64,000 nucleotides of DNA from Cyanodermella asteris. Lineage: Eukaryota; Ascomycota; Lecanoromycetes; Ostropales; Stictidaceae. Under the pieces are notes generated by a model. The model was given only the letters and a program-made list of their open reading frames with translations, searched no databases and was not told the DNA's origin. This document shows positions 1 through 64,000 of the stretch, piece by piece (position 1 is the first letter of the stretch; the number at the start of each line of letters is the position of its first letter). Location of the stretch: positions 248,001 to 312,000 of the forward strand of contig UYJD01000011.1 of the NCBI GenBank assembly GCA_900618795.1. Direction: 5' to 3'. A program made the position numbers and the translations under genes.

Positions 1-1088
1 CCTGTCGAAAGGAGCCCTGTCGAAAGATGCCCTGGCCACAAACATGTCGAGTCTGAGAGCATTGACGTGTTTCCGTGGACCGGTGCCGTTATACAAATGC
101 CCGGGCTATTGCTTGAAAGAGAGTTTCGCGCTTCTCACTCAGCTATGCGCCAGTAATGAGACGGTCTTGAGATGGGTCTTTCAATCGCCAGCCTTGAAGC
201 TGGCTGCGTAGCCGCTCTTGGATCTGAACTTGTACTTGACTAGCAAGTGACTGGCTTGCCATGGCGAGCGTCTTGGGCGGGATTTTGGAAACCACTACAT
301 CCTCAAAGAAACACCTGATCTCGTGATATGCTGACGAATCTATCGCAGGCATCGACAATTGAGAAGGGGACTGGAGGTCAGAGACGCTTTTCGTAATTAA
401 GTAGTAGCCTCCTATCGAGGTCTTAGGATTCACGCATGCATGCACTAAAACATGCAGAGCTAGCTTGCATTGGCAAGTTCTGGTATCAAAGATCGTCATC
501 TCTCGAGCCGAGGCTCTTCATAGTTCTCATCACGTTCCGTTTCCCGTGTATCGTATCTTGTGAGGACTCCTCGTTCAGCAAAATTCCTCCTCTAATTGGC
601 TCGCAAGGCCACTTCAAAAGCAAGCAAACTCCGCAATGATAACAGGCAAAGCTTTTTCCTAGCCGCATGAGATCGTGTTTTTCCATGCCCTGTAAAACGC
701 CGCTGATCAGATAAGAGATGGCTGGCCATGAAGATAGCATAACGCGTGTCAGCGCGTTGCTCCCCGGAAAGTCGCAAGTATGGTTGCCGTGCGTACTCGT
801 CATGCTTCTTCGGTGACGATGGCCTGCTAGCACGCTTCTCCGACAGTCTGCCTCCGTCCCACCAAAGCCAAATGCACCACCCTGAAAAGAGCGCCAAGGG
901 ATATCATCCATTCAGCGGCTCAATGTCGCAACCAAACAAATCAATTCGCCAGCCTCGTGAAGGTGAACTCTCATCAAAATCAAAAATCAAAACGCCATCC
1001 ATGCCGGGTGACCAGCGATGTAATCTTCGATCTTCTCGAACTTCTATGAGCCAACGAAAACAAGGTCTCCGCTCCAAACCGTGGAAAT
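1..1088. other. Spacer downstream of the ABC transporter
   Basis: No convincing gene is visible. Short open frames occur on both strands but lack conserved motifs and overlap each other. The first 26 bases hold an imperfect direct repeat of CCCTGTCGAAAG. The right side is the 3' flank of the minus-strand ABC transporter. Confidence 0.6.
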
Positions 1089-4000
1089 TTACTCCTGATC
1101 CAAGCTGTCGCCGTCTCGAGATTTGGTGTCGCGTGCAGCCGTTGCCAAACTGCTGTGTTTGCTGTGTCCCCTTTTCTCGGCAATCTCCTTCGCCGTGGAT
1201 GTCCCGCTGCGCTCGTCCTCGCTCTGGGATGCGCTGGCACTGTCGTCGACTTCCTCTCGCAGGCGCCTAGCCTTGTTGGTGAGATATCTGGCCTCCTCCG
1301 CCACACGTTGGGCACGCATCTGTTTACGCCACATTGTTGCGTACCGACCGTTGCGATCTAGAAGCTCATCATGAGGGCCGGCCTCGACAATTCTTCCATC
1401 CTGGAGCACAAGGATCTGGTCTGCCATGGTAATGGTGCTGAGCCTGTGAGCAATGACAAGTGTCGTACGATTTTCCGCCAAGATTTCCAATGCTTCCTGG
1501 ATGTTCTGCTCCGTGTCGCTGTCAAGGGCTGCTGTCGCTTCATCCAGTAAGATGATTCTGGGATTCTTGATGATCGTCCGTGCAATTGCAACACGCTGCC
1601 TCTCACCTCCGGAGAGTTTCAGGCCACGTTCGCCAACAACACTTTCATACCCATCCGGGAACGCAAGGATTTTTTCGTGAATACAAGCAGCCTTGGCGGC
1701 AGCATAAACATCCTCGTCAGTGGCGTTGGGATTAGCGTACTTCAAGTTGTACATTATTGTGTCATTGAAGAGGATCGTGTCTTGCGGGACCACGCCAATA
1801 TGCTGCCGTATGGAATCCATGGTAAGATTGCGAACATCTTGGCCGTCGATCTCGATGTTGCCGCCGCTGAGGTCGTAAAAGCGGAACAGAAGCCGGAAAA
1901 GGGTAGATTTGCCACCACCGGACTCTCCGACCAATGCAGTAGTGGTGCCTGGTGCGCAACGGAAGGTGACGCCTTTGAGTGCAGGATGACGTGAATCGTA
2001 AGCAAATTCAATGTCATTGCATTGGATCTCACCACGACAATCAGTAAGTTCCTGTGCATCCGGGTCGTCAACCACCGTCGGTTGCTCCTTGAAAAGCTCC
2101 AGAAGTCGTTCCGCATTGATCATCGAGCTTTGAATGCTGCGATAGAATTGTCCAAAGTAGGAAAACGGCGCCTGAAGCTGTGTTACGTAGGTAATCAGCA
2201 TGACAAAGTCTCCAGGGGACAAATCCCCAGCGACGACCTGGTAAGCAGCGACGAAGGAGATGACCAGAAGCGCGATCGCGAAGACGGCCGTCTGACTGAC
2301 GTTCAAAGCTTGCAAGTAGAACAGGACGGCATATTCGGCCTTTTGATATGCCTTGACGGCGTCGCGATACTTCTTGAACTCGTGAGCCTCTGCATTGAAG
2401 TATTTGACCGACTCATAGCCAGAGAGCGAGTCAGTCTTGACGGCTTCCTCTTCACGATCGAGCTTGACCATCTCCCGTCTCTTGTCGGACCTCCACTGCG
2501 TCATGCGAACGGTCAGGTACAAATACACGACGGCCATTATGAAGAGTACAAGCGCATAGTAAGCGTCGTACTGGACAAGAAAGACATAGATGGCGAGGAC
2601 GAGATCGATCAGCATGGGCAGCAAGTTGAAGGTCAAACTTTCGAGAAAGTTGTTGATCGACCCACCCTTGTTCAATGCCGACACGACTTCTCCGGTCCTC
2701 TTGGCAAGGTGAAAATCCAGGCTGAGTGAGTGAACATGCTCGAAAGCAGCTGTAGAAAGTTCCCGGTACGAGTACTGGCTGACCGGAATCCAAAGAATGG
2801 TCCGCAATGCCCCGATCAAGCCTTGGTTGCCCTGGAGTGCTCGGAAGAAGACATACAGACCAATAGTCTGCCATGGAATTATTCGTGAGCCGTCAGAGTC
2901 CGTCGTGAATTCATCAACAAGCCGCCCCGTGTATTTGGGCACAAGAATGTTGATTACACGTTGTACGACGATCAGGATAAGGCACACCAGGACAGTGAAC
3001 TTCAGCTTGCGGGACCTCGACGGCCAAAGATATGGGAGGAACAGTGAGTACCCACGGAGGTACTCATACCATGAACGGGAAGGGATTTTCTCTGGCCGTT
3101 TCCAGCCTTCTTCCTGGTGGTCCTCCTCGGATGAATGGCTGGTACAGTTTCCATTGGCATAACCATTGGCGTGACCATTAGCGTGACCGTTGGAGATGGC
3201 GCCGTATTCGCGGCCGTCCTGGTGCTTTGTAGCGTGGCCATTGAGCAAGCTAGTTCTCTCTTCCGGATCATGTTCAGCAGCCTGTCGGGCGCGAATGTCC
3301 TTTGCTCGACGCCAAGAAAACACGGTCCAGAAAATGAGTAGAGCTGTTAGAAAGATGACGCGGGCGAGATCGATGGCAAGCTCCAGCGCGTCCCAGCCAT
3401 TCATCGAGTCCAGGACTTTTCCGTGGTAGCGCATCCTCTTCGTCTTGGGGTCCATGCGGTCTCTGGCAGAAGGTTCTCGATGACGACCAGAATACAGGGC
3501 GACCGTGTCTCCCAGAAGTATCAGTTCCATGGAAAGTGCCACAGACCAGGTCAGCGAATGTGCCCACGTGGGAGACGGAGCACTGTCAATAAGAGACACG
3601 AGGATGAGCGCAAAAATGGTCACGGAACCGACGGTGTAGACCTGGAGCATTCAGTCAGCAATCCGTTTGACTTCGGAACCGGGCGGCCGGTAGACCGTTG
3701 AGTTCAAACATGGGGAAGACATGACATACTGCTACATGCTCGCCACACCACCAATGCGTACCATTGCGTTCGACGAGGGCATAGGCGATGGCAGCTGCTG
3801 CGTTTGCGACGAAGGAGAGCACGACACCGGCCGATATCCAGTTGAAGACGGCTTTCTTGGCGGGGCTGAAATCATCCTTGAGAACCTCCCTTTGGGCGCT
3901 GGGACCCCGTTTCTTGGTCTTGGGCAAAGGCTTGCCTCCCGGACCATGTAAACCTTTGGCGGCCTCCAATTTGGAATCCTTGGGGGCTGATATGATGCTC

Positions 4001-4113
4001 TGGGCCATGAAGGCTGCGGCAAATACCACGAAGATGATTATGGGGAAGGCATAGTGCATTCGTGCAAGCAGGGCCTGCTTGCCCGGGTTTGGGATCCAAG
4101 CTTGGCCGGCCAT
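1089..4113 (-). CDS. hmt1: HMT1-type vacuolar ABC half transporter
   Basis: Two exons: 4113-3730 and 3641-1089. Intron 3642-3729 (88 bp) starts GTATGT and ends CTCCAG. The spliced product is 978 residues. Several hydrophobic helices lie in the first 250 residues (an extra N-terminal membrane domain), including one that starts at the splice junction. A six-helix ABC membrane domain follows, then one nucleotide-binding domain. Walker A is GESGGGKST (about 700-708), the signature is LSGGERQR (about 804-811), Walker B is IILLDEATAALD and the H-loop is LVIAHRLST. A charged Arg/Ser-rich tail ends the protein. The extra N-terminal helices and GGGKST loop match the HMT1/ABCB6 group rather than mitochondrial Atm1. 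Known members export phytochelatin-metal or glutathione conjugates into the vacuole; the substrate here is inferred. The start is the first ATG of the exon that encodes the N-terminal helices. Confidence 0.9.
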
Positions 4114-7100
4114 GATGGGGGTCGCATGTGTACAAGTCGAGCCACCTCTTTCCTGTGCTTGCCGAGATGGGTTGACTGAATTATGGTATCACCACATTAC
4201 CCAAAAGCGAGAGTCGGAAGTTGATTGTAACGAGTGACTGAGCCGGGGGGTCGTTATTATAATGGTTAGGGTATCGTAACGTGATGTAGAGAGGGAGGAA
4301 GACGGGGATATGGAGCCGCTCTTGAGGAAGTTCGCAGCGGTAAGAGTGAGGCGACAATGCAGGTCACTGCTGTGAGGGTGCAGCCATAGCGGGCGGGATA
4401 TGGCTTTGGTGGCGTTGAAGGTGCAGAGGACGAGGGGACTGCAGGGCAGCGGTTGTCGTGCTGCGCTGTTCTGCACAATGATAAGAGGTCGCGGAGGCGA
4501 GCGAAGAGGTGAGGGCAGCTCTGTGAGTGAACAGTAGGAATAGTAGGTAGGTAGACGGCAGCGTGCATGGTGGAGATGCAGCCATGGTTAAAGCGAGATT
4601 GAGCACATGTCCGCATGTTCGCTCTGGCCCGCATGATTCCGCAGCAAAAGCTTTCCCGCACTCACGGACTAACACACTCCGCCCATTATTCCACTCCATC
4701 CGACTCTCCACCGCAGCCAGATCTTGGTTCCTGCTGTTCTTCGTCGCCTCGTGCCTCCTCGCTCCCGTCCAGCTCACCGTTATCAGCCTGACGCCGCCGG
4801 CCCCAACCTCGCCAGCAGGCCCAATTGGGCGCCGATGGGCGCTCAGTGCAGCGAGCCTGCTGGCAGAGCATGCTCGCAATGTACATGTATCATGCTCTGC
4901 TCCCCAGTCTCCACCTCACCTGCATCGTTTGGGACCTTGGGTCGCCTTTGACGGCACGTCGAGCAGCGAACGGGGAAGCGGCTTACCATCCTGGCCGAGC
5001 CTTGACTCGGTATCTGTCAGGGCGCTTGTCGGCATGGATGCCACCTGCATATGTATGTACCGAAGCACACCATAATCGGTCTGACCTGACACTAAGAACG
5101 CTACATCTACGAGCCAGTACATGCTCATGCTCGTGATTGTGGCAGCTAAGGTACTCCTTCAACTTGCCTTCCTCCACACAGGACAAGGATTCGACCGGGT
5201 GCACGACGACCAAGCACAGCACCGGCTCCACACAGGTCGGCCTCCTCACGCCTCCCGGAAATCAAGTCGGGCGATGAGCGATCGTCTGACTGTAGCACAG
5301 GAAGAGCCATCTGGTCACGGCCTCAGATCGACTTGCAAATGCCACACCCACGTCGGAGGCTCTGCCTGAGATCGTGCTTCCCGTGAGATCGTGGTCTGCT
5401 TGTCGCTTCGCAATGCCCTTCTCGCTCACTGCTCTGCCCGTCTCTTGCTCGTTGCTTGCTCCTCGCCAGCTGCATCGCACAGCTAGTCTTGCCGTCGTTA
5501 TTCGCAGTAGGTGCTGTTGCGCTGAATTTTGGCCTTGGCGGGCCAAAGTAAAGCTCACTAGCTTTTCCTTGCTTCTGGGCGAGACCAACCCTTTTGCCTC
5601 TACAGGGCCGGCGCCAGTTCATGTCGATGCGCGGCCAGAAAGCTGACTGGCTGGTCGATAAGACTTAAGGTTCAAGCGTGGTCCGCACCTGATCGACCAT
5701 GCTCTGTTTAAGGATATGCGGAGGCGGCAGCATTGTATCTGAGCGCGACGACGCGCAAGCTGAACCACGTCCAACGATCGAGGGCTTGCAGGCGAAGAAT
5801 GTTCGAATCTTCGCGGGCGGAGCCTCGCATCAGATCTCACGCCGATGAGTCGCAGATCTGGCTGCTCGACGGTTAGAATCGTCAAGCTGCGCCCCCGACG
5901 TTCCCCTCAATACAACGCTCTTCCAGCGGCTGCAGCGTCAGCTGCTCACCACGCGGAACGGTGGTGCAGTCACGAGTGGCGTGAATTGACCCTCGCCACC
6001 GGCGACAATCTTCTGTACCATGGAAGGTACCGGAGGGGACGGCGTTCCAGCACGTCCACGAGACTTGATGTCTTGTCTGGCCAAACAATCCTCGGTACGC
6101 GGCGGGGGAAAACGAGCGGCTTCGCCACGGTCACGACGAGCAGTGGCTAGCCGGCCAGAGGACTTTCAAAAAATGATCAAATGCGAGCGAGAGTACAATT
6201 CTGCGCCGGCTATTCTCCAGCGCTCAGATGTGATGAAGACGCGGGGAGTGATAGCTGCATTTCCGTACCAAATTTCTGTGGTCCTTCCGTACCGCAGACA
6301 AGGGAATGCAGGCCGCGGGAGCGATGCTGACGACCTACGATATCCTAGCCAAGCATGATCCGCATGCCTACAGGTATCGTGAAGGTCTGCCATCATTCTC
6401 CGAGGCGCGCCCACCAAAGGTCAGCAGACAATCACAGCATGCTGGGGCAAAGACTGAGCACAGGGCCAGCTGGACTAGCAGAGGGAATGCGCTCCAGCGG
6501 CCCGCGAGATGCATAAGGAATGTGCGGGAAAGGCGAGAACACTCTTGGAGCGTGTCACACGGGTGCGTGACTGCCTTGAGCTGTACCATGAAGGACGATA
6601 CTCCGCACAGTAGTCAGTCATTCACGACGTCTGGCGACTGATGTACAGATTTTGAGGTCCGACGGTGGCCGAGCTCATCACGACATCGACTTGCCTGCAC
6701 CAATGCGAGTCGTGCGAAGGGAAGACATGCGGCAGAATGACGGTCAATCGTCGGTGAGACACACAGCGGTCCATCCACCGTCGACATTGCGAGGCAGAGA
6801 TACATCGTGACCGGGTCTGTCTCGATCAGGAAATGTGGATGGATGGGGGCGCGCCACGAGTAGGGCTTGCAGGCAAACCCATGCCATCAACCATCCAGCC
6901 GGAGCCGGCGACCGCCACCATCCATACGCTCACGACAGGTACATCAGCTCATTAGTGCTCAGACTACTCAGCGGCGGTGTCTCCACGTTGCCTCCACGTC
7001 CTGGCCCCCCGGACCAGTCACGACTCGATACAGGGATGCCAGCTTTGTGCTGACCTTGAGGACAGTTCTGCTAATCAGAAGCCGCGTATGGCTCTACCGT

Positions 7101-8606
7101 TCAAGATCAATCAGTCGATCTGTCAATCAGATCTCACTAACGTGCTGTGGTCGATTGTCTTTGTCCACTGAGAGTGTGCCGTCGCATTGCATCATTGCAA
7201 AGCAGGATCCTGATCTAGGTGGAATTCCAGCCAACGCAGGTCGATGCGACGAAGTTGTCGCATCGAACGCTCGCCTGGCTTGCGTTCAATGAGGTAGGTG
7301 TCTGCGGTGCTTTGCGATGTGCAAAACGGTGCGTGTACGACCAGTGCCATATGGAACAGCGCTTGTGGTGCAGTGTTCCTGCAGCAAAAACCCGACCTGA
7401 CTCGTGTTTCTCGGTCTTTGACACGCGCACTTGACACAGCATGCACCAGCTCGATTATCAGCATCACTGGCAGTGATGCTGAGGTACAGCGCATACGTCG
7501 CGTGAGGCTCAGACGTCATTTGACCTGGCTTCCATCTTTTTTCCTGGCCGGTGGGCACCGATAGCGAAGTGCAGAGAACCTGGAAATTCTCGTTAGCATT
7601 CTTCTGCTGTCAAGCCTGTCAGTCTGTCCCTGGGTTTTCACGTATGTGCATTAGAACGAGAACGGCAGGCCTATTGTTGTAACGCCGGGGCTGCTTTCTC
7701 GGCTTCAGCTACAGTAGGCGGATGGGCCGTATCGACAGTACCGGCACAGGCTGGACCACGAAGCGTTCCAAACAATGCTAGCATCGACCAAGAAATCGAT
7801 GAAGCGGAGCTACATCAACTTGACCGTATGGTGCAGGCCATTTCTGCCTTGTGCTCATTGATAGGTAGATACCCTACGATCGCCGGATATGCTGCACAAG
7901 GGTAAGTAGTGAATCTGCCGGGCAGCAAGCCCGTTTAGGTTGTACGATGATGCTTTTCGTACTTGGTAGCTTGTCACAGGAGGCCAATCCTCGGCTGCCG
8001 GCAGTCGTTCCGTGAAGGCAGGCTGACGGCGATGCCGTAGATGGGTAGTCCTTTTCCGCTTCCGGTGTGCTTCCAGAGAGGAAACGTGCGTCCAGAAACG
8101 CTGTGCCAAGCAGCTTTCATTGTAGTCGGTTGAAGACTCGATTCCGAGTCAAAACGGTGACACATCCGCACTGGTCAAGAGGCTGGAGGGGCTGTGTGAG
8201 AGTTGGTTGAATAGGTAGCCTTGTGGCAGAGAAATGGTGATGCGTAGGTAGCATCGTACATACTGGAGCTGGTACTTGGAGGTCAGAGGTGGTCCGTGCG
8301 CACAGGCAGCACATCGCCTTCTTCACCACCGAAAGTCAATTTGTCGGCGACTGCCCGACTACCTAAGTACACACAAGACGCTACTGCGACTGCCTCTCTG
8401 TTCACCGCCTCTCTGTTCGTCAATCGCCTACGCCGTTTCTGTCGCATCCAATAGCCGACTCACAACACCCTCTTCCTGCCGCTAATGGCTGCGTCTGTCT
8501 CCTGCCCGGCTTCCTGATCTCTCTTCGTCTTCCTCATCTGAATGGTGCGCAGTACTAGTACAAACGCTATCCCCGGCATATATGGCATCCGGCCATCGTG
8601 TCATCT
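4114..8606. other. 4.5-kb spacer between divergent genes
   Basis: This stretch separates the HMT1-like gene (minus) from the Rtc1-like gene (plus). It must hold both promoters. The open frames inside it (for example 4563-5075 plus, 4364-4879 minus, 5374-5646 plus, 7192-7494 minus) are short, overlap on both strands, and show no domain, signal peptide or credible exon chain. A small inverted repeat sits near 5790-5815 (GCGAAGA and TCTTCGC around a short loop). A non-coding RNA or long leader exons could be present but nothing supports one. Confidence 0.5.
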
Positions 8607-11600
8607 ATGGCCACAACCACGCCCTCGTCGGACCAACGCATAGACCGCCAGTCAATCCCCCACGGCCAGCAGCCTCCGCCTGCTCCCCCTTTGCCACCTC
8701 TGCGCTATGGTCAGCGAGCTGCTGCCACGATAGCTAAACTTGCTCACCCATGGCTTGCCTCTCACCCATCAAGACCCGAGGGTGCTGCCACTGCCGAGTC
8801 TCATCTCGACCACTCCAATGATGCTCGCAGGACGTTGCAAGATAGACCTGCATCAGGCCGTTATCGTTCGAATGTCCAACGCAGCTCGAGGTAAGCCAAT
8901 CATTGTCTCGTTCTCGTTCCAGAGCTCTGGCTCGATGGTGTCGACCCTGGGGCGCCGGTCGTGCCATTTGACAGCACGTCTCCAGCCTTGAATCGTGTAC
9001 GCGCTTGGACGGACTGCTCGTGGAGCGGTAAGGATCATACTCCATTGCGATTCGGTCAAGCAACGTGCCTCTCGTTCGTCAGACGGTACGGCCCTTGAGC
9101 CACTGCTTCCGGCCAGCAAGTACGGAACATCCTCACCCCTTGGCGTTCAATCTGGCGTGCCTCTCGGCCTGAACAGCTTGTTGACTCATGTCCGGCAATG
9201 TGGCACTCAGAGTCTCAGATCCATACGTGACATGCCTGCATAAGCGCTCTGAGCCATGCGTTGCTTTTTGATCCTTGCCTGTCGTCTATGATTCCCGGCT
9301 TCATCGCTTTCTTCCTACCACCGAGGGCACAATCTGATTCGTTGTCCAGTCCGGAGAATTCCCGATCTGCCGTGCACAAGACAGGCATTCCAATTGCCGC
9401 ACTTGACATCTCTCCCTACAGGACTCATGCAGTGCTTGCAGGACGCGAGATCCTCAAGACCGTACGAGTGGGGAGCGGCGGCTCGGCGGCCGAGGATGTC
9501 AACCTCCGTTCCAGCATCGTCGCATATGCTTCCGCTCACAGCAGCTCTAGAGCTGCGGTAAGTGCGAGGCACCGTGACCAGCTCGCCGCCAATGACGTTC
9601 GTTGGTCCAACGGCAACTACGACACATTCATTGCGACAGCCGCGGTAGCTGGCAGGATTGTCATCTACGACCTGAACCGAGCTGCTCTGGAGCTGACCAC
9701 CCTGATTGAGCATTCCAGACAGGTGCACAAGCTAGCCTTCAATCCCTTCAAGGGAGAGTTATTGCTTTCCGGCAGCCAAGATGGCGGCGTCAAGTTGTGG
9801 GACATCAGGTCTGCAGCCTCAAGTCGGCGCAGCCAATCCACGTTCAATGCTCATGATCAGGGTATCAGAGACGTCAAGTGGTCGTCCAACGATGGCGTAG
9901 AATTTGCCACTGGCACCGAAGGAGGTGTGGTTCAGAGATGGGACATCCGTCGGCCAGCAGCTCCGATTATCAAACTCAAAGCCCACGACAGAACGTGCCA
10001 GTCTATCGATTACCATCCAAGCGGAAAATTCATCGTGAGTGGTGGTGCCGACAAGGTCGTCAAAATTTGGGATACCACAAGATCAGACAAGCGGCAAAAC
10101 CCGGCGTGGACACTTCGTACCCCCCATAACGTCCACAATGTCTGCTGGCGACCCTGTACAAGGAACGGGAGTGGAGATGATCCTTTCACGACATCTTCTT
10201 ACATCGCCACTAGCTACGACGGGGACCCAATAACTCATATTTGGGATTTCAGACGACCGGCTCTTCCGTTTCAGGAGATCGATCGTTATGACACACCAGC
10301 GACAGGGTTGTTATGGCACTCGGACGACCTGTTGTGGAGCGTTGGCGGATCGGGGACCTTCACTCAGACCGACCTCAGGCATGTGCCCAAGCCTCTGAAT
10401 CGGCTCAGTGTCAACAATTTTGTCACGGCTCCGGATGGCAGCATTAGTATCTTTTCAAGCCGTCTCAGATCGAGAAGCATGCGTCTCGCTGATGTTGAAG
10501 AAGCGTTGCTGCACCAAAAAGGCGCAGGTGGCAGTAGTGGCGAGAGGTTTGGCAGCAGTGTCAGTGCTAATGAGGGCAGTTTGGACGAAGGGGGACTCCT
10601 TGCATCAACGCTTCGTCGAAGGCGCAAGAAGGCGGCGAGTCAGAGACTGCTTGCAGGCAAAGCTCGAAACGGCGACGATGCTGCGTTTGCTCAAGTCGAA
10701 ACCTCTCTAAACCTTGATCCGACATTCTCTACCGCGCAGGTCGCAGCAATTGGGAAAGTACGCGGAATATTCGACTCCAATGCTTTCCAGTATCTCGCAG
10801 AACATTATGAGCGGCCAAAGGATTTGAGTCAGCACTCAGATCCCAAAATGATTGCTGATGAACTTGAGAGAGTCTTTTTGAAGAACTCGCATCATGCTGT
10901 TCGTGCAGGAGACCATGGCTTGGCCCACATCTGGCGCATTCTTGCCTGGGCCGTGAAAAAGGAGATTGAGAACTGGGTCCACAATCCCGAGCTGGTGAAG
11001 CTGAAGAAAGCCATCAGTAGTCGGAGTCGTCAACACAGCATCATTGCCGCTGCTACTGGCATAATGCGTACTGCTAGTGCATCAACTGCCCGTGATGAGT
11101 CCCGCTTGAGAAGTCCAATATCCATGATTACTGGTGAGGGCGGTTCAAATGTGGCAACACCGCGCGTCCGTCCAACTGCTGGCGCTCACCACATCCCGAC
11201 CCTGCCTCCAGGCTCGCTTGGTGATGAACCGTCAAATTCGCACCCCACGCAAGATTTGGGTAGGCCTCAGCTCCTTGCTCCTGCGGTTGTGGAGCTGAGG
11301 AAGTCAGCACATCTGAAGGGGCCGGATAAGATTCCACAGATCCAAATTGGGGCAGACCCGACGCCATTCCAGGAAGATACGAATCCGCTAAGCCCTTCTC
11401 GACCCATTCCCATTCCCGCGTCTCAGCTTACTCGCACAGACGAGTCACCTGGTAGTGTTGAAGGACGGCACAACGACCAGGAGTCTATTCCAAGCCTGTC
11501 GGATTTCCAAGAGCAAATGGCCGCCAAGCGTGCAGCATTGACTGATTATCGTCACACACCACGTCCCGTTCTAAGGCTGGGCCAGGGCATCGGTGGTATA

Positions 11601-13481
11601 CCTGGAACCTCGATGCCTCAATCACCAATTCGTGCTATGGACATGCCCCGGCCCGGTATGGACCGTCACGATTCTGGGGAAAGTTTTAACATGCTGTCGG
11701 AAAGTCTTGGAAGTCATCGGACGAGTTTGAACTTGAGCAGCTTCGAGGACAGTCCCATCAAACAACGAAAATACAGTCTGAGCCGAGATCAACGCGACAT
11801 CGAGCACGACATCGAGGACAGATTACTCGTCCCTGAATTGGGAAAGCAAGCTGCTGCCGAAGAAAGCGAGAGGCTACTTGAGGAAATGGCCAGCAGCAAC
11901 ATCCAAAGCCAATCCTACGTGGAGCCAGCTGAGAGCACCGAGGAATCGAAGGCTGAACAGACCACGGAGATGGAGGGCGCGCAACGACCGAGTCAAGATT
12001 TACACGCCATCATTAATGCAGCTGAAATCGAGCCAGACCCTTCCAGGATCGAGACAGACCGTGGAGAGGTTCAGGACACTAACAAGAAGGCTGGCTCCAG
12101 CCATGACTATTTTGAACATGCAATCTATCTCGACCACGCTCATGACAAGCCTTGGCATGCATCGTCGTTTCTTTCGTCGCTTCTATCACATTTCCTGGAT
12201 AATTTATCGTTCGTCCAATTGCCGACGTTCCTTGCTCTCTATCTACAGCCTTTCTACCCGACCATATTCCCCACTCGCCGATCAATATCTGCTGGCATCT
12301 CACCCGACTCTACATTGTCGCTCTCACGCCTCAACGCCACGGTTCTATCATATCACGCGCAACTCATATCCTTGAGGCACTACATTCCAGCAGCCCAGCT
12401 TCGCCGTGACTGTGTCGAAGTCTTCCCCTCGGCTTCCACTTTGACTACGCCTGGGAAAGTCGCCGGTTTCTGGTGTCGCAACTGCCAAAAGCCAAGCAAA
12501 GGTAAAGCAAAGGGCGCTTGCACCCGCTGCAACACGAACTGGGGTGGATGTATGGTCTGCGGAGAACTGAAGTTGAATGCCAGCAAACTCAAGCAGCACA
12601 AACTGCATGTAAACAATTCTCAAGGGCGTGCACAAGGCAACGATGGCCAGGACGGAGTGTCCTCGAGGCGACCGAACGTCCAACGTACCCGTTCCAACAT
12701 GTCCGTTCCTCTGGGAACTTCGAGATCACAGCATCGCACAAAGAACAAGGGTGCTCGCTGGACATATTGTTCAACCTGTGCACACGGCGGTCATGCAGCG
12801 TGTCTCACAGCCTGGTTCGGTTCAAATCTGTCCAGAGGAGGCTGCGCGATCAATGGTTGCATGCACGCCTGCGCTCCCGGCCCTCTGCGCGACGAAGCGC
12901 GCGCAGAAAGAGCTCGCGAGAAAGCCGAACTCTCGCAGCTAAGACGCGGTACGGGAATCTTACGAGACGAACGGGTAGTCGGGGAAAGCAAAGCAGTACG
13001 AGAGGCCAGGAACGGTGATGTTCCCGCAGAAGGTGCCGACGCAGCCGGTGGCGTCGTGATTTCCCCGGTCAAGAATGAGGATCACCCGAGAACTGGTTCG
13101 GGACTCACTGGGATCCCGATGGAGAGCGTGCGGGAGGGTCCAATGTTTGAAGTCGACCGAGGAGGGATCGGGATGGGCAGGGCGAGGGGAAGATGGAGGA
13201 GTGGTGGTGCTGTCGGGGGTGGAAGTAGGAGAGGTGGCCGAAATAGTATCGGCAGCTCAAGTGGTGTGGCTGCCGGCGATGGAGGCTCGGCTGGGGCTGG
13301 GAGCAGCATCGAAGGGAGTCTTCATGGAAGCAGTGCTGGCGCCGGAGGAGGGATGATGGCCGGTCCAGCTCGGGAGCATGGCTACAGAAGAGTTACGGTC
13401 GTTGAGCCGGGAAGTATTGGGGAGGATGAGTTGGCGATTGAGTTTGCCACCGAAACGAGCACCAGCTCAAGTGTACCATAG
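8607..13481 (+). CDS. rtc1: Rtc1/WDR24-like GATOR2 (SEA complex) subunit
   Basis: Proposed exons are 8607-8890 and 9350-13481, giving 1471 residues. The donor is GTAAGC at 8891, the acceptor GTTGTCCAG at 9349, and the frame is kept across the junction. The N-terminal exon carries RYGQRAAATIAKLAHPW. The second exon opens into TGIPIAALDISPYRTHAV and a WD40 propeller (about 168-480) with recognisable SGSQDGGVKLWDIR and SGGADKVVKIWD blades. A long disordered middle follows. A Cys/His-rich RING-like module lies at about 1136-1268 (CRNCQKPSKG, CTRCNTNWGG, CSTCAHGGHAAC), then a Gly/Ser-rich tail. In the family this protein sits on the vacuole and helps activate TORC1 in response to amino acids. The 459-bp intron is long for a fungus and contains a coding-like open stretch (8922-9095), so a further exon is possible. 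The open frame starting at TTG 9261 has no ATG before the conserved region, which supports the spliced model. Confidence 0.85.
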
Positions 13482-14068
13482 GGCTTCACAGTTCAGAGAC
13501 ATTGCAATCCTGTATTATTCAAGCTTGAATTCGCTACTTGCGCTGTCCTTGATAGTTTTCATCTTGCAGAAAAGCTTCGTCCAAGAGATAAATCCCACAA
13601 GAGACGATTTGCAAAGGGCTGCTAAGAACAGTTATCGTTTCCTATCTTGCACGCTGATGTAGTGTGCTGATGGTACCGGAAGAAAGGAGACGCCACGAGC
13701 ATGCAATTCCGTAAGATTTCAAGAAACCATATGCAGCTTCTGAAATGCAAAGTGTGGAGCGGCATGTCAGATGGATCGTCTGGCGATCCCGACACGGCGG
13801 CTCAGCGATCTTGGCGGCCGACCCCAGATGACCAACTCACGCCTGGCCTCGATCATCACAAGTACACTCTCCATCACGGCCTCTCGACAACAATCGACTC
13901 CCATACCCTTCCGTTCTTTTCTGCTCTTCCCTTCGTCTTTCCTGCCCGTGACGGCAATTCTTGGGCGGCGCGCCTCCATCGACATCTACCCCTAAACCAC
14001 TCTCCTTGGCCCGTACACTCACCCAGACTCTGCTTAACGACCCGTAGCCCCGATCGCTACCAGCCACT
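13482..14068. other. Spacer: Rtc1 3' flank and phosphatase promoter
   Basis: A 587-bp spacer between two tandem plus-strand genes. The last 200 bases before the phosphatase ATG are pyrimidine-rich, as is common just upstream of fungal start codons. No gene is seen. Confidence 0.6.
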
Positions 14069-15868
14069 ATGGCGCGCTCAGAACGACCGCTGCTCGCCGA
14101 CGACGGCAGCAGCACCGACGAACGACAAGACCAAGAGGAGGAGACGCTCCTGACCGGCGAGCGGAAACCGTCACGGCCAAAGTACGGATGGGCCTTTTGG
14201 CGCGAAATCGGCGCCTTCGTCTGGGCCTTTGCCGCCACCGTGGCGGTTATCGTGCTCGCGGTCCTCTACCAGCACTCGCAGACATCCGCCTCGCAACCGG
14301 AGGGGCCCTCGAAGCCCGTCAAGCCGGAGGGGAAACGGAACCTCGTCTTCATGGTGTCGGATGGCATGGGCCCGGCCAGTCTGAGTCTCACGCGGAGCTT
14401 TCGGCAGTATACGACGGGGTTGCCGATTGACGATGTTTTGGTGCTGGATCGGCATTTGATCGGGCAGAGCAGGACGCGGAGCTCGAGTAGTTTGGTCACG
14501 GATTCGGCGGCGGGGGCGACGGCGTTTAGTTGTGGGATGAAGAACTATAATGGAGCGATTTCGATCTTGCCGGATCACAGTCCTTGTGGGACGGTCTTGG
14601 AGGCGGCGAAGAAGGCTGGGTATACTACGGGGCTGGTGGTGACGACGAGGATTACGGATGCCACGCCTGCGACGTTTGCGGCTCATGTTAATATGAGGTC
14701 GGAAGAGGACAGCATTTCGAGGCAGATGATCGGGGAGCATCCTCTGGGTCACGTTGTGGATCTAATGCTTGGAGGTGGCCGATGTCACTTTTTGCCGAAC
14801 TCGACGGATGGCAGCTGCAGGGCGGACGATTACGATGTTGTCGCGAGTGCAAAGGATAAGGGTTACAGCTACATCTCGACGCGAAAGGAGTTTGATGGTC
14901 TGGATGGCGGCAACGGCGTCAAGCTTCCATTCCTTGGTCTCTTCGCTCGCACAGACATCCCGTATGAGCTTGACCGCCGCAACATGAACGATGTATATCC
15001 TTCGCTCGACGAGATGGCCAAGACCGCCTTGACCGCTCTATCAGCAGCGACCAAAGACACCGACCAGGGGTTCTTCCTCATGATCGAAGGCAGCCGCATC
15101 GACCATGCTGGCCACGGCAATGACCCAGCAGCACAGGTCCATGAAGTCCTTGCCTACGACAAAGCCTTCACCTCCGTCCTCGACTTCCTCGACAAAGACA
15201 GCACCGATGGCGTCCTAGTCGCGACCTCCGATCACGATACCGGCGGACTGAGCCTCGCGAGGCAACTCCACGATTCCTACCCCGAATACCTCTGGTATCC
15301 CGGCGTGCTCGCCAACGCATCACACAGCGGCGAATTTCTCGCAGGACAACTACAAGAATACCTCAAGAACGGCATCCACAGCAACGAGGACATTGAAAAG
15401 TTCATTCGCCAACAAGTCAGCGACGGCTTGGGCGTCAAAGACGTCTCCGACGACGAAGTCAACACGCTCGTGGCACAGAAGGACAACGGTCTGCGCTCCG
15501 CGTACACGTTCGCCGACATCATCTCGCGCCGCGCGCAGACCGGATGGTCCACGCACGGGCACTCGGCCGTGGACGTGAACATATACTCTTCCGATCCGAA
15601 ACTCGCTGCGCCCTTGGTGGGGAACCACGAGAACACCGAAGTGGGCGAATTCTTGGCGAGCTTCCTCGACTTGGACGTTGGGGAGATTACCAAGAAGTTG
15701 AACAGTGAGGAGGTCAGGGATTTCGGGTACGAGGGAAGTGATGGAAAGAAGGCTTCATGGTTGGGGAAGCCGGTGGAAAAGGAGGATGAGAGTTTGAGGA
15801 GTTACAATCATTATGAGGGCGATTTCAAGAAGAGGGGTTTGGAGGATTGTGGTTGTGGTATGCATTAG
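14069..15868 (+). CDS. pho8: Vacuolar alkaline phosphatase (Pho8 type)
   Basis: Single-exon gene of 599 residues starting at ATG 14069. A short cytosolic N-tail precedes one transmembrane helix (about 47-67), the type II topology known for Pho8. The catalytic core follows: metal ligand in VFMVSDGMG (Asp97), nucleophile motif VTDSAAGATAFSCG (Ser146), then MIEGSRIDHAGHGND, ATSDHDTGG and THGHSAVDV, which supply the remaining zinc and magnesium ligands. All key residues of the alkaline phosphatase family are visible. The enzyme hydrolyses phosphomonoesters in the vacuole lumen. The C-terminus ends in a short Gly/Cys motif, and there is no GPI signal. Its 3' end faces the sucrose-type transporter across a 2.3-kb spacer. 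Confidence 0.95.
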   Translation: MARSERPLLADDGSSTDERQDQEEETLLTGERKPSRPKYGWAFWREIGAFVWAFAATVAVIVLAVLYQHSQTSASQPEGPSKPVKPEGKRNLVFMVSDGMGPASLSLTRSFRQYTTGLPIDDVLVLDRHLIGQSRTRSSSSLVTDSAAGATAFSCGMKNYNGAISILPDHSPCGTVLEAAKKAGYTTGLVVTTRITDATPATFAAHVNMRSEEDSISRQMIGEHPLGHVVDLMLGGGRCHFLPNSTDGSCRADDYDVVASAKDKGYSYISTRKEFDGLDGGNGVKLPFLGLFARTDIPYELDRRNMNDVYPSLDEMAKTALTALSAATKDTDQGFFLMIEGSRIDHAGHGNDPAAQVHEVLAYDKAFTSVLDFLDKDSTDGVLVATSDHDTGGLSLARQLHDSYPEYLWYPGVLANASHSGEFLAGQLQEYLKNGIHSNEDIEKFIRQQVSDGLGVKDVSDDEVNTLVAQKDNGLRSAYTFADIISRRAQTGWSTHGHSAVDVNIYSSDPKLAAPLVGNHENTEVGEFLASFLDLDVGEITKKLNSEEVRDFGYEGSDGKKASWLGKPVEKEDESLRSYNHYEGDFKKRGLEDCGCGMH

Positions 15869-16090
15869 AGGGACTTGATCTGGTTCGAGCGAGACAAAGG
15901 TGATTGCCAGCTTGTATTATAGCTAGATCTCTGGTGCAAAGAACATGGAACAGCAATCTGGGCTATTTTCTTTGAGAGGTGGAGAAGCCAATGGCGTTGA
16001 ACTAGCGCTTGAACATCCTCCACAAGGCGGGAGGAAAGAGGCCGCTGCAGGTGTCCTGTGCAGCTGCGCATCTTGACCACCTCGAAGGAC

Positions 16091-16218
16091 CCAAATACGC
16101 ACCTCCAGTACCTCAGCAAACATCTCAGCAAATACCCAAGTGTCCTCGGAAGCCCCCCAGCCCAGTACGCAGCTAAGTACACAACCGAGTCTCTAGGCAA
16201 GCACCAAGCTCAGATTCG
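16091..16218. repeat. Degenerate 12-bp tandem array, copy 1
   Basis: The sequence falls into 12-base units such as CCAGTACCTCAG, CAAACATCTCAG, CAAATACCCAAG, CCCAGTACGCAG and CTAAGTACACAA. About nine or ten units are recognisable, with one shorter unit in the middle. The loose consensus is CNAGTACCCAG. A related array lies about 1 kb downstream in the same orientation. Confidence 0.65.
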
Positions 16219-16389
16219 ACACGAACGCATTCTCTCAAAGTTCAGGCTCACATTGCATTTCCTATTATTGTAACAGCGCAATAGGCTAAATAAAGATTCC
16301 ACGCTTTGTGCAACACCCGTGCCAGAATTCAAGGGGCCAAATTTGTGAGATTCCACACGCTCTGAGCAGCGATGGATGGTCGCAGATAT

Positions 16390-16441
16390 TTCCTGATAGG
16401 CCAAAAGAAAAAAAGAAAAAAAAGAAGAAAAAAAAAGAATG
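16390..16441 (+). repeat. Purine tract (A/G)
   Basis: About 50 bases consisting almost only of A with scattered G. Confidence 0.8.
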
Positions 16442-16559
16442 AGAGACAGGCAAAGTACACACGGTCTCAAAAGCAAGCCACACACGCCCACCCCCTGTAC
16501 ATTCTTCTCTTTCCTTTTAAAACAAATCCCCTCCTCGATTGGACACCACGTTTCGCCTC

Positions 16560-16583
16560 GTCCCCGTCCCCGTCCCCGTCCCT
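16560..16583 (+). repeat. CCCCGT hexamer repeat
   Basis: Four consecutive copies of a CCCCGT unit. Confidence 0.85.
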
Positions 16584-16636
16584 AATGAGCCACGACGACC
16601 CTCACGACTTCGCACCCACAACCCAACCCGACCCCC

Positions 16637-16653
16637 GGGGGGGGGGGGGGGGG
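16637..16653 (+). repeat. 17-base G homopolymer
   Basis: Five C bases are followed directly by seventeen G bases. Length is likely to vary between strains and to be error-prone in sequencing. Confidence 0.9.
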
Positions 16654-16863
16654 CGGACCGCCGCACCCTCCTCGACCGGATCACCTGGCGCGGGGTGAAA
16701 GTCGCGCCAACAATATGGACGGCAAATAGGACGGTCAGGGGCGACGTTGTTGAAGAGTACGCCGAAGCTTGCTGCGGCCGTGGTTTCGATGGATGCGATC
16801 CGATCAGGTTGATGAGCTTGGTGAAGCGGTTGAGGGCGTGTTTTGTGAGAGAAGAAAAATGGG

Positions 16864-16885
16864 GTGAGTGAGTGAGTGAGTGAGT
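16864..16885 (+). repeat. GTGA tetranucleotide repeat
   Basis: Five tandem copies of GTGA/GAGT. Confidence 0.9.
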
Positions 16886-17070
16886 TGGACGGCGTCTGAG
16901 GGCTCGGGGCGGACTGCTGGGGCGCGGAGTGGAGTGGGGAAGAGGAGGGTAAGAGGGGATGGTTGCTGATGGGGGGATGTGATGTGATGGGAGGGGCTGC
17001 TGGGATATGTGCTGGGAAGGGACAAGGCAAGGCTGCGGGAAAGGACTCGTCGTCGGTGTCCTTTTAGATT

Positions 17071-17190
17071 TGTAGCTAAATACCCAGCCAAGTATCTAGC
17101 CAAGCTACCATCCCAGTACCCAGACAGGGATCCAGCTGAGTTCCCAGCTAACAGAATATCTTATCAAATAACCAGCCAGATCGGCCATTA
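17071..17190. repeat. Degenerate 12-bp tandem array, copy 2
   Basis: Units in register every 12 bases include AAATACCCAGCC, AAGTATCTAGCC, AAGCTACCATCC, CAGTACCCAGAC, AGGGATCCAGCT and GAGTTCCCAGCT. The unit resembles copy 1 at 16.1 kb. The array fades at both ends. Confidence 0.7.
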
Positions 17191-18208
17191 AGTGCCCAGA
17201 TCCAGCAGCCGGCTATGTAACTTAAAATCATCCGCCCAAGAAACAGTGAGCAATAGAAAATTCTCAAGATCAGCAAGGAGAGCAAGACAACTTATGCTCG
17301 TGGCTCATTTGCGAATCCGTAATGCTATACTGACCCTCACTGTGCGGGCGGGCGCTCACGGGGCTCCTCTCGTTCACGACATTATCTTTCCCGTCAATCC
17401 CCATTTCGAGATCACGGGCCTTTAAGCAGCCTCCAACTTCGGTTGACTCCATTTTGTCGTTCTTGTTTCGGGAACCGGACGTCTTTGACAACAGCGATTG
17501 CAATGCATTTTCGTCAGTAGCGGCCGTCTGAGATTTCTGCACCGAGAGGCGACTGGGATTGTTTCTGAAATGATCAAAATTGGGAACAAACGGAAGCCTC
17601 GGAAACGGAGACTTGAAAACTGACGGGGAGAATATATGAAGAATAAGAGGCTGGAATGAGAGAGAGGACATGTGAGGGGGAAGAAGGGGAGAATCATGCG
17701 AGGACGCGGACAGAACGTGCCTGATAATGTCGAAATGAATGAATGGTTGGAGAGGGGCGACTTTCGAAAGCCTGATTGGCAGGAGTGAGTGAGTGAGGTG
17801 TTTGTGAACTAAGGCTCCGGATTGAAGGTGAGAAGTCGAGCCTACCAGTTTCTATACAACGCAGAACCAGCGCCGAATGCACCATGTCTAACCATAGGCG
17901 GATGAACCATCAGCATAGAATGCATATTGCAACACAACCTGCCTGAATTTGTGCAAGGCCTCCGAACGCTGTCTCCGGCGCCGAGCGTCTGACCCCGGAG
18001 CAAGTCAGAGGAATAGGAGATGCAGATGTTGCTCAAGGGGTACAGCAGACTAGCAGTGGGTATATTTGTGAACTCGGCGTAGTCGGAGGTTAGCTCACGT
18101 GTGCAACCATGGATCGTGAATTCATGAATAGCTGATTTCCACGGCTCATCCTTATGGCAATGGTCGGACCCAGCGGGGGTCCAGATGTTCCGACATCCAA
18201 ACAGTAAA

Positions 18209-19894
18209 TCACAGTAAATGCCTGCAAACCGCTGCAGCACCCAGAGCTGCCAGCGCTGACCATCTCAAAACATTTCCAATCGAGTCTTGTACTCCTAGCA
18301 CCTCAAACAATTTGAACAGAGCCGCACATTCCATGGCTGCAATGACCTGTGGTCCAGCAACCGCAACGTTATGCAATCCGAATATGGCACCGGCGCCTGC
18401 TATTTGCTGACTGGTGCCCCGATCCCATCCAGTTTCGCGGTCTTCCCTCGCGGTAGCCTCGCTACGGCTTACTTCGGCTGATATCAGAGCGAACGGGACC
18501 CATTGGGTTACCGCCCAACTGAAGCCAAGGCAAGCCATAAGCGCAGTGCCAGCAGCGACACTGTTGACGAAGAAGGTAAGCATCATGATCATTGCAAAGA
18601 CCAAGTGGCTCGCAAACCACAGACGTTGCGGCGTGATAGACCGAAATTGGCTGGTCAAGAACGGCAGCACAAACGTGAACATCAATGACATCAGTGCAAA
18701 CAGGAACGAAGCGAAAGAGCCTGTCTGTGCGGCAAGCTCATCAGGACTGCTGCCCATGGAAGGTGGGTAATGCGTTCTGACCATGATCTTTGCGCCAGCC
18801 GTCTCGACTGCTTGTTGCATAGATTTGTGGTGAAGCTCGCCAGTTGGGTTTGTCGCGTTGGTCATCGACCCGGTCGTAGAGACGACTGTGCTGTTTAGAG
18901 AGCCGACGTAAAGACTGGAGTAGTACAGGAACGGGAAAAATGCCATCCAGGACCAGAATTGAACTTTGAAGACCGTCCAAGTTGTGCGCGGTATCAGCTT
19001 ATAAGTACGGTAAAGGCTTAGCCAGATTTCTTTAACCGACACCTTTTCGTCTGGCTCGCCACTGTCATGGCTGTCGAGACCGGGATCTGCAGCGAAGCTG
19101 ATCGGTATCGTCACCAAAAGCACCACGACCTCGATGATGCTCAAGGCTTTGAATTGAGTTTTGCCGAGAAACGGGATGATGCGCGGCAGGTCCATGCTGC
19201 CTAACCAAAAGGCAAACACTGCACCGAAGCAATTCCAACGACTGAGCCATGCATTTGCTTCATCCTGCTGATGTGGAAGCACGTTGTCGACAACGAATGC
19301 TCGAACACCGGTCTGCACCGGCTGTATTGCGACGTTGAGCAGGTACACCCAGAGCATTGCAACGACAACGAGCAAAGCGCTTCCATGCCCTTCTTGACCA
19401 ATTGCCGATTCCAGACGGGCTTTGGATACGCCAACGACGAGACCGAGGAACTCGAATCCCTCTCTTACATTTGCCAAGCAAAGTATCAGAATGGCAACTC
19501 CCACTGCGCCGCACAGGATAAAGGGCTTGCGTCGTCCTGCTTTCTCGAAGATGCTCCCTGGCCTTGGTCTGTATCTATCGCTCCAAACACCAACAACCGG
19601 TTGAATTAAAACACCTCCAAGAGGTCCAGCCATCCAAACCAGAGATGTCAGGGCCGGGGAGAAGCCCAGAGAGCGGAGATAAGGTGTGCCGTGCGCCATC
19701 AGAATGGACCAGAAGATCTGTACGCCGAGAATCGAGCTCGTGAAGGCGGCCAAGCGAAGCGAAGATGTCCTTGTGAGCTCATCTTCTGCTTTCTCCATGA
19801 GGATGAACGCGGCGCTGGGAGAGTCTGGGGAGATGATGGAGTGGGAGGAGGCTTGCCTGGAGTGGCGGCCTCCTGGCAACGGGCCGGTAGGCAT
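18209..19894 (-). CDS. Sucrose/alpha-glucoside H+ symporter-like transporter (GPH type)
   Basis: From ATG 19894 the product is 561 residues. The open frame continues 84 bases further upstream without another ATG, so a small upstream exon cannot be excluded. About twelve hydrophobic helices are visible. Family landmarks are GPLGGVLIQPVVGVWSDR in helix 2 and loop 2-3, followed by AGRRKPFILCG, and the long central loop with an acidic segment. The C-terminal half contains LGFSWAVTQWVPFALI and FGLHNVAVAGPQ, matching plant SUT and fungal sucrose or maltose carriers of the GPH superfamily. Known relatives import sucrose, maltose or related glycosides with protons at the plasma membrane; the exact sugar is not deducible. 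The gene is convergent with the phosphatase. Confidence 0.85.
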   Translation of the reverse strand: MPTGPLPGGRHSRQASSHSIISPDSPSAAFILMEKAEDELTRTSSLRLAAFTSSILGVQIFWSILMAHGTPYLRSLGFSPALTSLVWMAGPLGGVLIQPVVGVWSDRYRPRPGSIFEKAGRRKPFILCGAVGVAILILCLANVREGFEFLGLVVGVSKARLESAIGQEGHGSALLVVVAMLWVYLLNVAIQPVQTGVRAFVVDNVLPHQQDEANAWLSRWNCFGAVFAFWLGSMDLPRIIPFLGKTQFKALSIIEVVVLLVTIPISFAADPGLDSHDSGEPDEKVSVKEIWLSLYRTYKLIPRTTWTVFKVQFWSWMAFFPFLYYSSLYVGSLNSTVVSTTGSMTNATNPTGELHHKSMQQAVETAGAKIMVRTHYPPSMGSSPDELAAQTGSFASFLFALMSLMFTFVLPFLTSQFRSITPQRLWFASHLVFAMIMMLTFFVNSVAAGTALMACLGFSWAVTQWVPFALISAEVSRSEATAREDRETGWDRGTSQQIAGAGAIFGLHNVAVAGPQVIAAMECAALFKLFEVLGVQDSIGNVLRWSALAALGAAAVCRHLL

Positions 19895-21374
19895 AGCTGG
19901 TGAATCGTTTTCGCTCGAATGTAAAGAGTCCACTACAACCAAGCGATGGACCGAGCTGCTCGCACTTGGTGGAGGCAACGAGGCTGTGCCTCGTCAACAG
20001 ACCCAGAACACGCCCAATTTCACGTTCTATCTCTCGCACTGGAACTGCGCAGCCATTCAACCGTTCACAGCAAGTGACTCATGGACGTCGCGGACTGCCA
20101 GCGACAATGGTCATTGCTCAGGGCATGTGTAGGACGAGTGGTAAAGAGCGCACGCTTGTGCAACATCAGCAGGCTGACCGCCCACGCCGCCCACTCCGGC
20201 GTTGCAGTCGCTGAAGAGCGCCCTTGAGCGGAGGACGATGCAGGTGCGGGCATTTGGGACGATCTTGACTCTATTCGGCATGGCGCATAACGATAAGGAT
20301 ACCCACGCTCGCCACTCCGAAAGCTGCTGTTTTTCACTTCACACGTAAAAGTTGAGCTGTTCAGCCAGAGTCCAAGAGGTCAAGAACTTGGGAGAATATC
20401 TTCACGGAGGGAACTATATAACAATAATAGCAAATCAAATCTGAATTTTCGAGTGTTCGAACCTGCCCAGTGGTCTGATGATTACCTACTACTCAAGGTA
20501 TTTGTGGTCGGGTAACAGACATACGGCGTTCTTCAACACAGTTGGTTCGCGTGTCAACATCAAAGAGTATTCTAACAGCGTGGCTGCTCACTGAGTACAA
20601 TCCCAAACCGAGAATGAGCAATTTTCAATAGTAGTGCATCTCCGGACATGAAGCCCCCCAAAACGGCAGCGGCCGGGGTGCGGAAGATTATTATTCCGCG
20701 CTCCTCCAACGACGCCAACTCTCACTTCATCCACGCTCCTTCGAGACAAACACCGCGGCCTGGACATTATGTGGTTGTTCCGTTAGCCACTATCGTTGTC
20801 AGCCTGGAAGTATCGACCATGCTCAGGAATCAAGCTTGCAGCTGCTTGCCCCAAGAACGCGTGGGTTGCTGCCCGGTACGGCCCGCTGCTAGCCTTGCAA
20901 GCTAGATAGATGCTTGCTCAGTACCATCACAGCTAGCACGTACCACAACGATACTGTCACTGTTGTGACAATAATACTGCCGTTGGCTCCCAATCATGTA
21001 TGCTAATATTGGAAGATTTCTACCCCTGACACAAGCATCGCCGTTACGATCTTACCGACCAGAGCCATCCGACGGCACGGCACAACTGCTTGGACCTGGT
21101 GGAACACACAAACAAATAACCTTGTGGTTGTTCTTGCCCACAAACAATGGCGGATGCTATTTCAGGTCATGGATTGCTTCAAGGTTTGCGGCCATGAGGG
21201 TGCCCGGGTCTGGCCGTGGCAAATAGCCTCCAGAGGAATCGCATCATGAATGTCAAGAATCCAACGGTGAGCTGCAGGCATCTTAATCCCTTCAACTTCT
21301 TCCATAGTCGACCAGTCAAGCCGATCCTGCTTTCGAGCACTCATACAACACACTGAATAGTCAAAATAGCGAAC
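19895..21374. other. Spacer upstream of the transporter
   Basis: A 1.5-kb region between the transporter (minus) and the small Cys-rich gene (plus). It should hold both promoters. No coding signal is convincing. A stretch near 20450-20510 is AT-rich. Confidence 0.55.
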
Positions 21375-21647
21375 ATGTGCTTCTACGAGCTCATTACTTA
21401 CGAATGTGGGTGTAGGCCACACGCGCGGTACATCCAAGGCTGTCCATCATCGCGTCAACAGTTGATGCGGATTTATCATGAGCCGGCAAGGTCAGACGTT
21501 CTGCCGTTCGAATGGGCGGATCGGTGTGCAAAGGTCACAAAGAACAACATCATCCTGCGCAACAACTATCCGGAATGTAGAAATTGCTCAAATCGAAAAG
21601 CGCAGGCAGCCTTCCAGCCTCGGCCAAAATTTGCGAGCAGAGCATGA
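21375..21647 (+). CDS. Small Cys-rich fungal protein of unknown function
   Basis: Open frame of 90 residues starting at ATG 21375 and opening MCFYELITYECGC. Cys residues are at 2, 11, 13, 23, 51, 68 and 71, with a CxC pair and a final CxxC pair. There is no signal peptide. From general knowledge of fungal proteomes, many short proteins begin with MC(x)YE and a CG(C/D/H) pair; they are annotated only as hypothetical and may bind metal through the paired cysteines (inference). The minus-strand frame 21162-21437 overlaps it and shows no comparable pattern. Confidence 0.5.
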   Translation: MCFYELITYECGCRPHARYIQGCPSSRQQLMRIYHEPARSDVLPFEWADRCAKVTKNNIILRNNYPECRNCSNRKAQAAFQPRPKFASRA

Positions 21648-23662
21648 TTCTACTTGGGTGGCAGTGCGAGGGACCGGACACAGTGTGGCTGCTGTGAGTA
21701 TGAGCTCCATCGCGATATCCCGTGGCTGATCGATTAGACAGATCCCAGAGATCGGGATTACAGTATTCTCAAGATGAAGTTGAAGCAGCGCGGTCATGGT
21801 ATCCACACACGTCGATGAGCGACATGAGGCAGGACTGAAGGTCGACTGCTGATTGGCTGAAGTGTTGTCTCATTGCGCACGCAGCGATGAGGCGCAAAGC
21901 TTGATTTTGCTGGTGACTTGTCATTGACTTGACATGGAGATAACCTCGGTCTTTGGCCTCAGCCGCGTCGAGGAACCCTGCATGGCTTTTGAGTGTGCAC
22001 TGTTGCCTTGCGCGTTCTGTCTTTGCTCATTACTGTATCCACGTTATTCTTATAGCACCTGACCTCCGCCCCAAAGGCTGCATCTTCACAGATAGCTTCG
22101 TCTCACGTTATTTAATTAGCTGTTCTCTTGGGTTGGGCTTGATTCGTTGTTTTTGACTGTCAACAGTGTGCCAGTCGAGTGGCAGTCACACCCGGCAAGC
22201 CAAAACTTTTTGGGATGAATGCCATATCTATCGAACTCCAATCACTCGATTGCGAAACGCACCTTCCTCTGTTGAACGAATCTCTCTGATTGCCATCACT
22301 GGTTTCTGCCAATGTCGGAATGGTGGAGCATTTGGAGACAACCTTGTGCCGAGTGATAGTGGAAAGCTTCTAGGTAAGGCCCCTCGTTCGTCTTGCCGAC
22401 AGATGCCATCCCACCACGTGATGCCGCGAGGTTCATCTGAATAGAGAGAATTTTTGGAGCACATCACATGATCATTCTGAGCTATTGCGCCAAACTCATC
22501 AATCTAAGGAAGCCGGGACCCAAACACTGTTGACGGTGACGCCTCCACCAAGCTTGCTCCTCAAGAACAACACTGTCTGGTTTGTCTTCGCCCCACCTTC
22601 AACCCTTGGCAAATGCCCCAAACACAGTCAGACGCCACTCAACGACAAGAGCTTACGATATTTGGATTGGTCAAAGGGCGAATACTCCGCCAGTGCCACT
22701 CCCAAAAACTATCAGCCCTTTCACTGATCCTTCTACACAAACGATCAACTTTCTTAACCACCCTGACACGAACATGCCACCTCCGCATCTATTGAGCCCC
22801 GCCGTTGCCAGAAGTCTCGTCGACTGAGCCTCGCAAATAGTCCTTGCGGGGTTCAGATCCTGGTCCATCATCATTTGACCAACGCATACAAGAACTAAGC
22901 AGAGCTGGCTCACGTGACTTCGATGCCTGATATGATTGAAGGGCCTCTTGTCTTCTGCGACAAGGAGACACATCTAATATGCGCTGCTAACACGCGTCAT
23001 TCGCTCGCTTTCTCATGTTCGATTTGCCTGAACCTTATTATAATATCAAGACAGGACTCACATTCCTTCCAGGTTGAAAGCACCAAGCATCCACAATAAC
23101 GGCGCTCTCGCCTTGTGACAGCTCCGTAACCGCAATCTCCGCACACGCTTACGGCCTGACGGACCCTGCTTCTTCGATATTACTCAAACAGATTCCCAAT
23201 CTTACCGGAGTGGAGCAAATAGCACACGACGGTCCTTACCTACATTCCTTTCCGATTCTGCGCTTCAGTGCTGCGAACGCAGTGGTCGATTCTCATTCAG
23301 ACAGTCCTTACTGAAAAGCGCGTATACACCATCCAGATGTGCCTTCACACTCTTCGATTCTTCCACGATGCCTGCCCCCACCAGTCTGTGGTGCCGCCCG
23401 CTGGTCCGGGCTACATACCACCGGTCAAGTGTGCGCCAGTGTGGCAGGCACTGGAATGGTACCACTCGCAGCCTTCACGAGCCCCTGAAATGTATCCACC
23501 ACCCTTTCCCGGCCGTGCCGACCGGTATGGGGCACGGAAGCCTGCAGGGGCAACGTTCGCTGTGCGTTCAGACCCGGAAAGTGCGATGCTTGCAATCGTG
23601 GAGATTATCTCGAGGCGTTGGCACGGCGTCTGTGCGATCTGATACACGTGGCCACTGGAGAA
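21648..23662. other. 2-kb spacer, possible upstream exon near 23.3-23.6 kb
   Basis: Mostly non-coding. The right end has two open frames that could be exons of the next gene. One begins at ATG 23338 (MCLHTLRFFHDACPHQ) and runs to 23642. The other is in the frame of the downstream protein, open from 23489, and contains GKCDACNRGDYLEALARR just before the listed start. I could not choose a splice site. Confidence 0.45.
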
Positions 23663-24586
23663 ATGTCTCTGGCAGATGAATTCTCGGCAGATACGGCGCC
23701 TGTCGACGTCCGAGACGAAGCATGCATCAGGGACTGGACAGCACAATTCACAGCTCTGGCTGACTGGTTCGAGAGCCAGCCAAAGGAAGCCAAGGGCAAG
23801 AACCTGCGATTGACTATCACGCGACTGTTTATCGACAGGGCAGATTTTCATGTGGCCCCCGAAGACGCACCGTTCTGGATTCTTTTCAGGAGTTACTTCT
23901 TCATGCAACTCAGCGCCGAAGAGCACGATTGCCTGAGCCACTTTTTGGAGCCTCCACCCACCGAGACGAGCACCAAGATCAAGGACTCACAGGCGACAGT
24001 ACCGAACACGAATCACATGCCGAGCTCAGACAATGCATCAGCAGGATGCAAAGCTCCCAGCTCGACTCCCATCGGATCCGACGGTTGCATGGACGACTCT
24101 GTCCCCTTCGCACTGCTCCTGACGTCGCCGAGACTGCCACATCATCGATCCTCGTCAGATCAGGACCGTCCTCTCGACAGACTCTCGCCATCAGACGAAA
24201 ACGACCGATCCGCCGTATCGACTCCCGGTTTGCAATCTAGCTTACATCACGATCCCTGCAGCCACAAGCCCTACATTCCTCCGGGAGAAAGAGACGGGAG
24301 CGACGCCCAGGATCTATTTGCCGGGTTGAGAGATCTCAGACTTTCCTTCAATGATGGTCCGCCAACACAAGAGGGCCAAGTCGTCAAAGAGAGCTGCTGT
24401 TCTCCTTCCCACCCAATGGGTTTCGAGGGACCGGCCACGAATGAAGAGATTTCGCCGGAAATTTGGGAGAACATTGACCGAGAACGCACTGAGGAAGCGG
24501 CCTTGTCTGCTGCAAAGATCATATACCAGACTCTTGCGACGAACGATACGAGGGAGGATCTTTGCAATGCATCGCACGGAGTGTAG
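23663..24586 (+). CDS. Unrecognised protein, partly disordered
   Basis: From ATG 23663 the frame codes for 307 residues. The first 95 residues look folded, with conserved-looking helices (ACIRDWTAQFTALADWF; RLTITRLFIDRADF; LFRSYFFMQLSAEEHD). The rest is Ser/Pro/Asp-rich and probably disordered, ending in a predicted helix (EEAALSAAKIIYQTLA). No family is recognised. The frame is open upstream to 23489 without an ATG, so the true N-terminus may come from a spliced exon. The 3' end faces the minus-strand fusion gene about 305 bp away. Confidence 0.55.
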   Translation: MSLADEFSADTAPVDVRDEACIRDWTAQFTALADWFESQPKEAKGKNLRLTITRLFIDRADFHVAPEDAPFWILFRSYFFMQLSAEEHDCLSHFLEPPPTETSTKIKDSQATVPNTNHMPSSDNASAGCKAPSSTPIGSDGCMDDSVPFALLLTSPRLPHHRSSSDQDRPLDRLSPSDENDRSAVSTPGLQSSLHHDPCSHKPYIPPGERDGSDAQDLFAGLRDLRLSFNDGPPTQEGQVVKESCCSPSHPMGFEGPATNEEISPEIWENIDRERTEEAALSAAKIIYQTLATNDTREDLCNASHGV

Positions 24587-24891
24587 GGGAAGGAAGGCTG
24601 ACTGATTGACGAAAGAAAACGAAATATTCGCTTGCAATGATATGACGGATTTACGTGTTTGCGATGACGATTAGGAGACGGCTCACTGGAGACATAGTTT
24701 TGGTTCATATTTCTTTGGCGGCGCGCACCGGCCTCAATTACCGAATGTGCTTGAGTTCTTGTCCTTCTTCGGCTGCGGGCATGTAGCGATCTCGAGCCGG
24801 AAAAGTTGATCAGAGAACACGTACACGTCGGGCGCAAAACGCTTGCTTGAAGACAAATCAAATAAAATTCGCTTACATCGAATCTGAAAGC
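24587..24891. other. Convergent 3' spacer
   Basis: 305 bp between two convergent genes. Nothing beyond presumed 3' untranslated sequence is visible. Confidence 0.6.
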
Positions 24892-26592
24892 TCAAACCTC
24901 TTTGGCGATTCCTGGCGATGGAGTCGTGGTGATCGTTTCCGATATGAAGATGTGCTGGGTCTTGTTTCGGTTCCCGTACCTGGCGAACAGAGCGTCAATA
25001 AAGTGCTGATGCTCGATTCCCGGCGGCCGCTGCGCCGCAAACTCATCAATCGCCGTCCGCACGGGGTAATCCAATTTGAGAATGAGATACGCCGCAATGA
25101 GAAACCCCGTCCTGTTGAAACCGTAATGGCAATGCACGGCAATCTTTTTCCTTCCTTCGACCAGCCCATTCTCCTTCGCTTTCGCACGGATCTTGTCCAC
25201 TAGATCCACAAACTCGGCGACCTCGTTCTTGTCCGGCAGATATCTGCTCACGGTCGGACATTTGTAGTAGTCAATGCCCGCTTCGGTCAGGGACTTGGGG
25301 TCGTACACTGGCGCGTCGGACGAGATATCGATCACGGCAAAGATGGAATCCCCGTATAACGTGGCAAAGCCCGCGGGGCTGTAGACTTCATCAACCTCTC
25401 TCATTGTCTTCATCGCTCGGAACAACGGAATCGGATACCCAATTATCCCGCCAATGTTCTTGGTGGTCTTCCATTTCTCGTAGTTCTTGACGTCCCAGTT
25501 GCCGTCTTTTGCGAGGTAGGTCAACTGCCAACCAAAAGAAAGCCGTTCGTCGATGATGCTGAGGAAGTGCTCGATCGTTTCTGCTACGCTGCGGTGCATC
25601 TGGTTGTCGTAAGGCAAGGCATGCGAGCCAGGTAGGATGCTCGTATGAACCATCTGCGCGGGCTGGCTGGCTTCGATCGCGCTTTTAATCCGATGCAGTT
25701 GATCGACTGGAGTGATTGGGTCGTCCTCGGCTCCTATCAGCAAAATCCTCATTGAGTTTGGCAGATGGGTCAGGCGAGCCCAATCATCGGGCGCCGGGGT
25801 GGCGCCGGTAAGCAAGCCCCAGAGACAGCGTCTGAAGACTGGCGTCCGTGAGTGGAAGTTCCATCTGCGCTGTAGCTGGCGCGTTCGCCTGTCTGCTGCG
25901 TCTCCAACAGATCGCTTCACACTGGCGCTAGTGATGCCACCTCGTTCGTCCAACGATCGACGTATATCCATGACCACATTCGGTAAGCCGAAAAGAGCGC
26001 GGGTGATGAATTTCCTTGCTTGAATTAGGGCCTTTTTGGGCAGCACCGGCGGGCAAATGGCCACCACACCGGCTACATTGAACCAGGAAACTCCGACTGA
26101 TGCGCCAGATTTCACTCGTGCGGCAATGCTCTGGGCGAACAAGCATCCTTCTGAGTGACCTATCAAGACAACTCGCTGCTCGTGTTTCATATACCTTCTG
26201 ATTGCTTTTATCCATATGTCCACCAGGGTTTCGTAGCTGTAAGCCTCCCAGCTTTCTGGTGAGAAGCTTGAAAGGCCACAGCCTGGAAGGTCGATTCCGA
26301 GGCAGTCACTGACGTTTGTCAGGCTGCTCAGAAGAAGCTTGAACTGGGAGACAGTCCCACCAAGGCCGTGAATGAAGACCAGGAGAGGCAGGGGCGGATC
26401 GCTCGATAAGTTGTTCGCTTGGGAGTGGTGCTTATAGAAGACTCGTATTGATGGGTATTCGGCAACGCCTGTCTCTAGCCATATGTGACGTGAATATGTT
26501 TTCAAGAGGCCCGAGTCCGAGGTTGCGAGATCTGGTACCCGGCGGCTGTTCTCGAACTTCCCGTATTTCTCGAACAGGCCTCTCAAACCCAT
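24892..26592 (-). CDS. Alpha/beta-hydrolase fused to an RNA-triphosphatase-like phosphatase domain
   Basis: Single exon of 566 residues from ATG 26592. The N-terminal half is an alpha/beta hydrolase: oxyanion loop HGLGG (75-79), nucleophile elbow GHSEG with Ser147, acid in GAEDDPITP and catalytic His in GSHALPYD. A linker leads to a cysteine phosphatase domain with the CX5R loop HCHYGFNRTG (Cys488, Arg494). The surrounding residues (IDISSDAPVYDP, FAAQRPPGIEH, LFARYG) closely follow the 5'-triphosphatase domain of animal mRNA capping enzymes and DUSP11, whose loop reads HCTHGFNRTG. All catalytic residues of both halves are present, so both could be active. Known relatives of the second half remove the gamma phosphate of RNA 5' ends; the substrate here is unknown. 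No signal peptide or membrane helix is evident. Confidence 0.85.
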   Translation of the reverse strand: MGLRGLFEKYGKFENSRRVPDLATSDSGLLKTYSRHIWLETGVAEYPSIRVFYKHHSQANNLSSDPPLPLLVFIHGLGGTVSQFKLLLSSLTNVSDCLGIDLPGCGLSSFSPESWEAYSYETLVDIWIKAIRRYMKHEQRVVLIGHSEGCLFAQSIAARVKSGASVGVSWFNVAGVVAICPPVLPKKALIQARKFITRALFGLPNVVMDIRRSLDERGGITSASVKRSVGDAADRRTRQLQRRWNFHSRTPVFRRCLWGLLTGATPAPDDWARLTHLPNSMRILLIGAEDDPITPVDQLHRIKSAIEASQPAQMVHTSILPGSHALPYDNQMHRSVAETIEHFLSIIDERLSFGWQLTYLAKDGNWDVKNYEKWKTTKNIGGIIGYPIPLFRAMKTMREVDEVYSPAGFATLYGDSIFAVIDISSDAPVYDPKSLTEAGIDYYKCPTVSRYLPDKNEVAEFVDLVDKIRAKAKENGLVEGRKKIAVHCHYGFNRTGFLIAAYLILKLDYPVRTAIDEFAAQRPPGIEHQHFIDALFARYGNRNKTQHIFISETITTTPSPGIAKEV

Positions 26593-28087
26593 TCTGCAGG
26601 TGAGATGTAATGCGACAGATGATGCACAATGTGAAGATGGCTACATTCGTGATGTTTCGTAGAACTGAAGCGAGCGTTATGGTTTGCCCGTCGCAAAAGA
26701 TGCTGGCCGAGCCACTGAACGGCAGCCAGATTGGACGCCATGAACACGATGGCGCGCTGCCGGGTCTGAACGCGAAGCCTTGCGGCTTCCTCTGCCTGGT
26801 TGCAGCTCGGCGGCGCATGCCGGGCTGTCGAATATCAGTAGATTCGACTCAGCTTGCGGTGTGAGTCGGGTCAGGCGAACAGCGCGGGAGGAAAGCGACG
26901 CCTGACGACACATTTCGAAGACACCAAACGCAACGTTACGCAGCAGGCGCGCACACTTGCTTGCACGCTCTTGCCACTGAAAGTCAAGTGATTTTTGTAA
27001 GGACAAGAGAGAATGATGGTTTAGAACCAAGCACCACCAGGTACAACGATCGCGGTACTGCAGGGCCTAAGGGCCGCATTCCATGGTAGCATTTGTTACC
27101 GGCGCAAGGGCCGGCAGAAGTTGTTGCGCGGGTACATTGCTACTACCGTGGGTACTGCTACAGATACGTCTCGGGCTACTAGCAGTAGTAGAGACATAGG
27201 TACGCTTAATAGCGTTGACAGACCTACTTAGGATGTAGCTAACCGAGTGTCTCCGTCAAGACTTCTGTCAGCCTGCCTTGGGCACAAGGGACGCAAGCTG
27301 GACCGTATGACCGACTTTGTCCCATGTGAAGATGCCCAAGTGCTTATCTACTGTCATGTCTGTATCCTTCGAGGGCCCTGAAAGAAATGCATCGCAATTG
27401 TATCATATCTGTTGGGCAGGTAACTAAGTGTATCCGTTATGTTACCAACGGAAATATGAGCTATCATCCGCGTAGCAGCAGGGACTGCTTGCGGAACTCA
27501 GGTCTAACGATCATCAAGGATACCATGCGAATAGTGTCTTGGTTTTCTCCAATTCATCGTCGCCTGCACATACGTTGAAAAAACAGTGAAAGAGCTAATG
27601 AGCAACTACGAATGCAAGCACTCAAACGACTGCCATCTCATTAACGTCTGCACTGCTTTCGTGGCTCTGGCAGCGACGCCGCTGGTGGAGCTACTGCCAG
27701 CCAATAGGAGGCTGCATATATGGCAATGACAGCGACTGCAAGACGGACCAATGCTCGCCCGCCCCGCCATTGTATGGATCATCAACGACCGAGCTCCAAC
27801 ACCCCACTCAGGTGTGGCAGGTGGCCCGATGGAGATGCCAGGGTTGGGAGCCGCAAGCTGCGCTTACATGGGTGCAGGCTGGGAAATATTTATGGACCCC
27901 GAGTTCTTTTATTTTGGGTCCATAAACGGAGCTTCACTTCTGCCTTCTCTTCGTTGCAGTAGGCGTCTAGAAGTGTGTACTTGTGCTTACAATAAGTCTC
28001 TGCATCATCGCTTGAGTGTGAAGCAAGTGATTTTTATTTCATGGGAATTGGCTCAAGGTTTCTGCTCACTCAACTTTATACACCAGC
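26593..28087. other. Divergent promoter region
   Basis: 1.5 kb between the fusion gene (minus) and the dihydroxyacid dehydratase (plus). No gene is seen. I looked for the TGASTCA element of Cpc1/Gcn4 and saw only near matches, so I do not claim one. Confidence 0.55.
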
Positions 28088-29905
28088 ATGGCTGTTCGCC
28101 CAGCAGATAAGACCGAATTGGAGGAATCTCACTTCCTGGAGATTCCTCGTCTCCCTGCCAAAGACAGCAACGGAAAGCCCAATCTCAATCGGTACTCGCA
28201 CTTCTTGACCCGCAACCATGATTTTCCTGCCGCCAAAGCCATGCTGTATGCAGCAGGTGTTCCTGACGAGAATGCCATGGCCAATTGGCCGCACGTTGGT
28301 ATCGCCTCAGTCTGGTGGGAAGGTAACCCCTGCAACATGCACCTTCTGGATCTTGGCAAAATCGTCAAGGACGCTGTCAGCAAGCGAGAAATGCTAGCAT
28401 GGCAGTACAACACGTCAGGCGTTTCGGATGCGATCACCATGGGAAACTACGGCATGCGTCTTTCTCTTCCTTCCCGCGAACTCATTGCGGAGACCATCGA
28501 GAGCACGAGTACTGCTCAGCACCATGACGCGGTCATTGCATTGCCGGGCTGCGACAAGAACATGCCAGCGTGCATAATGGCGGCTGCGCGTATGGACAAG
28601 CCCTTCATCATGATATACGGAGGTACGATCAAGCCTAGCTTCAGCGAGCATCTGAGAAAACCAATCAACGTTTCGACCTGCCTGGAAGCACATGGTGCAT
28701 ACATTTATGACTCCTTGAAACAACCTGAAGACGGAGGAGACACATCCAAGACAAAGGACGAGATCATCTCTGAGCTTGAGAGAAAAGCTTGCCCAGGCCC
28801 AGGCGCTTGTGCAGGCATGTACACGGCCAACACAATGTCGACGGCGATTGAAACCATGGGTCTTTCCATTCCGGGATCATCCTCAACGCCGGCCGAATCA
28901 CCGAACAAAGCGAGAGAATGCACCAAGGCCGCCGAGTACATCAAAATCTGCATGGAACAAGATATTACCGCACGCAAACTTTTGACGAAAAGATCGTTCG
29001 AAAATGCTTTGGTCATTACGATGGCTTTGGGAGGAAGCACGAACGCTGTCCTGCATTTCCTCGCCATGGCACGATCTGCAGATGTCGAACTCACATTGGA
29101 CGATTTCCAGCGTGTCAGTGACAAAATTCCGTTCATTGCCAACCTAGCTCCGTCTGGAAAGTACTACATGGGCGACCTCTTCGACATCGGTGGAATTCCA
29201 GCAGTCCAAAAGCTTCTCATCGCTGCCGGCCTCCTCGACGGAGATATTCCGACCGTCACCGGCAAGACCCTCGCACAGAACGTCGAATCGTGGCCATCTT
29301 TGCCCCAAGATCAGGCTATGATTCGTCCGCTGTCCAACCCAATCAAGCCTACCGGACACATTCAGATCCTCCGAGGCAACTTTGCACCTGCCGGTGCGGT
29401 TGCGAAGATCACTGGCAAGGAAGGCGAGAAGTTCGTTGGCAAAGCTCGCGTTTACGACAAGGAGGAGCTCTTGAACAAAGCACTCTTGCAGGGGGACATC
29501 ACCAATGAAGAAAACGAAGTCTTGATCGTGCGATACGAGGGACCGAAAGGTGGCCCTGGTATGCCGGAGCAGCTCAAAGCAAGTGCTGCACTGATGGGTG
29601 CGAAGCTCACCAAGAAGGCATTGGTCACCGATGGGCGCTACAGTGGTGCCAGCCATGGCTTCATCGTAGGCCACGTTTGTCCCGAAGCTGCCGTCGGAGG
29701 TCCGATCGCTTTGGTAAAAGATGGCGATATTATCACAATTGATGCGACCACGAACATTATCAAGATGGATGTGAGTGATGAGGAGCTGGCAAAGAGGAAG
29801 AGCGACTGGACGCCGCCGAAGAAGGTCGTGACTCGGGGTACACTCGCAAAATATGCTGCATTAGTGGGCGATGCCAGCACTGGTGCGATGACGGACCTTT
29901 TCTGA
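28088..29905 (+). CDS. Dihydroxyacid dehydratase (Ilv3 family), probably non-mitochondrial
   Basis: Single exon of 605 residues from ATG 28088. The three cysteines that bind the iron-sulphur cluster are visible: Cys82 in EGNPCNMHL, Cys155 in GCDKNMPA, and Cys241 in GACAGMYTANTM. The C-terminal active-site segment VTDGRYSGASHG is also present. The enzyme class converts dihydroxy-isovalerate and dihydroxy-methylvalerate to 2-oxo acids in valine and isoleucine synthesis. The N-terminus (MAVRPADKTELEESH) is acidic and has no obvious mitochondrial targeting peptide, unlike the housekeeping enzyme of most fungi. This may therefore be a cytosolic paralogue, or one acting on sugar acids; both are inferences. 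An upstream exon could supply a targeting peptide, but none is evident. Confidence 0.9.
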   Translation: MAVRPADKTELEESHFLEIPRLPAKDSNGKPNLNRYSHFLTRNHDFPAAKAMLYAAGVPDENAMANWPHVGIASVWWEGNPCNMHLLDLGKIVKDAVSKREMLAWQYNTSGVSDAITMGNYGMRLSLPSRELIAETIESTSTAQHHDAVIALPGCDKNMPACIMAAARMDKPFIMIYGGTIKPSFSEHLRKPINVSTCLEAHGAYIYDSLKQPEDGGDTSKTKDEIISELERKACPGPGACAGMYTANTMSTAIETMGLSIPGSSSTPAESPNKARECTKAAEYIKICMEQDITARKLLTKRSFENALVITMALGGSTNAVLHFLAMARSADVELTLDDFQRVSDKIPFIANLAPSGKYYMGDLFDIGGIPAVQKLLIAAGLLDGDIPTVTGKTLAQNVESWPSLPQDQAMIRPLSNPIKPTGHIQILRGNFAPAGAVAKITGKEGEKFVGKARVYDKEELLNKALLQGDITNEENEVLIVRYEGPKGGPGMPEQLKASAALMGAKLTKKALVTDGRYSGASHGFIVGHVCPEAAVGGPIALVKDGDIITIDATTNIIKMDVSDEELAKRKSDWTPPKKVVTRGTLAKYAALVGDASTGAMTDLF

Positions 29906-30738
29906 TGGGTGTAGTTGATAGATGTAGGAACAGAATTTTTTCATCACATTCCGATTGTAGAATTGGCACGCATGCGAGCCATGGGGTACAATCTTGTACA
30001 GATCGATCTATATTCGCATCGTGTGCTTTTGCTGCGTATCGTCTCCTATCCGGCGTCTGCTGTGGTCGCAATGAGGTGGAACCTTCTGTAATTCCAGCTG
30101 GAAAAGCTTCCGCCTCCACTAACATCAACCCAAGTAATCGTCCAGGTGCTCATCCGAGTATTCCTGTAGTTTGGCACCGCTGTGCTGGCGCGTGAGCTCA
30201 CTTCAAGTAGACTCCTCGGTGTTGGTCAGGGTCCCCTACGACGAACCTGTTGAGACCCGTATCCGAGGAGGGTTGCTGTCAGTGATTTGAACATTGTTGA
30301 TCCATCTTGTTCGCTTTTCATGAGGAATCACTAAACCAGGAAAACGTTGACTCTCAGCGAGCGTTCTTTGGTCACGTGCCGATGGTTCTTCAGCGGCGCG
30401 TTCCGCCCTTTCGACGCGTCCTCGGCACTCCATCTCAATGCCTGCGCCGAAACCCTGCATGGTAGAAATTGGTCGCAATCATCTCCCCATGTTGATCTCA
30501 ACTCCGATCAGCTGGCTGCATATGCAAGTCCTGAAAGATCCTTTGCCACACTTGGTAGATGGACTGTGCCTTGGATGGCAGTCCTGTCTGTGGGAACGTT
30601 TTCGCTTGAAATAGAGCCCGTCTTGCCGACGTGAGCCCCGTTTGACCATGACGAAAGTATACATATAGAGTTCCCAAAACCTTCTTTTGCTTGTTTCTTG
30701 TACCCATAAAATCTACTCACAGCGTTACTCTGACAAAG
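29906..30738. other. Spacer between tandem genes
   Basis: 833 bp holding the dehydratase 3' flank and the amidohydrolase promoter. No gene is seen. Confidence 0.6.
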
Positions 30739-32079
30739 ATGCATACTTTGAGTACTATTCTCTACGCGGCTGGCCTCGCTGCTGCACAGAACGCCGTCCA
30801 CAAAGGAAATTTTGCTATCACAAATGTGTCTATATTTGATGGCTTGGAATCCTACCCTGGCTCAAGCTACACGGTGCATATCAAAGATGGCATCATTGAT
30901 ACGATGGTCTCAGACGCATTACCCGCAGGACAACCCAACGAATACCCCATCGTCGATGGTCGACAGCACTTTCTCGTCCCAGGGTTTCTCGACACCCATG
31001 TCCATGTCGTCGACGCAGCCACTGACTTGATCAGTGTCAGATCTCAAGGCGTCACCACCATGTTCGACATGGCTTGCTTCGATGGGAAAGTAGCTTGCGA
31101 CGCTCGAAACCTGGCCAGACATCCTCCGGACTCGATCCATTCAGTCGGATCGGCCGAGCACTCGACGTTCCTCGCCAACATTACCTCCTTAGGACCTTAT
31201 CCAGAACTGTTCCATGCATACAAACCAGCAATTGCGCCCGTAGGCAGTCATGCCCTCCTGGTATCGCCAGAGAACCATATCCATACTGCAGAACAAGCAA
31301 GGTCACATATTACAAATCAGGTAGCCGAGGGGGCAAACCATCTCAAGATTGTCAGCACGACGCCCGGGTTCGATCTTGACATGCTCAAGGTGCTCGTCAC
31401 CGCCGCAAAAGAGGCCGATAAGATCACAATCTGCCACGCGACTGACGTGGAAGCCTTTGTCAACGCAGCGAAAGCAGGCTGCGATCAATTGCGCCACACG
31501 CCACTGGACAAGGTGCTCTCAAATCAGGATCTGGAAATCGTCAAGGCTAGCCAAGCCGTTGTGTCGGCAACCCTGGTGCAAATGGAAGCTGTTGCACGCG
31601 AGCTGAACGCCATGTGGGTTATACTGGCTATGGACGTTTGAAACACCGTTCAGGGCTACGTCTCGGGTAAAGGATGGGAATGGAAGAGAAGGTCGTTTTC
31701 GACTGCGAAAGAGAACTTGAGACTGCTGGCTGATGCTGGTGTGCCTCTGATCGTCGGCACCGATGCTACCGGCACCGATGGGCCGGTCTTTCTCACCGTG
31801 AACATGAGGACCGGCTTTCAGAGAGAAATAGACCTGTTGCGCGAGGTCGGGTTGGACGCAAGAACAATCATACGCGGCATGACGGGCCTGGCCGCGGAGA
31901 AGTTTAGACTCGATGACAGAGGCCGCATTCAGACGGGAAGGAGAGCAGACTTGGTCTTGCTCGGAGGCAACCCAGCTGAGAACATTGATGCTCTCAAGCA
32001 GGTGCAAAGGGTGTGGGTTGGTGGAATTGAGGCAGACAGACGCGAATCCCCTGCGCCAGAGACGAAAGATGAGCTGTAA
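30739..32079 (+). CDS. Secreted amidohydrolase, interrupted by TGA or containing a cryptic intron
   Basis: ATG 30739 starts a signal peptide (MHTLSTILYAAGLAAAQ), followed by a metal-dependent amidohydrolase. Ligands are GFLDTHVHV, the Lys in NHLKIVS, His in ITICHATDVEAF, His in QLRHTPLD and Asp in LIVGTDATG. The C-terminal GRRADLVLLGGNP segment is typical of the imidazolonepropionase/prolidase-like branch. A TGA lies in frame at 31639-31641, and the same frame then continues intact for about 145 codons. Frame-neutral introns ending at CAG 31653 could remove it, starting at 31618 (36 nt), 31591 (63 nt) or 31576 (78 nt). None has a good donor. Spacing to the GTD motif in relatives, as I remember it, fits the 63- or 78-nt options best. 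Otherwise the gene carries a nonsense mutation. The substrate is unknown. Confidence 0.75.
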
Positions 32080-32708
32080 CAACTGATGTACTTGCTGAAG
32101 TACTCGCGAAGGTACTTACTGAGGTTGGGCAGCTCAGTGCCAGGCCACGCTGAGCAGAAGCCCGTTCGCCAGCCGAAAGAGACGCATCAAGCGATATCAA
32201 GGCCGATGCCTGGGCTGATGGAGTGCGATTCCCAAACTGGTGCCAGAAGAATCGGCAGCGTTTTAGCGACATGTTGTACGTGCTATGGTATCAGCTGTCA
32301 GGCGTGAACGAAAGCGTTTGAAGAAACGACAAGTCTCTACAGCAAAGCTGCCACATCATGTCTACAACCACTTTTATGCACGGACAAGGCCCAGGCTGCC
32401 TCTGCCTCTGTTCTGAACTCCTTGCACCACAGTGCGCGCTCAGACATAGTCTGGAGTCAGAGTGACGCCAACATGTTCGATCTGAGTCACGAACCTGATA
32501 TGTCCGACTCGGCCTTGTGAAACAGGTCGGGAGACTGGGGTTATATGAAAATCCTCACACCTCAATATTAGTAATTTCACAGTCTCCTTGTCTCTTACAC
32601 TTCCCCATATCAGCCACAAAATTCTCAATCCGCCAGTCATCCGACTCAATCTTGTAACCTTGCGCAGCATCCTCTCAAAAGTCCAATTAATATTGATATA
32701 CTTACAAG
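32080..32708. other. Spacer
   Basis: 629 bp with no visible gene. The right end is the presumed leader of the small frame that starts at 32709. Confidence 0.55.
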
Positions 32709-33029
32709 ATGACTTCACCCCAGCTCAATCCATTAAGCCGAGCGGAGACTGCGTCTGTAGCCCATGCTCAGTCCACCAAGAAACCCCGTGTCGACGAAAC
32801 GAATTCCGACTCTCCGAGCACGATCAAGAAGCAAACTAACAGACGCCGTCGCCTAACAGCCCCAAGAGACCCTATCCCAGCAAACGGCTCAGCTGCTGAA
32901 GACAGTCGCGTCAAAGATGGATCGCTCATCCAAGCCGCGAATATAATGGGGGTAGAGAGCACTTCGAATCCGACAGCTTGCCGAGGAGTCAGCGCGAAGC
33001 CCGAATTGGAGCAGAGAGGAGCTCGTTAG
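32709..33029 (+). CDS. Possible small hypothetical protein or first exon
   Basis: ATG 32709 opens a 106-residue frame with a basic patch (KKQTNRRRRLTAPRD) and hydrophilic, probably disordered flanks. No family is recognised. Just downstream, other frames look coding, so this may be exon 1 of a larger or decayed gene. I could not find consistent splice sites. Confidence 0.35.
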   Translation: MTSPQLNPLSRAETASVAHAQSTKKPRVDETNSDSPSTIKKQTNRRRRLTAPRDPIPANGSAAEDSRVKDGSLIQAANIMGVESTSNPTACRGVSAKPELEQRGAR

Positions 33030-33382
33030 TCAAACGAGGCATTTGGCAGGTCTCTCCATCAAGTTCGCCGTGATGGGGGTGGGAAAGGAAGGGCAGCGAG
33101 CGAGCGTCATGTCATCTCTGGGCATGGGGTGATGCAGCTTCTACTGCACGCGATGGGCATGTTGCTGCTGTTGGGGACAGTGTCGGTACTGAGGCTGCAT
33201 CAGGTACACCTGGGGCCGAAGCGGCGCAAAGCCATGCTGAAAAGCAGCAACAGCAGCGGCCATCTGCCCACAAGTATTTTTCAGAGACGGCATCACTGGT
33301 GTCGAAGTGGCTGGAAACATTGCTGAAAGCAGCAGCAATAGCAACAGCCAACCTAAGGGCATCTTTGGGGACGGCGCCGTGA
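33025..33382 (+). other. Coding-like stretch in two frames
   Basis: One frame reads RHLAGLSIKFAVMGVGKEG and on to SSLGMG (33025-33130). It is followed directly in another frame by DAASTARDGHVAAVGD and, later, HKYFSETASLVSKWLETLLK (33131-33382). The frame changes at a GGGG run at 33126-33129. The pieces look like amphipathic protein-coding sequence, so this may be a frameshifted or spliced host gene that belongs with the frame at 32709. Low certainty. Confidence 0.3.
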
Positions 33383-36300
33383 TGAACCTGGCAGCAAGCA
33401 GCGATCGTGCGACGGGAGGACTCGGAGAGGGGCCAAAAGAAGAGCCTGACATTCTTAGCGACGGCGACCAGTCAGACGCCCACGAGAGTAACAGGCATCC
33501 GTGGCGTTTCTCTGATGCTTGGTCCCCCTCTGTCTCCCCGAGCCCAGGCGGCTGCATATACATGCCACCAGCGTCTCCGCAGACCTTTCGGGAGCGGAGG
33601 GTTCGGCGCGATACCGGATATCCATGAACGGAAGGCGGAGAGACTGTGGAAGGATCGCTGGGTGGTGGTCTTCTGAACGCCCTCGCCTCATCACCGATAG
33701 GCTGTCTGTGATCGCAGTTGAGTGCGAAGGCGCCCAGCTCCAGGGCATTTATACATGACGCCCCGCCGACACCATACTGATCGGAGAGCCTAGCGATCCG
33801 TGTCCGGTCCAGGCTAATGAATGCTCAGTACCAACATCTCGGGGACTCTCGGCCGTCTTCACATAATATGATGCGGAATCAACCACCAAAGACGCGATCG
33901 AAGTTGACAGTCAACATCAACCTTAGGAATAAGCTCGGAGAACAAGGGGAGAAAATTGCGGACATGAAAGAGCGTTCCCAGCAATAAGGCCGACATGAGG
34001 GCGCGGGCCATGGTACAAGCACAAAGCGAGCTCAGTATGCAGGTCATACAACAACAAAGTGGCTTGAGCGGCCAGTCTGGAAAGCAGAAGTGCGAAGCGA
34101 AAACGCCTTGGAGCAGCCCATCATCTACAAACTCTCACCGTCCGATAGATATGGCATCCCTCACAGCATAATACCCCGTTACTGGGAAGTCCGAAGCGCG
34201 TTCCAAATTAAACGCAAAAGGGAGATCAGGCTAAAAGAACGAAACCAGTCCGTAAGGGCTCTCGATCGGTTCACGCTTTCCGGAACAGTTCGTGTGACCG
34301 ACAAGAAACGAGACTTGCGCAGTACTCGCCCTGCCTCTTTGAAACAGGAAGGGATACTGATGGTAGAGGAAACCGGCCATGATTAACGCGAGGTTCAGCC
34401 TAGCGTGCAGATGAGTCCCTTGGAACGGCTACGGATGATAGCAATCCGGCACAAGTGAAGGTCAGCTTCTTGACGATGCTTCAAAGCTGAACTTACACCG
34501 GACTCGTCTGTTGCGGTCTCTTGAACTGGTGGAATATGGCAAATTCATGCCCAGCAACCATTGCCGATTACAATGTTGAGTACGGTGATTGGGCACATGA
34601 TTAATACAATAATCGACCACATAAACGAGCACATGAGTGACCACTTACTTGACTACAAAGGTCAGATACAGAGTTTCGTGCACAACAGAACGATTGACTG
34701 CGTGGGTGATCGCGAAGGGATAAGCGAATTTTGAACCTACCTCGGTGCCTGACTCGACAGACACGTCCTTTTCACAATCGTATCGACGAACATCACTATC
34801 GTATAAGCACGCGCAGAGAAGACAGAAGAAGCCGGAACACTCTCCAGACTCCTGGCACATCAGCCATACCCCGTTCACACCCGTCGTCAGAATCCTAACC
34901 CACACCTTCACCATCCTTCTCCGTTCCGTTCCAGCCCCAAGAAGACCCAGGACCACAGCACCGGGAAGCACGATCGATCCCAAACAGCCGACCACGTTCC
35001 CCACGCATCGTACACGCGCATCAGGGACCACAAGATAAACTTTCGACAGCCCCCGTAGGTACGGCCTGTACGTAGTTTTACCAGCCAATAAAAAGGGCTC
35101 AAAAAAAAGCCCCGTACAATACCCGCACTCTTCCAGAAAAGCGGAGCAAAAGACCCAAAAAGGGGAGACGACGAAGGGACCGGGGCAAAGCGAGGGGCTC
35201 GCGTGCTGGAGCACGCACAGACGGGCTGAACAAGCTCGTAGTGGATTGCACGGGGGGAACTACCTACTGATGGAAAGAAAGTGCCAGGAGCGGGCAAGGC
35301 GTTTTGCGGGATGGAAAGTGAAGTTTTCAGATTGGGTGAATAATGGAGAAGCAAAGCCGGGGGGCGGGGGAGGATTTCCGTACCCGGCAAAAAATGGCTT
35401 TCACGTTGAATTCAGATGGACATGTGTAAGGGTTCACATGTCGTCGTCGAGCTGCCAGAATCTTGCCTGTTGGTACGACTCGAAAGTGAGAAACGAGCAG
35501 AAGCGACACGTGGGAAAGCCTCCAGCTGAATACAGCGTCGGTTGCGTTTGATAACCGAGCGGATACGATGCGCCTTTCAGACGGTAGGTCGCCGACGACG
35601 ACGATGCTGCCATAAGCAAGCTTGCACCGAAGCATTACTACAACCCGGCCTATCAAGCTCATGCGAAACGCAAGGGACCGGGCACTATTTTCTTCGAGTG
35701 AGCAAGCTCAAAGGCTGTTCAGAATTACCACCACATTCCCAGCTCGGCGCGCGAGCGGGGGCCCTGGTCATCCACCATTCCTGTAGTCGCTTCCCCACTA
35801 CCCTGATGTGCTAGCATGCTTGAATAAGTACCTATCTGCTTATATTCTAGTGCTTACCACTCTGCCTCGCTGAGCGGCGCGGGCCTCAGCACGTGTCGTA
35901 ACGTGCTGCATGCGACCCCCGTCTGTCGCTGACCCAAGTGCTTACCGTCAGGCTCGTCAAAGGCGGAAAAGTCACCAATTCACCGCGGGGAGCCACGAGC
36001 TCGAGACTGGCCCAACAACGCGAGCGGGAACATCGTGCGTACGACGTAGCAACGCGAGGCGCATGGCGATGTCCGGTTTCGTTCATGAAGGGTATATTTG
36101 CCGGCACAAATACCTTTGAGGGTTGCGATGATGGCCTCGCGAAGTAAAGTCAAACCATAAATTTGCGCCATGCCGGGGAAAGGGGAAACGTGGAACGGTG
36201 AGAATCAAGACATGTCAGCCCGAGCTCGCGTGTGGTTGACGGAAAGAGATATAGTTGCGATGCTTTGTGTTACGGACTCAGGTCGAGGTGTCACTAGAAC

Positions 36301-39300
36301 CGCAAGGATGGATTAATTGCACGATGTGGCGCTGAGTGAACGTCCAACAGCAGCCGAAGCCGAGTAGATGGTGTTGCTTAAAGTCTCTATCCGAAGGTCA
36401 AACGAGAGATACAGACTATACGAGTGGCGGCATTTGAGCGGCCTGTAGCTCCAACGTATCTGCCGAACTGGGCTGCCTCGCACATTCGGACATGCCAGCT
36501 GCCGGCGCCGGAAGTTCAGCGGCATTTCGAAGAACCTTTCTCGTTCTAGCTGGGTTCCGTGAAGATTAGCTAGCGGTACTTCGCCTCTTCAACGGAGCTT
36601 CGCGAACGGCCAGGCCTGGTGCTAGAGGCAGGACAACGCAACGCTTCACTTCCACGCTACGGCGTGTCGGGAATGGGCCCGGCTGCAGCGTCGGATTGGG
36701 TCTCTCATTGACCACGTGGACGGCTTGCACCATTTTTGATGCCGAGCATCATAAAAAAATCGACGATGTCCGTATCAGCGAATCCAATCTGCAATTTGCG
36801 AGGGAGTCGTGCTCTGTCGGATCAGCAAACGTGATGCCGCAGCACGAAGCTTGCTTAGATCATCTCGGGGCAAACAAGCCTGATAAAGCGGCGTGCCACC
36901 AGCGACTGATTGGTACAGAACCCGACCATCTGCCATGAACCACTGTGCACAATGCCTACCGAGAGAGCATGTCCAAGCATTTGATGACTCAGCTGTAACT
37001 GGGATCGAAGTACGACGACATCGCGCGTGAGTTCAGATTGTCGAACCGTAGTGGTGGTTCCACTGAGCACCGCTGGGCTCCCTGTGAAAGAGCCACGACC
37101 GGTGATGATATTCACAACGTCAACGTCTTTGGACTGTCTCTAGCCCGATATGACAACATACATGCAACGTTATTGCATCCCTGGAACTTGATCCGCTGCA
37201 TAATTGCCGGGAAAGCCGTGGATGATCATTCTGCGCAAGCAATATGAAGATCTGCACTGCTCACAGCGCCAATAGCAGAACCTCTCACAAATTGTATGAT
37301 AATAACAAAATCAAAGTCCCGAACGTTGTCTGTCTCAGACGCGATTGCGCTCAGTGCTTCAACCCTGTATGTCGATGTCATTTCCTCTTCTTGATGTCAT
37401 AGGTAGCATCCGAATGATGATCACGCACCTGACATTCCTTTGCTGCGTCCTTGGACGTTATTTCGCCGAGGATTATTCTGTTTGGAAGGCGATGAGCAGG
37501 CAAGATTTGCGTACGCCGGCAGATAGTACAGGTTGCTCGTCGAAGCACGCGGTGCTGATCATGTGCAGCTCCGCTCGTTGCCCCTGTCCGGACCCTGAAA
37601 AGGCAGACAGGTGGAATGAAGGCTGGGTTCAGAATGCGAAGGCAGGGGCCGCGATAAGTCAGACCATTTCAGTAGCGAAGAAGGCTGCACAGATGGCATT
37701 GACATGGAGTTTCTGTGGGACCACACCGAGCACAAGCTCAGCACGGCGTGAAGGTGATGAGCGTGCTGTCAAAGCAGCAGCGTCGTGAGTGCCGTATTCA
37801 GCCGGCTGGCAGTGGAAGAGCAAAAAGGCAAAAAGTGGGCAAAGGAGGTCGCTGAGTGGACTCAGGGCATGACGTCTGCTGCGGCTTGGCACACAAGCGC
37901 GGGCCAGCGAGTGTCTGCAGCTTATCAGCGCATCCCTTTGGTGCATCTCTCACTGCTATCTGACAGACTCTGTTCTGAGCGTCTCGCTCGCTCGCAGGCT
38001 GCTTTAGGACGCGATGACATTTGAGATGCGCGTTTGTGTGACAGCTGCATCGTCATTTGCTCAGCGGGGCCAGCACTACAACGGCAATCAAACAGCACAA
38101 CGAGAACGGCCGGCACACGCAATTCCTTCTTTGGCACTGCCGACACGAGACGAGTATTGCAGGCCAAGAGATACAGCACATTCAGCATCTTGCTCATGGA
38201 CCCTGCCTCGTTCCGCGCCGTGAAACGCTACCAATCGGCTGGCATTGAATAAGCTTGTGAGCGTGACTCGAGAGGGGCAGCCGGCAACCGCGACTTGGGC
38301 AGATTGCTGGCACCACACACATTGAGCCCTCAACATTCACTCATTTCATTGCCTGCCTTATCTGATCAGGCCGGCTTTTAGTACAACGGCATCATGGCTC
38401 TAAACAGCTGGGATCAGGACGAACAACTCAACGACCGTGCTGTTGTCTGGCATTTCACTGGGCGTACTAAGCTAGTTCGGGATCTACGAGAACTGTAGAC
38501 AACAGCGGAGGGGCGTGTCCATCTGGCCACTTATCGTGGACGAGCCACCAGATGTCCGACGATGGCATGCTACGCTGTTGCTGTAACAAGCTGCAGGCGG
38601 GAGAGAAGTCATATACATGCAATAGCCACCGTGTGCCTGATTTTAGGATGCCCCGCTTCTCACTGCCCTTGCAAAGGTGGGTCGCCATTGGTGGGCCTGG
38701 TATAAGGATAAGAACACATCTGGATGCTAGGCGGCAGATGGAGGGGTGGATTGGGAGGAGACTTTTGGGGAACACAAGCGCCACGGCCACGAGGGCGGTA
38801 GCTGAAGCCCGTCACGGAGGATGCAGCGGAAGGCTCTCGACTGTCGTTGCCAAAGGTCATGCGCGTCCAGGCCGACGCCTCTGACATGTTCTTAGCCAGG
38901 CCAGCGAAAAGGAGTAGGCATAGACGAGATGAGGCTGTCTGTCACAGACCGTCAGGAACCGAGATGGGTCGTCGAGCGGAGGACAGTCTCAAAGGAGCAA
39001 TGGCCAAGTGAGTAGCTCGAGCTGTCACTACGGCGTGTAGAGCTTAAAGACTGCAAGCTGTTGGAAAGTCGCTGTGGCCGGTCTTCGCAGCATGCATGGG
39101 AGAGCACGGGCTGTTTGCAGAACATAAGCACCGTCACGTCCACAGCGTTCCACTTCTGCTCCTAGAGTTGCGAGACCCTTATTTTTCCCAAGACGCGGAT
39201 CACCCATTGAAATCACCTCGGTATATTACTCAGTCCAAAGAGGAGGAAGCAGGCGCATCCGTAGACAGTACGCGTCTCCACATACAGACGACGGCGCATC

Positions 39301-40224
39301 GCAATTATACAGTCCGCAGAAGGCCAGAGACGCAGGCATCGCAGCAGTTTGTGCGTCAGAGAGACGACGATCCTGCTTCGCTGCTTTAGAAGAGGGAGGC
39401 ATCTGACATTCGGGAGCTGGGAACGTCGTCGACTTCGGCGAGCGGGCGGGCGATCCCTGTGCGCCTGTCTTTATCCAGCTAAAGCGCCCCCCAGCAGCTC
39501 TGCCCGTTTTCCCTTTTCTCTTCCCGACACCACGAAACACGTCCACCTCCATCAGCCCTCCCTCCCACTTGACTCGAGCTGGAGCCGATATACCTGCACC
39601 CTGCATCCTGCTTCCATTCGAGGCAGCATCGCTTCCAGAACACCACACTCACGATAATATCCCTCGAGCTCTCTCAGCACTCGCAGCTCGCCTGTGGCAG
39701 AGCCGCATCGTCACCGGGCCATCTTCACGGTCGCAGCTGCTAACGGCAGCACTCCCCCCTCGTCGACGAACCCTTTACACATCACGCCGCATCTGCCCAC
39801 GGCTCCGAATACGCAAGACCTCCAATTTGCACTCTTGCACGGCGTCACTTCACTCGACACTAGCCCTGCATACCCATTCTCCGCCATAAAACAGAGTTCG
39901 CGCTGTCTGCCGCCGTTGACGTTGCTTACCGTCCGACATCAGCAGTATCGCCGATTGCCTCCACCCATCACCCCTTTGTGCCGGTTGCACGCTACAAGGG
40001 TCTCGACTTCCTCAGCGCCGCAGCACAAGCGATTTCAAAGGCCTAGCCGTCCTCCACATCCCGTTGCACGCCACTGTACACCACAAACAGACCGACCTCG
40101 TTCGAGGAGCATTGGACCAAGATCAACAGCGCGGGCTTTGGTTAGAATATATCTGACGGAGTTCGGGTTCTGTGTCTTACACACTTGTCGAGTCTTTTCG
40201 GTGGAGCCTGTCGTCACACGCACA
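33383..40224. other. 6.8-kb gene-poor region
   Basis: No open frame here shows a domain, a signal peptide or a believable exon chain. Candidates such as 34645-35214 minus, 37345-37788 plus and 39226-39648 minus are overlapped by equally long frames on the other strand. The last 530 bases before the SCOC-like gene are pyrimidine-rich and open in its frame but lack an ATG, which suggests a long 5' leader. Transposon or RNA features were looked for and not seen. Confidence 0.5.
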
Positions 40225-40656
40225 ATGTCGGCAGTCTCGAGTCCAGTTCCGACAGCTACGCAACCGCATGAACACCTGCAACGCAGCGACAGTCAAGCAT
40301 CTGCCGAGAGCGTTTCCTCGAATTCCTCCCGTGGACGCACTCCGCTTCGAGGTGACGGCTCCAATGACACAAGCAACGACAACTTTCCTCCCGGTGATGC
40401 CCGAGGTATGAGCCCACGACGCTCTGTGCCTGAGTGCGGGGCTCTGGAGGATGCCACCCGTGCTGCTGTTCGTCAACACGCTCGACAGATGCAGCTCGAT
40501 CTTCTTGAGATCGCCGAAAGCATCGAGCTTGTGCGTGCGGATCACGACAAGCTTGAGAAGCAGAATTTGGCGCTCCAGGACTACATTGGCAACCTGACGA
40601 GGAGCGTCGGAAGGGAAGCACCCAAGAAGAAGACCGGCAAGAAAGTACGCTCATGA
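40225..40656 (+). CDS. SCOC-like short coiled-coil protein
   Basis: ATG 40225 is the first ATG in a frame that is open for 531 bases upstream. The product has 143 residues. The first 70 are Ser-rich and disordered. A coiled coil spans about 80-127 (QLDLLEIAESIELVRADHDK; QNLALQDYIGNLTRS). A basic Lys-rich tail follows. The heptad pattern and the QDYIGNL end match the short coiled-coil (SCOC/SLOC1, DUF2205) family. Known members bind Golgi Arl GTPases and affect membrane traffic and autophagy. There are no introns. Confidence 0.75.
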   Translation: MSAVSSPVPTATQPHEHLQRSDSQASAESVSSNSSRGRTPLRGDGSNDTSNDNFPPGDARGMSPRRSVPECGALEDATRAAVRQHARQMQLDLLEIAESIELVRADHDKLEKQNLALQDYIGNLTRSVGREAPKKKTGKKVRS

Positions 40657-42203
40657 TATCCCCTTGCGCCGGACGGCTTCGACAGCCATTCGGCGGATCC
40701 CTAAACCTTCGGTGTCTGTCTCGACAAGCAGCACTGTACGCTTCACTTCACGAAATGACTTACGACCCTCCTCATCCTCACATCATCGATACCAGCATCA
40801 ACGTCAACCTACAAACATTCTCTTCATCATACTTGCGACGTTTCGACCTCAAACCGTACTCCAAGCGGCATTCAAGCATTGCATCGCGCATGGCGGACCG
40901 GGTGGGAGTTCTAATTTTCTACTGCATACTTACCGACCAAATAGGGATGGTCCGCAAACCTTGGCGCTACCGTTTCATCTGCTGCCTGCACCGTAACAGA
41001 AGGACTCGCAAAGCAAGGCTCAAGATGGATCAGGTTATTTGATGTGCATTCTATTGTACCAAGTCTCGAAGATTGAAACTTGGGTGATAGTCTAGCAGGA
41101 TCCGCGACGACAGCTACCACCTGTATGATACTATTGAATCAAGCACCATCAACTTGAATTTTGCTCCACAAAGTTCCAATGTAGAGACCGTTTTTCCGTG
41201 GAAAGATAATACCCAACGGGTTCCCTGCAATTATCCCGAGACATGACACAAGTCAGCACGAGACCGTGTCTCTCGGAGTTCCCACACCCTAAAACTCAAT
41301 CTTCTCGACCCTGAATCCCTGATACGAGCGCCCCTGCACAGACCAAGAAACGGCAAAACCTACAAGGAGGATTCGCAGTTCGTCAATCGTCGCTTTCGCC
41401 ACTCAGCCGCAACGATTTCATCATCGTCGACAGTTCGCCACTCAGAACCCGTCGATGCGCAAGATTTACAGCCGTAGTTTCCCGTGCTCTTGCGCCTCCA
41501 GCTGGTGAAACGTTGTTCGTATTCAGCAATTTGATAATCCGAAAGAAGGAATTTTCCATCGGTCAAACCCCTTTCCCGTGGTTCTGAAACCAAAAATCGG
41601 CAAAAAACTGGCGTCCAAACCGGACCCCCCCCCCAAAAAAAGAGGACCAATAATCACTTTTGAAAAACGTTCAGCGCGGACGAAGGATGGCTGCTGTAAG
41701 CTTGCGTAACGCGGGTTTCTTGGCTTTCGTCTTCTCGAGAGGCTCCCGCTGGTGGGTTTAGATTCCAAGCTGTGGGTGGATCCGGTGGGTCGGAGTTTTC
41801 TGAGGCTGCTGGGTTTTGGGGGTTCCGAGCGGGTGGCCGAGCGTTCGGAATGGTCTGAGTCGTGAGTTCACGACAACTTCGTTTGCCTTTGCACGGGCGC
41901 AAACGGGAGTGAACATGCTTTCAACATGGAGTAATGTGGTGGGTTCTACTTGGAGGCGAGCTTCAGAGCGGACCGACAGTAGTCTTGGTCAAAGTATGCT
42001 CACAAAGACATGCTGAATGACGTTCTTGGTGCTTCATTAGTAGGACACAACTGGCGGCAGCTGCTTTCACTGTCAATTGCCAAAGCTTGTCTCGCAAACA
42101 CCGCTTACTTGCAAACTCAATTCTGGTGCGTGTGTGAGACGAACGAATTCCGGCTTGTGTCTGTATACATGGCCTTGTTTTCTGTGCAACTGTCGAAACC
42201 TTA
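40657..42203. other. Convergent spacer
   Basis: 1.5 kb between the SCOC-like gene (plus) and the minus-strand membrane protein. It contains a short C-run/A-run junction at about 41626-41643. No gene is seen. Confidence 0.55.
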
Positions 42204-43567
42204 TCACTGCATGAGTCTCGAATTCTCCCCGACACTACTGTACTCTGCTGCGTTCTGCGAAAAGTACAGAGGCGACCGTACGGCCGGCGTGCTCGACGTA
42301 CGCTGTCCTCGATCCGACCTCGAATATGAGGCTGAAGATCGCGGCGGACTCCCGACCGGCTTCCTTTGGATCCGCCACGGTGGCTGTGGGGTATCTTGTA
42401 TGGACGAGGCTTGAGACGACGGTGGCGAGCGAGTCCCCCCCGCCAACGGAACCTTCTCAGTCGTCGAGCCATCCTCGTCGATTCGTTTTCGAAGGCGGCG
42501 TCTGCAGAATACGGGTATCACCCTGAAGGGGGAAAAAATTTCAATCAGTAACTTCATGGTCATTTGTTGCACAAAAAGCCCGTGACTTTTTTTTTTAATG
42601 TTCACTTACCAGCAGAGAAGCAGTGCTGCTCCGGCGGCAGATCCGGCGGCAACCCCAATTTTGCCGGCCGTCGTGAGGTCGGTGTGGAACGGTGGCGATG
42701 CTGAAGGCGCTCCCGACGTGGGTGTGGGCTGCGCTGAGGCTGTAGGTCCTCCGACACCCGTGCTCGGTTCCTGAGCGCTCGACGCCGCGGTGGTGATGGT
42801 TGTTGCGGCGCCGGTCCGGCTCGCAGGAATAGACGCTGTTCCCGGGACCGGGGTGGACGAAAGCTGAACGCTGCGTGTGTTCGATGTTTGGACGTTGGTG
42901 GGTGTCTGTGTCAGTCTCGTCGAGGGCTTCGTGGAGACTTTCGAGGTAGCCTCGTTTATCGTCGTCGTGCCGGGCTGGATGCTGGGTTTCATCGTCGTCG
43001 GCCTTGTGGTTGGAAGTGCACTCCCATCCGGTATGCTGATCATCGCCAGTGCTGTGGTTGTCTGACTAGGCTGTGGAGCCGTGCTCGTATCGTTTCGTGT
43101 CGAAGTGATACTGCCCGGGTTCAACGAAAGAGTTGAAGAATAAGTTGCGATCGTCATAGAGAGAATTTGGCGAGGAGAGAGAGTCGAGGGTGCACGTTGC
43201 GACGTTTGTACGGTTGTTGGCTCGATTGAAGAGAAAGCTTCTGTACTACCGACGATGACTGAACGAGGAATGGAGGAAGGCGATCCTGGTGGGAAGGCCC
43301 AACCATCGAGCTGGAAAAGCGTGAGCCTTTGCATTCAACATTGACTGATAGGTTCTTAGCAGGGACGTGGTCATGAAAGCTGTACATGATCGGCAGCAAT
43401 TGAGCACGCCCTGGAAGAGCCACCTGGAGTAAGAGCCTCAACGATGAGGCCTCACGTGCTCTTATTTCGGGAGACGCTGATGTACATACTCGAAAAGTCC
43501 ATGTACCTGCCAGCAACACGACGAGCGCAGAACGCAGCAGCCCAACAGACGTGATCATCTTCATCAT
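42204..43567 (-). CDS. Ser/Thr-rich single-pass membrane protein (mucin-like)
   Basis: Proposed exons: 43567-43507, 43423-43386, 43310-42610 and 42522-42204. Introns are 83, 75 and 87 bp, starting GTACAT, GTACAG and GTAAGT and ending CTCCAG, TTTCCAG and TTCAG. The frame closes exactly, giving 372 residues. A signal peptide (MMKMITSVGLLRSALVVLLA) precedes a Ser/Thr/Pro-rich ectodomain of about 210 residues with potential for heavy O-mannosylation. A transmembrane helix (TAGKIGVAAGSAAGAALLLC) is completed across the last intron and followed by a CRRRLRKR stop-transfer patch and a hydrophilic tail. The layout resembles fungal Wsc/Mid2-type wall-stress sensors, without a recognised extracellular domain. 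The last junction is well supported; the first two are less certain. Confidence 0.6.
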
Positions 43568-44229
43568 CGCCCGTCTTGAGCACTGATGAGTATTTGAGAA
43601 GTGGCTCAAACCCACGACATCGGTGTTCGAATTGAGGAACAAGAAGTCAGAATTCGATCGCAGTCTTCTAACCTTGCATATTCGAGCGCAGCCTCGCATG
43701 TGTCAAAGCAGGCTGGTACGACAACAAACGGGCCATCCCGCATGAGTCTAACCATGAGCAAAGCCATTCATGGGCTTTTCGGCTGCATGTGGCTTGATCA
43801 AGGTAGGAACAGAAGGCTGAGCGGCACCGCTTCAAGTCCGGAGTCTCGGTGTTCATCCTCAGTTGCACTTCTTCAAGCCTACCAAAAGTGTCTTGTACGT
43901 GGTTGGCCGAGGAGACACAGATTTGGCTAGACCTTACCAAGAAAATGCCGTCCTCACGCATCGACATGAATGTTTTTCCCGGCACAAAATTCCACCGTGT
44001 ACTCTTCTAGGCAAGGCTGAGTTCGGGAGGCTTCACTTCAGCCTCGTCCATCCACGAGCTGCTCATGGTGTCCACGCCGAGCGCTTACTCTCGCAATCAC
44101 CTTATCGAAACGCTGCATCTACAGCCAGCCTTGCTCTCCGATCGACTTGCTTCGCAGCGCCTCCTCTGGCAGTGACTATATCCGTCGTTGCGGCACTCGG
44201 CCTGAAGACGACCGCCTGACACCTCAATC
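43568..44229. other. Divergent promoter
   Basis: 662 bp between the minus-strand mucin-like gene and the plus-strand seven-TM gene. No gene is seen; shared regulation is possible. Confidence 0.55.
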
Positions 44230-45351
44230 ATGTCGCTGAACTGCGCCGATTTTGAACATCGTGGGAGTTTCGCCGATTTCGTGGAGCAGCTCAATTCAGC
44301 AACCAATGGAGATCTCAGCCTTGCTGCAGAATGCGCACCTCAAATCTGTAAGATTTTGTGGGAAACAGGCAACCCAGACATATCCGGCATAGGAATGGCG
44401 GTCGGGTATATCATGGCCAACGTCCTCGGGCCGGTGTTGAATTTGATGTGCGTGTATTCTCATGAAGGAAGAACATGGTGGCCCGCGAAATGTCCACACA
44501 TGTTGCACGACATGCTTGACGCCTATCACGAGTCGGCGCTGTTCTTCGCCTTTTCGATTCAGATCGCATGCATTGTGGTTCTCACCAGAGTCCTGTACGG
44601 GGTCAATGCAGACGGCATGGGTAACCTGACGGTACGGATTACGTGGACTGTGGCAACGCTCAGCATGATACCCCTGGTGTATCGTACGTTCCTGATCGAT
44701 ATCCAGGAACCGGGAAAGCAGACTCAGAAGAAGAAGAGATCGAGTGCGAGAGAGTCTTTCGTGTTTCCATTATTTGCAGTCTGCTGGGTAGTGTTCATGT
44801 GGCCCTGTCTGAGCAGGATCATAAGCACTTTCGCGCCCAGCCAGATTGGCTCAGGAGGCGACGCGGTCATCTCAGACGACGACTGGGACAAGGTGGCTGG
44901 AATGTGCAGAGTCATTTGGCCAGGTATTGCCCCTTCAACGGACTGGGCGATCAATGCAGTGGGAATTGCAGCGTCCCTGATAGTTTCCACCATGGGATTT
45001 GTCAGAATTCTTCATCACGCATCAAAAAGATGGGGGTATGACGTGCTTTCTGGGAAGGGGGCTGGCATTTTGCTCAAGCTTTGGTATTATACTCGGTTGG
45101 TCCTCTGGGCTGTTTTGCCAGCTCTGGCAAGTGCATTGATCTGGGGCTTCTTCACTTTACAGCAGTCTCAGAGGCAACTGGCAGTTGCAATCGATGCTGA
45201 TGATCAGGACTGGGAGTGGTCGTTTGGCCAGGTCATATCCGTGGCGGTCTTCGCACCTGTGCTGGTGGAGATAGTGGGAGGGATCACTGTGACGAGACAC
45301 GAGTACGAACTCACCAAAGATGATAGCAGTCATCGCGAGCACTACCACTAG
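44230..45351 (+). CDS. Seven-transmembrane fungal protein of unknown function
   Basis: Single exon of 373 residues from ATG 44230. A roughly 50-residue N-terminus contains Cys residues and the segment ETGNPDISGIGM. About seven hydrophobic helices follow, including VGYIMANVLGPVLNLMCVY, FFAFSIQIACIVVLTRVLY, VFPLFAVCWVVFMWPCLSRI and LVLWAVLPALASALIWGFF. A basic cytosolic loop (KQTQKKKRSSAR) separates helices 3 and 4. The N-terminal GNPDI(S/A)GIG motif recurs in uncharacterised filamentous-fungus membrane proteins as far as I recall. Seven helices suggest a receptor-like fold, but no known GPCR class is recognised. Confidence 0.75.
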   Translation: MSLNCADFEHRGSFADFVEQLNSATNGDLSLAAECAPQICKILWETGNPDISGIGMAVGYIMANVLGPVLNLMCVYSHEGRTWWPAKCPHMLHDMLDAYHESALFFAFSIQIACIVVLTRVLYGVNADGMGNLTVRITWTVATLSMIPLVYRTFLIDIQEPGKQTQKKKRSSARESFVFPLFAVCWVVFMWPCLSRIISTFAPSQIGSGGDAVISDDDWDKVAGMCRVIWPGIAPSTDWAINAVGIAASLIVSTMGFVRILHHASKRWGYDVLSGKGAGILLKLWYYTRLVLWAVLPALASALIWGFFTLQQSQRQLAVAIDADDQDWEWSFGQVISVAVFAPVLVEIVGGITVTRHEYELTKDDSSHREHYH

Positions 45352-46388
45352 GCCAAAAGCGCCAAAAGTGAGCCCACTAATAGCGCCCTAGCTAATAGTA
45401 GTATAAATAGTGCTTCTTCGCATGATAGCAGTGCTCGAAAGCCAAGTTTGAACTCTGGCGAACCATCCGACCTGAGCTGACTGACCATGCCACCGTATTC
45501 CTAATCTTCTCGAAGTCGGCGATGAGACCAAGCCGACCCCTGATCGTCCTCAGTTCCTGCCAAGGTCATCTCCAATCTTGGAGAACTTGACACCCTTAAC
45601 GGCAATCACGGGCGAACCTAGCTACTGCTGACAACACCCAGTCCAACGCCGTCAAGCACCTTCAGCGGAGTTCTCTAGCCTCGTTGTGTCCGATAGCCCG
45701 ATAAGCTATGCACGATCCGGCCAATTGAGCCGTGCTGGCACCGGTGGGCGAGACCATGTGTGGATGCAGAAAGCTGCGCCCCGGGCGTTTCATGCAGTTG
45801 GTGGCAGCCAATCCACGTTGTGATTGGTGGATTCAACCACACTTCTTCACAAGCGCAGAGAAAGGTCAGAACTTCTTTAGCGTTGGTGGCCCCCAAAGAT
45901 CCAAGTCAGACGGCATGTCCACCCCGCACACTCACTCAGCCCAATCAGTCAGGCTGCTCCCGATTACCCAATGCTCGGCTACGACTTTTACTCGCTTTGG
46001 GGGAGTACACCATGGCCTTAACGGGCAAGTCGCGAGAAGAGTCGACCAGCCACGCTACGGTGCTGCCGAATACGTGCAGGCTGATCTCGACCAAACGGCC
46101 TAGCTTTATTCGCCATATGCCTCACACACGGGAGCGACTGGTGGTGCGGACTTGGGCCACAGTCAGTCTTAGTGTAGTTCAGCCTCGTTGAGATGTGTGC
46201 CTGTGCGATGCAGAGTATATGCTGAACCAGCAGCCACTTTATTCAACATGCCGCTGTCCTCCTGTTTTGCCATTTGCTACTCCCGTGAGCGTTGTTTCGC
46301 GGCTCACATTCGGTGGTTACTTTCCTGAGCATTGAATTTCCTGCCTTGCTACTATGAGTGCCTCATTTCGCGTAAAGCAGCTCCGAAT
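45352..46388. other. Spacer
   Basis: 1 kb with no supported gene. Plus-strand frames at 45732-46191 overlap one another and show no domain. Confidence 0.5.
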
Positions 46389-48840
46389 ATGAGGAGGAAG
46401 TCACATGTTCCGATCGTGTTGCTTGGGATCTTTGGGCTACCGGCTATTGCGCAGGTAAAATCTTGTCCTTGCTCCAAGACATCGGTGAGACTGACAAATT
46501 TGCCAGGAGAATGATCAGATACCCGTTGCTCCCTTGGCATCCTACACGGCCGAGCAAGTCCCGGCAGAAGTATGGTTCGGAGGTATTCCTCAGACATCCG
46601 CCGATGTGCAAGACGTCTCTCGACTTGCCCGCGCGGCAGTCAATGGTACTGAGGCAGCATATACACCAGCTGCAGGCTATGCCACTGAGCAGTCTCCCGC
46701 TGCATACGGCGTGTCATCTTTGGCTAGCCCCGTTGCGAGCGATCTCAATCAGCCTGTAACTTCGGCCGCTTCTGACAGCCCGGTCGTCATCGCATCAGTG
46801 ATATCTACTGCTGCCCCGGTCCAGACAGATCAAAATTCGCAGGCCATATCCAGCGTCCAGAGTAATATCGCCACAGTTGGATCTGCCGTGCAGAGCAATA
46901 TCGTTACATCAGCCGCACCCGTCATCCAGAGCAATATCGCCACATCCGTCGTATCTGCCGCCCCAGTTCAAGGATATCTGACTTCGCAAGTCGCATCTGA
47001 CCTTCAAAGCCCCCTTAGTAGCGTCGTGGGGCCAACCAGTCCGGTTTTTGTGCCTATACCATCAGGGATAGCAGCTTCTGGTACACCGATCGCGTCTGAT
47101 CTAGGTTCTATTATCTCGGATGCGTCTGCATCGGCACCAGTCAGTCAGACTCTAAAGACCACCGGCGCATCTCCTGCAGATTCAGTCGTCACGAGCCCTC
47201 TCGCTATAAGCTCAGATACCGTCGCGGTTATCCCAGGGGCTGTAACAATTGTTAGCGGTATATCGTCGGTGGCGCAAGGTGTCACTGATGCTGCACCGAC
47301 CCCTACCGCAGCTCAGTCAATCTTGAATTTGGCTTCTGCAAATACTGTCACCCTTGCTTCGCAAAACCTGAACGCGGGGATTACCGCTGGGGAATCCCTC
47401 TCAGGTACCCAGGGAGCAGCTTCGAACAACGATGCTAGCCCGACACAATCTACAACTCTCGATGGATTGCGAAACTCTCTAACTTCTGTCTCCGGCTTGT
47501 CTGATTCGCAAGCATCAAAGACAGACTCGATAGTCAACCCATCACCTTCGACAGCCACAGGCCAGACAAGACAATCTGGGCCGGTTCCAGACGCATCATC
47601 TGCAACAGACAATGCTTCCCAATCTGTTTCGGCTTCTTCAAAGCCTCAGGGTCAAGGAAGTAGTGCTAGCAAGAACTCTGCAGCGGCTTCGACGACAAGT
47701 TCCGTTTTCAAAAAGGCGGATAACGCTGTCCCCAGCACAACAGCAAGTACCACCACAAATTCTGCCTTTTCGTCTGGGTCTAGTCCAGGGTCAGCCAGTG
47801 CTACGGTCAGTAACGCACTTGGTTCCAGCTCATCCGCCTCGACCATAAGCTCGGGATTGGGGAGCGCCTCTTCTCAAACGGATGCCAGCAGTTCAACGGC
47901 AGGGCGGACTTCAGGTTCGACCGTTATATCGTCAACGTTGAGCTCTGTGACCTCAAAGCCTTCGGATCTGCTTCTCGCCGGCGGAACAACATCCACCGCT
48001 GGCTCCGGAATTGTCTCTTCCGCAAGCGCGATACCCTCAAACGGGACCATGGCAAACATCGCAGCCACTGACGTGCCCAAGTCCGTGATAATCGGAGCTA
48101 TCGTGGGACCCGTTGTTGGTGCAGTATCCGTTCTCTTTGCCCTCCTAGGTTTCTGCCTCTGGAGACGCCGACGTCGGCGCCGACGCTGGGAAGAATATCT
48201 TCACAAACGCGTCGAAGTTTCGGACGACCTGCCAGAACCCGAAAGTCGTTGGGGTCGTTCGATAATTACCGTCGCGCGAGACGTCGAGGCTGACGGCAAC
48301 GAGATCTACGAGGCTGATCCAGACGCCGAGATTCGTGAAATGGAAGGCGAGGGCTGTCTGGCGCAAGTACAGAGATTTTTCCGAGAGCTGTTCGAGCTCG
48401 AAGGAGACCATCAACAACCGACGGAGTTGGAAGCAATCGAGAATCTGCAAGAACTGGAAGGAGATGAGCCGGGCTGCATGACTGCGTTACAACATTGGCT
48501 TCAGAGAATATTCGGAGCAAAGAAGGAACAAGATTTCGAGGAGATTGAGAATATTGACATGTTGGACGAGACGCGGCCTTCGGAGAAGAAGAGAGGGAAG
48601 AGACCGATTGTCAACGTGTCATCGCCAACCGCTTCTTCTCCGGATGACGATGCTCGAAGTATTGACTTCATTGAAGAGCTCGAAAGGAACAGAAAGAAGA
48701 TGAGCGGCAAGTCTCAGAGGCAGGAACTTGGCGGACAAGAAGATGACGATGATGCGCGCAGCATTGCAAGGTCCGCGATGACGGGAATGACCCAGTTGAC
48801 GGAAGATCGCATAGATCCGTTACCGAGATATACACCATGA
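46389..48840 (+). CDS. Large Ser/Thr-rich membrane protein with acidic cytoplasmic tail
   Basis: Exons 46389-46454 and 46507-48840; the 52-bp intron starts GTAAAA and ends TTTGCCAG. The product has 799 residues. Exon 1 encodes exactly a signal peptide (MRRKSHVPIVLLGIFGLPAIAQ). The ectodomain of about 520 residues is dominated by Ser, Thr, Ala and Val, with short repeats of the type QSNIATS near the start (46857-46990). A transmembrane helix at about 548-573 (VIIGAIVGPVVGAVSVLFAL) is followed by a run of eight Arg with a Trp. The roughly 225-residue cytosolic tail is acidic and contains two related helical blocks (about 638-677 and 679-714). The architecture suits a wall-anchored surface sensor. 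No named family is recognised. Confidence 0.75.
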
Positions 48841-49607
48841 AGGAGGGGAATCGTATAGATCATCTGTACAATGAAAGCAAAGAAAGTTCAAGCAGACTCT
48901 TGGTTGCCAAAAGTTAAGTAAGTATCGCCTATCGTCAAAGAGCCCGCCAAGATCCGAATCCATCCTGGAAGCAGAATATCTCGTAAAGAATGAAACCATG
49001 CTTGAATCAATCTGAGTCAATCTCGTCATGTCATCTCCCAAAACCCCCTCATCTCAGCCAGCAAGGTAAGCTGATAGACGTCTTGCTATCCTAAGGACGA
49101 TGACTAAGCACTTTGCTGTTCCCGATCTCATCGAAGTCCAACCGACATTCCTCCTCGATTGCAGTTTACAAGCATCTACAGCCAGAGTTTGCCTCTTACA
49201 AAGTCCACTAACAGCGCTATGGTGCACGACCTTATGGAAGATTGTAAGATTGTAAGATTGGGGCGCATTCAGCCACCATGGCTGTTATCCTACCGTGCTG
49301 CTGCTCTCAATGACCTCATTTGTTGACTTTTGGTGAACCATCCCCACTCTCCCTTCTCCCTGCTGAAAGATAGACCGTCGGCCACGATTCGTCGCACGTG
49401 GCTCAACTGCAAAGCGCTGAGTGACACTTCGCTTTATCGTCCCTTGTTGCTCACTGTCCTAGGCGACGGGTGCATATTTCTTCGCATTTCTGCTCGCATT
49501 CGTGATACCTACCTAGAGCCCCCTCCTTTGTCTTCTGGCGCTCTGCACCTTATCGGCACAACCTTCGATGCTTACAGCGCAGACCACTGATATAAGAAAC
49601 CCGCACC
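48841..49607. other. Malic enzyme promoter region
   Basis: 767 bp spacer. A short direct repeat of AAGATTGT (about 2.5 copies) lies at 49238-49260. No gene is seen. Confidence 0.55.
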
Positions 49608-51422
49608 ATGAACGCCCAGGCCAGCCAGCGGAAGAGCGGCGCAAAGTCGTCTTTCGAGAAATACGCACATCTACCGTTGTACGTGGACCGGCCCCGGGAA
49701 TGCGCCCTGGCCGGCAAGGCGCTCCTCGAGACACCCGAGTTCCCGGCGCACGAGCGCCGCGAGTTCGGGCTCCAGGGCCTGCTTCCCACGAACCTGCAGA
49801 CGCTCGAGGAGCAATGCCGTCGAGCGTACCAGCAGTACAAGACGCGGCCGGACGATTTGGCCAAGAACACCTTCCTGACCAGTCTGAAGGAGCAGAACGA
49901 AGTCTTGTACTACAGACTGATCATGGACCATATGAAGGAGATGATGAGTGTCGTGTACACGCCGACGGAAGGCGATGCCATTCAGAATTATAGCAGGGTG
50001 TTCAGGAGGAGCGATGGGTGTTTTTTGAACATTGAGGACTCGAGCAAGGAGAGCATCGAAGAGGCGTTTAGACAGCAAGAGAAGGGCTCGGATGATGTCG
50101 ACTACATTGTCTTGACTGATGGGGAGGAGATTTTGGGGATCGGAGACCAGGGCGTGGGCGGCATATTGATCAGCGTGGCCAAGTTGGTTCTGACGACGAT
50201 CTGCGCTGGGATCCATCCGTCGCGTACGATACCTGTCGTGCTCGACTGCGGGACGGACAACGAAGAGCTTCTCAATGATGATCTTTATCTCGGTCTACGG
50301 CAACCCAGGGCGAGAGGTGACAAGTACGATCAATTCGTCGAGAACTTCGTCCAGACGGCCCGGAAAATGTACCCGCGAGCCTACATACACTTTGAGGACT
50401 TTGGCCTGCAGAACGCACGAAGACTCCTGGATCGATACAGACCCAAGATCGCCTGCTTCAACGACGACGTCCAGGGGACTGGCTGCGTCACGCTCGCTGC
50501 AGTTCAAGCTGCCCTTCAGGTCGCCGACATCAAGATCACGGACGCTCGAATCGTCATTTTCGGCGCCGGCACCGCCGGCACTGGTATTGCCGACATGCTG
50601 CGTGATGCCATCGCACTAGAACAAGGCAAGAGCGGCGACGACGACTACAAAGACTCGGCTCGAAAGCAAATCTAGTGCGTCGACAAACCGGGTCTACTAC
50701 TCCAATCCATGGGCGACAAGCTCACCCACGGCCAACACCAGTACGCCCGAGACGACGACGAACTCAAAGGCAAAGACCTCACCAATCTCCTCCAAGTCGT
50801 CCAGGAAGTGAAACCGCACATCCTGATCGGCACCTCAACCCAGCCCAAGACCTTCACCAAAGAGATCGTCCGAGAAATGGGCAAACACTCCGAGCGTCCC
50901 ATAATCTTCCCCCTGAGCAACCCCACGAGACTACACGAGGCCGACCCGCACGACATCCTGCAGTGGACCGACGGCAAAGCGCTCGTCAGCACCGGCTCGC
51001 CCTTCCCACCCTACGAATCCGACGACCGCACCATCGAGATCAGCGGGTGCAACAACAGCACCTGCTTCCCCGGCATCGGGCTGGGCGCGGTCCTCTCGCG
51101 GGCGCGCCTCGTCAGCGACAAGATGCTGGTGGAGGCGACCAAGGCGCTCGCCGGCCAGAGTCCGGCGTTGCGGGGTCACGGCGAGCCGGATGCGGACAAG
51201 GGGCTGCTGCCGGACGTGGTGGATGCGAGGGAGATTAGCGTGCACATTGCCAAGGCGGTGATACGGCAGGCTGTCGAGGAGGGGTTGGCGCAGGAGGAGG
51301 GGATTCCGGAGGAGGACGGGGAGCTGGATGGATGGGTTAGGGCGCAGATGTGGGATCCTGTTTATAGAAATTTGGTGAAACCGGGGACGAAGGGGGAGCA
51401 GACGGGTCCGGCTGAAGGATAG
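49608..51422 (+). CDS. Malic enzyme with one in-frame TAG at a conserved Trp position
   Basis: ATG 49608 opens a 605-codon frame with a single internal stop, TAG at 50673-50675. The N-terminal malic domain shows YTPTEGDAIQNYSRVF, DGEEILGIGDQGVGG, ECALAG and FEDFGLQNARRLL. Metal-binding residues lie in CFNDDVQGTG. The dinucleotide fold GAGTAGTGIADM follows. Downstream of the stop the same frame continues with CVDKPGLLLQSMGDKL, IGTSTQPKTFTKEIV, FPLSNPT and CFPGIGLGA, all conserved, to a normal end. Fungal enzymes that I recall read KQIWCVDKPGLL here, so TAG replaces the TGG of Trp. The enzyme makes pyruvate and CO2 from malate with reduction of NAD or NADP; the cofactor is not certain. No frame-neutral intron can remove the stop without losing conserved residues. 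Options are a recent null allele, sequencing error, readthrough or RNA editing. Confidence 0.85.
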
Positions 51423-52097
51423 CTTCTCTTTCCCGTGAGAAAGAGCGCCCGGCACTGAAGTCACATTTGGTCTATGCAATTCGATGGCTGCTTCGTTGGC
51501 ATCTCCAATGACAATTAGGACTCGAAGGTAGCTCTGTGGCTGTCTCTCCAATGGTGAGGGCAGTGACCAACGCGCCCCGAGATTTTTTCAAAGCAAGAAT
51601 GATGTAAAGAAGTTTATTCCGTCCTGTGACGAATGTATATGAAAAGTACTCTTATTCTGTTTCAGGCACGCATCAAAAGCTTGAGGTTCCGTTCTTTCCG
51701 CAGCATAACCCTTCCCCGAACGATTGCGGATTCGATGCAAGATTCATCCATCATATGAACATGTTCACATCCCTCATCGAGAACAAATGTAGCGCCCTCA
51801 TTCATGCGTCGAGGCCTGGCTCCGTTACCAAGCAAAATCGCTGATTCAGAGGACATGGTATGTCCGCTTTATGCCGCTGAGTGCATGTACCTACCGACCC
51901 CTGAATCGACGCGCTTTTGTGCGATGGAATGGATGTCCGCCGTTGTTTGCTCTTCTAGCGGCCATGCAAGCTGTACAGCGAACGCAGGCGCTCCCTTCCT
52001 TCACAATCTGTCGATGGAATAAGCCGTAGGCCCGTGAGGCATTGCCAAAACATGACGGCGTATGCTAATGCATTTGAGATCGCTGGTCTTTTTTCGA
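51423..52097. other. Convergent 3' spacer
   Basis: 675 bp between the malic enzyme and the kinase, which converge. No gene is seen. Confidence 0.6.
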
Positions 52098-54483
52098 TTA
52101 TTGCACGATTTCTTCGCGAAGCTTGCTGCCAGGGCCTTCGGGCTTGCCCCTCCTTCCGAGAAGTGTTGCACCCTCGAGGCTGAGTTCGAACGGCGCCTTA
52201 TTCTTTTTGTTCACTGCAGAGCGAGCGGCGGCGGCAACAGCCGGAGAATGCTGTCCGTAGCCTTTCTGTGCAGTTTGCTGCTTCGGTGGCGCAGCTGCGG
52301 CTCGAGCCTGAGCAGCAGCACTCGTCTGGTTCAGAGTCGTGTTTCGCAGCCGAGAGTCCAGGTTGTTGACATCTGTAGACGCAGTCAGCACAAAGCCAGG
52401 AACTTGTTTGTGGCGAAGTGACTTGCCTCTCCCGTTGTTGTTCTCGTCCTCATCTATATCATTGAGGCCATTGTTGCCGAACTTCCGCCTCTTGGCCTCC
52501 TCTTCCTGTCTGTGCACAGCATATCCAACATCAAATACTTCTCGCAAGTTGACTGCACCAGGGCTACGGAAGTCCATGCGTCGCTGCCCGCCACCTGGTG
52601 TTTCTAGCCACTGGGCTGAGACGGCCTCCTCGGGTATGCCTTGAGCTTTTGCGTCCCTCATTCTCTGCACAAGAGGGGTAGCTAGAGGAGGTGCATCTGC
52701 GGCAGCATTGGTTGGTTCGTTGTTCTTTTTGATCCAGGGGTGGTCGAGAAACTGCTTGATCGTGTACCGCTTGTCCGGGTCGACGGTCAGAAGATGTGAA
52801 ACCAAGTCCTGCGCAGATTTGGAAATATCGTCCCACCAAGGACTGAGGAAGGTGTATTGTCCACGAGCAACCTTTTCTGTGAGGACTTGAATACTCTCGT
52901 CATAGAAGGGTGGAAATCCGCAGAGAAGGGTGTAAAGAACACAGCCAAGAGCCCACATATCAACGGATTTGCTGTACCGTTCGTCCTTGACAATTTCAGG
53001 CGCAGTATAGCCGACGGTACCGCAAGGCGTTTGCGTTACTGTGTCCCAGACAACCTTGGATAGACCAAAATCGGCGATCTTGATTTCTCCAATACCTCCA
53101 GCGCCAACTCCCGGAACGAACTCACCCTCATCTTCCTTATCTTCGTCATCGGGACCGCGAGGCTTCGGGTTCTTGGTAGGGATGAAGGGTGTTGGGTAGA
53201 ACAGAAGGTTTTCTGGCTTGATATCACTGATATCAGGTTAGGCATGCGCTGACGCGGGATCGTTGACACTCACCGATGAACGACGCCCTTCTCTTCGTGA
53301 AGATATTCGAGGGCTTTAGCAACCTGCACGATGACGTGTCGACTCAGATCCTCGCTGAAGTAGGTGAAGCGAACGATTTGATGGAAAAGCTCGCCGCCAG
53401 GGCAAAGCTCAAGCACAATGAAATAGTACTGGGAGGATTCGGAGAATGAAATGAGCTTGACGACGTTGGGATGGTCGAGTTGGCGCATGATCTGCACCTC
53501 CTTGAGGATGTTTGCTCTCTGCGTACTCATGCGTCAGTACTAAAATCTCCCACATTCCGACACGGATCGTGCTTGGTTCCTTGACATGCATCCCGCCTTG
53601 TACATCAGAACGCTCACACAAGTAGATAAGAGAGATTATGCGCACCTCCACGACCTTTGGCTGCTTCTTGAAATCCGGATGAAGATGATTATCGCCCTGT
53701 ACACGAGTTGGCCACTGCACGGTACACGTAGTCGCTCGACTGCTTTGCCGATGACGTAGAACCGATATCACGGGCATACAAATTGGATAACTTTGAAAGG
53801 GAAAGGCAACATCTCGAACGAGATAGTAGGAAGATCATGGCCGGATGCGTTCCAGGAAGTGTGAAAGGGAAGAACCAGCCGCTGCTTGCAAGAGGAAATG
53901 GACGCTCCTGAGCCCATGGCTAGTGCCTTACCTGACTAGCATTCATCTCGAATTTTCGAACGACCTTGATGGCGACCTCGTTCCATTCGCCAGAGAGATC
54001 TTTCGCTCTGTAAACATTTGAGAAGGCACCGTCGCCCATCTTCTCGATCAGTTTGAAGCGATCAAGACCCGGGTATTTTGGGAGTTTCCCCTTGCTTTCC
54101 CTCTCCTCAGCGACGATGCGCTCCAAGACAGCAGGGTCGATGTCCTTGGCTTTGGCACCCTTGCTGTCGTGTATCTGCTGTTTCTCGCCAGACGCAGCGG
54201 CAGCGGCTCCATGGGCCTGTGCTGCAACATTGCGCTGGTCGACGGGATTGGCGGAAAAGTCGCCATGAGGGTTGGCGGCATGGTTCTTAACCTGATGTCT
54301 TCCGTCCATGCCAGCTGGCTCACTTATTCCATGATTCGGCTGGTGACGATGATCCCCATGGGCTTGGCCTTGAGCGTGGATAGAAGCGACCTTGGTGGTG
54401 GGCTCAGCGTGTTGCTGCTGCTTATCTCGCGCTTGCTTGCCGTGTCGTATGAAGTTCTTGAGATTCTGTATCGTCGACATCAT
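52098..54483 (-). CDS. srkA: Rck2/SrkA-type Ser/Thr protein kinase
   Basis: Exons: 54483-53932, 53696-53646, 53518-53274 and 53226-52098, giving 658 residues. Introns start GTAAGG, GTGCGC and GTGAGT; the frame is kept throughout. A disordered His/Gln-rich N-terminus precedes the kinase domain: glycine loop MGDGAFSNVY (149-158), VAIKVV with Lys173, VVHRDIKPEN (Asp284), ADFG (Asp335) and the activation segment CGTVGYTAPE. The 17-residue microexon (GDNHLHPDFKKQPKVVE) is an insert before the alpha-C helix that I recall in filamentous-fungus SrkA homologues. Known relatives act downstream of the Hog1/SakA stress MAP kinase and control translation and cell cycle. The C-terminus is disordered and ends with ATLLGRRGKPEG. 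A GC-AG intron of 54 bp (52373-52426) may be spliced out without shifting the frame. Confidence 0.9.
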
Positions 54484-56660
54484 GAAATGGTGGGAAGAGG
54501 TCTGAGTTGAAGAAGGGATGGTTGTAGAGATCGAGTTGTGGGGTCGTGCTACCGGACCTTGTCAACAAGGCAGTGACAGGGGGTCTTGCAGGCGACGAGA
54601 TGCTTGTGTCGCTGCAAGCAGGTCAATGGAATGGACGATCCTGCGAATGAGGCTGTTTGGCAATGAATTACAAACGTTAGGCCGCCTGAGGGGTAGTGAT
54701 AGTGGTAGGCGTGGAAAGCAGGTCGGCACGGGTGCTCCCAGTAAGCAGCCAAAGCGCAATGATGCAGCAGCCAAATCAAGATGATGACACAGACGCCGGG
54801 CGGGCGCAGGAACAGCACCCAACTCACGAGCGTGCGAAGGGATCGACGATGACGAAGGTGGGAGGATTGTGCAAGGTGCGCCCTATGACGGTGCTTGTGC
54901 AATCGCGTTCGATGTCCGCAACCAAGGGCTGGAAGTGATGGTAGGTAGGTGCTGGACGATCCTGGAAATTCTTTCAAGGATATATGAGGCGCAACGTCGA
55001 TGGAATAGAAAGGTGGGAAAGGGCAGTCGTCAGCCTGGCGGGAAAGTTAGAAAAGCAGTGACAGTGGTCGACCAGGTTTTAGTCGCGCCAAGTTCGGGCG
55101 TCTGATTATCAACGATGTCACGGGTCGACAGGCAGTCGGGTAGATAGATATGAGGCAAGCTGAGGTCTGGTTGCGTTGCCGATGCAGAATTGCAGGGCGA
55201 GACAGGTGTTCGAGCGGCACTGTATCGAGGGGTCTAGAGGTAGATGATGATGCTGTAACTGTCGGTGACGCGGTGGGCTGAGAGCTGCGTGCTGCCCGTT
55301 GGTGGGGTGAGCAGGATTCTAAAAAGGGACGCCTGGCTTTTCGAGGAGACAGAAGACGTCTAGAAATGCCCAATGTCGAGCCAGGATGGTGGAGGAAGGT
55401 AAGAAGGCTCGAGGCGAGCACGGCTGTACCTGTTCGACGAGACGGTTTCCGACCTATTTGGTGCCCACCCAATGCGCCACGCCACGACGTCTGGGCCCGG
55501 TCCCGCCGAGCTCAGAAGCAGCCACGGATTATTGAGAAGGAATTTCGAGCTAGACTACGCGACCTTCCGCTCACGATTACGGGTATGCTACGGCAAAGCC
55601 TATATTGAGGCTCACGCTGACAAGAGGGGTGAGAGCGAAGATCAGAACGAGCTTCGCTACGGAGCGACTAGTAGGCTGCGATGCTAGGTAATACCTTGGA
55701 TGGCTAACAAACGCAGGGTCCCCCCTTGTGTTTGTGCTGCTTTCCTGCTTACCCGACCAAATACTCCTGTGCCCCGGTAGCGGCCAGGTGAAGTAAGTCG
55801 AAGTACCGACATGGTCGAAAGCAAGTTACCCTTCGAGGATGGACCTCATCCGCGCCTGCCTTTGTTTACCATGACCGTAAGGTTCTCATGCCCACCGCAC
55901 GTTGCGTCATCGCTCCCTCCAGTTGGGCAAGAGCCCCTGCCAGTGCAGCGCCAGTGCAAGAGCGCTCTCGAACGGAAGCGCCGCACCGGTGATGTCACCG
56001 CACTACTGCCGCAGTCAATGCCCACGTGCTTACCAGAACCTGAGCGTGGATCGTTGGCCTTTGCTCTTGCCGAGACTGAGACTGCATCTATGCGCACATG
56101 GCAATCTTGACCTGCGCGTCTCAGCCAAGTGATACATTCCGTATGGATGGCCTTGGTAGCCCACCAAGAGCACTGACAACTAGACCCTCTTCCCCATGCT
56201 CGCGTCTGTCATGGCACTGTACGTTAGACCACCATCCTCAACGTCTCTATGCGATTGCAAGCCATCTACCTACTGAAACACGAGGAGCCAGGCTCGAAAT
56301 GGCCTTGCCGTCACGTATTTTTCAACCAATTATTTCGCTCATGGCGGGGACAGCTAGGTAGCGAACGACGGCACGTCACACCAGGCTTCAAAAGCTTTGC
56401 CGGACAACACACCACAGATAATCATACGTACAAGAATTGTAATAGAAACCCCCAAAACCGCTTCTTCCTCAGCCGTAATAATCGTGTACTTCGTTTCATC
56501 AGCTGTCAGCATATCTCACCATGCTGCCTCGTATTCGTCGTAATTCCCAGCATTTTCCATGTTTCATCAGCAATTTCCGCATCTGTATTGCAGCCTGTAG
56601 CACAACAACAGACGTCCACCTTCCTCAGTCAATTATTGAATAGGTATGCAATCTAGCAGT
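54484..56660. other. Kinase promoter and leader region
   Basis: 2.2 kb upstream of the kinase and downstream of the next minus-strand gene. Open frames on both strands are short and unremarkable. Part of it probably is a long 5' leader of the kinase. No gene is supported. Confidence 0.5.
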
Positions 56661-59600
56661 TCACTCGAACACCGTCTCCAATTTCGGTTGTCCGATCGTC
56701 CCTTTCAGCTCCTCTCTTCGTCTCTCCGCCTTCTTCTCGCTTCTTCTCCGCATTGCTCGCGTTGCCCATCCTGGAGTCTCTCCGCTACTACCGGAAAGGG
56801 CCCTCATCGGGTTGAATTCGAACCTCACGCTGCGTTTCTGGCTCCTTCGACGCCGTGCCATGGCCGATGGGCTGGGGCTGATGACCCGAACCGGACTAAT
56901 TGAGCTGACTCCTCGGGGAAGAGAAGACCTCCGCTGCGTGCTCGAGGGCTTTGGTGCCGGACGTGCCAGAAACGACGGCGAGAGTGGGCGTGCTGGTCGT
57001 ACGGCAGTTGGAAACTTTTTGCGTTTGAGGCTGCGATACCGTCGAATCGAGGACAACCGCCGCACAAGACTGACCGGGCCTGTGATCACGATGCGTGATT
57101 GAGGAAAGCCAAGTGTGTTACGCACTGGCTGCGAGAAATAGTCGTTCCGAGCCACATCTGAATTTCCACCGCCCCTTTGTGCCGCTTCGCCATTGCTGTA
57201 GCCACCACCTCTTTCAGTCGTGTCGTCTGCGTAATCCTCTTCGTCGTCCCAGAATTTCTTCGGTCGCCAGAAAGGGCTAAGATTGTCGTCCTTCACCATC
57301 GGACGGCTGCGCTTCTTTTTGACCCCGCCAGCGGCAGTCTTACGGCCGGAGCCAAGCCACAACCCCGACGTTCGGGGTACAGACCCCGCTGATGTCCTGG
57401 CGTTGGAAGACAAAGCTCTTCGGACTAGCGACACGGGACCGGTGACGAGACCTGCCTTTCCACCCGAAACTGGACGCTGTCCTGTACCAGGCAAATCAAG
57501 TGGTGTGGGAGGGATCAGACTGACCGATGGTAGTGTCCCCGAGTCACTCGTGGGCGCCTTCGGAGCGCGGCGAGGGTTTCTCAGCGGCGAGTTGTAGGGC
57601 AGCGTAGGCGAATCCATCATAGCCTTTGACTCCTGAGAAGCCGGACTCTCAGGTCCCTCGATCTTGACGTGCATCGACTCCGGCTGCTGAGCCCGGATCG
57701 TAGATGTGGGCGAGCTGACTTCGGTGACGCGATAGGCCCCGGGTCGAACGCCTGGATGGGCTGGAAAATTGACGGCATCTGGCACGGCTTGCTGAACCAC
57801 CAAGAGGCTAGAGTTGGTGTGCGGATAGATGTTGACGGCCGTCGCCTCGTGTACCTCGTACGCACCAGAGAAACTAGATTGCACCGAGTGGCCAGAGAAA
57901 GGAGTCTTGAGCAGCGCACGCGAAGCCAGTAGCGCAGCATCCTCTTTGGAATTCCGCCGTGGTGTTCCAGTTGTGGTTGCAAGTGCATTTCCGTCTGACG
58001 TCTCGCTCGACATCCGTGCCCACAGAGGCATTGTGGGGGATGAAAAGCCATCTACGCTTGTTGGGCTGAGGGTGATCACAGGCGTCAAGGGTGTAGTGGC
58101 TGCGTTGCTCTGCTGAGAAATTTGCCTTGCGTGCTTGTCACGCTGACCACCGATTGTCGTGCTCGTCTCGGTAATGGATTTTGCAGTACCCATCAAGCTG
58201 ACGTTCGGCTTGCTTGTTTCACTTCGAACCTGAGTCATCGGCTGTGATACTGACCTGCCATGAATGCCAGTTTTCGATGGTGCAGAAGCCACGTGAGAGG
58301 TCTCAGGCCTTGACTTTGATCCCTCTCTGCTCGTAGGAGCCCCAAGAGAGGATGTTCGCTTCGGCACAACAGGTGGTATCCCTGATATTGGTGGCCTGCC
58401 TCGGTGTGTGTCTTTGTCTCTGCCTCTGCTGTTACTGTTGTTACTTGCAGTAGATATCGTCCTTCTCCTCATGCTTCGCAACTCGGGAGATCCATCTGGC
58501 CCGCTTGGAGCTGTTGCGGGTCTAGATTCCGATGATGAAGTCAAGGCAGAATTATGTTTAGGGCTGCTGTGGTGCTGCAACGATTGTGACATAGATGACC
58601 GACGAGGGATATCTGTCACAGCTAGCTTGCTCCATCTCTTCATGATGTGGTCCGAGCCGACCATGCTGATCCCACTGTCGGAGAAGAGGCTTGAGTTTGC
58701 CGTAGCATTCGGAAGCCCTCCCAACATCCGATTCAGGCGTGGTTTATAGTCGCTAGTTGATTGCAGCGAGCTTCGGTTGGATCCTCCTTTCGAGGAGCTT
58801 GCCGCCCGCAAGGACGGAACTTTGCTGGCATGACGAAGCTTGGGAGGTGTTATAGGAGCAGAGTCGATCAACACGACCTCAAGAGGCTGCAATGTCGAGA
58901 GATTTGAGATTTGAGAGACGCGTTTGCTGTCACGTCTGGCCTTGGCTAAGAACGCTTCCTCGGCATCGAAGTCTGCGGACAGAGGAGAGACACTGTGCTT
59001 AGAGTCGTCAGATTGCGCATCATTGCCTTCCAGTTGTCCGTATCCATCGAAAAAAGGACGTTCCTTGTACGGGGTGTCGTCCTCGTTGATATACGAGAAG
59101 CCCAAGAATTCTGCCTCGTTGATTGGCGGCCCAAGTAGATCATTGCCACGAGAGAGCTGGGCGACAGCGGATGGCTCAGAAGCTGTGACCGGATCTGAGC
59201 TGACGATTTCTGGGGTTGTTGGTTTCGACCGAAACACCCGCTCGGGGTGTGGCGACCGGCCTTGTAACGTCATGGGCCTGTCCTTGGTAGGCGTACGGAC
59301 GCTATCATCGTCTGAATACCCTATGCCCAAGCCAACGCTGTCAGCGTTTTGTTGTCTGGAATGTGAATCATTTTGCGGTGATGAAATGCGGAATGTAAGT
59401 ACCGGGACCCTGGAGCCTGCCGGCTCCGGCGGCGGACTTGGCGAAGGAAGCTGCTCAGCAGCGGTTCGGAAGGACTCCGCCTTTGAAGATGTCTGTCTCG
59501 ATGTCGGGGGAGGTGAAAGACTCGTGCGTTTCCTCCGGCGGAGAGGAGGTGATGGACTTCTCTTGCGCTCACGGGTCTTCTTCGGGGGTGTCATTTCGGG

Positions 59601-59978
59601 CGTGGGCGGAGAACGATGGCTGATCGAACCAGATGGTGGCGGAGGGGTCCGATCGTTTACAGGAGTCGTAGAACCTGAATTCTCATTCGCTGGGTCTAGG
59701 AGGAAAGTCTGTGCCACGAGGGTGTCCCCGGCCTGCGAGCCATCATCCTCCACGTTGGCTGCGTTTTGGCTCTCGTCTGGCGGTGTCAGAGGTAGGTTGG
59801 GGGACGCATCGCGAATCCAGGACGTTATCCGCGCTTCTCTGGTCGGTGATGTATAGCTTCTCCTTGATCTGGCTTGCAGCAGATCTGCCGAACCTGATCC
59901 ATCCGTGACCGCCCTCCTCTTGGGAAACGCTTTGTGAGCCGTCAAGCGAGAGCACCTTTCTGGGCTTGGAACGTCCAT
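56661..59978 (-). CDS. Large disordered Ser/Pro-rich fungal protein
   Basis: From ATG 59978 the frame codes for 1105 residues. The frame is open a little further upstream to a TTG at 60011. The sequence just before CAAGCC at about 59996 resembles a splice acceptor (GATTGCCTGCCAG), so an upstream exon is possible. Most of the protein is low complexity, rich in Ser, Pro, Thr and Arg, including KRSPSPPLRRRKRTSLSPPP near residue 140. The C-terminal 300 residues carry LSPFWRPKKFWDDEEDY and two copies of TGPVSLVRR. I recall the FWRP(K/R)xFWDD motif from uncharacterised fungal proteins. No domain or signal peptide is recognised, and the function is unknown. Confidence 0.75.
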   Translation of the reverse strand: MDVPSPERCSRLTAHKAFPKRRAVTDGSGSADLLQARSRRSYTSPTREARITSWIRDASPNLPLTPPDESQNAANVEDDGSQAGDTLVAQTFLLDPANENSGSTTPVNDRTPPPPSGSISHRSPPTPEMTPPKKTRERKRSPSPPLRRRKRTSLSPPPTSRQTSSKAESFRTAAEQLPSPSPPPEPAGSRVPVLTFRISSPQNDSHSRQQNADSVGLGIGYSDDDSVRTPTKDRPMTLQGRSPHPERVFRSKPTTPEIVSSDPVTASEPSAVAQLSRGNDLLGPPINEAEFLGFSYINEDDTPYKERPFFDGYGQLEGNDAQSDDSKHSVSPLSADFDAEEAFLAKARRDSKRVSQISNLSTLQPLEVVLIDSAPITPPKLRHASKVPSLRAASSSKGGSNRSSLQSTSDYKPRLNRMLGGLPNATANSSLFSDSGISMVGSDHIMKRWSKLAVTDIPRRSSMSQSLQHHSSPKHNSALTSSSESRPATAPSGPDGSPELRSMRRRTISTASNNSNSRGRDKDTHRGRPPISGIPPVVPKRTSSLGAPTSREGSKSRPETSHVASAPSKTGIHGRSVSQPMTQVRSETSKPNVSLMGTAKSITETSTTIGGQRDKHARQISQQSNAATTPLTPVITLSPTSVDGFSSPTMPLWARMSSETSDGNALATTTGTPRRNSKEDAALLASRALLKTPFSGHSVQSSFSGAYEVHEATAVNIYPHTNSSLLVVQQAVPDAVNFPAHPGVRPGAYRVTEVSSPTSTIRAQQPESMHVKIEGPESPASQESKAMMDSPTLPYNSPLRNPRRAPKAPTSDSGTLPSVSLIPPTPLDLPGTGQRPVSGGKAGLVTGPVSLVRRALSSNARTSAGSVPRTSGLWLGSGRKTAAGGVKKKRSRPMVKDDNLSPFWRPKKFWDDEEDYADDTTERGGGYSNGEAAQRGGGNSDVARNDYFSQPVRNTLGFPQSRIVITGPVSLVRRLSSIRRYRSLKRKKFPTAVRPARPLSPSFLARPAPKPSSTQRRSSLPRGVSSISPVRVISPSPSAMARRRRSQKRSVRFEFNPMRALSGSSGETPGWATRAMRRRSEKKAERRREELKGTIGQPKLETVFE

Positions 59979-61567
59979 AGGGACGTGTTCGGCTTGCTGG
60001 CAGGCAATCAATATCAGATTCGGTGTCGCATGGCAGCCCGTTACGATGCAGGGTCAGGCAGATGACGACAGCTCATGGCGCTGATGCAGTAGTGAGGATA
60101 AGCAGTTGGAGTGTTCCCAGGTGGCCGTCGAGCGCTGCGGGTATGCGCCCGCGCAACAAGGCTGTGAAGGCGATGACTCGATGATGCGTCGCACAATCAG
60201 ACGCAGCTAGTCGCAAAACCGACACGAGCAGTATGCGCGACCGCGAAGGGCGAGATGGTGCGAGAAAGGGTACGAGGAGGGCACTCGACAACCAATACTG
60301 GACTGGAAGAAGGTTGAGGATGGAGTATGCCAATGGAGAAGGTGGACGACAGCCGAGACAGCAGAAGAACGTGGCCTGCCTTGGCATGCCGATCCCAGGT
60401 AGCATCCATCCGTTCCGGACTTGACACCTTAACCCTCGTCCAAGATCGGGCAAGCCCTTTCAACGAGTCACTCACTCCACGTAAGCTCTATCGTGATCTC
60501 TCGCTGCGATTTGCAAGACTTGTTTCTCATAATGTGCCAAGTCAAATTCCGGCGCGTGAATTCGTCTCACACAAAGGGGGAAATATTTAAGATGGCAAAA
60601 ATAATGGCAATCATGGACTTCCATCCATGGCTTGATTCGAGAATGTTGAACCAAGTTGGAAAGTAATTGTGGAAAGTCGCATGACCCATAATGCGTAGCC
60701 CATTTGTTGTTAGAGATTTTGATCATCTACTTGGGAACGTGCTCCTGCTGTCATAATCCCAATACACGGAGGCGATCTACACGCAAGCATCATGTAATGA
60801 GTGCCAGTGCCAGTGTTGATGTTCGCGATTATACTTAATCTTCCCATCGTTTGTACTTAAGTCATCAGATAGTCGGGTTGGAGGTCGTTTCGGCTTGCAT
60901 CTAGCACGGACAATGTCGTGGTCCTCTACGGCTATCACAGAAGCGACGAGGTCACAGTTCTATGCTAGTATGATAAGATGGAAGGCAGCACGCCTTGAAG
61001 ATGCTCATCGCCTTATCCTCAAAAGGTCCTGATGTGCGCTGAAAGTACACAAGCACAGATGCCAGAGTCGCCGAATCTGATTGACACCCGTGTCACGCAT
61101 AGATGGACCTGTCGATTCGATGGTTAACAAAGCCACAAACGTAACACGCTGTCAGGTTTGCAAGAGTCGGCTTCTGTATACGCTTCGCAGTCGCGCATAC
61201 GGTACATGCAAGTGAAATTGTACGTGGAAGTGTTCCCGCGAGCACACATCGCCCAGAATCTCGTTTCAATAGATACTGAGCTCACCGTCGTCGTTGTGTA
61301 CAGAAACGCAGCCCACCATATTTGATGAATCGTGCGCGATGTCCGTGGTAAGGTCTTTCCCAGTTGTGCGAAAAGCGTGGACCCATTCACGTTCGCATGA
61401 GATGACTACTGCTCGTCGAAGAAGCTCTGAATCATTCTTGAATGGTCGAGCCTTTGTTGACGACACGTGAGGATGCTGTTCCCGGAGAATCGTGTGAAGG
61501 TTGTAGTTGGATGGAGATCGAATCGGCATCAAACGGAATCAGGCGATCGGCCGCGTAGTGGTGCGTC

Positions 61568-61598
61568 TCCATCCCATCCCATTCCATCCCATCCCATG
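61568..61598 (+). repeat. CCATC pentamer repeat
   Basis: About six near-perfect tandem copies of a CCATC/CCATT unit, 240 bp before the sensor kinase ATG. Confidence 0.85.
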
Positions 61599-61661
61599 AT
61601 ATCCATCTCATCCTACTCCTCGACCGCGCGCTGGAAGCTGCATCGCTAGCACGTCTCCGAC

Positions 61662-61684
61662 GCTTTGCTTTGCTTTGCTCTGCT
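61662..61684 (+). repeat. GCTTT pentamer repeat
   Basis: Four to five tandem copies of GCTTT/GCTCT. Confidence 0.8.
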
Positions 61685-61834
61685 TCTTCTTTGCATGACC
61701 TTGCATTCCAGCCAGCTACGCCATCGATCTGACTCGTACCGGCCCGGTACGACGCCCTCTACCAGGGCCCGCACCATCCGTCGCCACGGCACGAGGCAGT
61801 CCAGGTCAATCCTGGTTCTAGAAGGCATGTCTTC

Positions 61835-64000
61835 ATGACCAGCCCACCTTCCATCTATACGCAGCCATCGGAAAGTGCTCCTGCTGTCGACCTCCAAGGT
61901 CCGACTCAATTCGAGTCTATCGAGCTCGGCGCCACCTCCGTTGTTCGAGCCCATCCTGCGCTCCCCAGATCGCGCACCACCTCGACAGCAGAGGCAGATA
62001 GCTCGCCGGCTATACGCAGAGCAATCCTTCGGACTGCCAGAATCGCGCCAGAGGCCGTTGATTCGACTTTGGCAACACTAGAGGATCCCGCGAAAGCCAA
62101 ACCTCGATCGAGATTGCCCTATACTCTACCATGGCCTCGGTCTAACGCCATAACAGATATCAGGGAGGAAGATTTGACGGGTATAGAGGAGGAAAGAGAG
62201 GAAATTGCTACTCATAACCATCCGACATCGAACCTTGAATTGCAAACGGTGGCTGGTTACAGCCAGAGCGAACCGAACGCCTTGAAGCGCTCTGCACCTA
62301 CTAGTGAGGATACGACAACTACCAAAGCCCCAAGACTGTCCACGCGGAGTCCCGTACCACAGGCGGCTGGGCACAGGGACTATGCAATTCTGAGCACTCC
62401 CTTCCATAATCCATTCGTGCTTCCCCCCGGACCAGTCTCTCCGCTCTTTTTCAGCAATACTCCAAATAAACGACCTCCGTTAGCGCCTCGCTTTAGTAGC
62501 AGCGAAGCCGGGGCTTCCCTGCTGCGCGGTATCGATATGGAAGACGCCTCGGAGATGGATTCTGTGAGAACGATGAATATAGCCAGAAGTTCCAGAGGCC
62601 AAATGAGCTCACCGGCTATCGGTGGGCCTGGGACCCCGATTCCTGCATCAAGACCTCGCCTCGCTTCGCACCGGACTACTCCTTCTCGGGACGCGACGCC
62701 AGATGATAGGGAAAAAGAGGGCATTGGCAGCGGCATTCAATCGTTGCAGCACGCCGGTGTTCTCGAGCTTCTTGACCAAGATGATCGGCCCACTTTCATC
62801 ATTGACCTTTCTTATAAATCCAACTTCAACGTGGGCTCATTGCACGTGGCTTTTTTCAACAGCTCTCTACGCGCATACCCAGGGCTCATGGAACAGATCA
62901 AAGGTAGAAGTTCTGGCGACACCCCTGCTTTTTCACCTACGCCGTCTTTTCCCGAATTCAAGCAATGGGTCACCAGCTTTGTACAGCATGGCGAAGCAAT
63001 GGACGTCTGTCTGCCTGCTTTTACCTATGCGTCACTCACCTGGAAGGCGTCGTCGATCCGAAAAAGGTTCAGAGTGTTTCACGGGACCATGTTCTATAGC
63101 AGTTTAACCGCACCGCAAGTAACCACTCCCGGCTCTTCAAAACTGACAGCGGCGCAAAAGTCTTCTGTTACTGCATTTGAAGACCCGGCGGACTATTTTG
63201 GGCAAACAGCCTTACCGTCCGTCAAAGAGGTGCACGAGTCCGAATCATTACGTGTTCAGGTACCAGTCACATCTTCGCAAGCTGAACCTGGAATTGACGA
63301 GACTTTGACGGCTTCGGTCTCCACACAACCTGACGACAATGCTCAAACAGGTAATGTCCCGCAATCAATGGATTTTCAACCGGAAATAGACATTTCACGC
63401 ATCCAGCATAACCGGGCCTCTGGCCACAATTCCCCCTCAGGTAGGCAGTCTAGCGATTTGAGTTTTAGCAATGCAGCTATCCTCCGGGCAGCGGCCGCGG
63501 GTAGTGTCGACTGGTTTGGGCCGTCACAGGAACAGGATAAGCTTCCGTCGAAAACAGATTCTGATCCAATAAACTTGGCAGATTCATCGAGCTCCATGTT
63601 CTACTTCGACTGGACAAGGCTGCCACTCTCCTCCAACCTTCCCCGCCATATCCAATTCGCGCGCAGCATCGATTGGGCTAGTACCAGCCTTGGGCCGATC
63701 GAGAGCTGGTCCGGGCACCTCCGGGCCACTAGCTGCCTGATCATGGCATCACCTCACCCGACTGCCATGTATTGGGGTGACGATTTCGTGGCTCTGTATA
63801 ACGAGCCCTACATCCTCCTTGCCGGACAGAAACACCCTCATCTGATGGGGACGCCTTATTCCGTAGCGTGGGCCGAGATCTGGGATAACGTCAAGGACAG
63901 TTTTGCTCAAGCCCGTCTGACTGGTCAAAGCACAATGAAAGATGATGATAGGCTCTTCATCAATCGTAGTGGCTTCTTGGAAGAGACTTACTTTTCCTGG
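61835..64000 (+). CDS. N-terminal part of a fungal hybrid sensor histidine kinase
   Basis: ATG 61835 opens a frame that runs without a stop to the window edge (722 codons visible, gene incomplete). The first 600 residues are mostly low complexity, with a folded-looking block (TFIIDLSYKSNFNVGSLHVA ... FKQWVTSFVQHGEAMDVCL) that resembles a divergent PAS-like segment. From about residue 608 the sequence becomes RSIDWASTSLGPIESW, then MYWGDDFVALYNEPYILLAG, then RSGFLEETYFSW. This is the characteristic PAS-like input module that precedes the histidine kinase and receiver domains in a large group of fungal hybrid kinases. The kinase core lies beyond the window, so the identification rests on this module. 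Such proteins phosphorylate a histidine phosphotransfer protein upstream of stress MAP kinases; the signal sensed is unknown. Confidence 0.8.
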   Translation, partial: MTSPPSIYTQPSESAPAVDLQGPTQFESIELGATSVVRAHPALPRSRTTSTAEADSSPAIRRAILRTARIAPEAVDSTLATLEDPAKAKPRSRLPYTLPWPRSNAITDIREEDLTGIEEEREEIATHNHPTSNLELQTVAGYSQSEPNALKRSAPTSEDTTTTKAPRLSTRSPVPQAAGHRDYAILSTPFHNPFVLPPGPVSPLFFSNTPNKRPPLAPRFSSSEAGASLLRGIDMEDASEMDSVRTMNIARSSRGQMSSPAIGGPGTPIPASRPRLASHRTTPSRDATPDDREKEGIGSGIQSLQHAGVLELLDQDDRPTFIIDLSYKSNFNVGSLHVAFFNSSLRAYPGLMEQIKGRSSGDTPAFSPTPSFPEFKQWVTSFVQHGEAMDVCLPAFTYASLTWKASSIRKRFRVFHGTMFYSSLTAPQVTTPGSSKLTAAQKSSVTAFEDPADYFGQTALPSVKEVHESESLRVQVPVTSSQAEPGIDETLTASVSTQPDDNAQTGNVPQSMDFQPEIDISRIQHNRASGHNSPSGRQSSDLSFSNAAILRAAAAGSVDWFGPSQEQDKLPSKTDSDPINLADSSSSMFYFDWTRLPLSSNLPRHIQFARSIDWASTSLGPIESWSGHLRATSCLIMASPHPTAMYWGDDFVALYNEPYILLAGQKHPHLMGTPYSVAWAEIWDNVKDSFAQARLTGQSTMKDDDRLFINRSGFLEETYFSW

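Follow-up and report, generated by a model that had tools for sequence, protein, structure and literature searches.

A malic enzyme gene within the analysed window (a stretch of DNA of 64 kb) was found to be interrupted by a single in-frame TAG at the place of an aromatic residue that is usually Trp, and we consider it rather probable, given the context of this codon and a comparable TAG elsewhere in the same genome, that it represents a site of premature-stop correction by A-to-I editing of the mRNA. The malic enzyme frame is located on the plus strand at positions 49608..51422 and comprises 605 codons including the end stop, extending from a start ATG at 49608 to a TAG at 51420-51422, while its only internal stop, codon 356, is situated at 50673..50675. 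Pfam matches were obtained on both sides of this codon: the malic enzyme N-terminal domain PF00390 (49890..50441; E 4e-64) and the first part of the NAD-binding domain PF03949, or Malic_M (50469..50642, Malic_M positions 1-57; E 3e-13), lie 5' of the TAG, and the remainder of PF03949 (50676..51275, Malic_M positions 64-258; E 3e-66) lies 3' of it. The presence of PF00390 and PF03949 in a single frame identifies the gene as encoding a malic enzyme, interrupted by one TAG, and a search of the genome flagged '1 TAG' within the Malic_M match at 50673-50675. An initial, sequence-only reading of this DNA had described a lone TAG in a 605-codon frame with no other lesion, a description that is borne out by the frame reading and by the Pfam matches flanking the stop.

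When the internal stop was entered as X, the best five solved-structure alignments listed were all gapless at this position, where X is faced by Trp in 6urf, 9xyw and 9e6m, by Phe in 6ags and by Tyr in 1llq. A search for a second malic enzyme gene, which the sequence-only reading had suggested, was performed across the genome (28.5 Mb, 25 contigs) and returned two malic enzymes in total, the other of which is located on contig C6, possesses an open frame and, as judged by eye, carries Trp at the equivalent place (FWLVDTKG). The residue had previously been termed a conserved Trp; in view of the Phe and Tyr of some relatives it is better described as aromatic and usually Trp. The accompanying interpretation of the lesion as a TGG-to-TAG change is judged to be right, while the argument for editing based on the U preceding the A carries no weight, as any TGG-to-TAG change has that U. 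Furthermore, the observation exceeds chance expectation: 369 stops flanked on each side by 60 or more open codons were counted in a sample of 264 kb, consisting of the 64-kb window and 20 stretches of 10 kb, and the TAG at 50673-50675 ranked first among them for two-sided coding score.

The malic enzyme TAG thus combines two features of premature-stop-correction sites, i.e., a UAG inside a frame that is open on both sides and a Trp at the corresponding place in relatives (three of the five solved relatives listed and the paralogue, with Phe or Tyr otherwise). Outside codon 356, TGG-to-TAG changes represent 2.4% of all single-base nonsense paths of the malic enzyme gene when transitions are weighted 2:1, or approximately 3% once that codon is added; since such paths are rare and UAG-to-UGG editing requires a TAG at a Trp place, the position of the stop counts for editing. 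Taken alone, the malic enzyme TAG leaves little to choose between a null allele and an editing site, yet the balance is shifted from the former to the latter by the occurrence, in the same genome, of a TAG at a PUK1/STK-21-like codon.

This second TAG (C21:379318-379320, minus strand) is located in the DWWS motif of an NDR-type kinase gene, probably STK-21/PUK1 (L064, C21:377500-382500), which is otherwise open and lies approximately 12 kb from the contig end. The corresponding kinase match (L056, C21:379093-379401) reads ...YDGRCD-TAG-WSIGIILYE..., with the codon pair TAG TGG, and the frame stays open for 609 codons ahead of the TAG and for 326 beyond it. The solved structures nearest to the part before the TAG are the NDR kinases STK38 and CBK1, while for the part after it MRCK-type kinases are the best matches, with CBK1 in fifth place and STK38 lower. 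The alignment with STK38 stops at residue 223 and resumes at residue 225, with room for a single residue at the TAG, although the aligned stretch that precedes it is weak (9.4 bits). The genome encodes three further NDR-type kinases in separate genes that are open at the DWWS/DYWS motif, and which we take from their motifs to be of the COT1, DBF2 and RIM15 types; the C21 gene is distinct from all three.

The NDR group of A. nidulans has been reported to consist of four members, the fourth of which, Stk21, is the orthologue of N. crassa stk-21 (PMC3591445). As the other three types are accounted for by separate genes, elimination leaves STK-21 for the C21 kinase, which is on this basis a candidate orthologue of N. 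crassa stk-21, and the UAGUGG in its DWWS motif fits this assignment: the UAGUGG of N. crassa stk-21 is reported to be edited to UGGUGG in perithecia, and PUK1 of Fusarium graminearum to carry a tandem UAGUAG at the same editing place (PMC4817773). The weight of a random nonsense change landing on the TAG codon of the C21 kinase is approximately 0.005, i.e., about 1/200, or about 1/70 when transitions alone are counted. The option of editing, one of several raised by the sequence-only reading, is accordingly backed by a second gene, with editing itself retained as a candidate explanation.

In the proposed mechanism, the UAG of the malic enzyme mRNA would be converted into UIG by Tad2-Tad3, an adenosine deaminase of the tRNA type, acting together with a stage-specific partner; the UIG would be read as UGG (Trp), thereby restoring the full-length enzyme. 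Full-length malic enzyme would then be made only in tissue with active editing, most likely fruiting bodies, while unedited mRNA would give rise to a 355-residue fragment devoid of most of the NAD-binding domain. Being a conserved metabolic enzyme, malic enzyme would be an unusual target of editing: most of the corrected genes of Fusarium are reported to be sexual-stage genes (PMC4817773). In a search of the literature for an edited premature stop in a fungal malic enzyme, the one paper found concerned plant mitochondria. In addition, a RID-type gene is among those whose premature stop is reported to be corrected in Fusarium (PMC11156358), whereas the RID-type gene of the present genome has an open frame, which counts against the editing reading.

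RNA folding places A50674 in the 7-base loop (50669-50675) of a predicted hairpin at 50651..50695 on the plus strand. The predicted 61-base fold around A50674 has a free energy of -17.1 kcal/mol and is equalled by three of 200 shuffles, while for the 101-base fold 58 of 200 shuffles are as good. Placement in the loop holds at flanks of 15-50, 100 and 150 bases (eight of ten lengths) and is lost at 75 and 200 bases. At flanks of 20, 30 and 50 bases, respectively, the A was predicted to be in a loop for 154, 107 and 81 of 327 TAGs in long frames, and the middle base for 88, 57 and 37 of 363 TGG codons; with 25-47% of TAGs thus in a loop by chance, the loop placement of A50674 adds little weight to the case for editing. 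The malic enzyme TAG has a G at +1, given by the TAG itself, and a G at +3, and published edited sites are reported to prefer G at both positions (PMC11156358), a preference that the G at +3 of A50674 fits. Counting against editing, the C21 site does not fit the hairpin-loop preference, its A being predicted to be paired (unpaired probability 0.02-0.05 with up to 150 flanking bases, and 0.21 with 200).

A fresh null allele would imply that a recent TGG-to-TAG change abolished the enzyme, that no further decay is seen as the event is young, and that the second malic enzyme remains; we regard this as unlikely, if far from negligible. As with any ordinary nonsense null allele, one TGG-to-TAG change accounts for the malic enzyme sequence, and an open second malic enzyme is indeed present in the genome. 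Lone nonsense lesions also seem to occur in this genome, as indicated by a survey of protein kinases (124 of 177 candidates scored), in which 16 rows among 139 matches contained stops, nine of them exactly one and seven two or more. The nine single-stop rows were read by eye, without transcripts: six correspond to introns or match edges (L055, L057, L059, L061, L062 and L063), and three are lesion-like, i.e., the TAG of L056 on C21 and a TAA in each of L058 and L060. The latter two (C3:91880-92620 and C6:1990160-1990630, respectively) encode divergent protein kinases, each frame being interrupted by one TAA with no visible intron. One of the seven rows with several stops, at C16:928204-928590, contains two TAA codons and lies in the COT1-type gene, past its open DWWS motif. 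In the MFS family, no stop was found in ten matches (9 of 304 candidates scored), while 20 matches to short-chain dehydrogenases (19 of 203 candidates scored) contained one TAA, which was read as an intron donor. Against a null allele stands the small share of nonsense paths in the malic enzyme gene that TGG-to-TAG changes represent, and the TAG at the PUK1/STK-21-like codon, which a null allele leaves unexplained, as it predicts no relation between the malic enzyme lesion and that in the C21 kinase.

That the base at 50674 reflects an error of sequencing or assembly is improbable, as the site is not part of a homopolymer, the malic enzyme gene contains no frameshift, most of the contigs seen measure 0.8-3.4 Mb, suggesting a good assembly, and a similar TAG is also present in an unrelated gene. 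Stop-codon readthrough, or a nonsense-suppressor tRNA reading UAG, would agree with the continuation of the open frame past the TAG, yet it is very improbable: UGA-CUA, a readthrough context known from fungi, is absent at the malic enzyme TAG, and no CUA anticodon was found among 45 tRNA genes in 46 nuclear stretches (63 of 686 candidates scored), an incomplete set in which Val, Pro, His and Asn tRNAs are lacking.

We attach still less probability to RIP, the C-to-T mutation of repeats, by which TGG to TAG would be a CpA-to-TpA change on the other strand. This dinucleotide context fits the TAGs of both the malic enzyme and the C21 kinase, the genome possesses two DNA-methylase genes, presumably RID and DIM-2 from their appearance, and the C21 frame 3' of its TAG displays a TpA/ApT index of 0.70 and a (CpA+TpG)/(ApC+GpT) index of 0.92, compared to 0.52-0.65 and a mean of 1.25, respectively, in 20 stretches of 10 kb. 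Conversely, the TpA/ApT index of the malic enzyme gene is 0.49, below that of all 20 comparison stretches, the genome yielded no close copy of either the malic enzyme or the kinase piece used as query (the next best match to the latter being 47%), and both genes carry single lesions, while RIP leaves many. The malic enzyme gene therefore displays neither the many C-to-T changes nor the close copy expected of inactivation by RIP, which is disfavoured and not indicated at this locus.

An intron spanning the malic enzyme TAG is very unlikely, as no GT was seen by eye in the 60 upstream bases and the protein is conserved on either side of it, so that splicing out the TAG would also cost conserved protein. 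A TAG in a sedolisin gene (L022), which at first looked alike, was rejected as a further candidate upon finding, by eye, that it ends an intron-like GTAAG...CTAAC...TAG stretch. Elsewhere in the window, an amidohydrolase-like frame (30652-32076, by eye) is split by a TGA at 31639, where there may be a short GT...AG intron some 40 bases long.

With A-to-I correction as the favoured reading of the malic enzyme TAG, the closest parallel is provided by PUK1/stk-21, where, as here, a UAG occurs at a Trp place in an otherwise open frame and UGG restores the protein (PMC4817773); UAGUGG also occurs in the present genome, in the DWWS motif of an NDR kinase. In contrast to the system described in that report, the gene in question here encodes a conserved enzyme of metabolism rather than a kinase, the present fungus may lie outside the sordariomycetes, and editing is proposed from DNA. 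The CHE1 transcript, which is edited in hyphae of Fusarium graminearum, similarly has a single UAG in a predicted hairpin loop and yields full-length protein only after editing, as is proposed here for malic enzyme, although CHE1 is a zinc-finger regulator whose TAG is conserved across related species (PMC11169179). The OLD-ZAO antiviral system is likewise reported to employ UAG correction by A-to-I editing, in that case of a zinc-finger gene that lies beside the editor (PMC12754623). A search for an OLD-type editor in the present genome returned one A_deamin gene, on the assumption that an OLD protein, described by its deaminase motif, would match this family.

Mitochondrial gene order and the uL3 protein weakly suggest that the host may belong outside the Sordariomycetes, the class in which such editing is established, a point that counts against editing. 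A 5.8S rRNA gene was not found among the 39 of 1016 candidates scored. In its large exon, uL3 shares 86% and 84% identity with two entries, themselves 92% identical to each other, which we take to be those of Chaetomium thermophilum and N. crassa, respectively. Both species belong to the Sordariales, and the lower identity of the present uL3 therefore leaves room for other Sordariomycetes. The mitochondrial contig is compact, comprising 27,463 bases. In its first 8,000 (L065, C1:1-8000), a single strand carries 22 tRNA genes that surround rnl, which is accompanied by an rps3-like frame (by eye); the order is cox3 (by eye) - N R K G D S W I S R P - rnl - E M M L A F L Q H M V. No nad6 frame is seen between cox3 and rnl in these 8,000 bases, whereas nad6 is reported to adjoin the tRNAs before rnl in Fusarium (PMC3847072), in Pochonia, with Verticillium as an exception (PMC4360972), and in Madurella (PMC3368884). 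The remainder of the order is much like that of Madurella. The missing trnK between trnF and trnL was dropped as grounds for excluding Sordariomycetes, Madurella also being without trnK there, and the W-I-S tRNA order was weakened as a class marker by the W that precedes nad6-V-I-S in Madurella.

It is conceivable, and is put forward tentatively, that a fungus outside the Sordariomycetes edits UAGs in its nuclear mRNAs, sharing the PUK1/STK-21 site with Neurospora and Fusarium and placing a central metabolic enzyme under the same control. If true, premature-stop correction would predate, or be more broadly distributed than, the Sordariomycete Ame1-Tad3 interaction, which is reported to have originated in that class, Pyronema being suggested to have an origin of its own (PMC11087585). 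Which ascomycete classes edit nuclear mRNA is described as an open question, the spread of such editing across fungi being given as undetermined and genome-wide editing as not identified in A. nidulans and B. cinerea (PMC11156358); a genome with two TAG sites, one of them at a seemingly classical editing codon, brings this question within reach. Moreover, if the malic enzyme is switched on only by editing, the supply of NAD(P)H and pyruvate would fall under a developmental editing programme.

As regards the putative editing machinery, three DUF726 (Ame1-like) proteins were found in the genome besides the A_deamin gene mentioned above. In the Tad2-Tad3-Ame1 editing of Sordariomycetes, Ame1 is reported to possess Met-Val at positions 500-501 (PMC11087585). 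This pair, which is required in Fusarium Ame1, is absent from all three DUF726 proteins, which carry SL, AK and AQ at the corresponding place, as counted gap-free from the GxSxG serine with D at +58 (three of three) and H at +98 (two of three) as anchors, and its absence counts against editing of the Fusarium kind. If the genome does edit, its cofactor may thus differ from Ame1 of the Fusarium type. Of the three DUF726 genes (L003, L004 and L005), the last two look like duplicates of one another.
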